Positions 1 to 64,000 of a stretch of DNA of 64,000 bases are shown here, one piece after another. The position numbers and the translations under genes are program-made. The stretch spans positions 390,906 to 454,905 of the forward strand of contig NZ_KE384553.1 in the NCBI RefSeq assembly GCF_000426685.1, read 5' to 3'. Source of the DNA: Solimonas flava DSM 18980 (GTDB taxonomy: Bacteria > Pseudomonadota > Gammaproteobacteria > Nevskiales > Nevskiaceae). Every line of letters begins with the position of its first letter. Positions within the stretch are counted from its first letter, which is position 1. The notes under the pieces are model-generated. The model worked only from the letters and a program-made list of their open reading frames with translations, ran no database searches and was not told the origin of the DNA.

Positions 1-978
1 CAGCTCTACGAACTGGAGATCGCGCTGTCGCAGCTGCCGGCCAAGGGTTGGCAGGTGCCGCAGTGGATCGTCGACCGCACGCTGCGCAACCTGCTGGTCG
101 ACTTGACCGGCAACACGCACCGCGCCGAGCTCTGCATCGACAAGCTGTACTCGCCGGACAGCCCGACCGGCCGCCTCGGTCTGGTCGAGCTGCGCGGCTT
201 CGAAATGCCACCGCATGCGCGCATGAGCCTCGTCCAGCAGCTGTTGGTGCGTGCGCTGATCGCCTGGTTCTGGCGCGAGCCGTACACGAAGCCGCTGATC
301 CGCTGGGGTACCGCGCTACACGACCGCTGGATGCTGCCGTACGACAACTGGCGCGATCTCGGCGAGGTCGTCGCCGACCTGGGCCGTGCCGGTTTTGCCT
401 TCGAGCACGACTGGTTCGCGCCGCACTTCGAGTTCCGTTTCCCGCGCCACGGCGTGTTCCGCTACGAGGACGTCGAGGTCGAGCTGCGCCACGCGCTCGA
501 GCCCTGGCCGGTGCTCGGCGAGGAGCCGGGCGGCGGCGGCACGACACGCTTCGTCGATTCCTCGGTCGAGCGCCTGCAGATTCGTGCCAAGAACCTGATT
601 CCGGGCCGCTACGTCGTGGCCTGCAACGGTCGGCCGCTGCCGATGCGCGAGACCGGCGTGCGCGGCGAGACCGTTGCCGGGCTGCGCTACCGTGCCTGGC
701 GGCCGTATGCCTGCCTGCATCCGACGATCGGCGTGCACACGCCGCTGGTATTCGATCTGTACGATCGCTGGAGCGGCCGCGCGCTCGCCGGCTGTACCTA
801 CCACGTCGCGCATCCGGCCGGCCGCAACTACGACACCTTCCCGGTCAATGCGTTCGAGGCCGAGGCGCGCCGCATCGCGCGCTTCGAGGCGATCGGCCAT
901 ACGCCGGGCCGTTACGCGCTCGGCGTCGAGAGTCCCAATCCGGACTTCCCGTGCACGCTCGACCTGCGCCGGCCGTAG
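1..978 (+). CDS. DUF2126-type transglutaminase-family protein, C-terminal part (5' truncated)
   Basis: The reading frame is open from the first base and ends at a TAG at 976-978, so only the last 325 residues are in the window. The text resembles the C-terminal part of large (about 1,100 residue) DUF2126 proteins, which carry an N-terminal transglutaminase-like domain. Recognisable stretches are [35 protein letters not shown] and the end [16 protein letters not shown]2126 proteins usually sit beside other transglutaminase-like and alpha-E genes; those would lie to the left. The biochemical role is not established. The family call rests on remembered conserved text, not on a search. Confidence 0.8.
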
Positions 979-1011
979 GGCCGCGCGCGGGCGCGGCGTC
1001 GGGCACTGCGC

Positions 1012-1521
1012 TCAGCGCACCGGGATCGAGGCGACGAACGCGCCCTCCGGCAGCGGGAAGCTGAGCGTCGACATCGGCGTGACGTGGGATTTGGCGATCT
1101 TCCAGCGCCCGTCCTCGATCACGTAGGTGTCGCGGTACTCCATCGACAGCTGCGTGACGGTCTTGTCCTGGTTGTTGACCTGCATGAACCACAGTGTCCA
1201 CTCGCCGGTGGCGCTGCGCTCGTCGATCAGCTCGACCGTCGGATGCTTGCCGTGATGGATGTCGTGCACCAGCCAGGTCCCCTGCGCGGTCCGGGCGGTC
1301 GCGATCTGGGCGAAGACCTGCACCAGCGGCTCGCGGTCGCTGAACTTGCCGATGACGCCGTAGTCGATGTCGGCGCCCTCGCGGACGAAGCACTCGCGGA
1401 AGGCATCCGGATCCTTGCGGTCGCAGGCACGCCAGTAGCGATACTTCAGTTGCTCGATCTCGTGGATCGCCTCGAGGCGCTGGATGCGGCGCAGCAGGTC
1501 GGCGGTTTCAGTGGCGGTCAT
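1012..1521 (-). CDS. SnoaL-like / NTF2-like fold protein
   Basis: A 169-residue protein starting at ATG 1521, preceded by GAGGAGA as ribosome binding site. It has the layout of single-domain SnoaL-like proteins: an N-terminal helix pair with EQLKYRYWRACDRKD, then a curved sheet ending in VIEDGRWKIAKSHV, the usual final strand of the NTF2 fold. Members are small-molecule isomerases, hydratases, dehydratase-like enzymes or ligand-binding proteins. No catalytic dyad can be assigned, so the substrate is unknown. It is convergent with the DUF2126 gene and reads away from the small-RNA region. Fold call good, function open. Confidence 0.75.
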   Translation of the reverse strand: MTATETADLLRRIQRLEAIHEIEQLKYRYWRACDRKDPDAFRECFVREGADIDYGVIGKFSDREPLVQVFAQIATARTAQGTWLVHDIHHGKHPTVELIDERSATGEWTLWFMQVNNQDKTVTQLSMEYRDTYVIEDGRWKIAKSHVTPMSTLSFPLPEGAFVASIPVR

Positions 1522-1681
1522 GCGGTCTCCTCGTGTTCTGGCGCCCGATGTCCGTCCCGGACGCGGCTCGCAAGGACCTTAGCGGGCGTGCCGGATGCCG
1601 GCACAGTCCAAACGGATGACGGGGCGAGCGCGGCGATCTTGTTGTTTAGTTTTTCTAAGCATCGAGGCAAGAAAAAATCAA

Positions 1682-1710
1682 TTGTTGCGACGCAGCAAGC
1701 GCGCTTTAAT
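1682..1710 (+). promoter_or_regulatory. Sigma-70-type promoter for a small RNA
   Basis: TTGTTG at 1682-1687 and TTTAAT at 1705-1710 are separated by 17 bases, close to the sigma-70 consensus. They lie in a local AT-rich pocket in otherwise very GC-rich DNA. Transcription would begin near 1717 and run into a strong intrinsic terminator about 100 bases downstream, with no open reading frame between. This is read directly from the sequence; activity is inferred. Confidence 0.6.
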
Positions 1711-1716
1711 ACTCCC

Positions 1717-1823
1717 ACGCCAGCCGGATGGCACTTCGAAACGAAGCCTCCCGCTGCCAACGGTCTCCTCCAGATCCCACAAGGGGTCTCTTTAAAGCCA
1801 CCTGACTCAGGTGGCTTTTTTTT
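1717..1823 (+). ncRNA. Candidate small regulatory RNA, about 107 nt
   Basis: The segment between a good promoter and a Rho-independent terminator has no coding potential but strong secondary structure. Hairpin 1 is CTTCG-AAA-CGAAG (1734-1746). Hairpin 2 is AGATCCC-ACAA-GGGGTCT (1772-1789). Hairpin 3 is the terminator (1794-1818). Between hairpins 1 and 2 lies the unpaired pyrimidine stretch TCTCCTCC (1764-1771), complementary to a Shine-Dalgarno sequence. This layout is typical of trans-acting small RNAs that block ribosome binding sites through C-rich motifs. I do not recognise a named family. An alternative is a long attenuated leader of the iron operon that starts at 2114. Confidence 0.55.
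1794..1823 (+). terminator. Rho-independent terminator of the candidate small RNA
   Basis: Ten-base-pair stem AAAGCCACCT / AGGTGGCTTT with a GACTC loop, followed by an uninterrupted run of eight T (1816-1823). The stem and U-tract have the intrinsic terminator shape and clearly favour plus-strand termination. It does not follow any plus-strand gene, which supports an independent transcript upstream of it. Confidence 0.85.
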
Positions 1824-2113
1824 ATTCTCCGTCCGGATCACTCTGGATCTTCCTCCGAAGAATCAATGCTCTGCCGAAGTTCAGGCACGGGCGTCGACGG
1901 GCGTTGACGGACATCGATGCGGGCTCCGGAGCCGGTGCGCAGCGCTTTGTCCGCGAAGGAAGCCGTAGCCGCGATGGGGCCCTCCGCGCAGCGACACATG
2001 CCGGTTTGCATGCACGTTCCTGCGCACAGCTGAGGTTCAACCCAGCTAAACCTCGCTTTCATCGTTTTGTTGATATTGATAATTACTCTCAATAAACTGC
2101 GGCGCACGACTCC
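1824..2113. other. Intergenic leader region upstream of the iron operon
   Basis: Between the small-RNA terminator and the DUF3649 gene I find no convincing gene. The long reading frame on the opposite strand here is a composition artefact of GC-rich DNA. The only clear element is the Fur box near the right edge, in an AT-rich stretch (2060-2098). Confidence 0.5.
2072..2090 (+). promoter_or_regulatory. Fur box
   Basis: GATATTGATAATTACTCTC matches the 19-base Fur consensus GATAATGATAATCATTATC at 15 of 19 positions. It sits 23 bases upstream of the first gene of an operon whose domains (DUF3649, PepSY, DUF3325) are typical of siderophore-uptake loci. A GATAAT at 2078-2083 inside it could be a -10 element, so Fur binding would occlude the promoter. 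Repression by Fur-Fe(II) in iron-replete cells is inferred from family knowledge. Confidence 0.75.
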
Positions 2114-2437
2114 TTGAGCGTTTACGCCGTGACTGCCGCCGAGACCGTCCTTCCTGCCGCTTCCTTCGCGCGTCGCCGCTTCTGGCTGCGTACGCTGCTC
2201 GCCGGTCCGCTGGCTTTCGCGGCTGCGGCGCTGCTGATGCTCGGCGGCACGGCATGGCTGCCGGCCGGGCGTGCGCAGATCGACAACCTCGTGCTGCCGG
2301 TCGTGCTGTTCCCGCTGATCTGGACGGCGCTGTTCCTTTACGCCCTGCTCGATGCACGTCTGCTGCGCGCCTACGGCGTCATCGTCGCGCTGCTCGCTCT
2401 GCACGGCGCGCTGATCGCCACCCGGCTCTGGAAATAG
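2114..2437 (+). CDS. DUF3649-type small membrane protein of iron operon
   Basis: A 107-residue protein with a TTG start at 2114; an in-frame GTG at 2129 is an equally plausible start, as neither has a good ribosome binding site. It has a basic N-terminus (ARRRF), a first membrane segment around LLAGPLAFAAAALLML and two more in the second half (LPVVLFPLIWTALFLYALL and VIVALLALHGALI). This is the profile of DUF3649 proteins, found next to PepSY transmembrane proteins and DUF3325 in siderophore-uptake loci. First gene of a Fur-box operon; the next gene starts 3 bases after its stop. Molecular role unknown. Confidence 0.7.
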   Translation: MSVYAVTAAETVLPAASFARRRFWLRTLLAGPLAFAAAALLMLGGTAWLPAGRAQIDNLVLPVVLFPLIWTALFLYALLDARLLRAYGVIVALLALHGALIATRLWK

Positions 2438-2440
2438 CCC

Positions 2441-4048
2441 ATGGTCAAGCTGCCGCAAAGCGAAACGAAGAAGCTGCTGGCGATCCACGGCTGGTCGGGC
2501 GTATTGCTCGGCCTGCTGCTGTACGCGGTGATCTGCACCGGCGTCGCGGCCGTGTTCGAAGACGAGATCAAGGATTGGTCGAGCGCCTTGCCGACCCGCG
2601 CCGCGGCCGAGTTTCCGGCCGGGCTCGACGCCGCGATGCGCCGCGTCGCCGCCGAAACCGATCCGCATTTCCTGCACGATCTGTCGATCTGGCCGGCTGG
2701 CGGCGGGCGTCTCAACCTGCTGTTCCACACGCACGAGACCGACGCGAAGGGCAGGCCGGTCGAGCGCGGCGTCGAGTACGAGCTGGACGGCAATACGATG
2801 CAGACCGTCGCGCGCCGCGAAGGTCGGCTCGACGATCTCGGCAGCGCTCGCCGTTCGAGCGCGCTCGCCGATTTTCTCGTCGAGCTGCATGTGCGTCTGC
2901 ATCTGCCGAACCCGTATGGTCTGTTTCTCACCGGCGTGCTCGGGCTGGTGATGATGATCGCCGCTGTCACCGGCTTCCTGATCCACCGGCACCTGATCAA
3001 GGAGCTGTTCACGCTGCGCCGCCGGCGCGACAGGTTGCTGACGGCGCGCGACGCGCATGTCGTCGCCGGCACCTGGAACCTGCCGTTCGCGTTCATCCTG
3101 GCGTTCACCGGCAGCTTCTTCAGCTTCGCCAGCGCGTTCGCGCTGCCGGCGATGGCGATGGTCGCGTTCGGCGGCGATCGGGACCGGATGTTCGAAACCC
3201 TCATCGGCCGGACCGTCGCCGAGGATTCGCGCGCCGCCGCGCCGGCGGATCTCGACGCCGTACTGCGCGACGTGCGGCAGCGCGCCGGCGAGGAGCCGAC
3301 CTTCATCAGCATCGAGCATTACGGCCGCGTCGACGCCGCGATCACGCTGTTCATGGAGCCGAAGCGCGGCGAGCTGACGCCGATCAGCTACGTCTATTCC
3401 GGCGCCAGCGGCGCGTTCCTGCAGGACAAGCCGCTGCTCGGCCTGCAGCCTTCGTTCGGCGGGCAGCTCTACGCGCTGATCGGGCCGCTGCACTTCGGCA
3501 ACTTCGCCGGGCCGCTGTCGAAGGCCGTGTGGTTTGCGCTCGGCTTCGCCGGAGCGTACGTGACGCTGACCGGGCTGCTCCTGTGGACCCAGCGTCGTGC
3601 CGGGCAGCCGGCGTGGCGGCGCATGGGCATCGTCGTGCACTGGGTCGGCTACGGCCTGCCGCTGGCGCTGCTGGCCTGTCCTTACGGTTACTTCATCGCC
3701 GTGGCGAGCGGCGCCGACGCCATCACTGCGCAGGCCATCGCTTTCCTCGGCGTGGCGGCGCTGACGTTCGCCGCCGTGCTGCTGCTGCGCCGGCATGACG
3801 CGATCCAGCGCGCCGCGCTGCTGGCCAGCGGCGCGGCGATGCTCGGCATGCCGCTGCTGCGTCTGGTCTGCGGCGGGCTCGGCTGGTCCTCGGCGCTACG
3901 CGCCGGCATCGTCGTGGTGCCGGCGGTTGATCTCGCGCTGCTGAGTGCGGCGCTGATCTGTCTGCTGCTGGCTGCGCGCTCGATCCGATCCGCACGCGCG
4001 CTGCCGGTGCGCGAAGTGCGTGCCGCCGGCTGGGCCCCGGGCGCATGA
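2441..4048 (+). CDS. PepSY-associated transmembrane protein, putative siderophore-iron reductase/transport
   Basis: A 535-residue inner-membrane protein. It opens with the signature of PepSY_TM proteins: a membrane segment beginning HGWSGVLLGLLLYAV, then FEDEI. A periplasmic segment follows, a second helix pair (GVLGLVMMIAAVTGFLIHRH), a third (FAFILAFTGSFFSF) and several C-terminal helices from about residue 360 on (FAGAYVTLTGLLLW). Relatives lie in Fur-regulated operons beside TonB-dependent receptors and are thought to help reduce or release iron from siderophores at the inner membrane. No receptor gene is present here, so the substrate cannot be inferred. The stop overlaps the next start by 4 bases. 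Confidence 0.85.
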   Translation: MVKLPQSETKKLLAIHGWSGVLLGLLLYAVICTGVAAVFEDEIKDWSSALPTRAAAEFPAGLDAAMRRVAAETDPHFLHDLSIWPAGGGRLNLLFHTHETDAKGRPVERGVEYELDGNTMQTVARREGRLDDLGSARRSSALADFLVELHVRLHLPNPYGLFLTGVLGLVMMIAAVTGFLIHRHLIKELFTLRRRRDRLLTARDAHVVAGTWNLPFAFILAFTGSFFSFASAFALPAMAMVAFGGDRDRMFETLIGRTVAEDSRAAAPADLDAVLRDVRQRAGEEPTFISIEHYGRVDAAITLFMEPKRGELTPISYVYSGASGAFLQDKPLLGLQPSFGGQLYALIGPLHFGNFAGPLSKAVWFALGFAGAYVTLTGLLLWTQRRAGQPAWRRMGIVVHWVGYGLPLALLACPYGYFIAVASGADAITAQAIAFLGVAALTFAAVLLLRRHDAIQRAALLASGAAMLGMPLLRLVCGGLGWSSALRAGIVVVPAVDLALLSAALICLLLAARSIRSARALPVREVRAAGWAPGA

Positions 4049-4335
4049 GCGGCGTCACCTTGCTGGCGATCGCCTGCAGCGCGGCGGTGCTGCTGCTGAT
4101 CGGGCGCCGCGATCCGAAGCGGCTGCGTGCGGCCGGCCGCTGCGATCTGGCGCCGTACAGCGCCGCGCAGCGCCGCGGACTCGCTGCCGCGGCGCTGCTG
4201 CCGGGCCTGCTGCTGGCACTGGCCGGGCAATCGGCCGGCGTCGTGATCTGGCTCGGCGCGAGCGTTGCGCTCGGCTGGCTGCTGACGCAGATGCTGGCCG
4301 CCGGCGTCGCCGGGCGCGGCAAGGTCCGGCGCTGA
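4045..4335 (+). CDS. DUF3325 family membrane protein
   Basis: A 96-residue protein starting at ATG 4045, overlapping the PepSY gene by ATGA. Three hydrophobic segments (VTLLAIACSAAVLLLI, LAAAALLPGLLLALAG, VVIWLGASVALGWLLTQML) are separated by short basic loops (RRDPKRLR), as in DUF3325 proteins. The family is a companion of PepSY proteins in iron-uptake operons. Translational coupling and the shared Fur box suggest it is made with its two upstream partners. No enzymatic motif is visible. Confidence 0.75.
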   Translation: MSGVTLLAIACSAAVLLLIGRRDPKRLRAAGRCDLAPYSAAQRRGLAAAALLPGLLLALAGQSAGVVIWLGASVALGWLLTQMLAAGVAGRGKVRR

Positions 4336-4412
4336 GGCGCCGTGGTGCGGCCATGCGCCGCGCGATTCGCTGCGCTAAGGTCGCGGTCCCCGACGTCGGC
4401 TGGAGAACGCGC

Positions 4413-5843
4413 GTGCTCAAGTCCCACTATCCGCTCTATCTCGCCAATCGCCCGCGTGAAAGCGGGCGGACGCTGGACGTCAGCGACAAGTACTCCGGCG
4501 CGCTGGCGACCCGCGTCGCGCTCGCCGACGCGGCGCTGCTCGACGAGGCGATCGCCGCGGCCACCGCCGCTGCGCGGCCGATGGCCGAATGGCCGGCCTA
4601 CGAGCGCCAGGCGGTGCTCGAACACTGCGCGCGGCGCTTCGAGGCGCGCGCCGAGGAATTCGCGCAGGCGCTGTGCGTCGAAGCCGGCAAGCCGATCCGC
4701 GATGCGCGCGGCGAAGTCACGCGCCTGATCGAGACCTTCCGCTATGCCGCCGGCGAAGCGGTGCGCCAGCATGGCGACTATCGGCCGCTCGACATCGGGC
4801 CGCGCGCGAAAGGCTACTGGTCGCTGCTCAAGCGGGTGCCGATCGGCCCGGTTTCGTTCATCAGTCCGTTCAACTTTCCGCTGAACCTCGCCGCGCACAA
4901 GATCGCGCCGGCGATCGCCGCCGGGTGCCCGTTCGTGCTCAAGCCGGCGAGCGCGACGCCGGTCGGCGCGCTGCTGATCGGCGAGGTGCTCGCCGAAACC
5001 GCGCTGCCGGCCGGCGCGTTCTCGATCCTGCCGTGCCGGGCGGCGGACGCCGACGCGCTGGTCCGCGACGAGCGCCTCAAGCTGCTGTCGTTCACCGGCT
5101 CGCCGGCGGTCGGCTGGGACATGAAGGCGCGCGCCGGACGCAAGCCGGTGATCCTCGAACTCGGCGGCAACGCCGGCTGCATCGTCGACGAGGGCAGCGA
5201 TCTCGATTTCGTCGTGTCGCGCCTCGTGTTCGGCGCCTACTACCAGTCCGGACAGTCGTGCATCAGCGTGCAGCGCATCTACGCGCACGCCTCGCTGTAC
5301 ACGGCGCTGCGCGAGAAGCTGACGGCCGCGGTGCGCGCGCTCAAGTGCGGCGATCCGAAGCAGGAGGACACTTTCATCGGGCCGATGATCGCCGAGTCCG
5401 AGGCGCAGCGGCTCGAGCGCTGGATCGGCGCGGCGCTGCAGCGCGGCGCGCGGCTGCTGTGCGGCGGCGAGCGGCGCGGGGCGATGCTGTCGCCGGCGCT
5501 GCTCGAAAACGTGCCGGCCGATTGCGAGCTGTCGGCGAAGGAGGCGTTCGGCCCGGTCGCGATGCTCGCCGCGTTCGACGATTTCGACGCCGCGCTCGAT
5601 GCCGTCAACGCCAGCGACTACGGCCTGCAGGCCGGCGTGTTCACGCGCGACCTGGGCCGCATCGAGAAGGCCTGGAACCGCCTCGAAGTCGGCGGCGTCG
5701 TGATCGGCGACGTGCCGAGCTTCCGCGTCGATCACATGCCCTACGGCGGCGTGAAGCAGTCCGGGCTCGGTCGCGAAGGCGTGGCCTACGCGATCGAGCA
5801 CCTGACCGAGCCGCGCCTGCTGGTCGTGCGCTCGCCGGACTGA
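4413..5843 (+). CDS. NAD(P)-dependent aldehyde dehydrogenase
   Basis: A 476-residue enzyme of the aldehyde dehydrogenase superfamily, oxidising an aldehyde to the acid in the cytoplasm. Visible motifs in order: the cofactor-binding stretch ISPFNFPLN and LKPAS (Lys contacts the cofactor), FTGSPAVG, the general base in LELGGNAG, the catalytic Cys in GQSCISVQR, and EAFGPVA then GGVKQSGLGREG near the end. The pattern is closest to glyceraldehyde-3-phosphate/lactaldehyde-type members, but the substrate is not resolvable. I chose GTG 4413 because GGAGA lies 6 bases upstream; an ATG at 4353 would add 20 unconserved-looking residues. It follows the iron operon by 77 bases and is probably separate. 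Confidence 0.85.
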   Translation: MLKSHYPLYLANRPRESGRTLDVSDKYSGALATRVALADAALLDEAIAAATAAARPMAEWPAYERQAVLEHCARRFEARAEEFAQALCVEAGKPIRDARGEVTRLIETFRYAAGEAVRQHGDYRPLDIGPRAKGYWSLLKRVPIGPVSFISPFNFPLNLAAHKIAPAIAAGCPFVLKPASATPVGALLIGEVLAETALPAGAFSILPCRAADADALVRDERLKLLSFTGSPAVGWDMKARAGRKPVILELGGNAGCIVDEGSDLDFVVSRLVFGAYYQSGQSCISVQRIYAHASLYTALREKLTAAVRALKCGDPKQEDTFIGPMIAESEAQRLERWIGAALQRGARLLCGGERRGAMLSPALLENVPADCELSAKEAFGPVAMLAAFDDFDAALDAVNASDYGLQAGVFTRDLGRIEKAWNRLEVGGVVIGDVPSFRVDHMPYGGVKQSGLGREGVAYAIEHLTEPRLLVVRSPD

Positions 5844-5879
5844 GCGGCGCGCGGCCGGCTGCCCGGCGGCGCGGCTGGC

Positions 5880-8672
5880 TCAGTGCGCCGGCGCGGTGTC
5901 GCGGCGCAGGAAGGCGATCGGCGGTGCGTACTTCGTCGTGCCGCGCTTCTTCTGCGTGACCAGCGTCAGGCCGGACGGCTTGAAGACGTTGACGTTGTGC
6001 GTATTCGGCGTCGTCACGATGTACTGCGCGCGCGTCGCCTGCAGGAAGGCGCCGACCTTGTCGATGTTGAAGATGTCGAGGTGCGCGAACGGTTCGTCGA
6101 TGAACACGAAGCCGCCGCTCTGGTCCTCGTCCATCAGCAGGCCGACGAGCAGGATCATCGACTTCATCACCTGCTGGCCGCCGGACGCCTCGCCGTCGTT
6201 GAGGCCGATCATGCCCTTCTGGTCGAAGTTGAACTGCACTTCGAGGCGTGCCTGCGACAGCGTGAGGTCGTCATTGGTCAGCTGCGGCGGCTCGACTTCG
6301 ACGTCAATGCCGGCCAGCGCGCCGAGGTGGCGCAGGTTCTGCGCATAGCGGCGCACCGTCGCGCGCAGCACGCCGATGTACTGGCTGCGCGCGCGGTCGG
6401 TGCTGCTGCGCGCGCGTTCGAGATGCACGTCCTGGTCGCTGATGCGCGATTCGAGCTGGCGATGCTCGGCATCGAGCTTGTCGCGGATCGCGACGCAGTT
6501 GGCGTCGGTGTTCCAGCGGCCGTCGTCGCGGCGCCGGTGCAGGCGCTCCATCTCGCGTTCGACCGCGCCGCTGGAGTCGTAGCGGGCGCGGGCCTCCGCC
6601 ATCGCCGCCGCGCTGCGCCAGTCGGCCGGCTTGCCGCGCCGCAGGCGCCGCCATTCGAGCACGTGCGCGGCGTAGGCGCGGCGCGACTGCTCGAACTCGG
6701 CCTGCAGCTGCTGCTGGCGGACGCGCGTCTTCTGCAAGGCCTCTTCGGTGCGGTCGTGGCGCGAGGTGAGGCGGTGCAAGGCCTGCGACATCTCGTAGTA
6801 GCGCGCCGCCGCTGCGGCGCGCGCCGCGCTGATGTCCTCGAGTTCCTGCGCGAGGCGCGCGGCCTCGGCTTCGGCGGCCTCGAATTCCGGCGCGCGCGCC
6901 GCGATCTCGCGCGTGGCGTCGACGCCGGCCAGCGCCGACTGCACGTCGGCGAGCTTGCGCGTGGCGAGCGCCAGCGCCTCGCGCAGGCCTTCGCGCTGGT
7001 CCTTCAGCTCTTCGAGGCGGCGGCGCGCATCGGCGACCGCATTGCGACCGAAGTGCACGTCGACGACGCTGATGTCGCGGCCGCCGCGGCGCTCGCGCTG
7101 ATAGGCGCGCGGCGTGATCCACGACTGGCTCTCCGGCAGGCGCGCGCCGTCCTCGGTGCTGTCGACGCGCTGGATGCCGTCGAGCAGCTTGGCCAGCCAC
7201 ACCGGCGGATCGGCGTGAAAACGCACGCATTCGAGCAGCGAGCCGCGCTGCGGCAGCGGTGCCGGCGCGCGATCGGGCACGACGTAATGGCGATAGCGGT
7301 GCTGCTCGCCGAGACGCCAGGCCGCGGCGCGGTCGCCGGGCTTTTCGAGCAGCACCAGATGGCGCACGCCGGCGAGCACCGATTCGACCGCGAGCTGCCA
7401 GGTGTCGTCGGTGATCTCGACGATGTCGCCGAGCATGCAGTGCGCGATGCCGGCGTCGCGCAGCGCCTGCGAGAACGCGCTGACTTCGCGCGGCTCCGGG
7501 CGCCGGCCGCTGTCGAGCGCGGCGATGCGCGCCTGCAGCTCGCCGATCTCGCGGTCGACGCCGTCGATCTGGCCTTGCAGCTCGTAGCGGCGCCGGCCGA
7601 GCTTTTCCTGTTCGCGCAGCGCGGCTTCGGTGTCGAGGCCCTCGGCCTGTTCGGCGAGCTGGTCGAGCAGGCGCTTGCGCTGTTCGAGCACGGCCTGCGC
7701 CTTGCCGAGCGGGCGTTCGATCTGGCGCTCCTGCTTCTGCAGGCTTTCCATTTGCGCCTTGCTGTCGGCTTCGGCGGCCTCGGTGTCTTCGCGCTCGCGG
7801 ACCAGCGCGCCATGCTCGTCGGCGAGGCGTGCGAGCTGGGCGCCGAGTTCGGCGACTTCGCGGCGCTTGCCGAGCAGCTGGGCGCGGCCGCCGCGCAGGC
7901 TGTCGAGCAGCTCGGCGAGCTGCAGGCGCGGCAGCCACTGGCCGGTGAGATCGGCGAGTTCGCCGAGCAGGCGCTCGTACTCGCGGTACGAGTTGACGTC
8001 GGCCTCGGCGGCCTGCAGCTGGGTGTGCAGGCGCGCGAGCTGGGTCTTGAGCTCGTCGAGTTCGCGTGCGCAGGCCAGCTGGTCCTCGCGCGCCTTCTGA
8101 TAGTTGTCGAGCACTTCCTGATCGCCGAACACGTCGAACACGAGGTCGAGCAGCTGGCGCGGCGAGTATTCGCAGAGCTTGTCGGTGTGGCCCTGGTCGA
8201 GCGCCAGCACGCGCTTGATCGCGCGCGTCAGGCCGGCGTTTTCGAGCTGCGATTCATACTGGCGCACGCCGATCCAGGTCACCGCCTCGCTGCTCTCGGC
8301 GACCTCGACCGGCACGTCGCCGGCGCCGATGCCGTAGCTGCGTTCCCAGTCGCCGCCCTTCTTGCGGATGCGGCAGAACAGCGTGACGGTCTCGTCGGTG
8401 ATCGGCCAGAACGCCAGCTGGCCGTTGCTGCGGCGCGGGTTCGAGACCGTCGCGCGCAGCCACGCCGACGGACGATCGGCGCGGCGCACGTAGCGCTTGT
8501 AGTCGCGACCCTGCGAGCAGTTGATCGCCAGCAGCGTGCGCAGCGCGTCGAGCAGCGTCGTCTTGCCCGAGCCGTTCGGCCCGACGACGGTGACGATGTT
8601 GGCGTCGAGCGGCAGCGTGAAGCGTTCCCACCAGTCCCAGTGGACGATTTCGATCTTGTGGAAGCTGAACAT
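5880..8672 (-). CDS. SMC-like ATPase of a MksB/JetC-type condensin
   Basis: A 930-residue protein, ATG at 8672 (FSFHKIEIVHWDWW follows). It has the full SMC plan: Walker A GPNGSGKTT at residues 31-39, a coiled-coil arm (about 190-390), a globular hinge (about 390-545, with AGIAHCMLGDIVEI as in MksB/JetC hinges), a returning coiled coil to about 800, an ABC signature written as EASGGQQ and Walker B FVFIDEPFAHLD near 855. SMC dimers bridge DNA through ATP-driven loop extrusion. It is the third gene of a kleisin-KITE-SMC operon, 11 bases after the KITE gene, the order of mksFEB and jetABC. The next gene is a convergent aldehyde dehydrogenase, so the nuclease gene of Wadjet is missing here. SMC call firm; subfamily tentative. 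Confidence 0.85.
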   Translation of the reverse strand: MFSFHKIEIVHWDWWERFTLPLDANIVTVVGPNGSGKTTLLDALRTLLAINCSQGRDYKRYVRRADRPSAWLRATVSNPRRSNGQLAFWPITDETVTLFCRIRKKGGDWERSYGIGAGDVPVEVAESSEAVTWIGVRQYESQLENAGLTRAIKRVLALDQGHTDKLCEYSPRQLLDLVFDVFGDQEVLDNYQKAREDQLACARELDELKTQLARLHTQLQAAEADVNSYREYERLLGELADLTGQWLPRLQLAELLDSLRGGRAQLLGKRREVAELGAQLARLADEHGALVREREDTEAAEADSKAQMESLQKQERQIERPLGKAQAVLEQRKRLLDQLAEQAEGLDTEAALREQEKLGRRRYELQGQIDGVDREIGELQARIAALDSGRRPEPREVSAFSQALRDAGIAHCMLGDIVEITDDTWQLAVESVLAGVRHLVLLEKPGDRAAAWRLGEQHRYRHYVVPDRAPAPLPQRGSLLECVRFHADPPVWLAKLLDGIQRVDSTEDGARLPESQSWITPRAYQRERRGGRDISVVDVHFGRNAVADARRRLEELKDQREGLREALALATRKLADVQSALAGVDATREIAARAPEFEAAEAEAARLAQELEDISAARAAAAARYYEMSQALHRLTSRHDRTEEALQKTRVRQQQLQAEFEQSRRAYAAHVLEWRRLRRGKPADWRSAAAMAEARARYDSSGAVEREMERLHRRRDDGRWNTDANCVAIRDKLDAEHRQLESRISDQDVHLERARSSTDRARSQYIGVLRATVRRYAQNLRHLGALAGIDVEVEPPQLTNDDLTLSQARLEVQFNFDQKGMIGLNDGEASGGQQVMKSMILLVGLLMDEDQSGGFVFIDEPFAHLDIFNIDKVGAFLQATRAQYIVTTPNTHNVNVFKPSGLTLVTQKKRGTTKYAPPIAFLRRDTAPAH

Positions 8673-8683
8673 CGGGTTCTGGT

Positions 8684-9502
8684 CTAGTCGTCGTGGCGCG
8701 GCGCGTCGGCCGCGGCAGGGGCCGTGCCACCGGCGTCGTCGGCGCCGGGTTCGCCGGCGCTGAATTCGTCGGCGATGTCGGCGTCGGCGTCGGCGTCGAG
8801 TTCGACGCCGGGCGGCGTGTCCGCGACGTCGTCGTTGGCGGGCGGCGGTAGCTCGTCGTCGCCGTCGTTGGCGGCGCCGCCGAACAGCTCGGACAGCGTG
8901 CCGTTGAGGATGCGCTCGGCCATGCGCTTGTAGTCGAGCACGAGGTCGAGCAGCGGGCCTTCGTAGATGCGGCCGTCGCGGCGCTCGATGAAGCCGAGGC
9001 GCGACAGCACCGGCAGGCCGAAATTCTTGATGCGCGTGCGGCCGCCGAGGCGCTCGCCGAAATCGGCGAGCAGCGTCGCTTCGGCGACGTTGATGCCGAG
9101 CTCGGCGGCGGTCGGGATCGGCTTGGCCTCGGCGAACATTTCCGACTGGCGCAGCCGTTCGAGTTCGGTCTGCCGCTCGATCTGGCGCTGCCGCTTGGGC
9201 AGGATCAGCAGCGCCCACAGCACGACCAGCAGCGCGATCTGGTCGCGCTTGAGTTCGAGGTTGTTCGACAGCCAGGCGTCGTCGCTGCCGAATACCGGCT
9301 GCTCGAACTCGCGGCGGATGCGCAGGGTGACGTGGTCGGCGTACGGATGCTCGACGAATTCGAGGCCGCAGGCCGCCAGACGCTCGCTGAGCGCGTTGTA
9401 GAAGAGATCGTCGGTCAGCGCTTTGCGGACCATCGGGTCCTTGCGCGACAGCACGCGGTGCGCGGACAGGCGCGCGACCAGGGTTTGCAGCTCACGTTCC
9501 AC
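8684..9502 (-). CDS. KITE-like subunit (MksE/JetB-type) of condensin operon
   Basis: A 272-residue protein with a GTG start at 9502, overlapping the upstream gene by 11 bases. Residues 1-210 look like tandem winged-helix folds: LSRKDPMVRKALTDDLFYNAL, a hydrophobic helix with LVVLWALLILPKRQRQ, then LADFGERLGGRTRIKNFG and LSRLGFIERRDGRIYEGP, the last being a typical wing. This matches MksE/JetB subunits, which dimerise on the kleisin and touch DNA. Residues 212-272 form an unusual acidic, Ala/Asp-rich, presumably disordered tail. Assignment rests on size, position between kleisin and SMC, and winged-helix text; no database check was possible. Confidence 0.7.
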   Translation of the reverse strand: MERELQTLVARLSAHRVLSRKDPMVRKALTDDLFYNALSERLAACGLEFVEHPYADHVTLRIRREFEQPVFGSDDAWLSNNLELKRDQIALLVVLWALLILPKRQRQIERQTELERLRQSEMFAEAKPIPTAAELGINVAEATLLADFGERLGGRTRIKNFGLPVLSRLGFIERRDGRIYEGPLLDLVLDYKRMAERILNGTLSELFGGAANDGDDELPPPANDDVADTPPGVELDADADADIADEFSAGEPGADDAGGTAPAAADAPRHDD

Positions 9503-10766
9503 GCGGGGAAGCCTCCAGGTGTCCGGCGCTCATTTCGGCGACGCCGTCACGTCCCACTTTGATGATGTCGTCGCGCACCTTCAGGCGCCGATCGATACGC
9601 GCCAGGTCTGCGACCGGCCCGGCCAGCGACGCCGACTCGCGGTCGCCGAGCAGCGCCAGCAGCGACAGGCGATAGCTCGACAGTTCGTAGTCGCGCAGCG
9701 GCACGGCCTCGTGCAGCGGCCAGCCGTCCGGTGCGACGCGCAGATCGCCGAGCCAGCGCTCCAGTTCGGCGTAGTCCGGCGGCTCCAGGTGCACGTCGCC
9801 CTGCGGCGCCTCGCTGGCCGGCGGCAGCGTGGCGTCGAGCTTCTCCGGGCGCAGCTTGTCGACCAGCTCGAACTCGGCGACGTCGAGCGCGATGTCGCCG
9901 AGCGCGAACGCGAAGTCCGGCACCGGGCTGATCGCGCCGTGCAGCAGGCCGGCGAGGCGTTCCTGGCCGAGGCCGCGCAGCCAGGCGTTGACGTCCGAGG
10001 ACGACAGGCCGCTGGCGCCGAGATGCACCTTCTGCTTTTCCAGCTGGTTGAGCGCGCGCTGGAAGGCGCCGCTCATGCGCAGCAGCTCGCTCTGCACCTG
10101 GCCGATGCGCTGCGCGAGGCGGTGCGTCGGCCCGTCGAGCGCGTCGCCGTCGGTGATGTCGCGCAGCACGTCGCTGCCCTTGTCGACCCAGGTCCAGGCC
10201 GCGGCGAGCTTGCTTTCGGCGGCGCGGATGCGCGATTCCGACCCGGACAGGATCGCGCGCTCGAACTCGTCCTTCAGCTCCAGCAGACGCGCCAGCAGGT
10301 GCTGCAGCTCCGGTTTGGCGAGCGTGCCGAGCGCGCCGCTGCCGGCGACCTGCGCGGCCAGGTAGCCGAGATCCTCGCCCTCCTCGCCGAACTTGAGCAG
10401 CGCGGCGAGCGCGGCGACCGCCATGCGGCCGAGCGGACTGACGCCGTAGCGCGAGGTTTCCGAGTCCCAGGCCAGCAGGCCATGCACGCGCAGGCGGCCG
10501 ATCAGGTGTTCGAGCTTGCCTTCGTCGAGGTACGGGAACTGCTGGCGCAGCTCGCCGGCGCTGACGAACGGCTCGGCGCGCGCCGCCAGCTCGTGCAGCA
10601 CGAGCAGGCGGATCATCACGGCGGCTTCGGTGCCGGTGAACAGCGCGATCAGTGCCTGCAGGGTCGGACGGGCGCCGCCCAGCGCATGCAGGGCAGGGAC
10701 GTCGGCCGGCTCGACGCCGGACTGGAACCAGTCGGCGAGGCGGTCTTCGGTAAGGTCGGGACGCAT
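9492..10766 (-). CDS. Kleisin-like subunit (MksF/JetA-type) of condensin operon
   Basis: A 424-residue protein from ATG 10766; a TTG at 10799 would add 11 residues and neither start has a strong ribosome binding site. The N-terminal third contains a winged-helix region (LRQQFPYLDEGKLEHLIGRL then GLLAWDSETSRYGVSPLG). A long helical region follows (about 150-260, with LLARLLELKDEFERAIL and LRMSGAFQRALNQLEKQ), and a C-terminal mixed domain (SSYRLSLLALLGDRES, LARIDRRLKVRDDIIKVG). This layout and length fit MksF/JetA kleisins, which bridge the SMC heads. It is first in the operon and starts 88 bases after the stop of a same-strand alcohol dehydrogenase, so read-through is possible. Confidence 0.7.
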   Translation of the reverse strand: MRPDLTEDRLADWFQSGVEPADVPALHALGGARPTLQALIALFTGTEAAVMIRLLVLHELAARAEPFVSAGELRQQFPYLDEGKLEHLIGRLRVHGLLAWDSETSRYGVSPLGRMAVAALAALLKFGEEGEDLGYLAAQVAGSGALGTLAKPELQHLLARLLELKDEFERAILSGSESRIRAAESKLAAAWTWVDKGSDVLRDITDGDALDGPTHRLAQRIGQVQSELLRMSGAFQRALNQLEKQKVHLGASGLSSSDVNAWLRGLGQERLAGLLHGAISPVPDFAFALGDIALDVAEFELVDKLRPEKLDATLPPASEAPQGDVHLEPPDYAELERWLGDLRVAPDGWPLHEAVPLRDYELSSYRLSLLALLGDRESASLAGPVADLARIDRRLKVRDDIIKVGRDGVAEMSAGHLEASPRGT

Positions 10767-10853
10767 CCGGACAAGTGTAGCGATGGCTTGCCGCGACAAC
10801 AGTCTTGACGCGGCGCGCGCTTCCGGGTCCGGGCGGCTCCGGCTAGCGCTGCG

Positions 10854-11989
10854 TCACGGAAATTCGATGACCTGGCGCACCGCCGCGCCGCGCGCCAGGC
10901 GGTCGAAGGCGGCGTTGATGTCGTCCAGCCCGAGCCGATGGGTCAGCAGGCGCTCGATCGGCAGGCGCCCGGCGCGGTGCAGCGCGAGGTAGCGCGGCAG
11001 GTCGCGGGCCGGCACTGCCGAGCCCATGTACGAGCCTTTCACCGTGCGCTCCTCGGCGACCAGGCTGACCGCCGGCACGCGGAATTCGCGCGACGGGTCC
11101 GGCAGGCCGGCAGTGATGGTGGTGCCGCCGCGCCGCGTCGCCGCGTAGGCGGCGGCCAGTGCCACCTCGCTGCCGGCGGTTTCGATCGCGTAGCGCACGC
11201 CGCCGCGCGTCAGCTCGCGCAGGCGGGCGATGGCGTCCGGCTCGGTTGCCAGGATCGTGTGCGTGGCGCCGAGGCTGCGCGCCAGTTCGAGCTTGGCCGG
11301 CAGCACGTCGACGGCGATCAGCGGCTCGGCGCCGGCGGCGACCGCGCCGAGCAGCGCCGCCAGGCCGACGCCGCCGAGCCCGAAGATCGCGACGCTGTCG
11401 CCCGGCGCGACGCGCGCGGTGTTGACGACGGCGCCGACGCCGGTCATCACCGCGCAGCCGAACAGCGCGGCGATCGCCCAGTCCGGCCGCGGCTCGCCCG
11501 GCGTGCCGATCTTCACCGCCGAGCGCGCCGAGACGACCGTCGCCTCGGCGAAGGCCGAGACGCCGAGATGATGGTGCAGCGGCGCGCCGTCGGCATGCCA
11601 GCGCTGCGCGCCGGACAGCAGCGTGCCGGCGGTATTGGCGCGCGCCCCCGGCTCGCACAGCGCGGCGCGGCCCTCGGCACAGTAGGCGCAATGGCCGCAG
11701 ACCGGCACGAACGAGAAGACCACGGCGTCGCCCGGGGCGAAGTCGCGCACATCGGCGCCGATCGCCAGCACCTCGCCGGCCGCCTCGTGGCCGAGCACCA
11801 TCGGCAGCACGCGCGGCCGCGAGCCGTCGATCACGGACAGGTCGGAATGGCAGAGGCCGGCGGCGCGGATCTTCACCAGCAGTTCGCCGGGGCCCGGCGG
11901 GTCGAGCTCCAGCGTCTCGATCGTCAGCGGCCGCGAGTCGGCGTACGGCGCGGCGCGGCCCATCTCGCGCAGCACCGCCGCGCGCACTT

Positions 11990-11993
<4 letters not shown>
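10854..11993 (-). CDS. Zinc-dependent alcohol dehydrogenase (MDR superfamily)
   Basis: A 379-residue enzyme starting at GTG 11993, whose GTGA overlaps the stop of the upstream thioesterase gene. Zinc ligands are all visible: catalytic Cys in [15 protein letters not shown], and the structural zinc cluster [15 protein letters not shown]. The Rossmann motif is [10 protein letters not shown], followed by [17 protein letters not shown], where the acidic residue suggests NAD preference. It resembles class-III-like and aryl-alcohol dehydrogenases. Coupling to a thioesterase and divergence from an acyl-CoA ligase suggest a role in fatty alcohol or aldehyde turnover; the substrate is inference. Confidence 0.85.
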
Positions 11994-12448
<455 letters not shown>

Positions 12449-12580
12449 GGCGGACTCCTTCCCCGGATTTTTGCTGCGCAGTGTACGCGCTCGGCCGCGC
12501 CGGACGGACGATTCCCATCGCCGCGGCGATCGGGAAGAATCGCGGCTGCGGCACCCAGAACAAAACGACGAGGAGAAACC

Positions 12581-14245
<1,665 letters not shown>

Positions 14246-14338
14246 GGCCGGGCAGGGCCGTCGTTACCATCGTGCTGTCACGCGCCGCGTGCTAGCGTGC
14301 GGACGGGCCGCGGCAGCGCGGCGCAACAGGGGGAAGAC

Positions 14339-15865
14339 ATGAGGGCGAAGCAGCGGCGCGCGGTGCGCAATCTGGTCGGCGGCGTGGTGCTGGCGATCCT
14401 GGCCGGCTGCGGCGGCAGTTCGTCGTCGCCGGACGGCACGGTGGTCGACGGGCCGGTCGGCACGCCGGATGCCGAGGCCTGGGCGGCTGCGCGCGCTTAC
14501 CTGGATGTCGTCGAGCACTCGCCGAAGTTCGACGAGTGCCTGACGTCCGACGCCGCGGCCGAACCGTGGAAGTGCCTGCGCGGGCCGCGTTCGGGTTCGA
14601 CGCTCGGCAAGGCCGTTGCCGAATGGCTGCGTGCGCAGCTTGCGGCGACCGACGGGCTCAGCGGCGTGCGCCTGCAGACCTTCGCGATTCCCGGCTTCCG
14701 GCCGCGCGCCTACGATCTGCGCGTCGACACCGACGCCGGCGCCGTATCGGTTCCGGCATTCCCCTGGTACTACCGTGGCACCACGCCGGTGGGCGGCGTT
14801 TCCGGCGCGATCGTCGATCTCGGCGACGGCAGCCTGCTGTCGCAGCTGCTCGCCGGCAGCCTGCAGGGCAAGGTCGCGTACCTGAAGATCTCGCTGACGC
14901 TGAACGCCGAGGCCGGGCAGTCCGACGATCGCCTGCAGCAGATCCAGGACAAGGGCGCGATCGCCGCGATCGTCGCCACCGACGCGCCGGCCAATCTGAT
15001 CGCCGCGCAGAACTACGACATCCGCAACGGCTCGCGCGCGCTGCCGACGCTGATCGTCGGCAAGCAGGACGGCGAGCGCATCGCCGGCTGGGCCGGCCGC
15101 ACGGCGCGCGTCACGGTCGTCGCCGACCCCGCCGACGGCAGCAGTCAGAACGTCGTCGCGCGCCTGCCGGGCGCCGATCCCTCGCATGTCATCGTCGTCG
15201 GCACACCGATCAACGGCTGGCTCAACGTCGGCGGCGAGCGCGCGCCGGGCGTCGGCATCCTCGTCTACATGGCGCGCTACTTCGCCGAGCTGGCCCGCAA
15301 CAATGGCCCGCTGCCGTACACGATCGACTTCGTCGGCACCGGCGGCCACGAGATCTACGCGGTCGGCGTCGACCGCTACCTGTCGTGCCTGCCGGCCGAG
15401 CAGATCATGGCCTACATCCATCTCGGTTCGGGGCTCGTCTATCCCGGCTATCGCGACGGCCTCGACGGCGAACCGCAGGCGACCGGCAAGCTGTCGGTCG
15501 CGCGCACGCTGGCGATCTCCGAGAACAGGCTCCTGCACGACGCCGCTGACCCCGCGTTCGCCGATCCGGTGCTCAAGCCCTACTACGCGTTCCCGCCGTC
15601 ACTGTTCATTCCCGGCGAGAACCGCGCGCCGTACGCCAAGGGTATTCCGACGGTCGGCATGAACGGCACCAATCCGTACTTCCACACCGCGGCCGACGAC
15701 GACACGCAGATCGCGCGCGAGGCGCTCGGGCCGATGGCGGTGGCGTTCCGCGACACGGTCGCCGCGCTGCTGCAGACCGATCCGGACGCGCTGCGGCGCG
15801 CCAACGCGCTGGCCGCGGCGCTCGGCGCCGGCGGCGAGGCGCCGTTCTGGGAGTGCGCCGAGTAA
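14339..15865 (+). CDS. Lipoprotein resembling M28 peptidase, metal site degenerate
   Basis: A 508-residue lipoprotein: basic N-terminus, hydrophobic segment and lipobox ILAGC with Cys24. ATG 14339 is preceded by AGGGGGAAG. A protease-associated (PA) type insert around residues 120-250 includes GKVAYLKISL and GAIAAIVATDAPAN. The C-terminal half follows the M28 aminopeptidase fold. However, the usual HxD pair is replaced by VIVVGTPINGW, and the Glu-Glu catalytic pair by GGHEIYAVG; only the final histidine motif NPYFHTAAD is kept. It is probably not a classic zinc aminopeptidase. Envelope-located; function unknown. Confidence 0.7.
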   Translation: MRAKQRRAVRNLVGGVVLAILAGCGGSSSSPDGTVVDGPVGTPDAEAWAAARAYLDVVEHSPKFDECLTSDAAAEPWKCLRGPRSGSTLGKAVAEWLRAQLAATDGLSGVRLQTFAIPGFRPRAYDLRVDTDAGAVSVPAFPWYYRGTTPVGGVSGAIVDLGDGSLLSQLLAGSLQGKVAYLKISLTLNAEAGQSDDRLQQIQDKGAIAAIVATDAPANLIAAQNYDIRNGSRALPTLIVGKQDGERIAGWAGRTARVTVVADPADGSSQNVVARLPGADPSHVIVVGTPINGWLNVGGERAPGVGILVYMARYFAELARNNGPLPYTIDFVGTGGHEIYAVGVDRYLSCLPAEQIMAYIHLGSGLVYPGYRDGLDGEPQATGKLSVARTLAISENRLLHDAADPAFADPVLKPYYAFPPSLFIPGENRAPYAKGIPTVGMNGTNPYFHTAADDDTQIAREALGPMAVAFRDTVAALLQTDPDALRRANALAAALGAGGEAPFWECAE

Positions 15866-16070
15866 GTTCCCCGCTGGGGCCGGCGGCGCAGCATGCTCTT
15901 CCCGCCGATCCCGGCGGGCGGGCGCTGGTTCCTGACCGGCGCTGCGATGCGCCGCTCCGGCCGCGACGCCTGCAGCCGGAGCTGCGCGCGCGAATGAAAC
16001 CTTCTTCATCGGCGGTCCGGCGCGCCGCCGATTCACCGGCCGTTCACGCCGCCGCGCCTAGAACGGCGCG

Positions 16071-16868
16071 ATGGCGCTGCCGCATACCCCGTTCGCCGAT
16101 CCGCAGCTCGTCCGCCTGGGCGCGACGGCGCTCGCGCTCGGCGCGCTGCTGACGGCGGAATCGCTGTGGCCGCGGCGGCGGCCGCGGCGCGGGCGGCGCT
16201 GGCTGCGGAACGTCGCGCTGCTGGCCTGCGCGGGGCTGGTGCTCGCGGCGCTGCCGGTCGCCTCGATCAGCGTTGCGGCCTGGGCGCGCGCGCAGGGCCT
16301 CGGCCTGTTCGCGCTGCTGCCGCTGCCGGCGGTGCTGCAGATCGGACTCAGCGTCGTCGCGCTCGATCTGGCGATGTACTGGCAGCACCGCGCGATGCAC
16401 GGTCCGGCCTGGCTCTGGCGCCTGCACCGTGTCCACCACAGCGACATCGAATTCGACGCCACCACCGCGCTGCGCTTTCATCCGGCCGAACTGCTGGTCG
16501 CGACGCTGTGGAAATGGGCGGCGATCGTGCTGCTCGGCGCGCCGCCGTCCGGCGTGCTCGCGTTCGAGGCGGTGACCGGTGCCGCGGCGCTGCTGGTGCA
16601 CGCCAACCTGCGCCTGCCGCTGCGAGTCGACCGTGCGCTGCGCGTGCTGTTCGTGACGCCCGATTTGCACCGCGTGCACCACTCGGTCGAGTTCGACGAG
16701 GGCAACCGCAACTTCGGGACGATCTTCTCGGGCTGGGACCGCCTGTTCGGCAGCCATTGCGCGCAGCCGCGCGGCGGGCACGAATGGATGCCGATCGGCC
16801 TGCCGGAGTTTCGCGAGCCGGACGCGCAAGGTCTGCGCGCGCTGCTGCTGCAACCGCTGCGGCGTTAG
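16071..16868 (+). CDS. Sterol desaturase / fatty acid hydroxylase family membrane protein
   Basis: A 265-residue integral membrane protein with several hydrophobic segments in its first 110 residues. It carries the three histidine clusters of the diiron fatty acid hydroxylase superfamily: HRAMH, HRVHHSD and, later, HRVHHSVEFDEGNRNFG. These enzymes use a diiron centre and O2 to hydroxylate or desaturate lipid substrates at the membrane. The substrate (sterol, hopanoid, fatty acid or carotenoid) cannot be told. It is isolated between the M28-like lipoprotein (205-base gap) and a convergent gene that begins at its stop codon. Confidence 0.85.
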   Translation: MALPHTPFADPQLVRLGATALALGALLTAESLWPRRRPRRGRRWLRNVALLACAGLVLAALPVASISVAAWARAQGLGLFALLPLPAVLQIGLSVVALDLAMYWQHRAMHGPAWLWRLHRVHHSDIEFDATTALRFHPAELLVATLWKWAAIVLLGAPPSGVLAFEAVTGAAALLVHANLRLPLRVDRALRVLFVTPDLHRVHHSVEFDEGNRNFGTIFSGWDRLFGSHCAQPRGGHEWMPIGLPEFREPDAQGLRALLLQPLRR

Positions 16869-17483
16869 CTAGCGTCGCGCCCAGTCGAGCGCGTCCTCGA
16901 GCCGGTCGTTGCCCCAGAACAGTTCTGCGCCGACGACGAAGCTCGGCGCGCCGAAGATGCCGCGCGCCTGCGCCGCTTCGGTGTTGCGGCGCAGCTTCGG
17001 CTTTTCGTCGTCGCGCTGCGCGAACGCGAGCGCCGCGTCCGGATCGGCGACGCCGGCGCGGACCAGCGCGTCGCGCACCGCGGCCGGTGTACCGATGTCG
17101 CAATCCTCGGCGAAGTTGGCGGTGTAGATCGCACGCACGAAATCCGGCAGCCACGGCGCGTCGACGTGGCTGCAGGCGACGCGCGCGGCGAGCACGCCGG
17201 TGCGCGGAAACGCACTCGGCATCCGCCAGGCGAGGCCGTGCTTGGCGCACAGGCGCTCGACGTCGCGCCACATGTAGCGGCCCTTGTCGGCGTGGGCGAG
17301 GAACGGCGAGCTCTCGTAGCCCTGGCGCTGGAAGATCGGGCCGAGCAGGAACGGCTTCCAGTCGAGCGCGACGCCGGCGGCCCGCGCCGCCGCCCCGACG
17401 CGCATCGCCGCCGGATAGGAGTAAGTGCTGGCGAACTCGAACCAGAATTCGACGCGCGCGGTGCCGCTGTGCGTCGCGCTCAT
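16869..17483 (-). CDS. DsbA-family 2-hydroxychromene-2-carboxylate isomerase-like protein
   Basis: A 204-residue protein of the DsbA/GST-kappa group. The N-terminal strand-loop has FEFASTYSYPAAMRV, where serine and not Cys-x-x-Cys occupies the active site, as in 2-hydroxychromene-2-carboxylate isomerases. The thioredoxin-fold cis-Pro motif GIFGAPSFVVGAELFWGNDRL is near the C-terminus. Such enzymes use glutathione in naphthalene-type degradation, but many relatives are of unknown substrate. ATG 17483 overlaps the upstream mutarotase stop by 4 bases, so the two are one operon. Confidence 0.8.
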   Translation of the reverse strand: MSATHSGTARVEFWFEFASTYSYPAAMRVGAAARAAGVALDWKPFLLGPIFQRQGYESSPFLAHADKGRYMWRDVERLCAKHGLAWRMPSAFPRTGVLAARVACSHVDAPWLPDFVRAIYTANFAEDCDIGTPAAVRDALVRAGVADPDAALAFAQRDDEKPKLRRNTEAAQARGIFGAPSFVVGAELFWGNDRLEDALDWARR

Positions 17484-18325
17484 GCGGCCACCAGCCGCTG
17501 CGCGGCCTGCCAGCGTGCGCCCGGTGCCAGGTGCAGCGGCTGGCCGATCGCCGCCGCCTCCAGGCACAGCATCCGGCGCCAGCCGTCCGGATCGAGATCG
17601 GCGAGCGCGGCGGCTTTGGCCGGCCCCGGGTTCCAGACCACGAGGTCGGGGAAATTGCGGTTCTGCACGAGCAGGCGCGCGTCGCCGTCGCGCAGCTCGA
17701 TCTGCGTCGGCGCGTGGAAGTAGATGCGGTCGACCTCGCCGTCGATCGCCAGCGCCGCGCGTGCCTCGACGCGGCCCGGCTCGCCATGGCCGCGCTCGCC
17801 GCGGGCCGCGTCGCGGTAATGCAGGCCCTGCAGGCCGAGCACGCGCGCCGCGGCGATGTCGGCGACGCGCAGATAGGTATGCAGCGCCGCGGTGAACGTG
17901 AACGCCGCACCGCCGAGGTTGACGACTGCCAGCGCCATCTCGATTTCGTCGCCTTGCAGCTCGACCGTCAGCTCGGTCTGGAACGCATGCGGCCAGAGCG
18001 CGCGGGTCGCGGCGTCGTCGCGCAGCGTGAACGCGCAATATGCGCGGCCATCGTCGCGCCGGCCGTGCGCGGCGAGGCGCCATTCGCGATCGCGTGCGAA
18101 ACCGTGCTTCGGCAGCGGCCCCTCGGCGGCGAACTGCGGAAAGATCAGCGGCACGCCGCCGCGGATCGCCCGGCCGGGACCGGCCTGCGTGCGGCCGCTC
18201 AGGTACAGGCGCTCGCCGCCGCGCGCCGGTTGCCACGCGCAGAGCTGCGCGCCATGCGGCGAGATCAGCGCACGCGCGCCGTCGGCGGCGCGCAGTTCAA
18301 GAGTGGGGACGACGGGCGCGCTCAT
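17480..18325 (-). CDS. D-hexose-6-phosphate mutarotase (YeaD-type aldose epimerase)
   Basis: A 281-residue aldose-1-epimerase-fold protein. Visible features: IRGGVPLIFPQFA at the start of the active site, the histidine of KHGFARDREW, HTYLRVADI with the second histidine, and LVVWNPGPAKA followed by the general base in CLEAAAIG. Hexose-6-phosphate mutarotases interconvert alpha and beta anomers of glucose-6-phosphate. Coupled (4-base overlap) to the DsbA-family gene; no other sugar genes are nearby. Confidence 0.85.
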   Translation of the reverse strand: MSAPVVPTLELRAADGARALISPHGAQLCAWQPARGGERLYLSGRTQAGPGRAIRGGVPLIFPQFAAEGPLPKHGFARDREWRLAAHGRRDDGRAYCAFTLRDDAATRALWPHAFQTELTVELQGDEIEMALAVVNLGGAAFTFTAALHTYLRVADIAAARVLGLQGLHYRDAARGERGHGEPGRVEARAALAIDGEVDRIYFHAPTQIELRDGDARLLVQNRNFPDLVVWNPGPAKAAALADLDPDGWRRMLCLEAAAIGQPLHLAPGARWQAAQRLVAA

Positions 18326-18355
18326 GGCGTCAGCGTGCCGGGTGCGCGAGCAGTT

Positions 18356-18559
18356 TCATGCGGCGCATTGTGCCTGTCTGGCTGCCACAGCGGAACGCGG
18401 TCGACGGGCATCGGGCACGCGATCGGAGTTCCGCCTGATCAGGGGCTTTTCGATGAATGCGATGAATTCCCATCTTCGGTCATCGCCATCGTTCTTGCAG
18501 ACGTACCATATTTGAGCAAATTCGTGATAATCGAAATAGAAAGCATCCGGATGTGACAT
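18356..18559 (-). CDS. Hypothetical small protein in AT-rich pocket (uncertain)
   Basis: A possible 67-residue product, MSHPDAFYFDYHEFAQIWYV at its start, rich in aromatic residues and then basic. There is no clear ribosome binding site; the bases before ATG 18559 are T- and A-rich. The left half of the frame runs back into GC-rich DNA and looks like composition-driven extension. It may be a remnant of a longer gene or chance. Recorded because the AT-rich stretch and aromatic-rich text are unlike the neighbours. Confidence 0.25.
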   Translation of the reverse strand: MSHPDAFYFDYHEFAQIWYVCKNDGDDRRWEFIAFIEKPLIRRNSDRVPDARRPRSAVAARQAQCAA

Positions 18560-18729
18560 TTTTTTGAAAAAGTACCGCCCTGAATAGAGAAAGTTCTCAG
18601 TTTGTTTTCAGATCTAACCAGTTCGGGGGATGTGCGCGCATGGGGCCTTGCCCGAATAGTCGGGCCACGCCTGCTCGAATGCCGGTGGTGGGCACCGGCG
18701 GCAGGTGTATGCAGTTCAGGGGGATTCTC
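18560..18729. promoter_or_regulatory. AT-rich upstream region of the lipoprotein/YjbH genes
   Basis: This gap is markedly richer in A and T than its surroundings in its first 60 bases and has no convincing gene. A TTGAAA (18565-18570) is a candidate -35 element, but no well-spaced -10 follows, so I do not name a promoter. It probably drives the lipoprotein gene at 18730. Confidence 0.35.
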
Positions 18730-20472
18730 ATGAACCGAGTTCTTGATCGCTTGCTGTCTCAGCAAGGCTCCATCGGGTCGGCTGTCATCGCCGCGTTCGC
18801 CATCGGCATCGTCGTCACCGCCTGCGGTGGCGGCGGAGGATCGAAACCGCCAACCGTCGTGGAGCCGGTCGATCCGCCGGCAGCGGCGGCCAATACGCCG
18901 CTGACTTTCGAGATCGTCGACAGCAACGGTCTGGTCGAAGCCCCCATGAGCATCAGTTTCTCGGGCGCCGACGCCGATGAGCTGCTGACCCAGGTCGGCG
19001 CAGCCGTTTCCAGTCCGCAGAGCACGAGCAGCGGCCTGCTGCCGCTTTCGCTCAAAGCAGGAGCGATGCCGAGCGAGGACGCGCCGATCGAATTCAACGC
19101 CGTCGTTTCCGGCGCCGGTTATCTGACCACGGGCCTGGTGGTACGGATCGCGTCGACCGAGACGCGCCAAATCCGCGTGGTGATGGTCAAGCTGGAGACG
19201 GATGGCACCGGCGCCGTGGCGCATGCACCCTCGGGCGTCAGCGGTGCGGTGCGCGACGATGTTTCCGCCACCGGCGGCAAGCTGAACACAGCGCTGACGC
19301 TCGAAACGCCGACCAAGGACGACACCGGCAAGGTCGTCGGCGGCGCGACGCTGCAGATTCCGACGACGGTCACGCTGAAGCGCGCCGACGGCACGCCCGC
19401 CGCGGATGGCCCGATCACGGCTTCGGTGGTCAGTTTCTCCGCCGCTTCTCCCGAGGCGCTGGAGGCGTTTCCCGGCGGTTTTGCCGTCAATGTCGAAGGC
19501 GCGGGCGAGGGATTCTTCGTTTCCGGCGGCTTTGTGGCCTTCAACCTCACCGACTCGGCAGGTCAACCGATCAAGCAGTTCAGTGCGCCGGTCACGGCGA
19601 CGATCACGCTGCCGGCTGGCATCGTCAACGAGGACACCGGTGAGGCGGTCAAGGTCGGTGACACGCTGCCGATCTGGAGCTACGAGGAGGATGCCGGCAT
19701 GTGGGCTGGCGAGGGGACGGGCACGGTCACGGCGCAGAACGCCGATGGCAGCTTCGTGCTGTCGTTCCAGACCACGCATCTGTCGTACTGGAACATGGAC
19801 TGGAAAGGCTCGGACACGTGCACGGCCAGCATTCGCGTGAATGGTCTCAAGAGCGGGATGACGGTCTATCTCTCGGCGCAGTTCGATCCGGCCAATGGCT
19901 ATCTCTCCAGCGGCTACGCGACCTTCGACCAGCCGGTGTTTCCGATCTACCTCGCGCCGCGCAACAAGCGTATGACCATCACCGCGCGGAGTGCGGACGG
20001 CACCGTTCTCGGCTCGACGACCGTCAACAATCTCTGCGCCGCGCAAGTCGTGCTGAATCTCACGCCGCCGAACCAGACCGCGCTCGCTTTCTCGACGGCC
20101 GAAGCCTGCGTCGACAAGCAGGGAAACATCATCGCGTCGACCAAGCGGGCGCTGCCGTCGTGGATCTACGTGCGGGGGCAGCCGCAAATCGGCACCTACA
20201 CGTACACCTACGGTGGGCGGACCTATACCTACACCTACACGAGCTACGGCTACGGCGGTTCGCTGTACACGACCGGCAGCGGGGCCAGCGCGACTGGGAC
20301 GCTCGCAGTGCTGTCTTCACCGTCCACCTACGAGGCTTACGTTTATTCGCCGCGCGGTGACATGAAGACGGTGAGCGGGATCACGACCGTGCAGGGCCAG
20401 ACGACCACGGTGCCGGAAGTCGTCTTCCCGATGAGCTGCCGCCCCGTCACCGGGACCGGCGGTGGCGGCTGA
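18730..20472 (+). CDS. Large surface lipoprotein with CILP/FAM171-like domain and Tyr/Thr-rich C-terminus
   Basis: A 580-residue lipoprotein; ATG 18730 gives a long signal with lipobox VVTAC (Cys32) followed by GGGGG. The middle (about 200-390) has text seen in FAM171/CILP-type surface domains: TATITLPAGIVNEDTGEAV, KVGDTLPIWSYEEDAGMW and TTHLSYWNMDW. The C-terminal part has a Tyr/Thr repeat (YTYTYGGRTYTYTYTSYGYG, about residues 490-510) and a second Cys pair. Function unknown; likely an outer-membrane or surface structural protein. It precedes a YjbH gene on the same strand with a strong hairpin between them. Confidence 0.6.
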   Translation: MNRVLDRLLSQQGSIGSAVIAAFAIGIVVTACGGGGGSKPPTVVEPVDPPAAAANTPLTFEIVDSNGLVEAPMSISFSGADADELLTQVGAAVSSPQSTSSGLLPLSLKAGAMPSEDAPIEFNAVVSGAGYLTTGLVVRIASTETRQIRVVMVKLETDGTGAVAHAPSGVSGAVRDDVSATGGKLNTALTLETPTKDDTGKVVGGATLQIPTTVTLKRADGTPAADGPITASVVSFSAASPEALEAFPGGFAVNVEGAGEGFFVSGGFVAFNLTDSAGQPIKQFSAPVTATITLPAGIVNEDTGEAVKVGDTLPIWSYEEDAGMWAGEGTGTVTAQNADGSFVLSFQTTHLSYWNMDWKGSDTCTASIRVNGLKSGMTVYLSAQFDPANGYLSSGYATFDQPVFPIYLAPRNKRMTITARSADGTVLGSTTVNNLCAAQVVLNLTPPNQTALAFSTAEACVDKQGNIIASTKRALPSWIYVRGQPQIGTYTYTYGGRTYTYTYTSYGYGGSLYTTGSGASATGTLAVLSSPSTYEAYVYSPRGDMKTVSGITTVQGQTTTVPEVVFPMSCRPVTGTGGGG

Positions 20473-20520
20473 GGCCGACGGGAAGACTTCAGCCTCGGGC
20501 ATGGACCTGCGCTGATTCCT

Positions 20521-20564
20521 GCCGTTCGCCCCGGTGCATAGCGGTCAGCACCGGGGTGAACGGC
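20521..20564 (+). repeat. Long perfect-type hairpin between lipoprotein and YjbH genes
   Basis: Left arm GCCGTTCGCCCCGGTGC (20521-20537) pairs with GCACCGGGGTGAACGGC (20548-20564) over 17 positions with one G-U wobble; the loop is 10 bases. No T-run follows, so it is not a standard intrinsic terminator. It could stabilise the 3' end of the upstream mRNA or lower expression of the downstream gene. Confidence 0.75.
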
Positions 20565-20650
20565 GCGCTTTCCGGAGCGCCGGCTGGCCGGTGTCTACGC
20601 AGGAACTCGGGCTTGGCGCGTCTTTTCATCGAAAAGTGCCGGGACAACAG

Positions 20651-22762
20651 GTGATCAACCGACGCTTCGCGCGCACGCGGCGACTGGCGCATGCCATGTC
20701 TTTCCTTCTGCTGCTGCTTGGCGGCGGGGCGCGGGCGGCGGACGGGGAGGACTCGGATAGTCTGCCGAATCTGGCGGGCGTCACCGGCCTGCTCAATGTG
20801 CCGACCGCTTCGACGCTGCCGGAAGGCGCGATCGCCGCCGGTCTGGTGCGCTATACGGATCCTGCCGTCAGCGACGACAGCTGGCATATGCAGCGGTACT
20901 ACGCCGATATCGGCCTGTTCGAAGGGCTGGAGGTCAGCGGCCAGTACAACCTCGCGGATCGCCTCGGCACCTCGCAGTGGTCGCTGCGCGATCTGTCCTT
21001 CGGCGCCAAGCTGCGGGTGCCGGGCATTCCCGCCTCGTGGCCGCAGCTGGCGATCGGTGCGGACGATTTCGGCGGCTCCGTGCCGTTCTTTCGCAGCCGT
21101 TACGCACTGGCCAGTTACCGGCTGGGGCCGCTGTCGCTGACCGCCGGCTATGGCAACGGGCCGGAACGGCTCGACGGAGTCTTCGGCGGAGTGGGCCTGC
21201 GCCTGCCCTGGGGGTTCTCGACGAGCGCCGAATACGACACCGAGCACGTGCAGGGCGGACTGCGCTGGGCCTCGCCGGTATGGCGCGACGCCCTGCAGGT
21301 TCACGGCGGCGTGCTCTACACCGACCGCAGCGACGCGTCGCGCTGGTCAACCCACTTTGGTGTTCTCGTCTATCTGCCGGGCTCCCGTCCTCCGCCGTCG
21401 GTGTCGCACCGCGATGTCGCGCCGCCGGTCGCCGCCGCCATGCCGCCGCCTGCGCCTGCGCCTGTGCTTGCGCCGGTGCCCGCAGCGCCGGTTCCTGCGC
21501 CGGACGCCGCGGACCTGAACCGGCAGGCGGCCGCACGACTGCAGGCGGCGCTGCGCCGGGCGGGCTTTTCGCGCGTGTCGGTGCGGGCCAGTGGGGCGGA
21601 TCTGCAGGCGGACATCGAGAACAGCGTCTTCCGCAACAACGAAGTCGATGCGCTCGGCGTCGCGCTGGGGCTCATGGCCCGCGAGGCCGGATGCGCCGCC
21701 ACGCGCCTGACGCTGGTGCTCCGGCGCGACGGCGTTCCGCTCGGCACGTTCGGCAGTCGCGCAGTCGACTTTCGCCGCTTCCTGAATGCCAAGGACTGTT
21801 CGCAGCGCCTGCCCTATGACCAACTGCCGTGGCCGGTGCTGACCGTGGATCTGTATCGGGCTGTCGAGAGCCAGGCGACGCCGGCGGACGCCGCCTACGT
21901 GAGCGGCGGCAGGCGCGCCGTCGATCTGCTCGTGTATCCGCGCTATGCCTATTTCCTCGGCACCGAAGTCACGTCCTTCGGCTATTCGGCTGCGCTTGCG
22001 GGAGACCTGCGCCTGCCGCTGTGGCGCGGCGCGACGGCCAACGTCGTCGGCTTCACCTCGCCGATCGAAGACAAGACCTTCGACGACGGCGGCGTGTTCG
22101 ACCCCTACGGCCTGCAGGGCGGTCTGCAGAGCGCCATGCTGTATCAGGCGTTCGTGCCGCACGCGCAGGGCATCGCCCTGGTCGGAGCGGGGCGCATCGC
22201 GCGCCATTTCGACGGCGGCGTGGCGGAGTGGCGGTGGATGCCCGATGAAGAGTTCGGCACGCTGTCCTTGCGCGCGGCTTACGGGCGCGACCATGCGGAT
22301 CGTGAAACCCGCTCGCTGGCGGTCGGCACCTACGACCTGCAGTTGCCGGACTGGCGGACCGGTCTGCGTGTCAGCTACGGCCGTTACCTGCACGACGATT
22401 ACGGCCCGAGCGCCGAGCTGTATCGGGACTTCGGCGACGTGCGCGTGTCCCTGTTCGTGCAGCACACGGCGCAGGACTTCGTCGGCTTGCGTATCCGCCT
22501 GCCGCTGTCGCCGCGTCGCGCGGGAAGCTGGGGACGTCTGACGCTGCGCGGCAACGAGGCCTGGAACAATCAGATCCGCACGACGATCAATGTCGAAGGC
22601 GGCAATCCCCTGTTTCCCGACCTGGTGTCGGAGCCGCGCGGCGACTTCGCGCTGGAAAAGGTCTACGCCAACAACGGCCGCTGGTCGCAGGCCTATGTGC
22701 TCTCGCAGTTGCCGCGCCTGCGCGAGGCCGACCGGCGCTGGAACGGCGAGGTGGCGCAATAG
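20651..22762 (+). CDS. YjbH-domain outer-membrane protein
   Basis: A 703-residue exported protein. GTG 20651 is chosen because it gives a complete signal peptide (basic RRFARTRRLAH, then MSFLLLLLGGG and cleavage after ARA). After cleavage the YjbH signature appears: GVTGLLNVPTASTLPEGAI, then a beta-rich region. A proline/alanine-rich linker follows near residue 255-285, then an OmpA-like-sized alpha/beta segment and a second beta-rich half ending in the conserved NVEGGNPLFPDL. YjbH proteins are outer-membrane parts of exopolysaccharide loci (yjbEFGH). Here only YjbH is present, beside an unrelated lipoprotein. Confidence 0.8.
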   Translation: MINRRFARTRRLAHAMSFLLLLLGGGARAADGEDSDSLPNLAGVTGLLNVPTASTLPEGAIAAGLVRYTDPAVSDDSWHMQRYYADIGLFEGLEVSGQYNLADRLGTSQWSLRDLSFGAKLRVPGIPASWPQLAIGADDFGGSVPFFRSRYALASYRLGPLSLTAGYGNGPERLDGVFGGVGLRLPWGFSTSAEYDTEHVQGGLRWASPVWRDALQVHGGVLYTDRSDASRWSTHFGVLVYLPGSRPPPSVSHRDVAPPVAAAMPPPAPAPVLAPVPAAPVPAPDAADLNRQAAARLQAALRRAGFSRVSVRASGADLQADIENSVFRNNEVDALGVALGLMAREAGCAATRLTLVLRRDGVPLGTFGSRAVDFRRFLNAKDCSQRLPYDQLPWPVLTVDLYRAVESQATPADAAYVSGGRRAVDLLVYPRYAYFLGTEVTSFGYSAALAGDLRLPLWRGATANVVGFTSPIEDKTFDDGGVFDPYGLQGGLQSAMLYQAFVPHAQGIALVGAGRIARHFDGGVAEWRWMPDEEFGTLSLRAAYGRDHADRETRSLAVGTYDLQLPDWRTGLRVSYGRYLHDDYGPSAELYRDFGDVRVSLFVQHTAQDFVGLRIRLPLSPRRAGSWGRLTLRGNEAWNNQIRTTINVEGGNPLFPDLVSEPRGDFALEKVYANNGRWSQAYVLSQLPRLREADRRWNGEVAQ

Positions 22763-22843
22763 CGGGCTGCTTCGAGGGGGCGTCGCGCAGCGGCGCACGG
22801 CGATCTGAACCGCGAGGCGCTCCGGAAGCCGCGCCGGCCTCGG

Positions 22844-23254
22844 TCAGGGACGAGGGTCGTCCGGGGCAGCTGCGATCCTGGCGCCGCGCGCGGCGAGCAG
22901 TTCGCGCAGCACGCTGCGGTGGCAGTGGTTTTCGTCTTCGCAATAGCAGCCGACCGCCAGATCGGTGTGCTGCGACAGCGCCGCCAGCAGGTCGAGCGTG
23001 CGTGCGGCGTCGGGGGCCGCCATCTCGCGCCGGTACTGGCGCATGAAGCGTGCCCAGGCGGCGGCGTCCGCGGCGGCGCGCGCCTGCTTCACCAGGGCCT
23101 CGCTCGGCGCCAGGATCGGCAGCCAGACGTCGTACCAGTCGAGCCGGGCGAAATCGGCCTTGGCGACGCCGCGCGGCGGGCGGCGCACGGTGCCGATGCG
23201 CAGGCCCTCGCCGGCGCGGCGCGGCGTGCCGAGGCGGACGATGCTGAGGCTCAT
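22844..23254 (-). CDS. DUF488 family protein
   Basis: A 136-residue protein starting at ATG 23254. It shows the DUF488 ending GCYCEDENHCHRSVLRELL, with closely spaced Cys and His that could bind a metal, and the middle motif YDVWLPILAPSEALV. DUF488 proteins are small, widespread and of unknown function. It stands alone, convergent with the YjbH gene and divergent from the acyl-CoA dehydrogenase gene. A longer frame upstream looks like spurious extension. Confidence 0.8.
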   Translation of the reverse strand: MSLSIVRLGTPRRAGEGLRIGTVRRPPRGVAKADFARLDWYDVWLPILAPSEALVKQARAAADAAAWARFMRQYRREMAAPDAARTLDLLAALSQHTDLAVGCYCEDENHCHRSVLRELLAARGARIAAAPDDPRP

Positions 23255-23453
23255 GGCGCGGTTACCGAGGCTGGGAGGGGCGCCAGCATGCCGCGCGCGG
23301 GCAGCGGAATCCAGGCGGACGGCGGGCGCCGGCCGACTGCCGGTCGTGGTGCCGGCGGCTGTGCGCAACTGCCTGCAGCCGCAGTCATTCAGGCCAATGG
23401 CGGGTCGATGTTGCACCGCCACAATCCGCGCCGTTCCTTATCGGTAATCCCCA

Positions 23454-25271
23454 ATGCCTGCCTATAAAGCTCCACTGCGCGACATGCGCTTCCTGATCAA
23501 CGAAGTCTTCGACTACCCGGCGCACTACGCGTCGCTGTCGAACGGCAAGGACGCCGATCCCGAGACGGTGGCGGCGATCCTCGAAGAAGGCGCCAAGTTC
23601 TGCGAGGAAGTGCTGGCGCCGCTGAACCTGCCGGGCGACGAGGAAGGTTGCCGCCTGCAGGACGGCAAGGTCACGACGCCGAAGGGCTTCAAGGAAGCGT
23701 ACGAGCAGTACGTCGCCGGCGGCTGGCAGGGCCTGTCGCACCCGACCGAGTACGGCGGCCAGGGCATGCCGATGTCGATGGGCCTGTTCAAGACCGAGAT
23801 GATGGGCACCGCCAACTGGTCGTTCAACATGTATCCGGGCCTGTCGCTCGGCGCCATGAACACGATCATGCAGCACGCCTCGGACGAGCTGAAGGCGCTC
23901 TACATGCCGCCGCTGACCGAAGGCCGCTGGACCGGCACCATGTGCCTGACCGAGCCGCAGTGCGGTACGGACCTCGGCCAGGTCAAGACCAAGGCCGAGC
24001 CGCAGGCCGACGGCAGCTACAAGATCAGCGGCACCAAGATCTTCATCTCCGCCGGCGAGCACGATCTGGCCGAGAACATCATTCACGTCGTGCTCGCGCG
24101 CCTGCCGGACGCGCCGGCCGGCACGCGCGGCATTTCGCTGTTCATCGTGCCCAAGTTCCGCCCGACGGCGGACGGCGCGGTCGGCGAGTTCAACCAGGTC
24201 GTCTGCAGCGCGATCGAGCACAAGATGGGCATCAAGGCCTCGGCGACCGCCGTGCTCAACTTCGAGGAATCGACCGGCTGGATGATCGCCGAGCCGAACA
24301 AGGGCCTCGAGGCGATGTTCACGTTCATGAACACCGCGCGCATCGGTACCGCGATCCAGGGCGTCTGCCACGCCGAGCTGTCGTTCCAGGGCGCGCTGGC
24401 CTACGCCAAGGAACGCCGCTCGATGCGCGCGCTGTCGGGCAAGAAGGAGCCGGACAAGGTCGCCGACGCGATCATCCATCATGCCGACGTGCGCCGCATG
24501 CTGCTGACGCAGAAGGCCTTCGCCGAAGGCGGCCGGGCGATGATCTACTTCGCCGCCCAGTATGCCGACCACATGACCAACGGTATCATCGAAGGCGACC
24601 AGAAGAAGTACAAGCACTGGGACGACAAGCTCGGCTTCTTCACGCCGATCATGAAGGGCTTCCTTACCGAGATGGGCCTCGAAGCCGCGAACCAGGGCAT
24701 CCAGGTGTTCGGCGGCCACGGCTACATCAAGGAACACGGCATGGAGCAGATCGCGCGCGACGCGCGCATTTCGACGCTCTATGAAGGCACGACCGGCATC
24801 CAGGCGCTCGACCTGCTCGGCCGCAAGGTGCTGATCATGACCCGCGGCGGCGCGGTCCGCGAGTTTACGTCGATGATCGCCAAGTTCGCCGTCGAGCACA
24901 TGCGCGATGCCAAGATGCGCCGCTACGCGACGGCACTGGCCAAGTACGCCGCCGAGTGGAACCTGCTGACGATGCGCATCATGCTCACGGCGCGCAAGGA
25001 TCGCGACGTCGTCAGCGCCGCCAGCCATCACTTCCTGATGTACTCGGGCTACGTGACGATGGCGTACTTCTGGGCGCTGCAGGCGGCGGTCGCCAGCAAG
25101 AAGCTCGCGGAAGGCGGCGACGAGAAGCCGGAGTTCTACAAGGCCAAGATCGCCACCGCGCGCTTCTACTTCGACCATCTGCTGCCGCGCGCCAAGGGCC
25201 ACGCCAGCTCGATGATCAAGCCGAGCAAGTCGCTGACCAAGCTGCCGGTCGAGCACTTCGTCTTCGAGTGA
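23454..25271 (+). CDS. Acyl-CoA dehydrogenase (large, DmdC/AcdA-like)
   Basis: A 605-residue flavoprotein dehydrogenase catalysing alpha,beta-oxidation of an acyl-CoA. It is longer than ordinary acyl-CoA dehydrogenases because of an extra C-terminal domain, as in DmdC-like enzymes. Motifs: FAD-binding MCLTEPQCGTDLG, KISGTKIFISAGEH, the second FAD motif GIQVFGGHGYIKEHGMEQ and the catalytic Glu region ARISTLYEGTTGIQALD. Its position among other beta-oxidation genes fits fatty-acid catabolism; a methylthiopropionyl-CoA role is possible but not shown. A strong terminator follows. ATG 23454 has no strong ribosome binding site. Confidence 0.9.
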   Translation: MPAYKAPLRDMRFLINEVFDYPAHYASLSNGKDADPETVAAILEEGAKFCEEVLAPLNLPGDEEGCRLQDGKVTTPKGFKEAYEQYVAGGWQGLSHPTEYGGQGMPMSMGLFKTEMMGTANWSFNMYPGLSLGAMNTIMQHASDELKALYMPPLTEGRWTGTMCLTEPQCGTDLGQVKTKAEPQADGSYKISGTKIFISAGEHDLAENIIHVVLARLPDAPAGTRGISLFIVPKFRPTADGAVGEFNQVVCSAIEHKMGIKASATAVLNFEESTGWMIAEPNKGLEAMFTFMNTARIGTAIQGVCHAELSFQGALAYAKERRSMRALSGKKEPDKVADAIIHHADVRRMLLTQKAFAEGGRAMIYFAAQYADHMTNGIIEGDQKKYKHWDDKLGFFTPIMKGFLTEMGLEAANQGIQVFGGHGYIKEHGMEQIARDARISTLYEGTTGIQALDLLGRKVLIMTRGGAVREFTSMIAKFAVEHMRDAKMRRYATALAKYAAEWNLLTMRIMLTARKDRDVVSAASHHFLMYSGYVTMAYFWALQAAVASKKLAEGGDEKPEFYKAKIATARFYFDHLLPRAKGHASSMIKPSKSLTKLPVEHFVFE

Positions 25272-25337
25272 AGCGAACGCCGGTGCGGCCGCTACGGCCG
25301 CGACCGCATCTGTTGGGGAGTGCTGGGGGAGAACCGA

Positions 25338-25366
25338 CAGGGCGCCGCGAGGCGCCCTGTTTTTTT
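25338..25366 (+). terminator. Rho-independent terminator after acyl-CoA dehydrogenase
   Basis: Nine-base-pair stem CAGGGCGCC / GGCGCCCTG with a GCGA loop, followed by seven T (25360-25366). It ends the plus-strand transcript of the acyl-CoA dehydrogenase gene 66 bases after its stop. Confidence 0.9.
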
Positions 25367-25471
25367 ATGCCGGCCGCTCGCCAGTGCGAGCGGCAACGCC
25401 GGCGCCGGATGCCGTGCGGCGTTCGTAGCGCCCGCCGAGCACGTCGCCGCCTCTCCGCCGACGCAGCCGGC

Positions 25472-26572
25472 TCAGCGGTAGCGGGCGCAGTCGCCGAGTG
25501 CCGCCTCGAACGCGGCCGGCGTCGCGTACGTCGTGCTGTGGTTGCGGCTGTCGATCACCGTCACCGAGCGGTCGGCATTGATCGTCAGCCGCGCGGTCTT
25601 GCCGTCCTGGCCGATGTCGATGACACCGCCGCTGGCGTCGATCACTTCGCCGGTTTCCGGGTCGGTGGTGTAGCGCATGGGCTGCACGGTCTGCACGCTG
25701 TAGGTGCCGAGCTCGCAGCCGTCGCCATTCATCGTCTCGCGGCCGAGGAAGGTGAACTGCGTCGCGCCGTTCTGTTCGGTGACCCACTCGTAGCTGTATG
25801 GAGTATCGCTTTCGCCGGCCGACATTTCCGCGGACGCGTCCGTGCCGTCGGCCAGCCGCTGGCGGCTCAGCGTGTGCCGGTAGCCCAGGGCCTGATATCG
25901 CGAACGGCCGGCGACCCCATCGGCGTCGACGACGCTGTAGCCGTGCTGCACGGCCGTCAGGCTGCGGATTTCCTTGATGAAGGCTCCGGTGCCGGCATCT
26001 TCGTAGGTCATCACGAAGGGAACGGCCGGCGAGCCGCGGCTGCTGTACGACGCAGCATGAGCCGAGCCGTCGATGTCATTGACGTATGCGCAGCTCAGAC
26101 CGTCGTCGGTCGTGCTTTGCGGGCAGGCACGCAGCAGGTCGCCGTTGATGACGACGACGGTGCCGTCGTCCGCCGTCTGCATGCAGTCGTGATAATGCTG
26201 TTCGGTCCCGCGCAGGGCTTCGGTGGTGAACGGCGAGGCGACGTCCAGGGTGCGCGGCGCATCCTGCGTGTAGTTGCCGCCCAGCGTGCAGTCGAACGAG
26301 CCGGCCGCCTTGCCGGTGAGATGCGGGGCCAGGTTTGCCTGCACGCCCTTCGCGCGTGCCGCGCCGGCACTGGCGAGATACTGCAGGTAGTAGCCCGGCA
26401 CGCTGAGCGCCGCGGCGCGTGCGACGGCTTCGGGCGTATCGAGTGCCGCGTCCTGCGGCGGCGTGTCGCTGCCACCACCGCTGCCGCCGCCGCCGCAGGC
26501 GCCGAGCAGGCCGAGCAGGGCCGCGGTCAATATCGTCCGGGCGCCCGGACGGGCCAGATGTTGGATCTTCAT
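25472..26572 (-). CDS. Hypothetical lipoprotein
   Basis: A 366-residue lipoprotein: signal with lipobox LLGAC (Cys26) followed by a glycine-rich linker. The mature part has several cysteines (FDCTLGGNY, YHDCMQTA, LRACPQS, LSCAYVND, GCELGTY, DCARYR) that could form disulfides in the periplasm, and beta-rich text throughout. I do not recognise a family. It is isolated: a terminator lies to its left and a short tandem repeat to its right, near its promoter. Confidence 0.6.
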   Translation of the reverse strand: MKIQHLARPGARTILTAALLGLLGACGGGGSGGGSDTPPQDAALDTPEAVARAAALSVPGYYLQYLASAGAARAKGVQANLAPHLTGKAAGSFDCTLGGNYTQDAPRTLDVASPFTTEALRGTEQHYHDCMQTADDGTVVVINGDLLRACPQSTTDDGLSCAYVNDIDGSAHAASYSSRGSPAVPFVMTYEDAGTGAFIKEIRSLTAVQHGYSVVDADGVAGRSRYQALGYRHTLSRQRLADGTDASAEMSAGESDTPYSYEWVTEQNGATQFTFLGRETMNGDGCELGTYSVQTVQPMRYTTDPETGEVIDASGGVIDIGQDGKTARLTINADRSVTVIDSRNHSTTYATPAAFEAALGDCARYR

Positions 26573-26653
26573 GTTTCCCCCTGAGGAGGTTCCAGCCTAG
26601 CACCGGCCTCCGGTCGCCAGATCTGGACGCAGGCCCCATCTGTGACGGATATC

Positions 26654-26695
26654 GCGACGGGCGACGGGCGACGGGCGACGGGCGACGGGCGACGG
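26654..26695 (+). repeat. Short tandem repeat, 6 copies of a 7-mer
   Basis: Six identical head-to-tail copies of GCGACGG cover these bases without interruption. They lie in the 217-base gap between two minus-strand lipoprotein genes, 82 bases upstream of the start of the left one. Copy number could vary by slippage. No other clear element is seen in the gap. Confidence 0.9.
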
Positions 26696-26789
26696 GCATG
26701 CCGCCGCGCGCACGTCATTCCGCCGCTCCGACCGCCTCGCGCCGAGCCGGCGGGCGGCGCGGCGCGAGGCTCCTGAGCGCGGGCGGCGC

Positions 26790-28895
26790 TCAGCGGTTCT
26801 CGGCCCGCTCCCACATCTGCAGATAGGCTTCGGCGCTGTTGTAGAGCGCGTCGAGCGCCGGCTTGCCGCCTTCGATGCGCACTTCCTCGACGAAGTCGGC
26901 CATCATGCCGTAGTGCGCGAAGCCGTCGACGTCGGTGTCGTAGACGCGCTCACCGCTCTGCTGGTGATCGAAACTGACCGGCTTGAAGCCGTTGAACTGC
27001 GGGCCCCAGTCCGGTCCCTGGAACAGCGTGAACGGATACTGCACCGGCGCCTTCTTCTGTTCGTTGCGCGGACGCGCCTGGGTGCCCATGCCGTTGGTGT
27101 CGGCGCCGAAGCCGAAGCCGAAGAAATAGCGCGGATCGTGCAGCGGCTCGGTCTTCTGCAGGGCTTCGACGTAGCCCTGGCCGTTGCCCTTGTAGTCGAA
27201 GATCAGGCCGCCGGTGCGGAAGATGCGCTGCGCCTGCTCGATGCTGACGCCGCCGTGGCCGCCGTGGCTCGACATCACCGGATAGCTCGGCGTCTGCGCT
27301 TCGGCGATGTCGAGCACCTCGCTCTTCATCTTCAGCTCCATGTGGTCGACTTCGATCATCACCTTCTTGTCGATCAGGCGCTGGATCAGGTAGCGGCCGA
27401 GATCGGTCAGCGTGCGCGTGTTGCACTGATTGGTGCTGGGGTCGTACACCGGCAGGCCGACCGGCGAGCCGTTCAGCACGTTCTGCACGAACAGCGACAG
27501 CGGATCGCTGCCGTTGAGCAGCACCAGCGGCACGCCGGTCATCTTCGTGCCGCCCTGATAGAGATAGGGCTGGTCCGGGCAGTCGTAGGTCTGCCAGAAG
27601 CTGCCGGTGTCGATGAAGTTGCCGACGTTGAGGATCAAGCCGTTGAACAGGCCGTTGCCGCCGAGCGCGTTGTTGAACTCGTGCATCGGGAACACCGTGC
27701 GCACGCCGAGCGCGTAGAACTCGTCGAGTTCGCGGTCGATCGTCTCCTTGTCGCACTGCGGGATGCCGACCTTCAGCGCGCAGTCGAACAGGTGCGAGTT
27801 CTCGATGCCGAGCACGACCGCCATCTTGCCTTCATTGATGACGCGCCGCGCCGCGGCCGGCGAATCGACCAGGCGGAACCAGCCCTTGCCGGGGCCGCCC
27901 TCCTGTGCGTCGATGTAATCCTGCAGATCGTGGATCTGCTGCACCTGCAGGCGCGCGGCGTCCATCTCGTTGCAGTTCTCGCCGGGCGACAGGCCGACGG
28001 TGTTCGCCTCGATGTTGCACAGCGTCTCGTTCTGCACGAGGAAGTTGATGGTCAGGCGCTGGCCGGCGAGCCAGGCACGCTCCAGCCACTTGTAGTAGGT
28101 CTGCTCGTGGGTCAGCGACTTCCAGCTCGGCCAGTCGTGGAAGCTCGGCCAGCCCTGCGTCTCGTGCGTCGCCAGCGGGTTGGTGTAGACGTACAGGTTG
28201 CCGACCAGGTCGAGCGTGCCGGCGGGGCCGTGCTGCACAACGCAGTCCTTCAGCGCCTCGGTGACGCCGTAGCGGTGGAACGGCCGGCCGTAGTGCGTGC
28301 CGCCGAGGAAATCCGTCGCGGTGATGTGCAGGTGCGAGTCGGCGAAGCCGACCACCGGCTGCCCGACGCCGCGGCCGCGGTAGGTCGTGCCGCTGGCATT
28401 GGTGCCGATCTCGGGGAAGCTCGCGCAATCCTGCGCCGCCTCGAAGCGGAAATCGCTGCCGGCGTCGGCGAGCTGCAGGCCGGCCTCGCCGGCGACGAGG
28501 CTGGCGTCGACTTCGTCGGAGCGCAGCGTGTAAAGCGGTGCCTCGCCGTCGATCGTCCAGTCGGCCGACTCGTCGGCGCTCGCCGCTGCGGTGACGCCGC
28601 GCGCGCGCGGCAGCGCCGCGACGAAGTGCGCGTCGCGGCCGTAGAGCAGGTAGCGGCCGAGCGCGGTCGGCTTGAAGAAGAACGGCTCGGCGCGCGCGAC
28701 ATCCGGCGTCAGCGCGTAGGTATCGCCGCTGCGCTGCACGTAGCGGCCGCTGCCGTCGTCGCGGAGCACGAAGCAGCCGTTGGCGAGTGCGTAGCGGTCC
28801 TTGGCGACCGGCGCCTCGCTGGTGGAACTGGAGTGGCCGCAGGCGGCGAGCAGGACCGCGGACGCACAGCAGGCGTAGAGAACCGGGTGTTTCAC
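26790..28895 (-). CDS. Lipoprotein with M19 membrane-dipeptidase-like domain
   Basis: A 701-residue lipoprotein starting at GTG 28895 after GGGGGAGATG; lipobox LLAAC, Cys19. The first 160 mature residues form a separate domain of unknown type. The rest is an amidohydrolase barrel of renal-dipeptidase (M19) type, with metal-binding candidates DSHLHI, GIENSHLF, VDHMELK and SSHGGHGG in the expected order. M19 enzymes hydrolyse dipeptides, including D-containing ones, with two zinc ions. It is much longer than a typical M19 (about 400 residues), with large loops in the barrel. Activity is plausible; substrate unknown. Confidence 0.7.
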   Translation of the reverse strand: MKHPVLYACCASAVLLAACGHSSSTSEAPVAKDRYALANGCFVLRDDGSGRYVQRSGDTYALTPDVARAEPFFFKPTALGRYLLYGRDAHFVAALPRARGVTAAASADESADWTIDGEAPLYTLRSDEVDASLVAGEAGLQLADAGSDFRFEAAQDCASFPEIGTNASGTTYRGRGVGQPVVGFADSHLHITATDFLGGTHYGRPFHRYGVTEALKDCVVQHGPAGTLDLVGNLYVYTNPLATHETQGWPSFHDWPSWKSLTHEQTYYKWLERAWLAGQRLTINFLVQNETLCNIEANTVGLSPGENCNEMDAARLQVQQIHDLQDYIDAQEGGPGKGWFRLVDSPAAARRVINEGKMAVVLGIENSHLFDCALKVGIPQCDKETIDRELDEFYALGVRTVFPMHEFNNALGGNGLFNGLILNVGNFIDTGSFWQTYDCPDQPYLYQGGTKMTGVPLVLLNGSDPLSLFVQNVLNGSPVGLPVYDPSTNQCNTRTLTDLGRYLIQRLIDKKVMIEVDHMELKMKSEVLDIAEAQTPSYPVMSSHGGHGGVSIEQAQRIFRTGGLIFDYKGNGQGYVEALQKTEPLHDPRYFFGFGFGADTNGMGTQARPRNEQKKAPVQYPFTLFQGPDWGPQFNGFKPVSFDHQQSGERVYDTDVDGFAHYGMMADFVEEVRIEGGKPALDALYNSAEAYLQMWERAENR

Positions 28896-29089
28896 GAAGC
28901 ATCTCCCCCGGAGAGCTTCGTTGTCGGATGCGATGCGTCCGCTATGCCGGATCGTCGCTGGCGTCGTCTGCGCCGTGTCCGCGGCGGCTCCCCGAAGCGC
29001 CGTCGGACGCCTGCGACCTTAGGCGCCGGTGCCGCTCCGGTCGAGTAGTAAATCCGGCCAGGGTCGCCGGCGGCGCGTTGCGGCGCGCT

Positions 29090-31042
<1,953 letters not shown>

Positions 31043-31104
31043 GGCGAATGGCGGCAGGGTGAGCGGCGGAGACGGGCGAGGCGGCGGCTTGCGCAGCCGC
31101 GTGC

Positions 31105-31956
31105 CTACGGCGCGGCGGCGGCGAGCGGTTTGACGAACTTCAGCGTCATGCGGTCCGACTCGCCGATCGCGAGATAGCGCTCGCGGTCCTGGTCCTTCAG
31201 GCGCAGCGTCGGCGGCAGCGTCCAGACGCCGGCCGGGTAGTCCTTGCGGTCCTTCGCGTTGGCGTTGATCTCGGCGCGCGCAGCCAGCTCGAAGCCGGCG
31301 TTGCGGGCGAGCGCGATCACGTAATCCTCGTTGACGTAGCCGCTGTCCTTCATCTGCTGCAGCGTGCTGCCGGGCCGGGCGCGATGCTCGACGACGCCGA
31401 GCACGCCGCCGGGCTTGAGCGCCGCGAAGAACGCGTCGAAGGCCTGCTGCTCGAAGCCGCCGGAAATCCAGTTGTGCACGTTGCGGAAGGTCAGCACCGC
31501 GTCGGCGCTGCCGGGCGGCGCGATCGCGGTGCGCTGCGGCGGACCGAATTCGGTGACGACCACCTCGCCGAAACGCGCCGGGTCGGCTTCGAGCTTGGCC
31601 CGGTAGGCGGCGACGCTGCGCTTGCTGTAGTCGGAGGCCGTCGGCAGGCTCGCCGCCGGCGTCGCGGCGATGTAGCGGCCGTGCTCGTGCAGATAGGCGG
31701 CGAGGATGTCGGTGTAGCCGGTGGTGCCGGGCCAGATCTCGACGACCGTCATCTGCGGCGCGATGCCGAAGAACGTCAGCGTCTGCTGCGGATGACGGTA
31801 GCGGTCGCGCGCCCTCTGCTCCGCCGGACGCGCCGGATCGTCGATCGCCGCTTTCAGCGCGTGCGCGTCGACGCCGGCGGCGCTCGCGGCGCCGGTGAGC
31901 AGGATCGCGGCAAAGCCGCCGGTGAGGGTCGCGCACAGCCGCTTGCCGATGTTCAT
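31105..31956 (-). CDS. Exported class I methyltransferase-like protein
   Basis: A 283-residue protein with an obvious Sec signal peptide (KRLCATLTGGFAAILLTGAASA) at ATG 31956. The mature part has a Rossmann methyltransferase outline: VVEIWPGTTGYTDILAAYL in place of the usual SAM-binding glycine loop, DAVLTFRNVHNWI for the post-motif region and ALKPGGVLGVVEHR as motif III. SAM is not expected in the periplasm, so catalysis there is doubtful. Related exported proteins occur in several proteobacteria and are annotated only as methyltransferases. Likely cotranscribed with the S9 peptidase. Confidence 0.7.
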   Translation of the reverse strand: MNIGKRLCATLTGGFAAILLTGAASAAGVDAHALKAAIDDPARPAEQRARDRYRHPQQTLTFFGIAPQMTVVEIWPGTTGYTDILAAYLHEHGRYIAATPAASLPTASDYSKRSVAAYRAKLEADPARFGEVVVTEFGPPQRTAIAPPGSADAVLTFRNVHNWISGGFEQQAFDAFFAALKPGGVLGVVEHRARPGSTLQQMKDSGYVNEDYVIALARNAGFELAARAEINANAKDRKDYPAGVWTLPPTLRLKDQDRERYLAIGESDRMTLKFVKPLAAAAP

Positions 31957-32197
31957 GCCGTGGGTCCGGATTCGATCAGGGAAGCCGCGACCATAGCCGC
32001 TGCGGCACGGGCTGGCGAGAGGGAATCTGCCTCTTCCGCATGACGGCCCTGTCAGCGAGCCGACCGTGCCGCGGCCGCTGCTCTCCGCTGCGGATTGGCA
32101 GTGCCGTCGCGCCGCCGTGCCGATGCGTGCGCGGAGCGTGGCCGGCGCGATCTCTGGCGGCGGCACGCCCGGCCGCCGCCAGAGACCGCGCCGCGGC

Positions 32198-34324
<2,127 letters not shown>

Positions 34325-34888
34325 TTACCGCGCGTCGCTGCGCGCGGCGGCGGCGTGCTCGGCCTTGAGCATGGCGCTGATGCGGTCCTGGTTCTCGCTC
34401 CAGCGCAGCACCCATTCCGGCAGCGTCGGCGTCTGTTCGCCGCCGCCGCAGACTTCCATGATCTTGGCCGGCGGCACCGGGCCCTTGCTGCTGACGAACA
34501 GATAGCGCACCAGCACCAGCGCGCAGACGCGGCCGTCGCGCACGAAGCGGTGCTCGCCGTAGGTCCACTTCTGGTCCCAGCCGAGCAGGCGCGACTGCAG
34601 CTCGTAGGTCTGGAACGGCTGCAGCGAGCTTGAGAAGCGCGCGTCGGAATCGCCGGCCACCGGCCGCCAGCCGCGGCGCAGCGCCTTCCACCACACGCCG
34701 CTGCGCAGGCCGAGATCGAGGCGGCCGAGATCGGCCACCGAGAAGTAGCGGCCGTTGTTCATGTGCAGGTTCATGTCGAGATCGCCCGGCCACACGCGCA
34801 GCGCGAGGCGACTCGTGTCGAGCACGGCCAGCCGGCCGCGCCAGCGGAAGCTCAGCCAGATCCAGAGGCTGCGCCAGAGCATCATCAT
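34325..34888 (-). CDS. Thioesterase-superfamily protein (THEM6-like)
   Basis: A 187-residue protein starting MMM at 34888 (the exact first Met is uncertain). The N-terminal stretch WRSLWIWLSFRW is amphipathic and may associate with membrane. The hot-dog motif DLDMNLHMNNGRYFSVADLG matches THEM6-like thioesterases. It would hydrolyse acyl-CoAs or acyl-ACPs; substrate unknown. It is 78 bases upstream of fadH on the same strand and probably in the same transcript, which suits a beta-oxidation role. Confidence 0.8.
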   Translation of the reverse strand: MMMLWRSLWIWLSFRWRGRLAVLDTSRLALRVWPGDLDMNLHMNNGRYFSVADLGRLDLGLRSGVWWKALRRGWRPVAGDSDARFSSSLQPFQTYELQSRLLGWDQKWTYGEHRFVRDGRVCALVLVRYLFVSSKGPVPPAKIMEVCGGGEQTPTLPEWVLRWSENQDRISAMLKAEHAAAARSDAR

Positions 34889-35081
34889 CGAACGGTTCCC
34901 CTTGAGTGGTGGGCGACGCTAGCGCAGGCGCCGGCCGGCTGCCATTGGCCGCCGCGCCGGCCGCGGCGCCGGCACGGGGCGCGCATTCGCCGGTGCGACA
35001 GGATGGCGAGGTCTGCGGCCATAACGGGCCGGATCGCCGACGCTATGCTGGCGGCCATTTCAAGATCCGGGGAGAGCCGGC

Positions 35082-36140
35082 ATGTCGACGCCGATCGAAG
35101 TCCGCAGCGGCCAGTTCCACTACCAGCAATACACGCTCGCCTACGAGCTTTACGGCGCGGACGGCGGCACGCCTTGCGTGCTCGTGCACGGCATCCTGCT
35201 TGATTCGCTGCTCAACCGCGCGCTGGCGCGCCGCTTCGCCGCGCTCGGCTATCAGGTCGCGCTGATCGATCTGCTCGGCCACGGCAAGAGCGACCGCAGC
35301 CGCGATCCCAAGGAGCATCGCGTCGATTTCTACGCCGATCAGGTGCTCGCGCTGCTCGACCATCTCGGCTGGGCGCGCGCCGTCGTCGGCGGCGTCTCGC
35401 TCGGCTGCATCACCGCGCTGACGGTCGCCGTCAAGGCGCCGCAGCGCTGCGCGGCCCTGTTCCTCGAAATGCCGGTGATGGAATGGTCGGCGCCGTGGGC
35501 GGCGCTGATCCTCTCGCCGCTGCTCGTCGCCTCGCGCTACAACCAGCCGGTGCAGGCGCGCATCGCGCGTCTGATCGGCCGCCTGCCGCGGCCGCCGGTC
35601 GACTGGCTCGCCAGCGCGATGAACGCCATTTCCAACGACCCGCGCGTCGTCGCCGCGATCCTGCATGGCGTGCTGGTCGGTCCCATCGTGCCGACGCTGG
35701 CCGAACGCCGCCGGCTGACGATGCCGGTGCTCATCATCGGCCACAGCGGCGACAAGCTGCACGAGCACCGCGACGCCCGCTCGCTCGCCACGCAACTGCC
35801 CAATGCCCGGCTGCTGATGGCCAGGTCCATCCTCGAATTGCGGACCCGGCCCGCGCGCCTCTGGCCGCAGATCGAAGCCTTCATGCGCGCCGCGCTGGAC
35901 GCCGAGACGGCGCCGGCTGCCGTGACGGCGGACGCGCCGCGCGCGGTGCCGCGCAAACCGGCTGTGCGCAAGCCGGCGGTCGCCGCCAAACGCGCCGCCG
36001 TGCGCAAGGCGCGTCCCGAGGCCAAGACCACAGCCAAGACCGCAACCAAAGCCAAAGCCGCAGTGGCGGCGCGCAAGCCGGCGGCGGGCAAGGCCGGGAA
36101 CAAGCGCGTCGCCAAGCGGCCGCGCGCCGCCAAGCGCTAA
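35082..36140 (+). CDS. Alpha/beta hydrolase-fold protein with histone-H1-like tail
   Basis: A 352-residue protein. Residues 1-275 form an alpha/beta hydrolase: oxyanion strand LVHGILLDS, LIDLLGHGKSD, nucleophile elbow GGVSLGCITA and an acid in IGHSGDKLHEH. At the place where the catalytic histidine normally stands, the text reads LLMARSILELRTRP with no histidine, so catalysis is in doubt. Residues about 280-352 are a Lys/Ala/Pro/Arg-rich tail (for example KTTAKTATKAKAAVAARKPA) like bacterial histone-H1-type or AlgP C-termini, expected to bind DNA, RNA or other polyanions. Monocistronic, divergent from the thioesterase gene. Confidence 0.75.
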   Translation: MSTPIEVRSGQFHYQQYTLAYELYGADGGTPCVLVHGILLDSLLNRALARRFAALGYQVALIDLLGHGKSDRSRDPKEHRVDFYADQVLALLDHLGWARAVVGGVSLGCITALTVAVKAPQRCAALFLEMPVMEWSAPWAALILSPLLVASRYNQPVQARIARLIGRLPRPPVDWLASAMNAISNDPRVVAAILHGVLVGPIVPTLAERRRLTMPVLIIGHSGDKLHEHRDARSLATQLPNARLLMARSILELRTRPARLWPQIEAFMRAALDAETAPAAVTADAPRAVPRKPAVRKPAVAAKRAAVRKARPEAKTTAKTATKAKAAVAARKPAAGKAGNKRVAKRPRAAKR

Positions 36141-36162
36141 CCCGGCGCGCGCCGGCCGGTGC

Positions 36163-36606
36163 TCAAGCGGCCGTATTCACCTTCGGGAACAGCGCGCGGA
36201 AGGTCTCCGGCATCGCCTCGACCTTTTTCGCCGTGTAGTTGAAGAACACGAAGCCGGACTTCGCCATCGCGATCAGCGTGCCGTCCGCCGGCCGCGTGAT
36301 GCGGAACACGATGTCGCCGCCGTAGCGGTTGAAGTCCATCACCCCGACCTCGAACAGCAGCTGGTCGCGTGCATAGGCCTCGGCGCGGTACATCGTCGCC
36401 AGATCGGTGACGATGATGCCCAGCTGCGCATCCATCGGTTCTGTGATGCCGAACTCGAACAGGAAGCGGGCGCGCGCTTCCGAGATCATCGAGATCATCG
36501 CGTCGTTGCTCAGATGGTTCGCGCCGTTGATGTCGGTGATGCGCACGGTCAGCGTCGTGCGGTAGACGTAGGCATCCTCGGGAAACTGCAGGTTCAGGCG
36601 CGCCAT
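36163..36606 (-). CDS. Thioesterase-family hot-dog protein
   Basis: A 147-residue single-domain protein from ATG 36606. The hot-dog helix region RITDINGANHLSNDAMISMI carries Asp and the NHLSND variant of the 4HBT signature; LIAMAKSGFVFFNYTAKKV is the closing strand pair. Acyl-CoA thioesterases of this kind are common but the Asp-to-substrate geometry is only inferred. Convergent with the alpha/beta hydrolase gene; upstream lies a cluster of hairpins that separates it from map. Confidence 0.75.
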   Translation of the reverse strand: MARLNLQFPEDAYVYRTTLTVRITDINGANHLSNDAMISMISEARARFLFEFGITEPMDAQLGIIVTDLATMYRAEAYARDQLLFEVGVMDFNRYGGDIVFRITRPADGTLIAMAKSGFVFFNYTAKKVEAMPETFRALFPKVNTAA

Positions 36607-36683
36607 CGGGGCATCCGTCGTGATCGAAGGCGGCGATTGTAGGGGAGGGCGGACGCCGGCGGGCGTCGGTTCCGTGCCCGGCT

Positions 36684-36791
36684 AGCGGAAGCGCTCGGGC
36701 GCTTCCCGCTGCCGCTGTCGCGAGCCTTGCCGCTGCGGCAAGGCCCGGGCGTGCCCGCGTGGCCGGGGCCGGCCTTTCGATCGAAGGCCGG
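36684..36791. repeat. Cluster of three hairpins between map and thioesterase genes
   Basis: Three inverted repeats follow one another. GGAAGCG...CGCTTCC (36687-36706, extended with a bulge to 36684-36710) is first. GCCTTGCC-GCTGC-GGCAAGGC (36724-36744) is second. CCGGCCTT...AAGGCCGG with CGATCG in the loop (36769-36791) is third. No T-runs follow on either strand, so these are not standard terminators; they may stabilise or end mRNA of the two minus-strand genes. Confidence 0.75.
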
Positions 36792-36809
36792 GCTCCCGCC
36801 CGAAGGAGC

Positions 36810-37556
36810 TCAGTGCTGAGTGACCACGATCGGATCGCCCTTGGTGATGATCATCGTGTGCTCGTACTGCGCCGACAGGTTGCCGTGCGCGCCAACCAGG
36901 GTCCAGCCATCGTCGGTTTCGGTCACGATGCGGCTCTTCGTCGAGAGGAAGGGCTCGATGGTGATGACCATGCCTTCCTGGAGGATGCGCCGGTCCGCCG
37001 GATCGAAGTACCCGGCAATGCTCTCGGGTTCTTCATGGAGCGCACGCCCCACGCCGTGGCTGCCGAGGTTCTCGATGATCTTGAAGCCGTAGGTCTTCGC
37101 GGTCCGCTGGATGGCGGCGCCGATGCCGTTGACGGGCTGGCCGGCGCGGGCCTGCTTCATCGCGTACTCGAGGGCGGTGCGGGTGGCATGGCACAGGCGC
37201 GTCTTCTGCGGATTGGTCGGCGGCACGACTTTCGTTCCGCCGGTATCGGCGAAGTAGCCGTCCAGCTCGGCGGAAACGTCGACGTTCAATACGTCGCCGG
37301 CCCGGATCACGCGGTCGCCCGGAATGCCGTGCGCCGCCTGCTCGTTGATGCTGATGCAGGTCGCGCCCGGGAAGTCATACGTCAGCTGCGGCGCCGAGCG
37401 TGCGCCGTGCTTTGCCAGCAACTGCTCGCCGATCGCGTCCAGCTCGCGCGTCGTCATGCCGGGCTCGGCAGCGTCGAGCATTTCCTGCAGCACGTATGAA
37501 ACGATCTTGCCGATGCGCTTGAGTGCTACGACGTCGTCTTCTGTTTCGATGGTCAT
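36810..37556 (-). CDS. map: Type I methionine aminopeptidase
   Basis: A 248-residue enzyme that removes the initiator methionine from new proteins in the cytoplasm. The five metal ligands of MetAP can be read in order: Asp in NVDVSAELDG, Asp in YFADTGGT, His in LGSHGVGRALHEEP, Glu in MVITIEPFLS and Glu in AQYEHTMIIT. The usual substrate-side histidine is in QAAHGIPGD. ATG 37556 follows CAGGACA. The neighbours (rpsB-type operon) seen beside map in many bacteria are absent, so this may be a second copy. Confidence 0.92.
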   Translation of the reverse strand: MTIETEDDVVALKRIGKIVSYVLQEMLDAAEPGMTTRELDAIGEQLLAKHGARSAPQLTYDFPGATCISINEQAAHGIPGDRVIRAGDVLNVDVSAELDGYFADTGGTKVVPPTNPQKTRLCHATRTALEYAMKQARAGQPVNGIGAAIQRTAKTYGFKIIENLGSHGVGRALHEEPESIAGYFDPADRRILQEGMVITIEPFLSTKSRIVTETDDGWTLVGAHGNLSAQYEHTMIITKGDPIVVTQH

Positions 37557-37684
37557 GCGATGTCCTGTCTGAATGCGGCGAGGAAGCCGAAATGTGCGAT
37601 TGCACCCGCCTCCGAATTCGCAATCAGCGTCCTGTGGGTGCACGGAGTGTTGGTAATATCGCCGTTTGGATGGCACCGGATCAA

Positions 37685-38014
37685 TCAGCGCCGCGCGCCG
37701 AGCACGATGACGGCGGCGCCGGCGAGGCACAGCGCGGCGCCGAGCAGGTCGGTCGCCGTCGGGCGAACGCCTTCGACGCGCCACAGCCAGAGCAGCGCCA
37801 CGGCGATGTAGATGCCGCCGTAGGCGGCATAGACGCGGCCGGCGGCGGTCGGGTGCAGCGTCAGCAGCCAGGCGAACAGCGCGAGGCTGGCGGCAGCGGG
37901 CAGCAGCAGCCACGGCGTGCGCTGTTCGCGCAGGACCAGATACGGCAGGTAGCAGCCGACGATCTCGGCGAGCGCGGTGGCGACGAACAGCGGCAGCGCC
38001 TGCAGGATGTTCAT
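37685..38014 (-). CDS. YnfA-family small membrane protein
   Basis: A 109-residue protein with four hydrophobic helices. Family signatures: [17 protein letters not shown], where the acidic residue lies in the first helix, [20 protein letters not shown] and [19 protein letters not shown]. It is the UPF0060/YnfA type, related to small multidrug-resistance exporters; some homologs have been linked to drug efflux. Last gene of a TetR-DUF4442-YnfA operon with ATGA overlaps, so an inducible efflux role is plausible. Confidence 0.9.
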
Positions 38015-38469
38015 GCCGCGGCGCGCTCCTTCTTGCGACGCACGTACAGCGTCTTCAGCACGCGTGCGACGAGCTTGCCGTCGCCGTCGGTGATGTCGAC
38101 GCGATACTCCGGCAGCACGGCCTGGCCGCGTGCGGCCTCGCGACGCAGGCGTTCGATCTCGGCGGGCGGCATGCGAAAGCGCGCGTAGACGGTGCCGCGC
38201 CCCGGCGCGATGAAGTCGATCTGCGCGGACTTGTCCCAGACGATGTGGTCCGGGCCGATCTGGCGCATCGTCATCAGCATCAGGAACGGATCGGCCATCG
38301 CGTAGAGACTGCCGCCGAACTGCGTGCCGACCGCGTTCCGGTTGTACCAGCGCAGCGTCATGCTGACGTTGATCTCCGAATAGTCGGCGCTGACGCGGTC
38401 GACCCGGATGCCGGTGAAGAGATAGGGCGGGTAGAGGTTCAACAGCAGGCGGAACAGGCGCGAGTTCAT
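38011..38469 (-). CDS. DUF4442 hot-dog protein
   Basis: A 152-residue hot-dog-fold protein between TetR and YnfA, overlapping both by 4 bases. The text [41 protein letters not shown] and [14 protein letters not shown] is typical of DUF4442, a thioesterase-related family. Catalytic identity is uncertain. Its operon position suggests control by the upstream repressor. Confidence 0.85.
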
Positions 38470-39104
38470 GGCGCGGCTCCGGGGTCGGGGCTGCCGATGA
38501 AGTCGGCGAGCAGGGCGGTGAGCTGGGCCAGCATCTCGCGCTCGCGCAGCTTGAGGTCGCGCAGCTCGCCCTGGGCGATGGCATCGAATACGCGCTCGAC
38601 GGTCAGCAGCATCACGGCATCGCTCTCGCGCGCGGTGCGGCCACGGCCGAGCCGCTGGCGCAGCGCGGCGATGATGGCGAGCTGGCGGCGTTGCAGGTTG
38701 CGGTAGAAGTCCTTCACGCCTTCGTCGGCCGGCACCAGGCCCAGCAGCGAGGCGCGCAGACCGTACCAGCGCACGTGCAGCTTGAGCGCGGACTTCAGCA
38801 CGCGCCGGGCGACCTCGGTCGGCGAGCCGGGGGCCTGTGCTTCGGCGCTGATCACGTCCCACTCGCCGGTGATCCAGAAATCCCAGGCTGCCAGCAGGAT
38901 TTCGCGCTTGTCCTTGAAGTGCTTGTAGAACGTGCCGGTCGCGTAGCCGGCGTGCCGGGCGATCTCGCCGGCATCGACGCCGTAATAGCCGTGAGCGTTG
39001 AAGCACTCGGCGGCGGCGGCGACGAGGCGCGCGCGCGTTTCGGCCGGCGCGCCGCGGCGCGGGCGCGTTTCCGGAGACGGCGGGGGGCGAGAGCGGGTGG
39101 ACAT
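38466..39104 (-). CDS. TetR-family transcriptional regulator
   Basis: A 212-residue regulator. The N-terminal helix-turn-helix is clear: [49 protein letters not shown]. The rest is a ligand-binding helical domain without recognisable substrate motif. Translationally coupled to DUF4442 and YnfA genes and divergent from an amidohydrolase (236-base gap). It likely represses its own operon; the operator is not identified. Confidence 0.92.
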
Positions 39105-39340
39105 GCGCCGGATGGTAGCGGATCGCCTGCGTGGCGCGTCTTAGTGAGGAGTCTTTCACTTCCGGCGGCGGATGTGCCACTATCGGCCGCAAGGCAGGTG
39201 GAGAAGCGCGGGCAACGCGACGGCCACGGTGACCGGTTCGAAGCAGGATCGGCACGGGCGCCATCTGCAGACGGCGGTGTCGTCGGCCTTGGGCCCGCGT
39301 CGCCGCCGAAACGGCAAAGAACGAGAGGAGGAGAGAGGCC
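39105..39340. promoter_or_regulatory. Divergent promoter region between TetR gene and amidohydrolase
   Basis: The gap holds the start regions for both divergent genes and a strong ribosome binding site (GGAGGAGAG at 39326-39334) for the amidohydrolase. No long dyad suited to a TetR operator stands out by eye; nothing else is seen. Confidence 0.4.
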
Positions 39341-41137
39341 ATGCCTCAGGCTTACGACATCATCGTCCGCGACGGACTTTACTTCGACGGTCTCGGCTCG
39401 CCGGGCGTGCCGCGGCACATCGGCGTGCGCGACGGCCGCGTCGTCGCGGTCTCGGAGACGCCGCTGGCCGAAGCCGGCTGCGCGACGGTGATCGACGCGC
39501 GCGGCCGCTGGGTGATGCCCGGCTTTCTCGACACGCACACGCATTACGACGCGGAGCTGATCGCCGCGCCCTCGCTCAAGGAAAGCGTGCGCCACGGCGT
39601 GACGACGGTGACGATCGGCTCGTGCTCGATCAGCATGATCCTGTCCGAGCCGGAGGACTGCTCGGATCTGTTCACGCGCGTCGAGTCGGTGCCGCGCACC
39701 CAGGTGCTGCCGCTGCTGCGCCAGAAAAAACGCTGGAACACGGTCGGCGGCTATGTGGATTTTCTCCGGCGCCATCCGCTCGGGCCGAACGTGTGCTCGT
39801 TCCTCGGCCACTCCGACCTGCGCGTGCACGTGCTGGGCCTGGATCGCGCGGTCGACGCCAAGGCGCAGCCGACGGAGCCCGAGCTGCGCAAGATGGAAGC
39901 GCTGCTCGACGAAGCCGTCGACGCCGGCCTGCTCGGCCTGTCGACGATGACGACGACCTGGGACAAGCTCGACGGCGAGCGCCAGTGGTCGAAGTCGCTG
40001 CCGTCGACCTACGCGCGCTGGCGCGAGTTCCGGCGCCTCAACCGCGTGCTGCGCCGCCGCGGCGCGATCCACCAGGGCGCGCCGAACATCGTCACCAAGG
40101 TCAATGTCGTCGGCTTCCTGCTGGAGAGCGCCGGCTTCTGGCTGCGCCGCAAGCTGAAGACGACGCTGATCACGCTGATGGACGTCAAGGCCAATCCGCT
40201 GCTGCACCGCACGGTCGGGCCGCTGGCGACCTGGTGGAACCGGCTCGCCAATGCGGACTTCCGCTGGCAGGCGCTGCCGGTGCCGTTCGAGGTCTACGCC
40301 GACGGCATCGACCTGGTGATCTTCGAGGAATTCGGCGCCGGCGAGGCCGCGCTGCACCTGAAGACCGAGGTCGAGCGCAACGCGCTGTTCAAGGACGAGG
40401 CCTACCGGCGCTGGTTCCGCCGCAATTACGAGAACCGCCTGCAGCCGCGCGTCTGGCATCGCAACTTTCACGACGCGACCATCGTCGGCTGCCCGGACGC
40501 GAGCCTCGTCGGCCAGACCTTCGGCGCGATCGCCGATGCGCGCGGCCTGCATCCGGTCGACGCGTTTCTCGATCTCGTCGTCGAGCACGGGCGCAAACTG
40601 CGCTGGAAGACGGTGATCGCCAACCATCGTCCGGAAGGCATCAAGCGCATCCTGCGCGAGCCGGCGACGCTGGTCACCTTCGCCGATTCCGGCGCGCACA
40701 TCCGCAACATGGCCTTCTACAACTTCCCGCTGCGCATGCTCAAGCTGGTGCGCGATGCCGAGCGCGAAGGCCGCCCGTTCATGAGCATCGAGCATGCGGT
40801 CTGGCGGCTGACCGGCGAACTGGGCCAGTGGTTCGGCGTCGATGCCGGCACCCTGCGCGTCGGCGATCGCGCCGATCTGGTCGTCGTCGATCCGCTGGCG
40901 CTGGACGCGCGGCTCGAGGCCTACCACGAGGCGCCGATGGAAGCGCTCGACGGCCTGCGGCGCATGGTCAACCGCAGCGACGGCGCGGTCGAGGCCGTGC
41001 TGATCGGTGGCCGCGTCGCCTACCGCAACGGCGAGTTCGCGCCGACGCTCGGCGTCGAGCGCGGCTACGGCGTGTTTCTGCCGTATGGACGCAAGGCCGC
41101 GCCGGAACCGCCGCTCAGCGTCGCGGCGGCGGCATAG
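39341..41137 (+). CDS. N-acyl-D-amino-acid deacylase-family amidohydrolase (paralog 1)
   Basis: A 598-residue amidohydrolase. The metal motif is DTHTHYD near residue 64, followed by the D-aminoacylase-like GVTTVTIGSC and, near the C-terminus, TFADSGAHIRN and LRVGDRADLVVVDP. D-aminoacylases remove acyl groups from N-acyl-D-amino acids using zinc. The strong ribosome binding site GGAGGAGAG precedes the start. A second, shorter member lies at 46379. Large insertions (residues about 100-330) depart from the classic enzyme, so the substrate is open. Confidence 0.8.
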   Translation: MPQAYDIIVRDGLYFDGLGSPGVPRHIGVRDGRVVAVSETPLAEAGCATVIDARGRWVMPGFLDTHTHYDAELIAAPSLKESVRHGVTTVTIGSCSISMILSEPEDCSDLFTRVESVPRTQVLPLLRQKKRWNTVGGYVDFLRRHPLGPNVCSFLGHSDLRVHVLGLDRAVDAKAQPTEPELRKMEALLDEAVDAGLLGLSTMTTTWDKLDGERQWSKSLPSTYARWREFRRLNRVLRRRGAIHQGAPNIVTKVNVVGFLLESAGFWLRRKLKTTLITLMDVKANPLLHRTVGPLATWWNRLANADFRWQALPVPFEVYADGIDLVIFEEFGAGEAALHLKTEVERNALFKDEAYRRWFRRNYENRLQPRVWHRNFHDATIVGCPDASLVGQTFGAIADARGLHPVDAFLDLVVEHGRKLRWKTVIANHRPEGIKRILREPATLVTFADSGAHIRNMAFYNFPLRMLKLVRDAEREGRPFMSIEHAVWRLTGELGQWFGVDAGTLRVGDRADLVVVDPLALDARLEAYHEAPMEALDGLRRMVNRSDGAVEAVLIGGRVAYRNGEFAPTLGVERGYGVFLPYGRKAAPEPPLSVAAAA

Positions 41138-41771
41138 CGGCGGCGATCGCCACGTAACCGGCCCCCATCAGCAGCGCGTACCACCATTCGACGATGTTGA
41201 TCAGGCTGCCGTCGTCGTCGAAGGCGCGCAGCGGAATGCTGGCCAGGCCGAGGCCGAGCAGGGCCGCGCACAGCGTCGCGAGCAGCGCGCGCTGGCGCCG
41301 CGTCACGGCGGGCGCTTTCTCGATCAGCACGGCGGTCAGCATTTCCGCCAGCACCGTGCCGGCGAAGTAGACCGTGATGCCGTAGCGGCGCAGCCACTGG
41401 TAGACGTGGCCCTCGGCGCCGAGGAAGCTGGCGTACAGCGCCAGGAACGCCGCCGCCAGCAGGCCGAGCGCGAGCACCGCCGCGACGCGCCGCGGCGCGT
41501 CCGGGCGCAGCGCGCGCAGGCGCTCGGCGATGCGCCGCCAGAACAGCGCGAGCATCAGCACGTTCACCAGCATCAGCGGCTTGAACAGCAGATTCGCGCT
41601 GCCGTGCCGCGCGGCGCGGCTGATCGAGGTGCAGCCATCGACGTACGGCATGCAGGCCGGCGCGTAGCCTTCGCGGATCGACAGCAGATAGGCCAGATGC
41701 ACGGCGAGGAACGGCAGGCCGGCGACCAGCCAGGCGTAGCGCCGTAGGGGAATTCGCTCTGGAGCGCGCAT
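41115..41771 (-). CDS. Multi-pass membrane protein of uncertain family
   Basis: A 218-residue membrane protein with about six hydrophobic segments (RYAWLVAGLPFLAVHLAYLL, LLFKPLMLVNVLMLALFW, VAAVLALGLLAAAFLAL, ITVYFAGTVLAEMLTAVLI, ALLATLCAALLGLGLA, EWWYALLMGAGYVAIAAA). A short outward loop has two cysteines (PACMPYVDGCTS). The outline is reminiscent of Frag1/DRAM/Sfk1 proteins but I would not assign it. It ends 23 bases inside the plus-strand amidohydrolase frame (tail-to-tail overlap) and starts 48 bases from the divergent S46 peptidase. Confidence 0.6.
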   Translation of the reverse strand: MRAPERIPLRRYAWLVAGLPFLAVHLAYLLSIREGYAPACMPYVDGCTSISRAARHGSANLLFKPLMLVNVLMLALFWRRIAERLRALRPDAPRRVAAVLALGLLAAAFLALYASFLGAEGHVYQWLRRYGITVYFAGTVLAEMLTAVLIEKAPAVTRRQRALLATLCAALLGLGLASIPLRAFDDDGSLINIVEWWYALLMGAGYVAIAAAMPPPRR

Positions 41772-41819
41772 GCCGCGGAGTTTACCCTTGCCGGATTCGC
41801 CGCCCGACAAGGAGCAGAC

Positions 41820-43865
41820 ATGATCTTCCGCCATCCGCAGGCCTGGCTCGCCGCCGCGCTGAGCCTGTGCACCGTTTCCGCGACCGCCGCCGAAGGCATG
41901 TGGACGCTCGACAATCTGCCGCGCGCCCAGCTCAAGGAGCGCTACGGCTTCGAGCCGGACGCGAAATGGGTCGATCATGTGATGAAGGCGTCGGTGCGTC
42001 TCGCCGGCGGCTGCTCGGGCTCGTTCGTGTCGAAGGACGGGCTGGTGCTCACCAACGCGCACTGCGTGCTCGACTGCGTGCAGGATCTGTCCGGGGAGAA
42101 GGACTGGGTCAACGAGGGCTTCGTCGCCCGCAAACGCGAAGACGAGCTGGCCTGTCCGTCGGTCGAGTTGAACCGCCTCGAACAGATCACCGACGTCAGC
42201 GCGCGCATCGCCAAGGCGACGGCCGGCAAGACCGGTCAGGCCTATGTCGAAGCCAAGCAGGCGACGCAGGCGGCGATCGAGTCCGAGTGCAGCGGCCAGG
42301 ACGCCGCGCACACGCGCTGCGATATCGTCGAGCTCTACAACGGCGGCCGGTACGATCTGTATCGCTACCACCGCTTCCAGGATGTGCGCCTGGTGTTCTC
42401 GCCGGAGTATCAGGCGGCGTTCTTCGGCGGCGATCCGGACAATTTCAACTTCCCGCGCTACAACCTCGACATGGGCCTGCTGCGCGCCTACGAGAACGGC
42501 AAGCCGGCGAAGATCAAGGACTACTTCCCGCTGAACGCGGCGGGTGCGAAGACTGGCGAACTGACGATGGTCACCGGCCATCCGGGCTCGACCGAGCGCC
42601 AGCTGACCGTCGCCCAGCTCGAAGCGCTGCGCGACTACCGCCTGATCAACACGGCGCTGTATTACGCGGAACGCCGTGCGATGCTTGCGCAGTACGGGCG
42701 CATCGGCGCCGAGGCAGCGCGCCAGTCGCAGACCGATCTGACGTATACCGAGAACAGCCTCAAGGTCTACAAGGGCGAGATCGAGGCGCTGCACGATCCG
42801 GCCGTGTTCGAGCGCAAGCGCGACGAGGAAGCGACCCTGCGCGCGGCGGCGACGTCGACCGCGCCCTGGGACGAGATCGCCCGCGCCGAGACGGTGCTGC
42901 GCAATCACTACGTGCGCTACCAGATGCTGGAGCGCAGCCGGGCCTTCTACTCCGAGCATTTCCGCATCGCCCGCGCGCTGGTGCGCCACGCCGAGGAAAT
43001 GCGCAAGCCGAACGAGGTGCGTCTGCCGGAGTTCCAGGACGCCGCGCTGCCGACGCTCGAACAGCGCGTGATGTCGAAGGCGCCGATCTATCCGGAGTAC
43101 GAAAAGGCCAAGCTGACGTGGTCGCTGACCAAGCTGCGCGAGGCGGTCGGCCCGGATGACGCGCTCGTCAAGCTGGTGCTCGGCAAGCAGTCGCCGGACG
43201 AACTGGCGCGCGATCTTGTCGACGGCAGCAAGCTCGCCGATCCGGCCGTGCGCCGGCAGCTGTGGGACGGCGGCGCCGCAGCGATCGCGGCCTCGAACGA
43301 TCCGTTCATCAAGCTGGCCCGCGCGATCGACGCACCGGCCCGCGCCGTGCGCAAGACGATCGAGGCCGATGTCGAAGGGCCGGAGTCGCGCGCCGCCGAG
43401 GAGATCGCCAAGGTCCGCTTCGCCAGGTTCGGCACTGCCGTCTATCCGGATGCGACCTTCACGCTGCGCCTGTCGTACGGCGAGGTGCAGGGCTGGGACG
43501 AGAACGGCACGCCGGTGCCGCCGTTCACCGATCTGGGCGGCGCCTTCGCGCGCCAGACCGGCCGCGATCCGTTCGAGCTGCCGAAGGCGTGGAACGCCGC
43601 CAAGGACAAGCTGGATCTGGCCACGCCGTACAACTTCGTGACCACCAACGACATCATCGGCGGCAACTCGGGCAGCCCGGTCATCAACCGCAAGGCGGAG
43701 ATCGTCGGTCTGGCCTTCGACGGCAACGCGCATTCGCACGGCGGTGCGTTCTGGTTCGACGACAAGCTCAACCGCTGCGTCGCCGTGCATCCGGCGGCGA
43801 TCGCCGAAGCGCTCGACAAGATCTACGGCGTCCCCGGCCTGCTCAAGGAAATGCAGGGCCGCTAA
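41820..43865 (+). CDS. S46 family dipeptidyl-peptidase, exported
   Basis: A 681-residue exported serine peptidase with a signal peptide (AWLAAALSLCTVSATA). The S46 catalytic residues are visible: His in VLTNAHC, the Asp region GGDPDNFNFPRYNLD and Ser in IIGGNSGSPVINR. A long helical domain fills residues 280-520, as in DPP7/DPP11. S46 enzymes release N-terminal dipeptides from oligopeptides in the periplasm and feed amino-acid uptake. Whether it prefers acidic or hydrophobic residues cannot be decided by eye. ATG 41820 has AAGGAG; a strong bidirectional terminator follows. Confidence 0.92.
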   Translation: MIFRHPQAWLAAALSLCTVSATAAEGMWTLDNLPRAQLKERYGFEPDAKWVDHVMKASVRLAGGCSGSFVSKDGLVLTNAHCVLDCVQDLSGEKDWVNEGFVARKREDELACPSVELNRLEQITDVSARIAKATAGKTGQAYVEAKQATQAAIESECSGQDAAHTRCDIVELYNGGRYDLYRYHRFQDVRLVFSPEYQAAFFGGDPDNFNFPRYNLDMGLLRAYENGKPAKIKDYFPLNAAGAKTGELTMVTGHPGSTERQLTVAQLEALRDYRLINTALYYAERRAMLAQYGRIGAEAARQSQTDLTYTENSLKVYKGEIEALHDPAVFERKRDEEATLRAAATSTAPWDEIARAETVLRNHYVRYQMLERSRAFYSEHFRIARALVRHAEEMRKPNEVRLPEFQDAALPTLEQRVMSKAPIYPEYEKAKLTWSLTKLREAVGPDDALVKLVLGKQSPDELARDLVDGSKLADPAVRRQLWDGGAAAIAASNDPFIKLARAIDAPARAVRKTIEADVEGPESRAAEEIAKVRFARFGTAVYPDATFTLRLSYGEVQGWDENGTPVPPFTDLGGAFARQTGRDPFELPKAWNAAKDKLDLATPYNFVTTNDIIGGNSGSPVINRKAEIVGLAFDGNAHSHGGAFWFDDKLNRCVAVHPAAIAEALDKIYGVPGLLKEMQGR

Positions 43866-43895
43866 GCCGCCGCGCTCGTTCGTCGGCGGCAAGGG

Positions 43896-43930
43896 AAAAT
43901 GGGCGCGCCGGATGGCGCGCCCATTTTCTT
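43896..43930 (+). terminator. Bidirectional Rho-independent terminator
   Basis: Stem AAAATGGGCGCGCC / GGCGCGCCCATTTT (43896-43909 with 43914-43927) around a GGAT loop, flanked by A-run and T-run (TTTTCTT). It lies between the S46 peptidase and the convergent beta-propeller lipoprotein and can end both transcripts. Confidence 0.9.
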
Positions 43931-43973
43931 GTGTCCGCCTTTTTCGAGAGGGCGCGCCGCGCGCGGCGCCGGC

Positions 43974-44972
43974 CTACGGCTTGCGCCGGAACACCGACAG
44001 GCGGTTGCCGATTGGGCTCGTGGTGTCGCCGAGGATGCCTTTTTCGGTGACGAGCAGTTCGTCGGGCGCGAACAGCGGCGCGCGGCCGGCGCGGACCTGC
44101 GAGGGGAAGCTGAAGCCGAGCGCTGCGGTCTTCGACTGCACGGTGCCGTCGGCGCCGATCAGCGCGATCTGGCCGCTGCTGTAGAAGGCCGCGAGCAGCG
44201 CGTCGCCGACGAAGCTGAAATCGTCCGGGACGGCGCCGAAGCGCGCGAACGGCGTCACCGCGCCGGCGCTGCCGTCGGCGGCGATCGCGATCGCGCGTAT
44301 CACGCCGAGGCTGCTGCCGCGGCTGCTCAGGCCCAGATCGCTGACGTACAGCGTGCGATCGCGCCGCTGCAGGCCGTTCGGTGCGATCAGGCCGCTCGCG
44401 AGCCAGTCGCTCTGCTCGCTCACCTTCAGCGGATCGGCGGGGTCCAGACGCAGGCGCACGATCTTCGGGTCGGGCAGCGCATTCGTCGCCAGCGGACCGT
44501 TGGCGACGTACAGCTCGCCGTCCGGTCCCTCGGCGAGCCCGTTCGGCGCGTGCAGGCCGAGCGCGTGGATCGGCTGCAGGGCCGGATGCGCGTCGAGCGG
44601 CGCCGCATAGAGGCGGCCGTCGAAGCAGTTCGCGTACAGCGTGCCGCGGACGATGGCCAGCCCGGTGAAGTTGCAGCTGCCGGCGTAGAGCGGTGTCGCC
44701 GCGTAGCCGTCGCCGTCGCGCGTCACCTCGTAGACGTTGCTGCCGCCGGACACGAACAGACGGCCGTCGTCGCTGAAGCGCAGGTTCTCGGCGTCCGCGA
44801 TCGTCAGCAGCAGGGTCTTCTCGCCGCAGTCGCTGGCGACGCACAGCGTCGCCGGATCGACCGCCGCGTCGCCGCCGCCGGCCGGGTCGCCCTGCGAGGA
44901 GCAGGCCGCCGCAAAAAGAAATCCGCAGGCGGTGAGCCTGCGGATTGCAGTTTTCCCCTTTGTCGTGTTCAT
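43974..44972 (-). CDS. Beta-propeller (SMP-30/NHL-like) lipoprotein
   Basis: A 332-residue lipoprotein with lipobox FAAAC (Cys24). The mature part consists of propeller blades such as NLRFSDDGRLFVSGGSNVYEV, GLAEGPDGELYVANGP and LIAPNGLQRRDRTLYVSDLG, similar to SMP-30/gluconolactonase and NHL proteins. Catalytic metal residues of SMP-30 are not obvious, so it may only bind a ligand. It is 48 bases downstream of thiolase. A terminator-like hairpin lies within codons 8-19 of the signal peptide. Confidence 0.65.
   Translation of the reverse strand: MNTTKGKTAIRRLTACGFLFAAACSSQGDPAGGGDAAVDPATLCVASDCGEKTLLLTIADAENLRFSDDGRLFVSGGSNVYEVTRDGDGYAATPLYAGSCNFTGLAIVRGTLYANCFDGRLYAAPLDAHPALQPIHALGLHAPNGLAEGPDGELYVANGPLATNALPDPKIVRLRLDPADPLKVSEQSDWLASGLIAPNGLQRRDRTLYVSDLGLSSRGSSLGVIRAIAIAADGSAGAVTPFARFGAVPDDFSFVGDALLAAFYSSGQIALIGADGTVQSKTAALGFSFPSQVRAGRAPLFAPDELLVTEKGILGDTTSPIGNRLSVFRRKP
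44912..44946 (-). terminator. Terminator-like hairpin overlapping signal-peptide codons
   Basis: Read on the minus strand, AATCCGCAGGC and GCCTGCGGATT (44946-44936 and 44930-44920) form an 11-base-pair stem around TCACC, followed directly by TCTTTTT. This has the shape of an intrinsic terminator. It lies 74 bases after the thiolase stop and inside the start of the lipoprotein gene, so it could end the thiolase transcript and limit the lipoprotein. Confidence 0.6.
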
Positions 44973-45020
44973 CAGAGATCCCCCGATCTCCGGCGCCGCT
45001 GCGGCGCCACGACAGCTTTC

Positions 45021-46211
45021 TTACAGCATCTCGATCGCCAGCGCGACGGCTTCGCCGCCGCCGATGCACAGCGAGGCGACGCCCTTCTTGCCGCCGCTCT
45101 TCTTCAGCGCGCCGATCAGCGTGGTGACGATGCGCGTGCCCGACGCGCCGATCGGGTGGCCGAGCGCGCAGGCGCCGCCGTGCACGTTGACCTTGTCGTG
45201 CGGCAGCTGGTGCTCCTTCATCGCCGCCATCGTTACGATCGCGAAGGCTTCGTTGATCTCCCAGAGGTCGACGTCACCGACGCTCCAGCCGGCCTTGGCC
45301 AGCACTTTTTCGATGGCCTGCACCGGCGCGATCGTGAACTCGGCCGGCAGGCGCGAGTGCGTGGCGTGCGCGACGATGCGGGCGAGCGGCTGGATGCTGC
45401 GGCGGGCGGCTTCCGACTGGCGCATCAGCACCACCGCGGCGGCGCCGTCGGAGATCGAGCTGGCGTTGGCGGCGGTGACGGTGCCGTCCTTCTTGAACGC
45501 CGGCTTGAGCGTCGGGATCTTTTCGGGCATCGCCTTGAACGGGCCTTCGTCGCGGCTGATGCGCTCGACACCCTTCTTGCCGGCGACTTCGACCGGCACG
45601 ACTTCGAAGTCGAAGCTGCCGTCCTCGTTGGCCTTCTTGGCGCGCGCCAGCGACTCGATCGCGAACGCGTCCTGCATCTCGCGGGTGAAGCCGTACTGCT
45701 CGGCGGTGCGCTCGGCGAAGACGCCCATCGGCGTGCGCTTCTCGTAGGCGTCCTCGAGGCCGTCGAGCGCCATGTGGTCGAGCAGTTCGCCGTGGCCGAA
45801 GCGGTAGCCGCCGCGCGCCTTGGCGAGCAGGTACGGCGCGTTGCTCATGCTCTCCATGCCGCCGGCGACGACGACATCGTTGCTGCCGGCCCGGATCAGG
45901 TCGTGCGCCAGCATGATGGTCTTCATGCCCGAGCCGCAGACCTTGTTGACCGTGGTCGCGCCGCAGGCGTCCGGCAGGCCGGCGCCGCGCGAGGCCTGGC
46001 GCGCCGGCGCCTGACCCTGGCCGGCCGGCAGCACGCAGCCCATCAGCACTTCCTGCACGTCGGCCGGGGCCAGGCCCGAGCGCTCGACCGCCGCCTTGAT
46101 CGCCAGCGCGCCGAGCTGGTTGCCCGAGAAGCCCGACAGCATGCCGAGCATGCCGCCCATCGGCGTGCGGGCGATGCCGGTGATGACGATCGGATCGGAA
46201 GACGATGACAT
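45021..46211 (-). CDS. Acetyl-CoA C-acyltransferase (thiolase)
   Basis: A 396-residue thiolase. The nucleophilic Cys is in TVNKVCGSGMKTIM, the active-site His in VNVHGGACALGHPIGASGTR and the second Cys in VASLCIGGGEAVALAIE. It cleaves 3-ketoacyl-CoA or condenses acetyl-CoA; the NEAF motif (WEINEAFAIV) fits both. ATG 46211 has AGAGGAGC. With the acyl-CoA dehydrogenase, FadH and ligase, it would complete a fatty-acid degradation set, though a ketothiolase (PhaA/AtoB) role is equally consistent. Confidence 0.93.
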   Translation of the reverse strand: MSSSSDPIVITGIARTPMGGMLGMLSGFSGNQLGALAIKAAVERSGLAPADVQEVLMGCVLPAGQGQAPARQASRGAGLPDACGATTVNKVCGSGMKTIMLAHDLIRAGSNDVVVAGGMESMSNAPYLLAKARGGYRFGHGELLDHMALDGLEDAYEKRTPMGVFAERTAEQYGFTREMQDAFAIESLARAKKANEDGSFDFEVVPVEVAGKKGVERISRDEGPFKAMPEKIPTLKPAFKKDGTVTAANASSISDGAAAVVLMRQSEAARRSIQPLARIVAHATHSRLPAEFTIAPVQAIEKVLAKAGWSVGDVDLWEINEAFAIVTMAAMKEHQLPHDKVNVHGGACALGHPIGASGTRIVTTLIGALKKSGGKKGVASLCIGGGEAVALAIEML

Positions 46212-46378
46212 GGCGGAAAGCTCCTCTGCTGGGCGGGGCGCCCGTGGATGGAAAAGTCCCGCATTTTAGCGCGCGACGGCCGGCGCCCGCGGCGCGGCCG
46301 CCCTGCGTTCGGACGAGACGGCGTGCCGCGGCGCGCTCCTAAGATGATCGCGGACCTGCCGGGGAGTAGGGAGGCGCC

Positions 46379-48088
46379 ATGCACGAGCTGGTGATTCGCG
46401 GCGGCCGCATCGTCGACGGCAGCGGCGGCGCGATCTTCGAGGGCGACGTCGCCGTCGACGCGGGGCGGCTCGTGCAGGTCGGCGGCCGCGCCGGCCGCGG
46501 CCGCGAGGAGATCGACGCGCGCGGCCGGCTGGTCACACCCGGCTGGGTCGACATCCACAGCCATTACGACGGCCAGGCGACCTGGGACCCGTACCTGACG
46601 CCGTCCGGCGGCCATGGCGTGACGACCGTGGTGATGGGCAACTGCGGCATCGGCTTCGCGCCGGCGCGCCCGCAGCGGCGCGACTGGCTGATCAACGTCA
46701 TGGAAGGCGTCGAGGACATCCCGGGCACGGCGCTGCACGAAGGCATCCGCTGGCGCTGGGAGAGCTTCCCCGAATATCTCGATGCGCTCGCCGACACGCC
46801 GCGCGCGCTCGACGTCGCCGCGCAGGTGCCGCACAGCGCGCTGCGCGATTACGTGATGGGCGAGCGCGGCGCGACGCGCGCGGCGGCCGGCGACGACGAG
46901 ATCGCGCGCATGGGCGCGCTGCTCGGCGACGCGCTGCGCGCCGGTGCGGTCGGCTTTTCGACGTCGCGCACCCGGCTGCACCTTGCCGCCGACGGCAGCG
47001 CGGTCGCCGGCAGCTTCGCCGACGAGCGCGAGCTGGGCGGTCTGGCCGAAGCGCTGCGCGCGGCCGGGCACGGCGTGTTCCAGCTGGTGTCCGATTTCCG
47101 CGACGCCGGCGCCGAGTTCGCCACGCTGCGCCGTCTGGCGCTGCGCAGCGGCGTGCCGGTGCACTACGTGCTGGTCCAGGACCCGGAGGCGCCCGGCAAG
47201 TGGCGCACGCTGCTGCAGCTCACCGACGCCGCGGCGCGCGAGGGCGCGGCGCTGACCGCGCTCGTCGGCTGCCGGCCGGTCGGCATGCTGATCAATCTCG
47301 ACAGCCGCCATCACCCGTTCTCCGAGCATCTTTCGTATCGGCGCATCGCCGCGCTGCCGCTTGCCGAGCGTCTGCGGTGCCTGCGCGAACCCGGCTTTCG
47401 CGCGCAGCTGCTCGCCGAGCGGCCGAGCGGCGGCAGTGCCTGGTGGCGCACGCGCCTGGCGCAGTACGAAAACCTCTACCGGCTCGGCGATCCGCCCGAC
47501 TACGAGCCGGCGCCGGAGCGCTCGATCGCGGCGATCGCCGCGCGCCAGTCGCGCGAGCCGGAGGAGGTGGTCTACGACATCCTCGCCGCCGGCGACGGCA
47601 GCGACTGGCTGTACCTGCCGCTGTTCAACTACGCCGACGCCAGCTACGACGCGCTGCAGGCGATGCTCGCGCATCCGCACAGCGTGCTGAGCCTCGCCGA
47701 CGGCGGCGCGCATTGCGGGCTGATCTGCGACGCCGGCGCGCCGACCTTCCTGCTGACGCACTGGGTGCGCGACCGCGTGCGCGGGCCGCGCTTGCCGCTG
47801 GCGCGCGCCGTGGCGATGCAGAGCGCGCGCACCGCGGCGGCCTACGGCCTGCGCGATCGCGGCCGTCTGGCGCCGGGCCTGCGCGCCGATCTCAACGTCA
47901 TCGATTTCGAGCGCCTGCATCTGCAGCAGCCGCGCTGGGCGAACGATCTGCCGGCCAGCGGCCGCCGCCTGCTGCAGCCGGCGCAGGGTTACGTCGCGAC
48001 GGTCTGCGCCGGCCGCGTCACCTGGCGCGACGGCGCGCCGACCGGCGAATTGCCGGGCCGCGTGGTGCGCGGCGCCGCCGTCGCCTGA
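46379..48088 (+). CDS. N-acyl-D-amino-acid deacylase-family amidohydrolase (paralog 2)
   Basis: A 569-residue amidohydrolase paralogous to that at 39341: DIHSHYD metal motif near residue 60, [16 protein letters not shown], and the C-terminal [19 protein letters not shown] with [25 protein letters not shown]-type text is typical of D-aminoacylase. Large central insertion as in its paralog. Acts on an N-acyl-D-amino acid or related substrate (inference). It is divergent from thiolase and followed by an amino-acid dehydrogenase on the same strand, which could use the released amino acid after racemisation. Confidence 0.82.
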
Positions 48089-48162
48089 GGAATGCCCCGG
48101 CTGGTCGGCGCGGGGGTGCTGGCTACAATCCACGTCCGTTTTTGTCCGGAGTGGACGCCGCC

Positions 48163-49218
48163 ATGGCCTTGTTCTCGCATCCCGAGTTCGATCACCACGA
48201 AACCGTCAGCTGGTGCCACGACGCCGAGACCGGCCTGCGCGCGATCATCGCCGTCCACAACACGAACCTCGGCCAGGGCCTCGGCGGCTGCCGCATGTGG
48301 CCGTACCGCAGCGAGGCCGAGGCGCTGACCGACGTGCTGCGCCTGTCGCGCGGCATGACCTACAAGGCCGCGCTCGCCGGCCTGCCGCAGGGCGGTGGCA
48401 AGAGCGTGATCATCGGCGATCCGCGTCGCGACAAGACGCCGGAACTGATGCGGGCGATGGGCCGCGCCGTGAACCGCCTCGGCGGCGCCTACGTGGTCGC
48501 CGAGGATTCCGGCACGAGCGTCGCCGACATCCGCCTGATGGCCGAGCAGACCGCGCACGTCGGCGGGCTCGCCGATGCGGCGTCGGTCGCCGCCGGCCGC
48601 ACCGGCGATCCGTCGCCGGCCACTGCCTACGGCACCTTCATCGGTCTCAAGGCCGCGGTGCGCCACGCGCTGCAGCGCGACGCGCTCAAAGGCCTGAAGG
48701 TCGCCATTCAGGGCCTCGGCAACGTCGGCTCGCGGCTCGCGCGGCATCTGCACGAAGCCGGCGCCGAGCTGTGGGTGACCGATCTCTACGCGCCGGCCGT
48801 CGAGCGCTGCGTCGCCGAGCTCGGCGCGCACGCGGTGCCGATGGACGAGATCCACAAGCTCGACGTCGACGTGTTTGCGCCCTGCGCGCTCGGCGCGGTC
48901 CTCAACGACACGACGATTGCCGAGCTCCGCGCACGCGTCGTCGCCGGCGCCGCCAACAACCAGCTCGCCGTCGCCGACGTGCACGGCGAGGCGCTGCGCG
49001 CGCGCGGCATCCTCTACGCGCCGGACTACTGCATCAACGCCGGCGGCATCATCGACATCTACTACGAAGGTCCGGGCTACGACTGGGCGACGGTCGAAGC
49101 GCATCTGCAGCGCATCGGCACGACGCTGACCGAGATCTTCGAGCGTGCCGATCGCGAGGGCCTGCCGACCTACCGCGTCGCCGACCGCATGGCCGAGGAA
49201 ATCTTCCGCAAGCGCTGA
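48163..49218 (+). CDS. Leucine-dehydrogenase-type Glu/Leu/Phe/Val dehydrogenase
   Basis: A 351-residue NAD-dependent amino-acid dehydrogenase. The catalytic lysine is in the GLPQGGGKSVIIGDP segment, the NAD fold has IQGLGNVGSRLARHL, and VAGAANNQLAV lines the active site. Length and the N-terminal text fit the small leucine/phenylalanine/valine dehydrogenases; the exact substrate is not resolvable. GTG 48151 in frame is an alternative start four codons upstream; GGAG at 48148 suits ATG 48163. Oxidative deamination of branched-chain amino acids would feed acyl-CoA metabolism. Confidence 0.88.
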   Translation: MALFSHPEFDHHETVSWCHDAETGLRAIIAVHNTNLGQGLGGCRMWPYRSEAEALTDVLRLSRGMTYKAALAGLPQGGGKSVIIGDPRRDKTPELMRAMGRAVNRLGGAYVVAEDSGTSVADIRLMAEQTAHVGGLADAASVAAGRTGDPSPATAYGTFIGLKAAVRHALQRDALKGLKVAIQGLGNVGSRLARHLHEAGAELWVTDLYAPAVERCVAELGAHAVPMDEIHKLDVDVFAPCALGAVLNDTTIAELRARVVAGAANNQLAVADVHGEALRARGILYAPDYCINAGGIIDIYYEGPGYDWATVEAHLQRIGTTLTEIFERADREGLPTYRVADRMAEEIFRKR

Positions 49219-49265
49219 AGGTGCGGCGGCGCGACAGCGCCGCGCGGATTGCCTAAAGTCCGGCC

Positions 49266-49751
49266 ATGAGCGACCGACTCGTGGAACGTATCGCCGCGGC
49301 GCTGCTGGCGCGCGGCGAATGGCTGGCGACCGCCGAATCCTGCACCGGCGGCCTGATCGCCAAGCTGCTGACCGATCTGCCCGGCTCGTCGGGCTGGTTC
49401 GAGCGCGGCCTCGTCACGTATTCCAATCTCGCCAAGATGGAACTGCTCGGCGTGCCTGACGCCGTGCTCGCCGAGCATGGCGCGGTCAGCGACGAGTGCG
49501 CGCGGGCGATGGCGCGCGGCGTGCTGCGCGCCGCGCCGGTCGATTGGGGCATCGCCGTCACCGGCATCGCCGGCCCCGGCGGCGGCAGCGACGACAAGCC
49601 GGTCGGCACGGTGTGGATTGCCTGGAGCCGGCGCGGCCATGCTCCGGACGCGCATCGTTTCTTCTTCGAAGGCGGCCGCGACAGCGTGCGCGAGCAGACC
49701 GCGCAGGCCGCGCTCGAGGGCTTGCTGTACCGCATTCGCGAAGCGGCCTGA
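49266..49751 (+). CDS. pncC: CinA-family nicotinamide-nucleotide amidohydrolase
   Basis: A 161-residue single-domain CinA C-terminal protein that deamidates nicotinamide mononucleotide to nicotinic acid mononucleotide. Signature AESCTGGLIAKLLTD near residue 23 and VTGIAGPGGGSDDKPVGTV near 100 are conserved in PncC. In many gammaproteobacteria it sits directly upstream of recA; here recA begins 5.8 kb further on, but on the same strand. Confidence 0.92.
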   Translation: MSDRLVERIAAALLARGEWLATAESCTGGLIAKLLTDLPGSSGWFERGLVTYSNLAKMELLGVPDAVLAEHGAVSDECARAMARGVLRAAPVDWGIAVTGIAGPGGGSDDKPVGTVWIAWSRRGHAPDAHRFFFEGGRDSVREQTAQAALEGLLYRIREAA

Positions 49752-49847
49752 GACGCGGCCTGAAGCGTCGCGCCGCGGCGCCGGTTCGAACGATGGCGCG
49801 GCGCGGGTACACTGCGCAGGTCCCGCCGACCCGACCGACTCGCCTGC

Positions 49848-50441
49848 ATGGAACCGAACCGCCTGTTCTTCGCGCTGTGGCCCGGCGAAGCGGTGCGCGC
49901 GGCGTGCCAGGCGGCGGCCCGGCAGCTCAACATCCGCATGCCGTCCGGCGGCTATCTGAGCAAGCCGGAGCGCTACCACATCACGCTGCTGTTCCTCGGC
50001 GACCGCGTGCTACCGGCGCATCAGGATGCGGCGCTGAAGGCCGCGGCGCTGGTGCATGCGCCGCCGTTCACGCTGACGCTCGACCATGCCGGCTCGTTCC
50101 GCAACCGCGAGATTCCGTGGTGGCTCGGCGCACGCACGCTGCCGTCGGAACTGAACACGCTGCATGCGCGGCTGCGCGACGCGATGGTGCAGGCCAATGT
50201 GCCGCTGGAGCGGATGCGCTTCGTGCCGCACCTGACGATCGCCCGCAACGCCAAGCTGGCATTGCCGCCGACGCCGATCGAGCCGATCGCCTGGGACGTC
50301 GGCGAGTTCGCGCTGATCCGCAGCCGCCTCGATCTGCAGCCGGTCCGTTACGACGTGCTCGGCCGCTGGCCACTGGACGGTGGCGCGGACACGCCGCCGT
50401 CGCCGGCACCGGTGCGCGCGCAGCTCGATCTCGGTTTCTGA
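49848..50441 (+). CDS. thpR: RNA 2',3'-cyclic phosphodiesterase (2H superfamily)
   Basis: A 197-residue 2H phosphoesterase. The two HxT motifs are HITLLFLGDR near residue 44 and HLTIARNAK near residue 127. ThpR proteins hydrolyse 2',3'-cyclic phosphates on RNA ends and can ligate tRNA halves in vitro. It is 96 bases after pncC on the same strand and probably cotranscribed; the C-terminus is unconserved. Confidence 0.9.
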   Translation: MEPNRLFFALWPGEAVRAACQAAARQLNIRMPSGGYLSKPERYHITLLFLGDRVLPAHQDAALKAAALVHAPPFTLTLDHAGSFRNREIPWWLGARTLPSELNTLHARLRDAMVQANVPLERMRFVPHLTIARNAKLALPPTPIEPIAWDVGEFALIRSRLDLQPVRYDVLGRWPLDGGADTPPSPAPVRAQLDLGF

Positions 50442-50502
50442 GCGGCCCGGCGCTGTCGAGGGTTCGCGCGTCCCGCGACGCCAGTCGGCGGGAGCGAAGG
50501 GC

Positions 50503-51477
50503 TCAAGGCAGCCGGCGATTGTGGAAGAACGCCCAGATCGTATCGTTGGCGCTGAAGTCCTCGGCCGTCAGGCCCAGCCAGCGCAGCGGCAGCGGCGTCT
50601 GCCACTGCGGCCAGGTATGGCCGCCGCCGCCGATCGTGTAGAGCCGCGCGGCGCCGCGCGCGCAGCCTGCGGCGGTGGCGTCGGTGGTGGCGGTGCCGTC
50701 GTCGACGAGATCGGGCAGCGTCTCGTACAGCACGGCGCCGGCGATGCAGCCGGAGCGCTGCGCCCAGGTCTTGAACAGCGAGGATTCGGCGACGAACTCA
50801 TCGTTGCCGTCGTAGGGCACGATGCGGTCGTCGGTGCCATGCATCAGCAGCAGCGGTACCGCGCGCGCCGGCGCGCAGCTTGCTGCGGCGGTGCGCCGCA
50901 TGCCGGCGGCGACCGACGCGGCGGCGGCGATCAGCTCCGGATGCTCGCAGGCGAAGCGCGTGGTCATGAAGCCGCCGTTCGACATGCCGGCCATGTAGAT
51001 GCGCCGGGCGTCGAGCGGATGGCTGGCGACGGCCTGTTCGATCAGCGCGGCGAGGAAGCCGACGTCGTCGGCGCCGTCGCGCATCGGGTCGTCGTTCCAG
51101 CGGCGCTGCTCGGCGGCCGGCGCGATGATCCAGGCGCCGGTACGCGCGCTCAGCTCGGCGATGCGCGTGACGTTGAGGAAATCCGACGGCGTGCCGGTCG
51201 CGTAATGGAGCATGACGATCGCCGGTGCCGCGGCGCCGGACGCGGTGTCCGGCGCGACGTAGATCACCTGTCGCGCGCGGCCTTCCCAGGTCACGGTTTC
51301 TTCGAAGGTGCGGGTTCCGGTGACCGCGACCGGCTCGCGGCCGGCGGCGGGTTCGATCTGCGGATCGTCGACCGAAGCCGGCGGGCTCGCAGTATCGTCA
51401 TCGGCGCCGCCGTTGCCGCCGCCGCAGGCGGCGAAAAGCAGGGTGACGGCGAGCAGGGAGGATCGGAACAGCATCAT
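50503..51477 (-). CDS. PHB-depolymerase-type esterase, lipoprotein (paralog 1)
   Basis: A 324-residue lipoprotein with lipobox LFAAC (Cys18) and a low-complexity linker. The alpha/beta hydrolase domain has the nucleophile in MAGMSNGGFMTTRFACEHP, the acid in LMHGTDDRIVPYDG and histidine in GGGGHTWPQW, as in the LpqC/PHB-depolymerase esterases. Substrate may be a polyester or aryl ester. A second paralog lies at 54280, with the Ig-like lipoprotein between. ATG choice at 51477 is the first of the frame. Confidence 0.85.
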   Translation of the reverse strand: MMLFRSSLLAVTLLFAACGGGNGGADDDTASPPASVDDPQIEPAAGREPVAVTGTRTFEETVTWEGRARQVIYVAPDTASGAAAPAIVMLHYATGTPSDFLNVTRIAELSARTGAWIIAPAAEQRRWNDDPMRDGADDVGFLAALIEQAVASHPLDARRIYMAGMSNGGFMTTRFACEHPELIAAAASVAAGMRRTAAASCAPARAVPLLLMHGTDDRIVPYDGNDEFVAESSLFKTWAQRSGCIAGAVLYETLPDLVDDGTATTDATAAGCARGAARLYTIGGGGHTWPQWQTPLPLRWLGLTAEDFSANDTIWAFFHNRRLP

Positions 51478-51613
51478 GGCGGACTCGATTTGAGGACGCA
51501 GAACGCCGACCGCTCCGCCAAGGCGGATCGGCAGCGTCGGCTCGGGCTGGCAGGATCGGCGGCGCCCGATCAGCTCTCGGGCGCCGCCGCGGATCGTTGC
51601 GGACCGGGTGGAA

Positions 51614-53947
51614 TCAGTCCTGGTTGGTGACGCAGGCGCCGTAGACGTTCAGCATCTTGGCGACTGCGATCAGGCCGCCCTTCATCTTGTAGCGAATGCC
51701 GTAGACGCCGGCCTCGACGGTGGCGTCGTCGAGCGGGAAGGAGACGAAGGACTTGCTGCCGTCGTTCACCAGGTACAGCGCGTCGAGCTGCAGGCCGTTG
51801 GCGTTGCTGTAGTCGAGCGTGCCGAGCGTGACCTGGCCGTCGGCGTCGACGCCGGTGATCGGAGCCAGGCTGTCGAGGCCCAGCAGCGACAGCGACAGTG
51901 CCTGGTTCGGATTCGATACGATGAAGCCGGCGCGCTGGCCCTTCTTGATCGGCAGCGGGCGGATCGAGCCGTCCTCGTTCTGGTCGGTCGAGTAGACGTC
52001 GACGACGATGTTGCCGATGCCGAACAGATCGAGCGGCAGCAGCAGCTGCGTGTAGGTGTCGAGGTCCGCGTCGATCACTTCGCTGCCGTCGCCGGCGCTG
52101 ATGGCGCCGACCGGCGTTTCGCCGACCGAGCTGCGGATCTTCACCGCGACGTTGGCGACGCGGCGCCACGGCACTTCGACGCCGGTGCCGGTCAGCAGCA
52201 GCGAGTGCGAGCCGATGCCGCACTGATCGGCATCGCCGGTGACGTCGACGCCGACCAGCTTGACGACGCTTTCGCCGCCGGGCACGCCGCAGCGCAGCGC
52301 GAAGTCGTAGTGGCCGTCGAGGCCGGTGGTGCTGATCGACAGACCTTCGCTGCTCAGCGGCTGCGCGCCGCTCCAGCCGCCGCGGTTGGCGATGCCGCCC
52401 TGCGCGCTGCAGAACACGGCGTTCCGGGTCGACCACTTCAGGGTCAGGGCGTCGCCGGCGTTGAGTGCGGCGCTGGCGCCGTCGTTGACGCTGAGTTCGA
52501 GCGTCGGCTTGGCGTCGCCGACCGTCACGTAGACCTCGGTCTGGCTGCTGTCGCTGCCCGCGCCGGCGGCGCAGGCGAGGCGATAGGTGTAGACGCCGGG
52601 CGCGGTCGGCGCGACCAGCGTCTGTGAACCCGTGCCGGCCTTGTTGCCGCTCCAGGTGCTGCCGTCGCCGCCGCTGGCGGTGCAGATGGACGCGCCGTCG
52701 GCGGCCCAGTCCAGCGTGAACGACGAACCCGGCGCGATCTGCGACGGCGTCGCCGCCAGCGTGCCGGTCGGGGCCGCGGAACCGGCCGCCGGCACCACGG
52801 TGCTCGCCGAGGTCTTGCCGCCGCTGCTTTCGCAGACCAGCGTGTAGAGCGCGCTGCCGTCGGCGGCGAGGTTGGCGCCGTCGAGCGACACGCTTTCGCT
52901 GCCGCTCGCATCCTTGCTGCCGGTCCACGCCGGCACGTTGGCGCTGTAGGCCGTGCAGGCGTTGGCGCCGCCGAAGTCCCAGCTCAGCGCCGTCGGATTG
53001 CCGGCCGCGCCGCTGAAGCTGCCGAAGCTCGGCGGCGGCAGCGCGCCGACCGAGAGCACGGTCGTGGCTTCGTTGCTGGCGCCGCTGGCGTCACTGCAGC
53101 GCAGCGTATAGGTGTAGGCGCCGGCGGCGAGGCCGCTGATGGCGAAGCTGCCGCCGCTCTTCGACGGCGTCGTCGCGGTCCACGCCGGATCGTCGCCGAG
53201 CGCGCTGCACTGCGTCGCGCCGCTGGCGGTCCAGCTCAGCGTGCTGGTGTCGCCGGTCTGGATCTTCGACGGCGACAGGGCGATCGTCAGCGACGGACCG
53301 GCCTGCGTGACGATGACGATCGAGCTGGCGAGGTTGAGGCCGCCCTGCGCGTTGGTGCAGCTGAGCGTGTACAGATACGCGCCGGCTGCGGTCGGCGCCG
53401 GCGTGTAGCCGCCGCTCAGCGCCTTGCTGCCGGTCCAGGCCGGATCGTTGCCACTGCCGGTGCACTGCACCGCGGTCGGCGCCGACCAGCTGATGCGCGT
53501 CGCGCTGCCGCCGAGCTGCATCGTCTGCGTCGCCGGCGTCAGCGTGATGCCGGGGCCGGTGACGCTGTTCGAGACCTTGACCGTGACGTCCATGCTGCTG
53601 GCCTGGTCGCCGTTGTTGCAGCTCAGCACGTAGGTGTACGTGCCGGCCGTCACCGGCACCGTCACCATCGCGTAGCCGCTGGTCGGCAGCGTGCCGCTCC
53701 AGCCGCTGCTCGCGGTGCCGCCGCTGGCCGTGCAATCGGTCGCATCGCTGACGTTCCAGGCGAAGGGCAGGGTCGCGCCGGGGACGGCTTCGCCGGCGGC
53801 AGCGCTGAACGTGATCTTCGGCGCCGGCAGCGTCGCGTCGCCGCCGTGTTTGTGGTCACCGGAGCAGGCGCTCAGTGCCGAGCCGAACAGCAGGCCGCAC
53901 AGGGCCCATACCCGCGCAGGCGCGCGGCGTTTTTCGAAACCATCCAT
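51614..53947 (-). CDS. Large lipoprotein with about six Ig-like W/C repeats
   Basis: A 777-residue lipoprotein with lipobox LSAC (Cys28); ATG 53947 has GGGGAAG upstream. Residues about 45-530 hold six repeats of roughly 85 residues, each with a tryptophan strand, a cysteine and a second Trp-rich turn (for example FAWNVSDATDCTASGG, LSWTASGATQCSALGD, LDWAADGASICTASGG, LKWSTRNAVFCSAQGG), ending in YTYxLxC strands. Paired cysteines suggest disulfides within each repeat. The C-terminal 230 residues are a different, non-repetitive domain. Likely a surface adhesin or ligand-binding protein. Confidence 0.7.
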   Translation of the reverse strand: MDGFEKRRAPARVWALCGLLFGSALSACSGDHKHGGDATLPAPKITFSAAAGEAVPGATLPFAWNVSDATDCTASGGTASSGWSGTLPTSGYAMVTVPVTAGTYTYVLSCNNGDQASSMDVTVKVSNSVTGPGITLTPATQTMQLGGSATRISWSAPTAVQCTGSGNDPAWTGSKALSGGYTPAPTAAGAYLYTLSCTNAQGGLNLASSIVIVTQAGPSLTIALSPSKIQTGDTSTLSWTASGATQCSALGDDPAWTATTPSKSGGSFAISGLAAGAYTYTLRCSDASGASNEATTVLSVGALPPPSFGSFSGAAGNPTALSWDFGGANACTAYSANVPAWTGSKDASGSESVSLDGANLAADGSALYTLVCESSGGKTSASTVVPAAGSAAPTGTLAATPSQIAPGSSFTLDWAADGASICTASGGDGSTWSGNKAGTGSQTLVAPTAPGVYTYRLACAAGAGSDSSQTEVYVTVGDAKPTLELSVNDGASAALNAGDALTLKWSTRNAVFCSAQGGIANRGGWSGAQPLSSEGLSISTTGLDGHYDFALRCGVPGGESVVKLVGVDVTGDADQCGIGSHSLLLTGTGVEVPWRRVANVAVKIRSSVGETPVGAISAGDGSEVIDADLDTYTQLLLPLDLFGIGNIVVDVYSTDQNEDGSIRPLPIKKGQRAGFIVSNPNQALSLSLLGLDSLAPITGVDADGQVTLGTLDYSNANGLQLDALYLVNDGSKSFVSFPLDDATVEAGVYGIRYKMKGGLIAVAKMLNVYGACVTNQD

Positions 53948-54124
53948 GGACTTCCCCAACGAGACAAGATGCTGATGCGATGCCCGCGCCGCAGACGGCG
54001 CGGACGGTGAATCCCCGAAATAAGTTGGGCGCGACCGCACGATGGGGATGCACGATCCTCACTGCGCAGGTCCTGCGCGTCGTTCGCTGCTACGGACGAC
54101 GCTTACACGGTATTGCTCCGTTTG

Positions 54125-54143
54125 TCCTACGACAATAGTAGGA
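54125..54143. promoter_or_regulatory. Inverted repeat, candidate operator
   Basis: TCCTAC and GTAGGA are perfect inverted six-mers separated by GACAATA, about 180 bases upstream of the Ig-like lipoprotein start. No protein is assigned to it. Confidence 0.35.
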
Positions 54144-54210
54144 ACAACCCCATTGTCGACGGGCGCGGACCATAGGGCGCTTGCGTTGCCGTCTCATGAC
54201 ACGCGCGTCG

Positions 54211-54236
54211 TCACGCGCGCTGTCGAGCGCGCGTGA
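54211..54236. repeat. GC-rich hairpin downstream of esterase
   Basis: TCACGCGCGCT (54211-54221) pairs perfectly with AGCGCGCGTGA (54226-54236) around a four-base loop, 44 bases after the minus-strand esterase stop. No U-tract on that strand, so probably an mRNA-end structure or weak terminator. Confidence 0.6.
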
Positions 54237-54279
54237 AAGAGAAGCCGGAGGACGGACTTGCCGACTGCTGCCGCGGCGT

Positions 54280-55323
54280 TTACGGCCGGCTGTAGTCCTT
54301 GAAGAAGTCCCAGATCGCCGCCGTCGCCGAGAAATCGTGCGAGGTGCGGCCGAGGCGCAGTTTGCTGTCCTGGTAGGCGCCTTCCGGCCAGGTGTGGCCG
54401 CCGTTGTCGACGGTATAGAGCTGCACCGCCGCGCCGGAGTTGCAGACTTCGTTGTGCGAAAGCACGGTCGTCGTGCCGTCGCGGGCGATATCGGGAATCG
54501 CATCGTCGAGCACGCCGGACGGATCGCAGTCGTTGGTCTTCTGCCAGCGCGCGAAGGTCTGCGCCGCCGACAGCAGTCCGTAGCGCGCGTTGTAGTTCAC
54601 GAGCACGTCGTTGGTGCCGAGGATCAGCGTCATCGGCACGGCGGCGGCCGGCGCGCAGACGGCATCCTGCGACTTGCGCATCGTCGCGACGACCTGGGCG
54701 GCGGCGGCGATCAGCTGTGGCCGCTCGCAGGCGAAGCGCGCGGTCATGAAGCCGCCGTTCGACATGCCGGCGAGATAGATGCGCTTGGGATCGATCGGAT
54801 GGCGGGCGACGGCGTCGGCGATCAGCGCCGCCAGATAGCCGACGTCGTCGATGCCGTTGTCGGACTCCGGGTCTTCGTTCCAGCGCCGGTTCTCGGCGGC
54901 CGGCAGGATGACCCAGGCGCCGTCGTAGGCGGCGAGATCGCCGGCGTGGATCAGGTTGGCCATCGCCTTGGGCGTGCCTCTGCCGAAGTGCAGGAAGATC
55001 ACCGCCGGCGCCAGCGCCGCCGGTTCGGCCTGCGGACGAATGTATAGCGCGTTGCGGCCGATGCCCTGGTGGACCAGGGTCTCCTCGAAGCTCACAGTGC
55101 CGGTGGTCGGCTCGAGGTAGCGGCCGGCGAGGCGGTCCGCGGTTTCGGCCATCGCCGCCTCGAAGCGGGCCATCGTGGCCTGGAAGGCGGCACGGGTCTG
55201 GGCGAGCGAGGCCGACAGCGCCGACAGGGTCTGCTGCAGGCCGTCGAACAGGCCGGCGTGGCTGGTGGTGCTCAGGCACAACAGCACGAGGCCGAGCGCC
55301 AGCCTCGATGAAAGACGCGACAT
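54280..55323 (-). CDS. PHB-depolymerase-type esterase, secreted (paralog 2)
   Basis: A 347-residue exported protein with an ordinary signal peptide (LALGLVLLCLSTTSHAG) and not a lipobox. Residues about 25-68 form an Ala-rich amphipathic helix (LSALSASLAQTRAAFQATM) that may be a coiled coil. The esterase domain is like paralog 1: AGMSNGGFMTARFACERP, LILGTNDVLVNYNA, and VDNGGHTWPEGAY. So one esterase is anchored and one released or differently tethered. ATG 55323 is preceded by GGGGAATCCAGG. Confidence 0.85.
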   Translation of the reverse strand: MSRLSSRLALGLVLLCLSTTSHAGLFDGLQQTLSALSASLAQTRAAFQATMARFEAAMAETADRLAGRYLEPTTGTVSFEETLVHQGIGRNALYIRPQAEPAALAPAVIFLHFGRGTPKAMANLIHAGDLAAYDGAWVILPAAENRRWNEDPESDNGIDDVGYLAALIADAVARHPIDPKRIYLAGMSNGGFMTARFACERPQLIAAAAQVVATMRKSQDAVCAPAAAVPMTLILGTNDVLVNYNARYGLLSAAQTFARWQKTNDCDPSGVLDDAIPDIARDGTTTVLSHNEVCNSGAAVQLYTVDNGGHTWPEGAYQDSKLRLGRTSHDFSATAAIWDFFKDYSRP

Positions 55324-55596
55324 CCTGGATTCCCCGTGATCTTGAGTTCGAGCTTTCCGGCTCGATTGGCAAATAGCGTACCGGAGTTCGCCGCGCAGGC
55401 GCCGTGGCCCGGCGGACGCTGCCAAACTGTCAAGCTCGGGCGTTTCGTGTCGCTTTGTGACCGGATGCGCAGCCCGTTCTGTGGGACAATGCCCCAATCC
55501 CGCAGCGGCGATCGGCACGGGCTCAGCTTATGAGCCCGTGGCGGCTGACAATACGCCGGCTTCCTACTACAACAGACTTCAGTCAGAGACGCTCCA
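55324..55596 (+). promoter_or_regulatory. recA upstream region
   Basis: This 273-base gap divides the divergent esterase and recA. A perfect 10-base-pair hairpin CACGGGCTCA / TGAGCCCGTG with a GCTTA loop (55516-55540) lies 56 bases before the recA start. I looked for gammaproteobacterial LexA sites (CTGT-N8-ACAG) and found none that fits, so SOS control is not shown. Confidence 0.4.
55516..55540 (+). repeat. Perfect hairpin in recA leader
   Basis: Arms CACGGGCTCA and TGAGCCCGTG pair over all ten positions with a five-base loop. No U-tract follows. It would form in the recA mRNA leader or serve as a protein-binding dyad. Confidence 0.7.
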
Positions 55597-56596
<1,000 letters not shown>

Positions 56597-56622
<26 letters not shown>

Positions 56623-57130
56623 GCGAGACGCCGACCGTGCGCCGCTCGATGCCGACGCGGCGCGCGGTCGCGCGCTGAAGCTGTTGTCGCGCCGCGAGCA
56701 TTCGGCCGCCGAGCTGGCGTTCAAGCTGCGCCAGCGTGGGGCCGACGAAGCCGTCGCCGATGCCGCGGTGGCGCGCATGCGCGAAGCCGGCTGGCAGTCG
56801 GACGGGCGCTATGCCGAGATGCTGGTGCGCAATCGCGTCGCCCAGGGCTACGGGCCGCTGCGCATCCGTGCCGACCTCGCGGCGGCCGGCATTCCCGAAG
56901 CCGAGGCGCGCGCGGCGCTCGCCGCCGCGCAGGCCGACTGGAGCGAGCTTTGTGCGACGCTGCGCGAGCGTCGCTTTCGCGCGCCGCCGCGCACGGCGGC
57001 CGAATGGCAGAAGCAGTATCGCTACCTCGCCAGCCACGGCTTCGCGGCCGATGCGATCCGCGGCGCGTTGAAGCGCTTTACTGCAGCGCTGGCGGAGGAC
57101 GGCTGGGAATCGTCCGAGGAGCCGCTGTAG
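56597..57130 (+). CDS. recX: Regulatory protein RecX
   Basis: A 177-residue basic, helical protein starting at GTG 56597, overlapping recA by 26 bases; GGAG lies 10 bases upstream. RecX motifs: [39 protein letters not shown] and [15 protein letters not shown], the three-helix repeats typical of RecX. It caps or destabilises RecA filaments. It is convergent with the patatin gene, whose 3' end overlaps its last 53 bases. Confidence 0.92.
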
Positions 57131-58064
57131 CGACGCCCGCCGCTGCCGGCGGCGCGGCCTGCATCGGCAGCAGCGGCGGCGCCATGCGCTCGGCGAGTCG
57201 CGCGCGGATCTGCGGCATGGCGGCCAGGGCGGCGCGCTCGCCCTGCAGGATCGCCAGCTGCTTGCTTTCGAAGTCGCTCGAGCTGATACCGCTCAGATCC
57301 GGCTTGATGATGACGTCGGCCTGCGGCAGTTCGGCGTCGCGCAGCGACTGGCCCATGATCTCGAAGGTGCGCATCACCACGTCCAATTTGCCGGTCGTTG
57401 CCGTGCCGGCCGGCGGCGTGGCGACGTCGACGGCGATGATGAAGGTCGCGCCGAGCTGCTTGGCGTAGCGCACCGGCACCGGGCTGACGAGGCCGCCGTC
57501 GACGTATTCGAGCGTGCCGATCGCGGTCGGCTGGAACACGCCGGGCACCGACGAGGAGGCGCGCACCGCCTGGCCGACGTTGCCGCGCTGGAACAGCACG
57601 GCCTGGCCGGTGTCGACGCGGGTCGCCACGCAGGCGAACGGAATGCCCAGCGCCTCGATCGGCCGGTTCTTGACCGCCTGGTTGACGAAGTTCTGCAGCG
57701 CTTCGCCGCGGATCAGGCCCTTGCCGAACATCGACCAGTCGGCGATCGTCGCGCGGTCGAGGTCGAAGGCCATCTGCTGCAGGTCGAAGCCGCTGTAGCC
57801 GGCGGCGTACAGCGCGCCGGCGACGCTGCCGGCGCTGGTGCCGACGATCAGGTCCGGGCGCAAGCCCTGGGTGTCGAGCATCTTGAGCACGCCGACGTGC
57901 GCGAAGCCGCGGGCGCCGCCGCCGCCCAGCACGAGCGCGACTTTCGGCGGCGGCGGAAGCGGCTGCGGAACCGGCGGCGGTTCGGGCGCCGTCGGCGTGG
58001 AACCGCAGGCGGCGACGAGCGCCAGCGCGAGAAGCCAGCCGGCGCGGAGCAACGAGGTCTTCAT
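57078..58064 (-). CDS. Patatin-like phospholipase lipoprotein (RssA-like)
   Basis: A 328-residue lipoprotein with lipobox LVAAC (Cys20) and a proline-rich linker. The patatin core is clear: oxyanion hole [15 protein letters not shown], nucleophile in [15 protein letters not shown] and aspartate in [19 protein letters not shown], the Ser-Asp dyad of lipid acyl hydrolases. It likely hydrolyses acyl esters at the outer membrane. It overlaps recX tail-to-tail and is divergent from alaS. Confidence 0.9.
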
Positions 58065-58314
58065 GGCGCGCGATTATCGCCGAAAGACGGCCCGCCGGCG
58101 CCCGTTCGAGCCCGTTCGCCGCGATCGTCGGCCGGAGCGGCGGACGCGACGAGCCGGCCGCCGCCGGCCGCTGCCGCTTCGGGCGCGCGCGGGACGGGGC
58201 GCGAAAGCGCGCTCCGGCGGGCCTGACAGGCGCTTTTCAGGGGACGTTCAGCTGGCGGCTCCGTGGTCACTTGTTTACGATACCCGCCCTTTTTGTGTCC
58301 CCTGTGCCCCGACG
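58065..58314 (+). promoter_or_regulatory. alaS upstream region
   Basis: This 250-base gap contains the divergent start regions of the patatin gene and alaS. It is very GC-rich apart from a short AT-richer stretch at 58269-58295. No convincing promoter hexamers or gene were seen. Confidence 0.35.
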
Positions 58315-60948
58315 ATGACGAGCAACGAGTTGCGCGCAAAGTTCCTGGAGTTCTTCCGGAGCAAGGGCCATACGATCGTGCCCTCGTCGTCGCTGGTGCC
58401 GGCCAACGACCCGACGCTGCTGTTCACCAATGCCGGCATGGTGCAGTTCAAGGACGTCTTCACCGGCCAGGACAAGCGCCCGTACACGCGCGCGGCGAGC
58501 TCGCAGAAGTGCGTGCGCGCCGGCGGCAAGCACAACGATCTGGAGAACGTCGGCTACACGGCCCGGCATCACACGTTCTTCGAAATGCTCGGCAACTTCA
58601 GCTTCGGCGACTACTTCAAGAAAGACGCGATCGCCTACGCCTGGGAGTTCATCACCTCCAGGCAGTGGCTCGGCATTGACCCGGCGCGCCTGCTGGTGAC
58701 GGTCTATCACGAGGACGACGAGGCTTACGCGATCTGGCGCGATCAGGTCGGCGTGCCGGCCGAGCGCATCGTGCGCATCGGCGACAACAAGGGCGCGCGC
58801 TATGCGTCCGACAATTTCTGGGCGATGGGCGACACCGGTCCCTGCGGCCCATGCACCGAGATCTTCTACGATCACGATCCGGACGGCGCCAAGGGCATCT
58901 GGGGCGGCCCGCCGGGATCGGCCGAGGAAGACGGCGACCGCTGGATCGAAATCTGGAACGTCGTCTTCATGCAGTTCGAGCGCTCGGCGGCCGGCGCCAT
59001 GACGCCGCTGCCGGCGCCGAGCGTCGATACCGGCATGGGCCTGGAGCGCATCAGTGCGCTGATGCAGGGCACGCACGACAACTACCAGACCGACACCTTC
59101 CGCCATCTGATCTCGGCGGTCGCCGGCCTCGCCGGTCAGCAGCCGTACGCGAACGCTTCGCAGAAGGTCATCGCCGACCACATCCGCGCGACCGCGTTCC
59201 TGATCGCCGACGGCGTGCTGCCATCGAACGAGGGGCGCGGCTATGTCCTGCGCCGCATCATGCGCCGCGCGATCCGCCACGGTTACAAGCTCGGTATCGC
59301 CGAGGGCTTCTTCTCGAAGCTGGTCGCGCCGCTCGCCGAGATCATGGGCGAGGCGTACCCCGAGCTGCGCACGCAGCAGGCGGCGATCGAGAAGACGATC
59401 CGCGCCGAGGAAGACAGCTTCGCGCTGACGCTCGCCAACGGCATGAAGCTGCTCGACGACGCGATCGCCAAGCTCGACGGCGTGGTGATTCCGGGCGACG
59501 TCGTCTTCAAGCTGTACGACACCTATGGTTTTCCGGTCGACCTGACGGCCGACATCGCGCGCGAACGCGAGCTGTCGATCGACGAGGTCGGCTACGAGCG
59601 CGAGATGGAAGCGCAACGCGCCCGCGCCCGCGCGTCGAGCAGCTTCAAGTCGGCCGGCACGCTCGCCTACGAGGGCGAGGACACCTGTTTCACCGGCTAC
59701 GAAAGCCTGAGCGGCGAGGGGCGCGTGCTGGCGCTCTACCGCGACGGCCAGGCCGTCGAGGCGCTGCACGAGGGCGAGGCTGGCGTCGTGGTGCTGAGCC
59801 GCACGCCGTTCTACGCCGAATCCGGCGGCCAGGTCGGCGACCGCGGCACGCTCGCCGGCGCAGCCTCGAGTTTCGAAGTGCGCGACACGCAAAAGATCAA
59901 GGGCGGCGTGTTCGGCCATCAGGGCGTGCAGCGCAAAGGCACGCTCAAGGCCGGCGATACCGTCACCGCCGAGGTCAGCGATAGCGTGCGCCGCGCGACG
60001 ATGCGCAACCACTCGGCGACGCACCTGCTGCACCGCGCGCTGCGCGAGGTACTCGGCGCGCACGTGGCGCAGAAGGGTTCGCTGGTCGACGAGCAGCGCA
60101 CGCGCTTCGATTTCTCGCACAACGCGCCGCTGACGGCCGAGGAAATCGCCGAGATCGAGGATCGCGTCAATCGCGCGGTGCTCGCCAACGTGGCGGTCAG
60201 CGCCGCGGTGATGAAGTACGACGAGGCGATCCAGTCCGGCGCGATGGCGCTGTTCGGCGAGAAGTACGGCGACGAGGTTCGCGTGCTGGCGATGGGGCCG
60301 TACTCGACCGAACTCTGCGGCGGCACGCACGTCTCGCGTACCGGCGACATCGGCCTGTTCAAGATCGTCTCCGAGAGCGGCGTCGCCGCCGGCGTGCGCC
60401 GCGTCGAAGCGATCACCGGCGAGAACTCGCTGGCCTATCTGCGCACCGCCGAGGGCAAGCTGAAGAAGATCGGCGAGCTGGTGCGCGGCAGCGCCGACGA
60501 CGCGATCGCCAAGGTCGAGCAGCTCGTCGAGCGCGGCAGGCAGCAGGACAAGGAGATCGCCGCGCTGAAGGGCAAGCTGGCGTCGAGCGCCGGCTCCGAT
60601 CTCGCTGCGCAGGCGCAGGAGATCAAGGGCGTGAAGCTGCTCGCCACCCAGCTCGACGGCGTCGAGGGCAATGATCTGCGCGTGCTGATGGACCAGCTCA
60701 AGAACAAGCTCGGCTCCGGCATCGTCGTGCTCGGCAGCGTCAGCGGCGAGAAGGTCAGCCTGATCGCCGGCGTCACCGCCGATCTGACCGCCAAGGTCAA
60801 GGCCGGCGAACTCGTCAATTTCGTCGCCCAGCAGGTCGGCGGCAAGGGCGGCGGGCGTCCCGACATGGCGCAGGCCGGCGGCACGCTGCCGCAGCAGCTG
60901 CCGGCGGCGATCGCCTCGGTCGGCGCCTGGGTCGAAGGCAAGCTGTAA
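58315..60948 (+). CDS. alaS: Alanyl-tRNA synthetase
   Basis: An 877-residue class II synthetase, the usual length. ATG 58315 starts [19 protein letters not shown], the classic AlaRS N-terminus. Other landmarks: motif-2 region [16 protein letters not shown], the editing-domain zinc ligands HSATHLLH and [13 protein letters not shown], and the C-terminal C-Ala domain with [13 protein letters not shown]. It charges tRNA-Ala and edits mischarged Ser and Gly. A longer upstream frame is not conserved in AlaRS and was left out. Confidence 0.97.
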
Positions 60949-61000
60949 AGGCGGATTTTTCGCGCGTCGCGGTTGCGGCGCGCTTCTTCGTTGAAGGCAC

Positions 61001-62230
61001 ATGGCACTCATCGTTCAGAAGTACGGCGGCACCTCGATGGGCTCGGTCGAGCGCATCGAGCACGTCGCCAACAAGGTCGCGGGCTGGCGCGCGCGCGGGC
61101 ATCAGGTCGTGGTCGTGGTCTCGGCGATGTCCGGCGAGACGGATCGCCTGCTCAAGCTGGCCAAGTCGATTTCGCCGCGCGGCAGCCGCCGCGAGTTCGA
61201 CCAGATCGCCGCGACCGGCGAGCAGGTGACGATCGGCCTGCTGGCGCTGGCGCTCGAGAAGATCGGCGTGCCGAGCCGCTCGTACACCGGCTGGCAGGTG
61301 CCGATCCGCACCGACAGCGCCTACACCAAGGCGCGTATCCAGGACATCGACGCGAGCCGGCTGCGCGCCGACTGCGAGGCTGGCATCGTGCCGGTCGTCG
61401 CCGGCTTCCAGGGCATCGACGAGACCGGCGCGGTGACGACGCTCGGGCGCGGCGGCTCGGACACCACGGGCGTCGCGCTCGCCGCCGCGCTGAAGGCCGA
61501 CGAGTGCCAGATCTACACGGACGTCGACGGCGTCTACACGACCGATCCGCGCGTCGAGCCGAAGGCCCGTCGCCTGGACAAGATCACGTTCGAGGAAATG
61601 CTGGAACTGGCGAGCCTGGGCTCCAAGGTCCTGCAGATCCGCTCCGTTGAATTCGCGGGCAAGTACAAGGTCCCGCTGCGCGTGGTGTCGACCTTCGTCG
61701 ATGGCCCCGGCACCCTGATCACGCTTGAGGACAGCATGATGGAAGAACCGCTCATCTCCGGCATCGCCTTCACCCGCGACGAGGCCCAGCTCACCGTGGC
61801 CGGCGTGCCGGACCGTCCGGGCATCGCCGCCGCGATTCTCGGCCCGATCGGCGAAGCCAACATCGAGATCGACATGATCGTGCAGAACGTCGGCGCCGAC
61901 GGCACGACCGACTTCACCTTCACCGTGCAGCGCACCGACTACGAGCGCGCGCTGGAGATCAGCCGCAAGGTCGCCGGCGAACTCGGCGCCAAGGGCGTCA
62001 ACGGCGCGACCGACATCGTCAAGGTCTCGCTGGTCGGCGTCGGCATGCGCAGCCACGCCGGCATCGCCTCGAAGATGTTCACCGCGCTTGCCGCGGCCGG
62101 CATCAATATCCGTATGATCTCCACCTCGGAGATCAAGATTTCGGTGGTGATCGACGAGATTTACCTGGAACTGGCCGTGCGCACGCTGCACAAGGCCTTC
62201 GGCCTCGAGGAGGGCGCCAAGCCGGCGTAG
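61001..62230 (+). CDS. lysC: Aspartate kinase
   Basis: A 409-residue monofunctional aspartokinase catalysing the first step to lysine, threonine and methionine. The kinase domain has [18 protein letters not shown] and [17 protein letters not shown]; the two C-terminal ACT domains include [20 protein letters not shown] and [16 protein letters not shown], the feedback-inhibitor site. It follows alaS by 52 bases and precedes csrA, the common gammaproteobacterial order. Confidence 0.96.
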
Positions 62231-62320
62231 GTCTTATCCACAGGCGTGGGGTGCGCCTTTCCGGATAGAGTTACACACGGGGGACTCCAAAACTGCAGAG
62301 GCCCGTTCAAGGAGGGACCC
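62231..62320 (+). promoter_or_regulatory. csrA leader with several GGA motifs
   Basis: The leader has GGA at 62271, 62281 (within GGGGGACTCC) and 62311 (AAGGAGGG, the ribosome binding site). CsrA binds GGA in stem loops, so autoregulation by CsrA is plausible. No direct evidence; inference from known CsrA behaviour. Confidence 0.4.
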
Positions 62321-62521
62321 ATGCTCATTTTGACCAGACGTGTAGGCGAGACCGTAGTGATCGGCGATGACATCGTCGTGACGGTGCTCGGCGTGAAAGG
62401 CAACCAGGTCCGCATCGGCGTCAAGGCGCCGCGCGACGTGGCGGTGCATCGCGAGGAGATCTTCGAGCGCATCAAGCGCGAAGGCGAAGAGGGCGGTGGC
62501 CCGGTTCCGGCCGCTGCCTGA
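62321..62521 (+). CDS. csrA: Carbon storage regulator CsrA
   Basis: A 66-residue RNA-binding protein starting [17 protein letters not shown], the fixed N-terminus of CsrA, with [20 protein letters not shown] for the second half and the usual acidic/helical end. It binds GGA motifs in mRNAs and alters translation or stability, controlling carbon flow, motility and biofilm. The start is ATG 62321, preceded by GGAGGG; a longer frame upstream is not conserved. Confidence 0.97.
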
Positions 62522-62657
62522 GTGCAGGAACGTCAGGCGCGAAAAGAACTTCGAAAACCGGCTTTCTTTTCGCGGATCACATCGTTAGAATTGCGCCCCT
62601 CGCCGGGGCAGCATCCGGTGGGTGAGTGAGCCGGGCCCAGCTCGGCCTTGCAGTCCC

Positions 62658-62749
62658 GGAGTGATGGCCGAGTGGACGAAGGCGCACCCCTGCTAAGGGT
62701 GTATACGGCTAAAACCGTATCGAGGGTTCGAATCCCTCTCACTCCGCCA
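62658..62749 (+). tRNA. tRNA-Ser (anticodon GCT)
   Basis: Acceptor arms GGAGTGA and TCACTCC, then discriminator G and an encoded CCA. The anticodon stem is CACCC/GGGTG with loop CTGCTAA, so the anticodon is GCT, reading AGC/AGU. The long variable arm (TATACGG...CCGTATC) is the mark of a class II tRNA. T arm GAGGGTTCGAATCCCTC is intact. Follows csrA. Confidence 0.97.
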
Positions 62750-62783
62750 TAAGCTTCACGGCATAGAACAACGTTTTTCGTGC

Positions 62784-62860
62784 GCGCCCGTAGCTCAGCT
62801 GGATAGAGCACTTGGCTACGAACTAAGGGGTCGGAGGTTCGAATCCTTCCGGGCGCGCCA
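62784..62860 (+). tRNA. tRNA-Arg (anticodon ACG)
   Basis: Acceptor arms GCGCCCG and CGGGCGC, discriminator G and encoded CCA. D arm GCTC...GAGC, anticodon stem CTTGG/CTAAG with loop CTACGAA giving anticodon ACG (A34 to inosine by TadA), reading CGU/CGC/CGA. T arm GGAGGTTCGAATCCTTCC. Lies 34 bases after tRNA-Ser, likely one transcript. Confidence 0.97.
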
Positions 62861-62871
62861 TTTACAAACCA

Positions 62872-62900
62872 GAGAGCTCCTTCGGGAGCTCTCGTCGTTT
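62872..62900 (+). terminator. Terminator-like hairpin after tRNA-Arg
   Basis: Nine-base-pair stem GAGAGCTCC / GGAGCTCTC capped by a stable TTCG tetraloop (62872-62893), followed by GTCGTTT, a weak U-stretch. It probably ends the tRNA transcript. Confidence 0.7.
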
Positions 62901-63005
62901 CCGGGGCGCGTTCTGCCGCATGCGCGGGGTGGCCCTAGGCAAACCGGTCGCCAGCCCGGACAATATCGGGCTGCATTTCCACTCACGCCCGGATATCCGA
63001 CGCCC

Positions 63006-64000
63006 ATGACGTCCAAGACCCCGCCTGTGCTGACGCGCTTCCTGATCGAGGAGCAGCGCGCCGGCCATATCAACCCCGACCTGCGTCTGCTGATCGAGGT
63101 CGTCGCGCGCGCCTGCAAGGCCATCTCGCGCTCGGTCAACAAGGGCGCGCTCGGCGGCGTGCTCGGCGATGCCGGCACCGGCAACATCCAGGGCGAGGCG
63201 CAGAAGAAGCTCGACGTGCTGTCGAACGAGATTCTGCTCGACGCCAACGAGTGGGGCGGCCATCTCGCCGGCTGTGCGTCCGAGGAGCTCGACGACTTCA
63301 GCGAGATCCCGAATCCGTATCCGAAGGGCAACTATCTGCTGCTGTTCGATCCGCTCGACGGCTCGAGCAACATCGACGTCAACATCAGCGTCGGTACGAT
63401 CTTCTCGGTGCTGCGCTGCCCCGAAGGTGTCGAGAAGCTGGAGACCCAGCACTTCCTGCAGCCGGGCGCGAAGCAGGTCGCGGCGGGCTACGCGGTCTAC
63501 GGCCCGAGCACGATGCTGGTCCTCACCGTCGGCCACGGCACGCATGCGTTCACGCTCGATCGCGAGGTGGGAACCTTCGTGCTGACCGAGCGCGACATCA
63601 AGATCCCGGAGGACACCAAGGAATTCGCGATCAACATGTCCAACCAGCGCCACTGGTTCCCGCCGATGCAGAAGTACGTCGCCGAGCTGCTCGAAGGCAA
63701 GACCGGCCCGCGCGGCAAGGACTTCAACATGCGCTGGGTGGCGTCGATGGTCGCGGACGTCCACCGCATCCTGTCGCGCGGCGGCATCTTCATCTACCCG
63801 CGCGACCGGCGCGAGCCGGACAAGCCGGGCAAGCTGCGTCTGCTGTACGAGGCCAATCCGATGAGCTTCATCATCGAACAGGCCGGCGGCGCTTCCACCA
63901 ATGGCATGCAACGCATCATGGACGTGCAGCCGGAAAAGCTGCACGAGCGCGTTGCCGTGTTCCTCGGCTCGAAGAACGAAGTCGAGCTTGCGACCCGCTA
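63006..64000 (+). CDS. fbp: Fructose-1,6-bisphosphatase class I (3' truncated)
   Basis: The frame from ATG 63006 is open to the last base, giving 331 residues; the true end lies just past the window. The substrate/metal motif [20 protein letters not shown] and the end [13 protein letters not shown] are typical of type I FBPase, which hydrolyses fructose-1,6-bisphosphate to fructose-6-phosphate in gluconeogenesis. Needed when growing on fatty acids or amino acids, which fits the catabolic genes in this window. Only a few residues are expected to be missing. Confidence 0.95.

Follow-up and report, generated by a model that had tools for sequence, protein, structure and literature searches.

A conserved small RNA of Solimonas flava with a PhaR-type promoter box and an anti-Shine-Dalgarno seed, predicted to act during PHB storage

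INTRODUCTION

The small RNA (sRNA) MmgR of Sinorhizobium meliloti limits PHB and phasins, and its gene is repressed by AniA/PhaR, with PhaR shifting the mmgR promoter in EMSA (PMC8401924, PMC12542648). The gene is also positively controlled by NtrC (PMC8401924). The RNAs of Rfam family RF02278, Betaproteobacteria_toxic_sRNA (NcS03, NcS05, NcS27, which is bdhR1, and NcS62), and the similar Bordetella S17 place a 5' seed over ribosome sites. The available passages of two papers on B. cenocepacia (PMC5688073, PMC10987360) describe an upstream motif common to three of these RNAs, glucose/starvation induction, and effects on carbon-source use; the CU-rich region of NcS27 is described there as covering the ribosome sites of its targets, with phenylalanine/tyrosine catabolism being affected. 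Those passages name no regulator for the common motif. No paper joining RF02278 or NcS27 with PhaR was found, a weak absence given a literature search conducted largely without subscription journals. In the gammaproteobacterium Xanthomonas, the sRNA sX13, encoded downstream of polA, has three stem-loops, with C-rich motifs (CCCC/CCCCC) in apical loops that base-pair with G-rich sequences close to translation starts.

RESULTS

The window, that is, the whole 64-kb stretch of S. flava DNA that was analysed, comes from a host genome of 4.46 Mb (G000). It contains an unannotated intergenic sRNA gene on the plus strand, with a promoter, three hairpins, the motif UCUCCUCC and a terminator, located between a divergent SnoaL-like gene (1012 to 1521, minus strand) and a PepSY operon that starts at about 2114 (plus strand). 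The predicted transcript of about 107 nt spans positions 1717 to 1823, its start being placed from the -10 element and its end from the terminator. The minimum free energy is -43.8 kcal/mol (z = -4.88), and none of 200 dinucleotide shuffles was equally stable. The 5' hairpin domain (1719 to 1758), delimited by the fold and the homologs, is variable and, taken alone, individually not significant (stem 1, z = -1.7). Between it and the hairpin AGAUCCC-ACAA-GGGGUCU (1772 to 1789), which is seen in both fold and alignment, lies UCUCCUCC (1764 to 1771), an anti-Shine-Dalgarno seed and predicted target-pairing element. The seed is mostly unpaired (mean of 0.79), with its last two C residues at 0.24 due to weak 2-bp pairing, and in most homologs its unpairedness is 0.8 to 1.0. 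The intrinsic terminator (1794 to 1823, hairpin 1794 to 1818) was detected by a terminator scan and shows compensatory changes among homologs; with an 11-bp stem and 8 T, it is the longest among four terminator-like sites in 6 kb. The fold, the terminator and the conservation described below bear out the original prediction of an sRNA with a promoter, three hairpins and a terminator, and its C-rich anti-Shine-Dalgarno motif is indeed exposed. The same prediction held that the region has no open reading frame (ORF); overlapping frames are present, but they are not conserved among homologs, since the distance from box to core changes by 1 to 7 nt and not in multiples of three. Elsewhere in the window, a large coiled-coil ATPase and a smaller partner (5880 to 9502, minus strand) resemble, as judged from their sequences, a condensin/MksB-type pair.

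Homologs came from a search of 60 genomes and from a single pattern scan of public genomes. The gene is present in S. variicoloris, S. soli, S. terrae, S. aquatica and S. marina and in MAGs labelled Nevskia, Sinobacteraceae, Rhodospirillales and Verrucomicrobia, the last two labels being doubtful because the "Rhodospirillales" MOSS locus (L034) is the sequence of a same-family genome (G033). The sRNA blocks of the window and of S. variicoloris DSM 15731 share 98% identity, S. marina has three tandem copies, each with its own promoter (L015, 453 to 940), and a Sinobacteraceae MAG has two (L033, 3396 to 3621). The SnoaL neighbour is conserved beside the sRNA, and a condensin/MksB-like pair lies downstream of the copies in S. 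marina too. Almost no variation is seen in the core, UCUCCUCCAGAUCCC-loop-GGGAUCU. The seed and the first ten positions, UCUCCUCCAG, are invariant among 22 aligned sequences, most of which were retrieved by a pattern containing these positions. Five pairs of the terminator stem have changes on both sides with pairing kept. In the short forms L031, L033 and L035, the 5' hairpin domain is missing and the -10 element runs almost straight into UGUCUCCUCC, giving the 60- to 65-nt two-hairpin layout of RF02278. A covariance model (R1) scored 68.3 bits for positions 1764 to 1822, the window being one of the model's own sequences; it also matched relatives. Because homologs keep the promoter, the core and the terminator while the terminator stem varies with its pairing kept, the sRNA is more than a chance structure, and we regard it as virtually certain that the locus is a real sRNA gene. 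Six further scan matches (L019, L022, L023, L025, L027 and L028) had no terminator and were set aside as apparent chance hits, and a plasmid collection searched with the window sRNA and one RF02278 RNA gave no match.

The promoter consists of a -35 element, TTGTTG (1682 to 1687, plus strand), which is TTGYTG in all aligned homologs, and a -10 element, TTTAAT (1705 to 1710, plus strand), separated by a 17-nt spacer; long-form homologs have TTTAAT or TTAAAT at -10. It had been described as near consensus. The elements are present and conserved, but they match only 9 of 12 consensus positions and a generic promoter scan did not list them, so conservation is the better evidence for this promoter. 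The key feature missed by the original prediction is a PhaR palindrome around the -35 element. The PhaR box TTGTTGCGACGCAGCAA, a 17-bp perfect palindrome at 1682 to 1698 whose left arm is the -35 element, covers the -35 region and spacer. Against published consensuses, it has no mismatch over 17 positions to YTKNTGCRNYGCANMAR of R. eutropha (PMC12849132) and matches 20 of 21 positions of the 21-bp S. meliloti consensus, with one mismatch (PMC12542648); nowhere else in the window is the R. eutropha consensus matched exactly. All aligned long- and short-form promoters of the Solimonas/Nevskia type have their -35 element within a palindrome close to TTGYTGCRNYGCARCAA.

The 15-mer TGYTGCRNYGCARCA has three exact sites in the genome, where about 0.3 would be expected as estimated from base composition. 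One is the window sRNA promoter. Another (C4:270687), accompanied by a second near-site, is upstream of a phasin-like gene, whose Phasin_2 match is borderline (23.4 bits versus a cut-off of 24.9). The remaining site (C6:136550) precedes a 71-amino-acid (aa) ORF whose promoter block is that of the sRNA. When up to two mismatches were allowed, 586 sites were found versus 407 for the reversed control, and because looser matches are this numerous, the evidence was limited to the exact sites and those of the phaR locus. The AniA/PhaR box of the mmgR promoter is represented in the window sRNA promoter by a consensus match, and this PhaR-regulon box is common to the phasin-like gene and, with one mismatch, phaR. 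A further palindrome, TTAGTTTTTCTAA (1646 to 1658, plus strand), of the T-N11-A type (TTAG-N5-CTAA, LysR-like), is found at a near-fixed distance of about 36 bp upstream of the PhaR box in aligned Solimonas/Nevskia-type homolog promoters and also at the C6 71-aa gene. That ORF (L056, 1460 to 1799) has a hydrophobic N-terminal half, a promoter with TTAG and PhaR boxes, a dgkA-like ORF nearby and no Pfam match; judged from its sequence, it is possibly a new PhaR-regulated small membrane protein.

The host genome encodes PhaR (PF07879 and PF05233), which shares 36% identity over 146 aa with S. meliloti PhaR, and a one-mismatch PhaR box lies immediately ahead of the phaR start. Directly downstream of phaR, a second UCUCCUCC sRNA gene with a PhaR box was found on the minus strand (L053, about 4905 to 5040; G000:C5 around 127006). 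It consists of TTTATACTGCATTGCAACA, then CUCUCCUCCAGAAAGGC-loop-GCCUUUC and a terminator, and shares the UCUCCUCCAGA seed with the window sRNA. The arrangement of phaR followed by an sRNA recurs in many relatives across the order. Among 30 covariance-model loci in relatives, 20 had a PhaR box with at most one mismatch, compared with 5 of 414 control windows, although enrichment p-values are overstated since related genomes are not independent. Nine of the 30 had phaR just upstream within the fetched 3 kb, as did L043 and L051, and genome G020 has two tandem copies after phaR. The phaR-adjacent sRNAs carry the box at -10 rather than -35. Given these phaR-linked sRNAs, the window gene is a paralog-like copy, not linked to phaR, of an sRNA type associated with that gene. 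It was originally called an orphan, a description that no longer holds because it belongs to a family found across the genus and family, with a paralog adjoining phaR in the same genome. In most of the loci L181 to L187 the UCUCCUCC core is present but neither a PhaR box nor a TTAG promoter is clear, and some of these loci follow the end of an ORF, so the RNA can have other regulators.

At curated thresholds, Rfam gave no match in the sRNA region. The two best sub-threshold matches were RF00519 (suhB/MmgR; 22.5 bits, gathering score 41) and RF02278 (22.2 bits, gathering score 50), and as both scores are below the cut-offs the RNA was filed under neither family. An RF02278 search of 41 genomes likewise found no relative above the cut-off. 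The double-hairpin layout of RF02278, with a CU-rich seed, a hairpin and a terminator, is nevertheless that of the window RNA family, and exactly so in the short forms. RF02278-type matches were found in 35 of 41 genomes of the family of genome G166, each of a different genus, with 28 above the curated cut-off; the family is inferred to be one of Burkholderiales, because RF02278 belongs to Betaproteobacteria, whose orders GTDB counts among the Gammaproteobacteria. For 30 readable loci (28 from the family search plus L078 and L079 from a class search), a PhaR box with at most one mismatch was present upstream of 27, 14 of them exact, compared with 3 of 540 equal-sized flanking control windows. 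Since the position of the box varies among these loci, it is not merely a shared promoter hexamer. Most matches of the class-wide RF02278 search were to another CUCCUCCAUCCUCC RNA; it has no PhaR box and provides a negative control for the enrichment of the box. A different, widespread gammaproteobacterial sRNA was also observed (L080 to L107; CTCCTCCATCCTCCTTTGGTGG, terminator often GCGCGG, promoter often TTGACA..ATATTAGAA); it is below the RF02278 cut-off, has no PhaR box and possibly represents an undescribed family.

The window RNA thus resembles the RF02278 RNAs in its UCUCCUCC-type seed, single hairpin plus terminator, several copies per genome and upstream PhaR box, but differs in its first hairpin (AGAUCCC, versus ACC..GGUGGA), its extra 5' hairpin domain and its taxon. 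With MmgR (alpha-r8 of Sinorhizobium) it shares a PhaR-type promoter box, a C-rich stretch between short stems, and a terminator. It is like sX13 in being gammaproteobacterial with three stem-loops and C-rich motifs; unlike sX13, it has UCUCCUCC between stems and is found beside SnoaL or phaR. Identity with sX13 was rejected, as the window RNA has no C4/C5 apical loops and its neighbours are SnoaL and the PepSY operon rather than polA.

The seed is complementary to GGAGGAGA, and GGAGGAGA-N3-9-ATG occurs at 32 genome sites, compared with 2 for its reversed control; GGAGGAGA would in any case serve well as a Shine-Dalgarno sequence, and a second Shine-Dalgarno sequence used as background control had just 5 sites and was uninformative. 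The genes behind these sites include a sugar transporter, an amidase, an FMO, an AlkB-type desaturase-fold enzyme, two phenol hydroxylase parts, HmgA, PhhA, a PQQ dehydrogenase, an acyl-CoA dehydrogenase, an esterase, DUF1302/DUF1329 proteins and porins, where the names AlkB and PhhA are our reading of Pfam fatty-acid-desaturase and biopterin-hydroxylase matches. The GGAGGAGA site is kept in S. marina for phhA, the AlkB-type gene and the FMO despite differing flanks, and in S. soli for three other genes (L139, L150 and L163). Duplex energies for phhA and hmgA beat 96 to 97% of mononucleotide shuffles; that for alkB was not significant against such shuffles. The phasin 5' region was not convincing as a pairing target (-13.5 kcal/mol, with 20% of shuffles as good), so that, unlike MmgR, which limits phasins and is NtrC controlled, the window sRNA has no clear target there. 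The phhA and hmgA candidates parallel the reported effect of NcS27 on phenylalanine/tyrosine catabolism. We consider it likely that the sRNA acts by anti-Shine-Dalgarno pairing. That its targets are mainly carbon-catabolic is evenly balanced, and the target statement is put forward as a hypothesis.

DISCUSSION

We consider it likely that the window gene specifies a PhaR-controlled, trans-acting sRNA that blocks GGAGGAGA ribosome sites, mainly of catabolic genes, during PHB storage. In the absence of storage polymer, PhaR on positions 1682 to 1698 would block the sRNA promoter. When PHB is made, PhaR would be drawn onto the granules, and the sRNA would be derepressed and made together with phasin. 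The sRNA, either whole or processed to about 60 nt with a start near UCUCCUCC, would then pair through UCUCCUCC with GGAGGAGA-type Shine-Dalgarno sequences, masking the ribosome sites and blocking translation, chiefly of genes through which peripheral carbon sources (phenylalanine/tyrosine, alkane, phenol, alcohol and sugar) are taken up and broken down. The cell would thereby lower its carbon intake during storage.

PhaR control of some kind is very likely. It is quite improbable that the palindrome is bound by another regulator or is a mere conserved sigma-70 element with PhaR uninvolved: TTGYTG does double as the -35 element and PhaR binding here is predicted, but the fit to the PhaR consensus is exact for R. 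eutropha and near exact for S. meliloti, a phasin-like gene is among the few exact genome sites, and the box is at -10 in phaR-adjacent sRNAs and at variable distance in RF02278 loci, as would not be expected of a promoter hexamer alone. PhaR probably represses the sRNA. Repression is not certain because PhaR activates phaP3 in R. eutropha, according to the available passages of PMC12849132, and together with the positive control of mmgR by NtrC this leaves room for the same RNA and box with PhaR activating or only modulating, the main signal, such as carbon or nitrogen status, being read by a protein bound to TTAG-N5-CTAA (1646 to 1658). The near-fixed spacing of that palindrome in Solimonas/Nevskia homologs and its presence at the C6 71-aa gene fit such a protein. 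We judge this unlikely, since the PhaR box overlaps the -35 element and spacer, the classical position of a repressor, and the promoters of phaR-linked paralogs and RF02278 loci retain that box, with no obvious TTAG box in those read.

A further alternative concerns what the RNA does. As UCUCCUCC is able to pair with many Shine-Dalgarno sequences and RF02278 RNAs are toxic to E. coli (available passages of PMC5688073), it could be a broad, toxic-type damper of translation that binds purine-rich ribosome sites indiscriminately rather than those of a defined group of targets. This too seems improbable: the AGAUCCC hairpin is conserved as well as the seed, NcS27 is described in the available passages of PMC10987360 as affecting a subset of substrates, and Bordetella S17, with a similar seed, left exponential growth of E. 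coli unimpaired. The iron- or CsrA-linked role that was originally suggested is extremely unlikely. It drew on the nearby PepSY-type operon (2114 to 4048), with a Fur-like box read by eye near 2070, and on csrA, located at 62321 ahead of two tRNA genes (62658 and 62784). The operon is not conserved beside the sRNA, with only a 44-aa PepSY match left near the S. variicoloris gene and none in S. marina, and the sRNA promoter holds a PhaR palindrome; inspection of 1640 to 1716 by eye and alignment, without a Fur matrix, showed the PhaR-type and TTAG palindromes and no Fur box was noticed. csrA is 60 kb away, and with a single GGA and no ANGGA motif the sRNA is not a CsrB/RsmY-type sponge.

Returning to a PhaR-controlled sRNA that blocks ribosome sites, the comparisons above moderately favour a wider proteobacterial circuit in which PhaR controls anti-Shine-Dalgarno sRNAs that throttle carbon uptake and breakdown as polymer accumulates. 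On the same reading, held with similar reserve, its members would be MmgR in Alphaproteobacteria, RF02278 in Betaproteobacteria and the phaR-linked family of the Solimonas order in Gammaproteobacteria. If true, a regulator would be named for an Rfam family that has so far had only the label "toxic small RNA," sRNAs of three proteobacterial groups would be tied to one signal, stored PHB, and it would be explained mechanistically how carbon uptake is limited by carbon already stored, which would be relevant to making bioplastics in hosts that have PhaR, among them Cupriavidus necator.

Follow-up and report, generated by a model that had tools for sequence, protein, structure and literature searches.

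Between thpR and recA of Solimonas flava DSM 18980 the interval is filled by three minus-strand genes (ORF calls), two for esterases (est1 and est2) and, between them, one for an Ig-repeat lipoprotein. This arrangement raises the questions of whether the three genes came to stand beside recA as one block and whether their products form a single unit on the cell surface. The window analysed here is a stretch of 64,000 nucleotides, positions 390906-454905 of contig NZ_KE384553.1 in a 4.46-Mb genome; its relevant genes, numbered within the window, are as follows:

49266-49751, plus strand: gene of the pncC/cinA C-terminal type, flanking (PF02464, E 1.6e-58)
49848-50441, plus strand: thpR, flanking, convergent with est1 (PF02834, LigT/ThpR, E 1e-16)
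50503-51477, minus strand: est1, 324 aa, Esterase_PHB-type alpha/beta hydrolase, lipid-anchored according to a lipobox read from the sequence
51614-53947, minus strand: Ig-repeat lipoprotein gene, 777 aa, with a lipobox, six Ig-like repeats and a predicted C-terminal lectin-like domain
54280-55323, minus strand: est2, 347 aa, secreted Esterase_PHB-type alpha/beta hydrolase, divergent from recA
55597-56622, plus strand: recA, flanking, divergent from est2; its closest genes in relatives are 71-99% identical
56597-57130, plus strand: recX (PF21982, PF02631, PF21981)
57078-58064, minus strand: patatin-like phospholipase lipoprotein gene, between recX and alaS (PF01734, E 2.4e-36)

The three ORFs lie exactly where the initial annotation had placed them, and its description of their products is borne out: the protein between the esterases has 777 residues, a lipobox (LSAC at 53864-53875, with the lipobox Cys at residue 28) and six repeats; est1 and est2 are paralogues, 46% identical in alignment, that have in common all three of the claimed motifs, AGMSNGGFMT, RRWN(D/E)DP and GGHTWP; and, by the usual lipobox and signal-sequence rules applied by eye to the three N-termini, est1 is lipid-anchored (lipobox-like LFAAC at about 51424-51435), with est2 carrying an ordinary signal sequence that ends in SHA before a G. 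The ends of thpR and est1 are 61 bp apart; 136 bp separate est1 from the Ig gene, 332 bp the Ig gene from est2, and 273 bp est2 from recA. Coding score indicates that the block contains only the three named genes, and the largest repeats, among the 20 of 29 direct-repeat families listed, are the est1/est2 and Ig-repeat matches. The flanks had been described as reading entirely on the plus strand in the common order, which holds for the named genes, including the Pfam-confirmed alaS, lysC (an amino-acid kinase with ACT domains) and csrA, but overlooks the patatin-like gene. Because this minus-strand gene separates recX from alaS, the plus-strand run is interrupted twice, on both sides of recA; the same gene is also found between recX and alaS in relatives.

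Base composition, put forward earlier as a check on insertion, reveals no anomaly: the three-gene block (GC 71.6/70.9/68.9%, GC3 89.8/93.7/91.1%, versus GC 69.6% for the window) is unremarkable and native. A plasmid origin of the block was rejected, with no megablast match in 72,556 plasmid records, as was a defence function, with no PADLOC match for any of the three proteins. SOS control of est2 through a promoter shared with recA was likewise discarded: CTGT-N8-ACAG, which we take to be the LexA motif, is absent from the 273-bp gap at up to one mismatch, and the 6 matches of this kind in the window are below chance expectation. Among the papers listed on Solimonas, Sinimarinibacterium, Nevskiales or these protein types, none describes the locus in its title or in the opening of its abstract.

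Gene order in relatives distinguishes est2 from the other two genes. A recA match was obtained in 61 of 61 genomes, the window's own included (weak or partial in G016, G027, G035 and G059), recA being recognized by its similarity to one gene in relatives (71-99% along most of the length in nearly all the genomes), and 29 recA loci of relatives were read by tblastn with twelve window proteins as queries. An est2-like minus-strand gene adjoins recA in 10 of these 29 loci: in the genus (G001, G003, G004, G005, G007 and G008), in genus g8 (G017, G028 and G036, all three of the genomes examined) and in g5 (G025, one of two genomes). Counting the window's own genome, 7 of the 11 genus genomes, and 11 of the 61 genomes searched, have est2 at recA. 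The gene is missing from the recA locus in the genus genomes G002, G006, G009 and G010; recA directly follows thpR in G002, G006 and G010, pncC is located away from the recA locus in G009, and G003 keeps est2 beside recA with pncC-thpR on another contig. The pair of est1 and the Ig gene is at the site in 1/29 relatives' loci (2/11 in the genus with the window), namely that of the nearest relative, Solimonas variicoloris DSM 15731 (G007, NZ_KB907938.1; Nevskiales, Nevskiaceae), whose DNA is 93% identical to the window over a stretch that begins 9 bp outside est1 and extends past the start of recA. On the basis of this gene order, est2 appears to be the older resident, and est1 with the Ig gene looks like an addition. 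The whole block had been called a lineage-specific insertion; the comparison of loci sustains that description for est1 and the Ig gene, which among the loci read occupy the site in no genome other than those of the window and S. variicoloris, but corrects it as a misreading for est2.

An internal duplication had also been proposed, and two esterase trees bear on it, one of 65 proteins (tblastn >=100 bits in the loci fetched, with the last 330 residues of each kept) and one of 35 of these rows, with the long row G004_C24 among those left out. The 65-row tree unites est1 and all recA-linked esterases of the genus and g8 in one clade, together with G004_C24 (98/90), and the 35-row tree likewise places est1 within the recA-linked clade (92/86). 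Within it, est1 groups not with its neighbour est2 but with the recA-linked esterases of G004 (Sinimarinibacterium sp. CAU 1509) and G005 (a Nevskiales metagenome bin), at 91/91 in the 35-row tree and, with G004_C24 added, at 89/81 in the 65-row tree, where G004_C24 joins est1 weakly (88/56). The recA-linked esterase of G025 falls outside the main clade of the 65-row tree, beside rows that are not recA-linked, so the recA-side position may have acquired an esterase on more than one occasion. The est1 branch is long (0.8-1.1 changes per column), and forcing est1 together with Solimonas est2 costs 7.2 log units and is not rejected (p-AU 0.102). These sequences suggest that est1 belongs to the recA-linked esterase clade as a diverged paralogue; its position may reflect an old duplication, a transfer or long-branch error, and a recent local copy of est2 is not favoured. 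A recent insertion of all three genes with local duplication of the esterase would fit the 46% identity of est1 and est2, a matching DNA stretch of 181 nt at 82%, and the tolerance of the AU test for est1 with Solimonas est2; we nevertheless consider it very unlikely, as it is contradicted for est2 by the gene's presence at recA in 7/11 genus genomes and in other genera, and for est1 by its long branch and its failure to nest among Solimonas est2 in either tree.

The Ig gene is also found at another site. The Ig protein has matches at E <= 0.001 in 20 of 61 genomes, mostly via its repeats, and full-length relatives in five of the 61: the window genome, S. variicoloris (94%), G004 and G005 (54% each) and G048, which belongs to another family (49%). 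Scanning contigs with two short peptide patterns from the Ig protein yields only these four genomes besides the window's own, a scan that may miss Ig relatives because the patterns are short. In G004 and G005 the Ig gene comes after genes that we take, from their translations, to be argS and a small gene, and before presumed uvrD at some distance. The argS site is without an Ig-like ORF in all nine of the remaining genus genomes, among them that of the window, and a move of the Ig gene out of argS-uvrD in the window genome was rejected on this ground.

Outside the two Solimonas species, the closest relatives of both added genes are thus those of G004 and G005 (Ig protein 54%; est1 with the recA-linked esterase, 91/91), which would be expected if est1 and the Ig gene had arrived jointly by horizontal transfer from a Sinimarinibacterium-like relative. 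We regard such a transfer as unlikely: the composition is native; a later joining would be needed, because the Ig gene and the esterase are on different contigs in G004 and G005; and descent with losses fits as well, because est2, taken as vertical, is about equally diverged from the recA-linked esterase of G004 and G005 (52-53% identity). A species tree from RecA and ArgS, with one of 13 inner branches starred, is too weak to separate gain of the Ig gene from its loss.

The same interval has apparently been extended in S. variicoloris. On one contig its match to the window extends through the final base of thpR; on another it resumes 9 bp past the est1 stop. The thpR contig carries, near its end, the C-terminal part of a TetR-type gene, which stops about 270 nt before the contig end; at the end of the est1 contig stands the N-terminal part of a TetR gene, and inwards of it come genes for a carboxylesterase, an MFS transporter, a TonB-dependent receptor and a GH3 glycosidase. 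The two contig ends do not overlap, and it is as if the TetR gene had been interrupted by further DNA. We infer a cassette of at least about 9 kb between thpR and est1 across the two ends.

Both esterases match the Pfam family Esterase_PHB (PF10503) above its gathering cut-off of 23 (est1 42.7 bits, est2 28.5 bits), and both fall below the curated cut-off of 150 of the NCBIfam PHA depolymerase model NF050058 (145.4 and 132.1, respectively). They resemble Esterase_PHB proteins and type 1 PHA depolymerases in the alpha/beta hydrolase domain, the GxSxG, Asp and His residues, and the export signals. They differ from the type 1 enzymes of NF050058 in these scores and in domain content: type 1 scl-PHA depolymerases are defined as including a linker and a C-terminal substrate-binding domain, neither of which is found in est1 or est2 by Pfam and NCBIfam scans; Pfam finds no second domain in either, and the catalytic match to NF050058 stops 6 residues before the C-terminus (318/324 in est1, 341/347 in est2). 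The catalytic triads, with roles assigned from motif positions, are predicted to be Ser166/Asp217/His287 in est1 and Ser188/Asp239/His310 in est2; the GxSxG Ser, the Asp and the His are invariant across seven aligned esterases and in est1 and est2. The window genome has seven (est2 query) or eight (est1 query) matches of this kind, queries included. The solved structures nearest to the seven-row esterase profile are a feruloyl esterase (9j07, E 3.3e-18) and a PHB-depolymerase-family esterase (8daj, E 2.9e-14), and the nearest solved sequences also include the feruloyl esterase 8jh8 and the acetylxylan esterase 5x6s, all at distant similarity. It may fairly be inferred that est1 and est2 hydrolyse esters outside the cell. 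The window genome has no PhaC_N match in a search that was positive in Caulobacter among 14 control genomes; therefore, the esterases probably do not serve the organism's own PHA. External PHA is a possible substrate, and PHA as the polymer attacked is doubtful because both esterases score below the NF050058 cut-off and the genome is without a PhaC_N match.

Two regions follow the anchor of the Ig protein:

52232-53827, minus strand: six Ig-like/PKD-like repeats, residues 41-572 (alignment and AlphaFold model)
51617-52231, minus strand: C-terminal domain, residues 573-777 (a domain of ~190 residues), of a family without a Pfam match and with a predicted galactose-binding-like fold

The repeats are 83-92 residues long with a mean identity of 29%, and each has an invariant Cys pair (72/110, 162/197, 247/284, 331/372, 422/459 and 513/553). 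A five-row alignment of the protein contains 16 invariant Cys, including the lipobox Cys28 and Cys17, and the C-terminal domain has two of its own (576 and 772). PF22352 scores 26.4 against a cut-off of 27, just below it, and exceeds the cut-off in two of three orthologues scanned. An AlphaFold model from the five rows consists of beta strands, with the repeats mostly at pLDDT about 70-90 and the C-terminus poor. The whole model has 410 Foldseek matches at E <= 0.001, of which the best 50 comprise arrays of Ig-like domains along with further long multi-domain proteins, at TM-scores < 0.2; a PDB sequence search with the protein has no match at E <= 1. As an Ig-like array, the protein resembles other Ig/PKD-repeat surface proteins (K319L-like PKD domains, bacterial Big domains and, as the top Foldseek match, Aureispira GhpA), from which it is set apart by its six repeats with one Cys pair each, its lipid anchor and its predicted lectin-like tip.

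Relatives of the C-terminal domain occur in at least 25 of 85 genomes of the order, the window's own included, a count that is a floor because two genomes positive in a broader search were negative in the first. Among 369 genomes sampled from the class, the broader profile has matches in five, of which three belong to the order. An alignment of 27 of the 29 matches (all but L250 and L257) gives a model of moderate confidence (pLDDT 62.7, pTM 0.68), for which the best VIA-align 2 match has Z 10.0 and rmsd 3.3 over 134 aligned residues; this Z is only modestly above background because, according to the tool's note, models that lack a clear match typically score Z 7 to 8. The best matches are F-type lectin domains and fucose-, chitosan- and galactose-binding modules at about 10% identity, and the best 50 entries, with Z down to 8.1, are by title mostly lectin, CBM and carbohydrate-enzyme chains. 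Foldseek with the same model has no match at E <= 0.001 (best E 1.2e-3). The domain likely has a galactose-binding-like (jelly-roll) fold and may bind a ligand; it is akin to F5/8 type C, CBM32 and F-type lectin domains in this predicted fold and differs from them in that none of the 27 family members has a Pfam match at E <= 0.1. Having no Pfam entry and being frequent in the order, this domain is the part of the locus most worth following, and, if ligand binding holds, it would offer a handle on the attachment of such bacteria to plant or biofilm glycans, or on their use of them. Netrins, allantoicase and an intraflagellar protein also appear among the best 50 VIA-align entries. The sole PDB profile match of the domain, at E 0.79, was taken as chance.

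The esterases had been proposed to attack a polymer bound by the Ig protein. In a unit of this kind the Ig lipoprotein would bind an ester polymer to be hydrolysed by one anchored and one free esterase, and it would account for three neighbouring same-strand genes for exported proteins occurring together in two species, for the lectin-like fold modelled at the C-terminus, and for what adjoins est1 in S. variicoloris, namely genes for a GH3, a TonB receptor, an MFS transporter and a carboxylesterase. However, est2 stands beside recA without an Ig gene at the site in 9 of the 11 genomes in which it is recA-linked, and the Ig contigs of G004 and G005 have no esterase among the matches listed, which comprise all but one or two weak ones per genome. 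The intergenic DNA is also unlike that of an operon, the 136- and 332-bp gaps containing the following hairpins:

51558-51588, minus strand: perfect 12-bp G+C hairpin in the gap between the Ig gene and est1, with no U tract (-39.8 kcal/mol for 84 nt, z -2.4), also found as a self-inverted repeat
54211-54236, minus strand: 11-bp G+C hairpin in the gap between est2 and the Ig gene, with no U tract; z is only -1.1 for the whole 180-nt stretch

The est2-Ig gap has, before the Ig gene, one promoter-like site where 0.2 are expected (a consensus match only). Because of the gap hairpins and this site, separate transcription is as likely as an operon. Terminator-like sites, of which there are 4 in 50300-55700 versus 2.6 expected, were discarded as evidence. 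In genomes searched for both, about 14 kb or more separates the remaining listed genes that contain the C-terminal domain from any listed esterase, distances being compared by eye among the matches listed; the esterase searches left out eight genomes with domain matches (G063, G072, G074, G077, G078, G081, G311 and G386). Thus the proposed attack on an Ig-bound polymer finds little support, a dedicated polymer-degrading unit is improbable, functional coupling of the three proteins is weakly supported, and their direct co-operation is possible.

The explanation that we prefer, with moderate confidence, is that in Solimonas and close relatives the interval between thpR and recA is permissive for minus-strand genes that encode surface proteins, and that est1 and the Ig gene would have been added there beside an old est2, supplying a glycan-binding tether and extracellular ester hydrolases. 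Gene order places est2 divergent beside recA in several genera, and est1 with the Ig gene between est2 and thpR in the lineage of the window and S. variicoloris, probably by addition; S. variicoloris would then have gained the further carboxylesterase-MFS-TonB receptor-GH3 cassette, with its TetR parts, between thpR and est1. The Ig protein would be tethered to the outer membrane by its lipid anchor, with the six Ig-like domains, each probably held by a disulphide, as a stalk and the distal lectin-like domain binding a glycan or similar surface ligand. The membrane-anchored est1 and the secreted est2 would act as Ser-His-Asp hydrolases on extracellular esters, stored PHA being a less likely substrate than small or carbohydrate-linked (feruloyl/acetyl-type) esters or oligoesters. 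The case is mostly one of ordinary turnover of surface genes beside recA.

Both species with est1 and the Ig gene at this site have est2 alongside them, an observation that is compatible with a functional unit. A bolder reading, quite unlikely in its combined form, is that an unnamed lectin-like domain family of galactose-binding fold has expanded in Nevskiales surface proteins and that the recA-side interval of Solimonas is a growing site of glycan-ester utilisation, made up of a tether with a lectin tip, of feruloyl/acetyl-type esterases both anchored and free and, in S. variicoloris, of the GH3 glycosidase, TonB receptor, transporter and carboxylesterase. The S. variicoloris GH3 protein has only distant relatives in the genus, at 32-43% identity in five of the 10 other genomes.

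In Solimonas variicoloris DSM 15731, the nearest relative compared, a cassette of carboxylesterase, MFS, TonB receptor and GH3 genes (L094 and L195) appears to lie between thpR and est1, one of the two paralogous esterase genes flanking the Ig-repeat lipoprotein gene; TetR gene fragments accompany it where two contigs end. An amidohydrolase-like gene of the window is missing from the corresponding place in this genome: its flanking genes, which we take to be thiolase-like and leucine-dehydrogenase-like, adjoin in S. variicoloris. At the recA loci compared, several relatives share the window's patatin-like gene between recX and alaS.

Window 46379-48088, plus strand: amidohydrolase-like gene, between the thiolase-like and leucine-dehydrogenase-like genes
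Window 57078-58064, minus strand: patatin-like phospholipase lipoprotein gene

Three relatives possess a second recA-like gene (58-64% identity):

G004:C24:121247-122209
G013:C2:29857-30825
G050:C14:15741-16727

The lectin-like C-terminal domain of the Ig-repeat lipoprotein has four further matches in the window's own genome, G000 (L263, L267, L270, L271), two of them near each other within a 1035-aa open frame:

G000:C4:200535-201893
G000:C12:100081-100626
G000:C4:380786-381208

A different genus carries an independent tandem pair of related esterases (L117, G029:C104:29414-31751), which are mutual closest relatives in the esterase tree.
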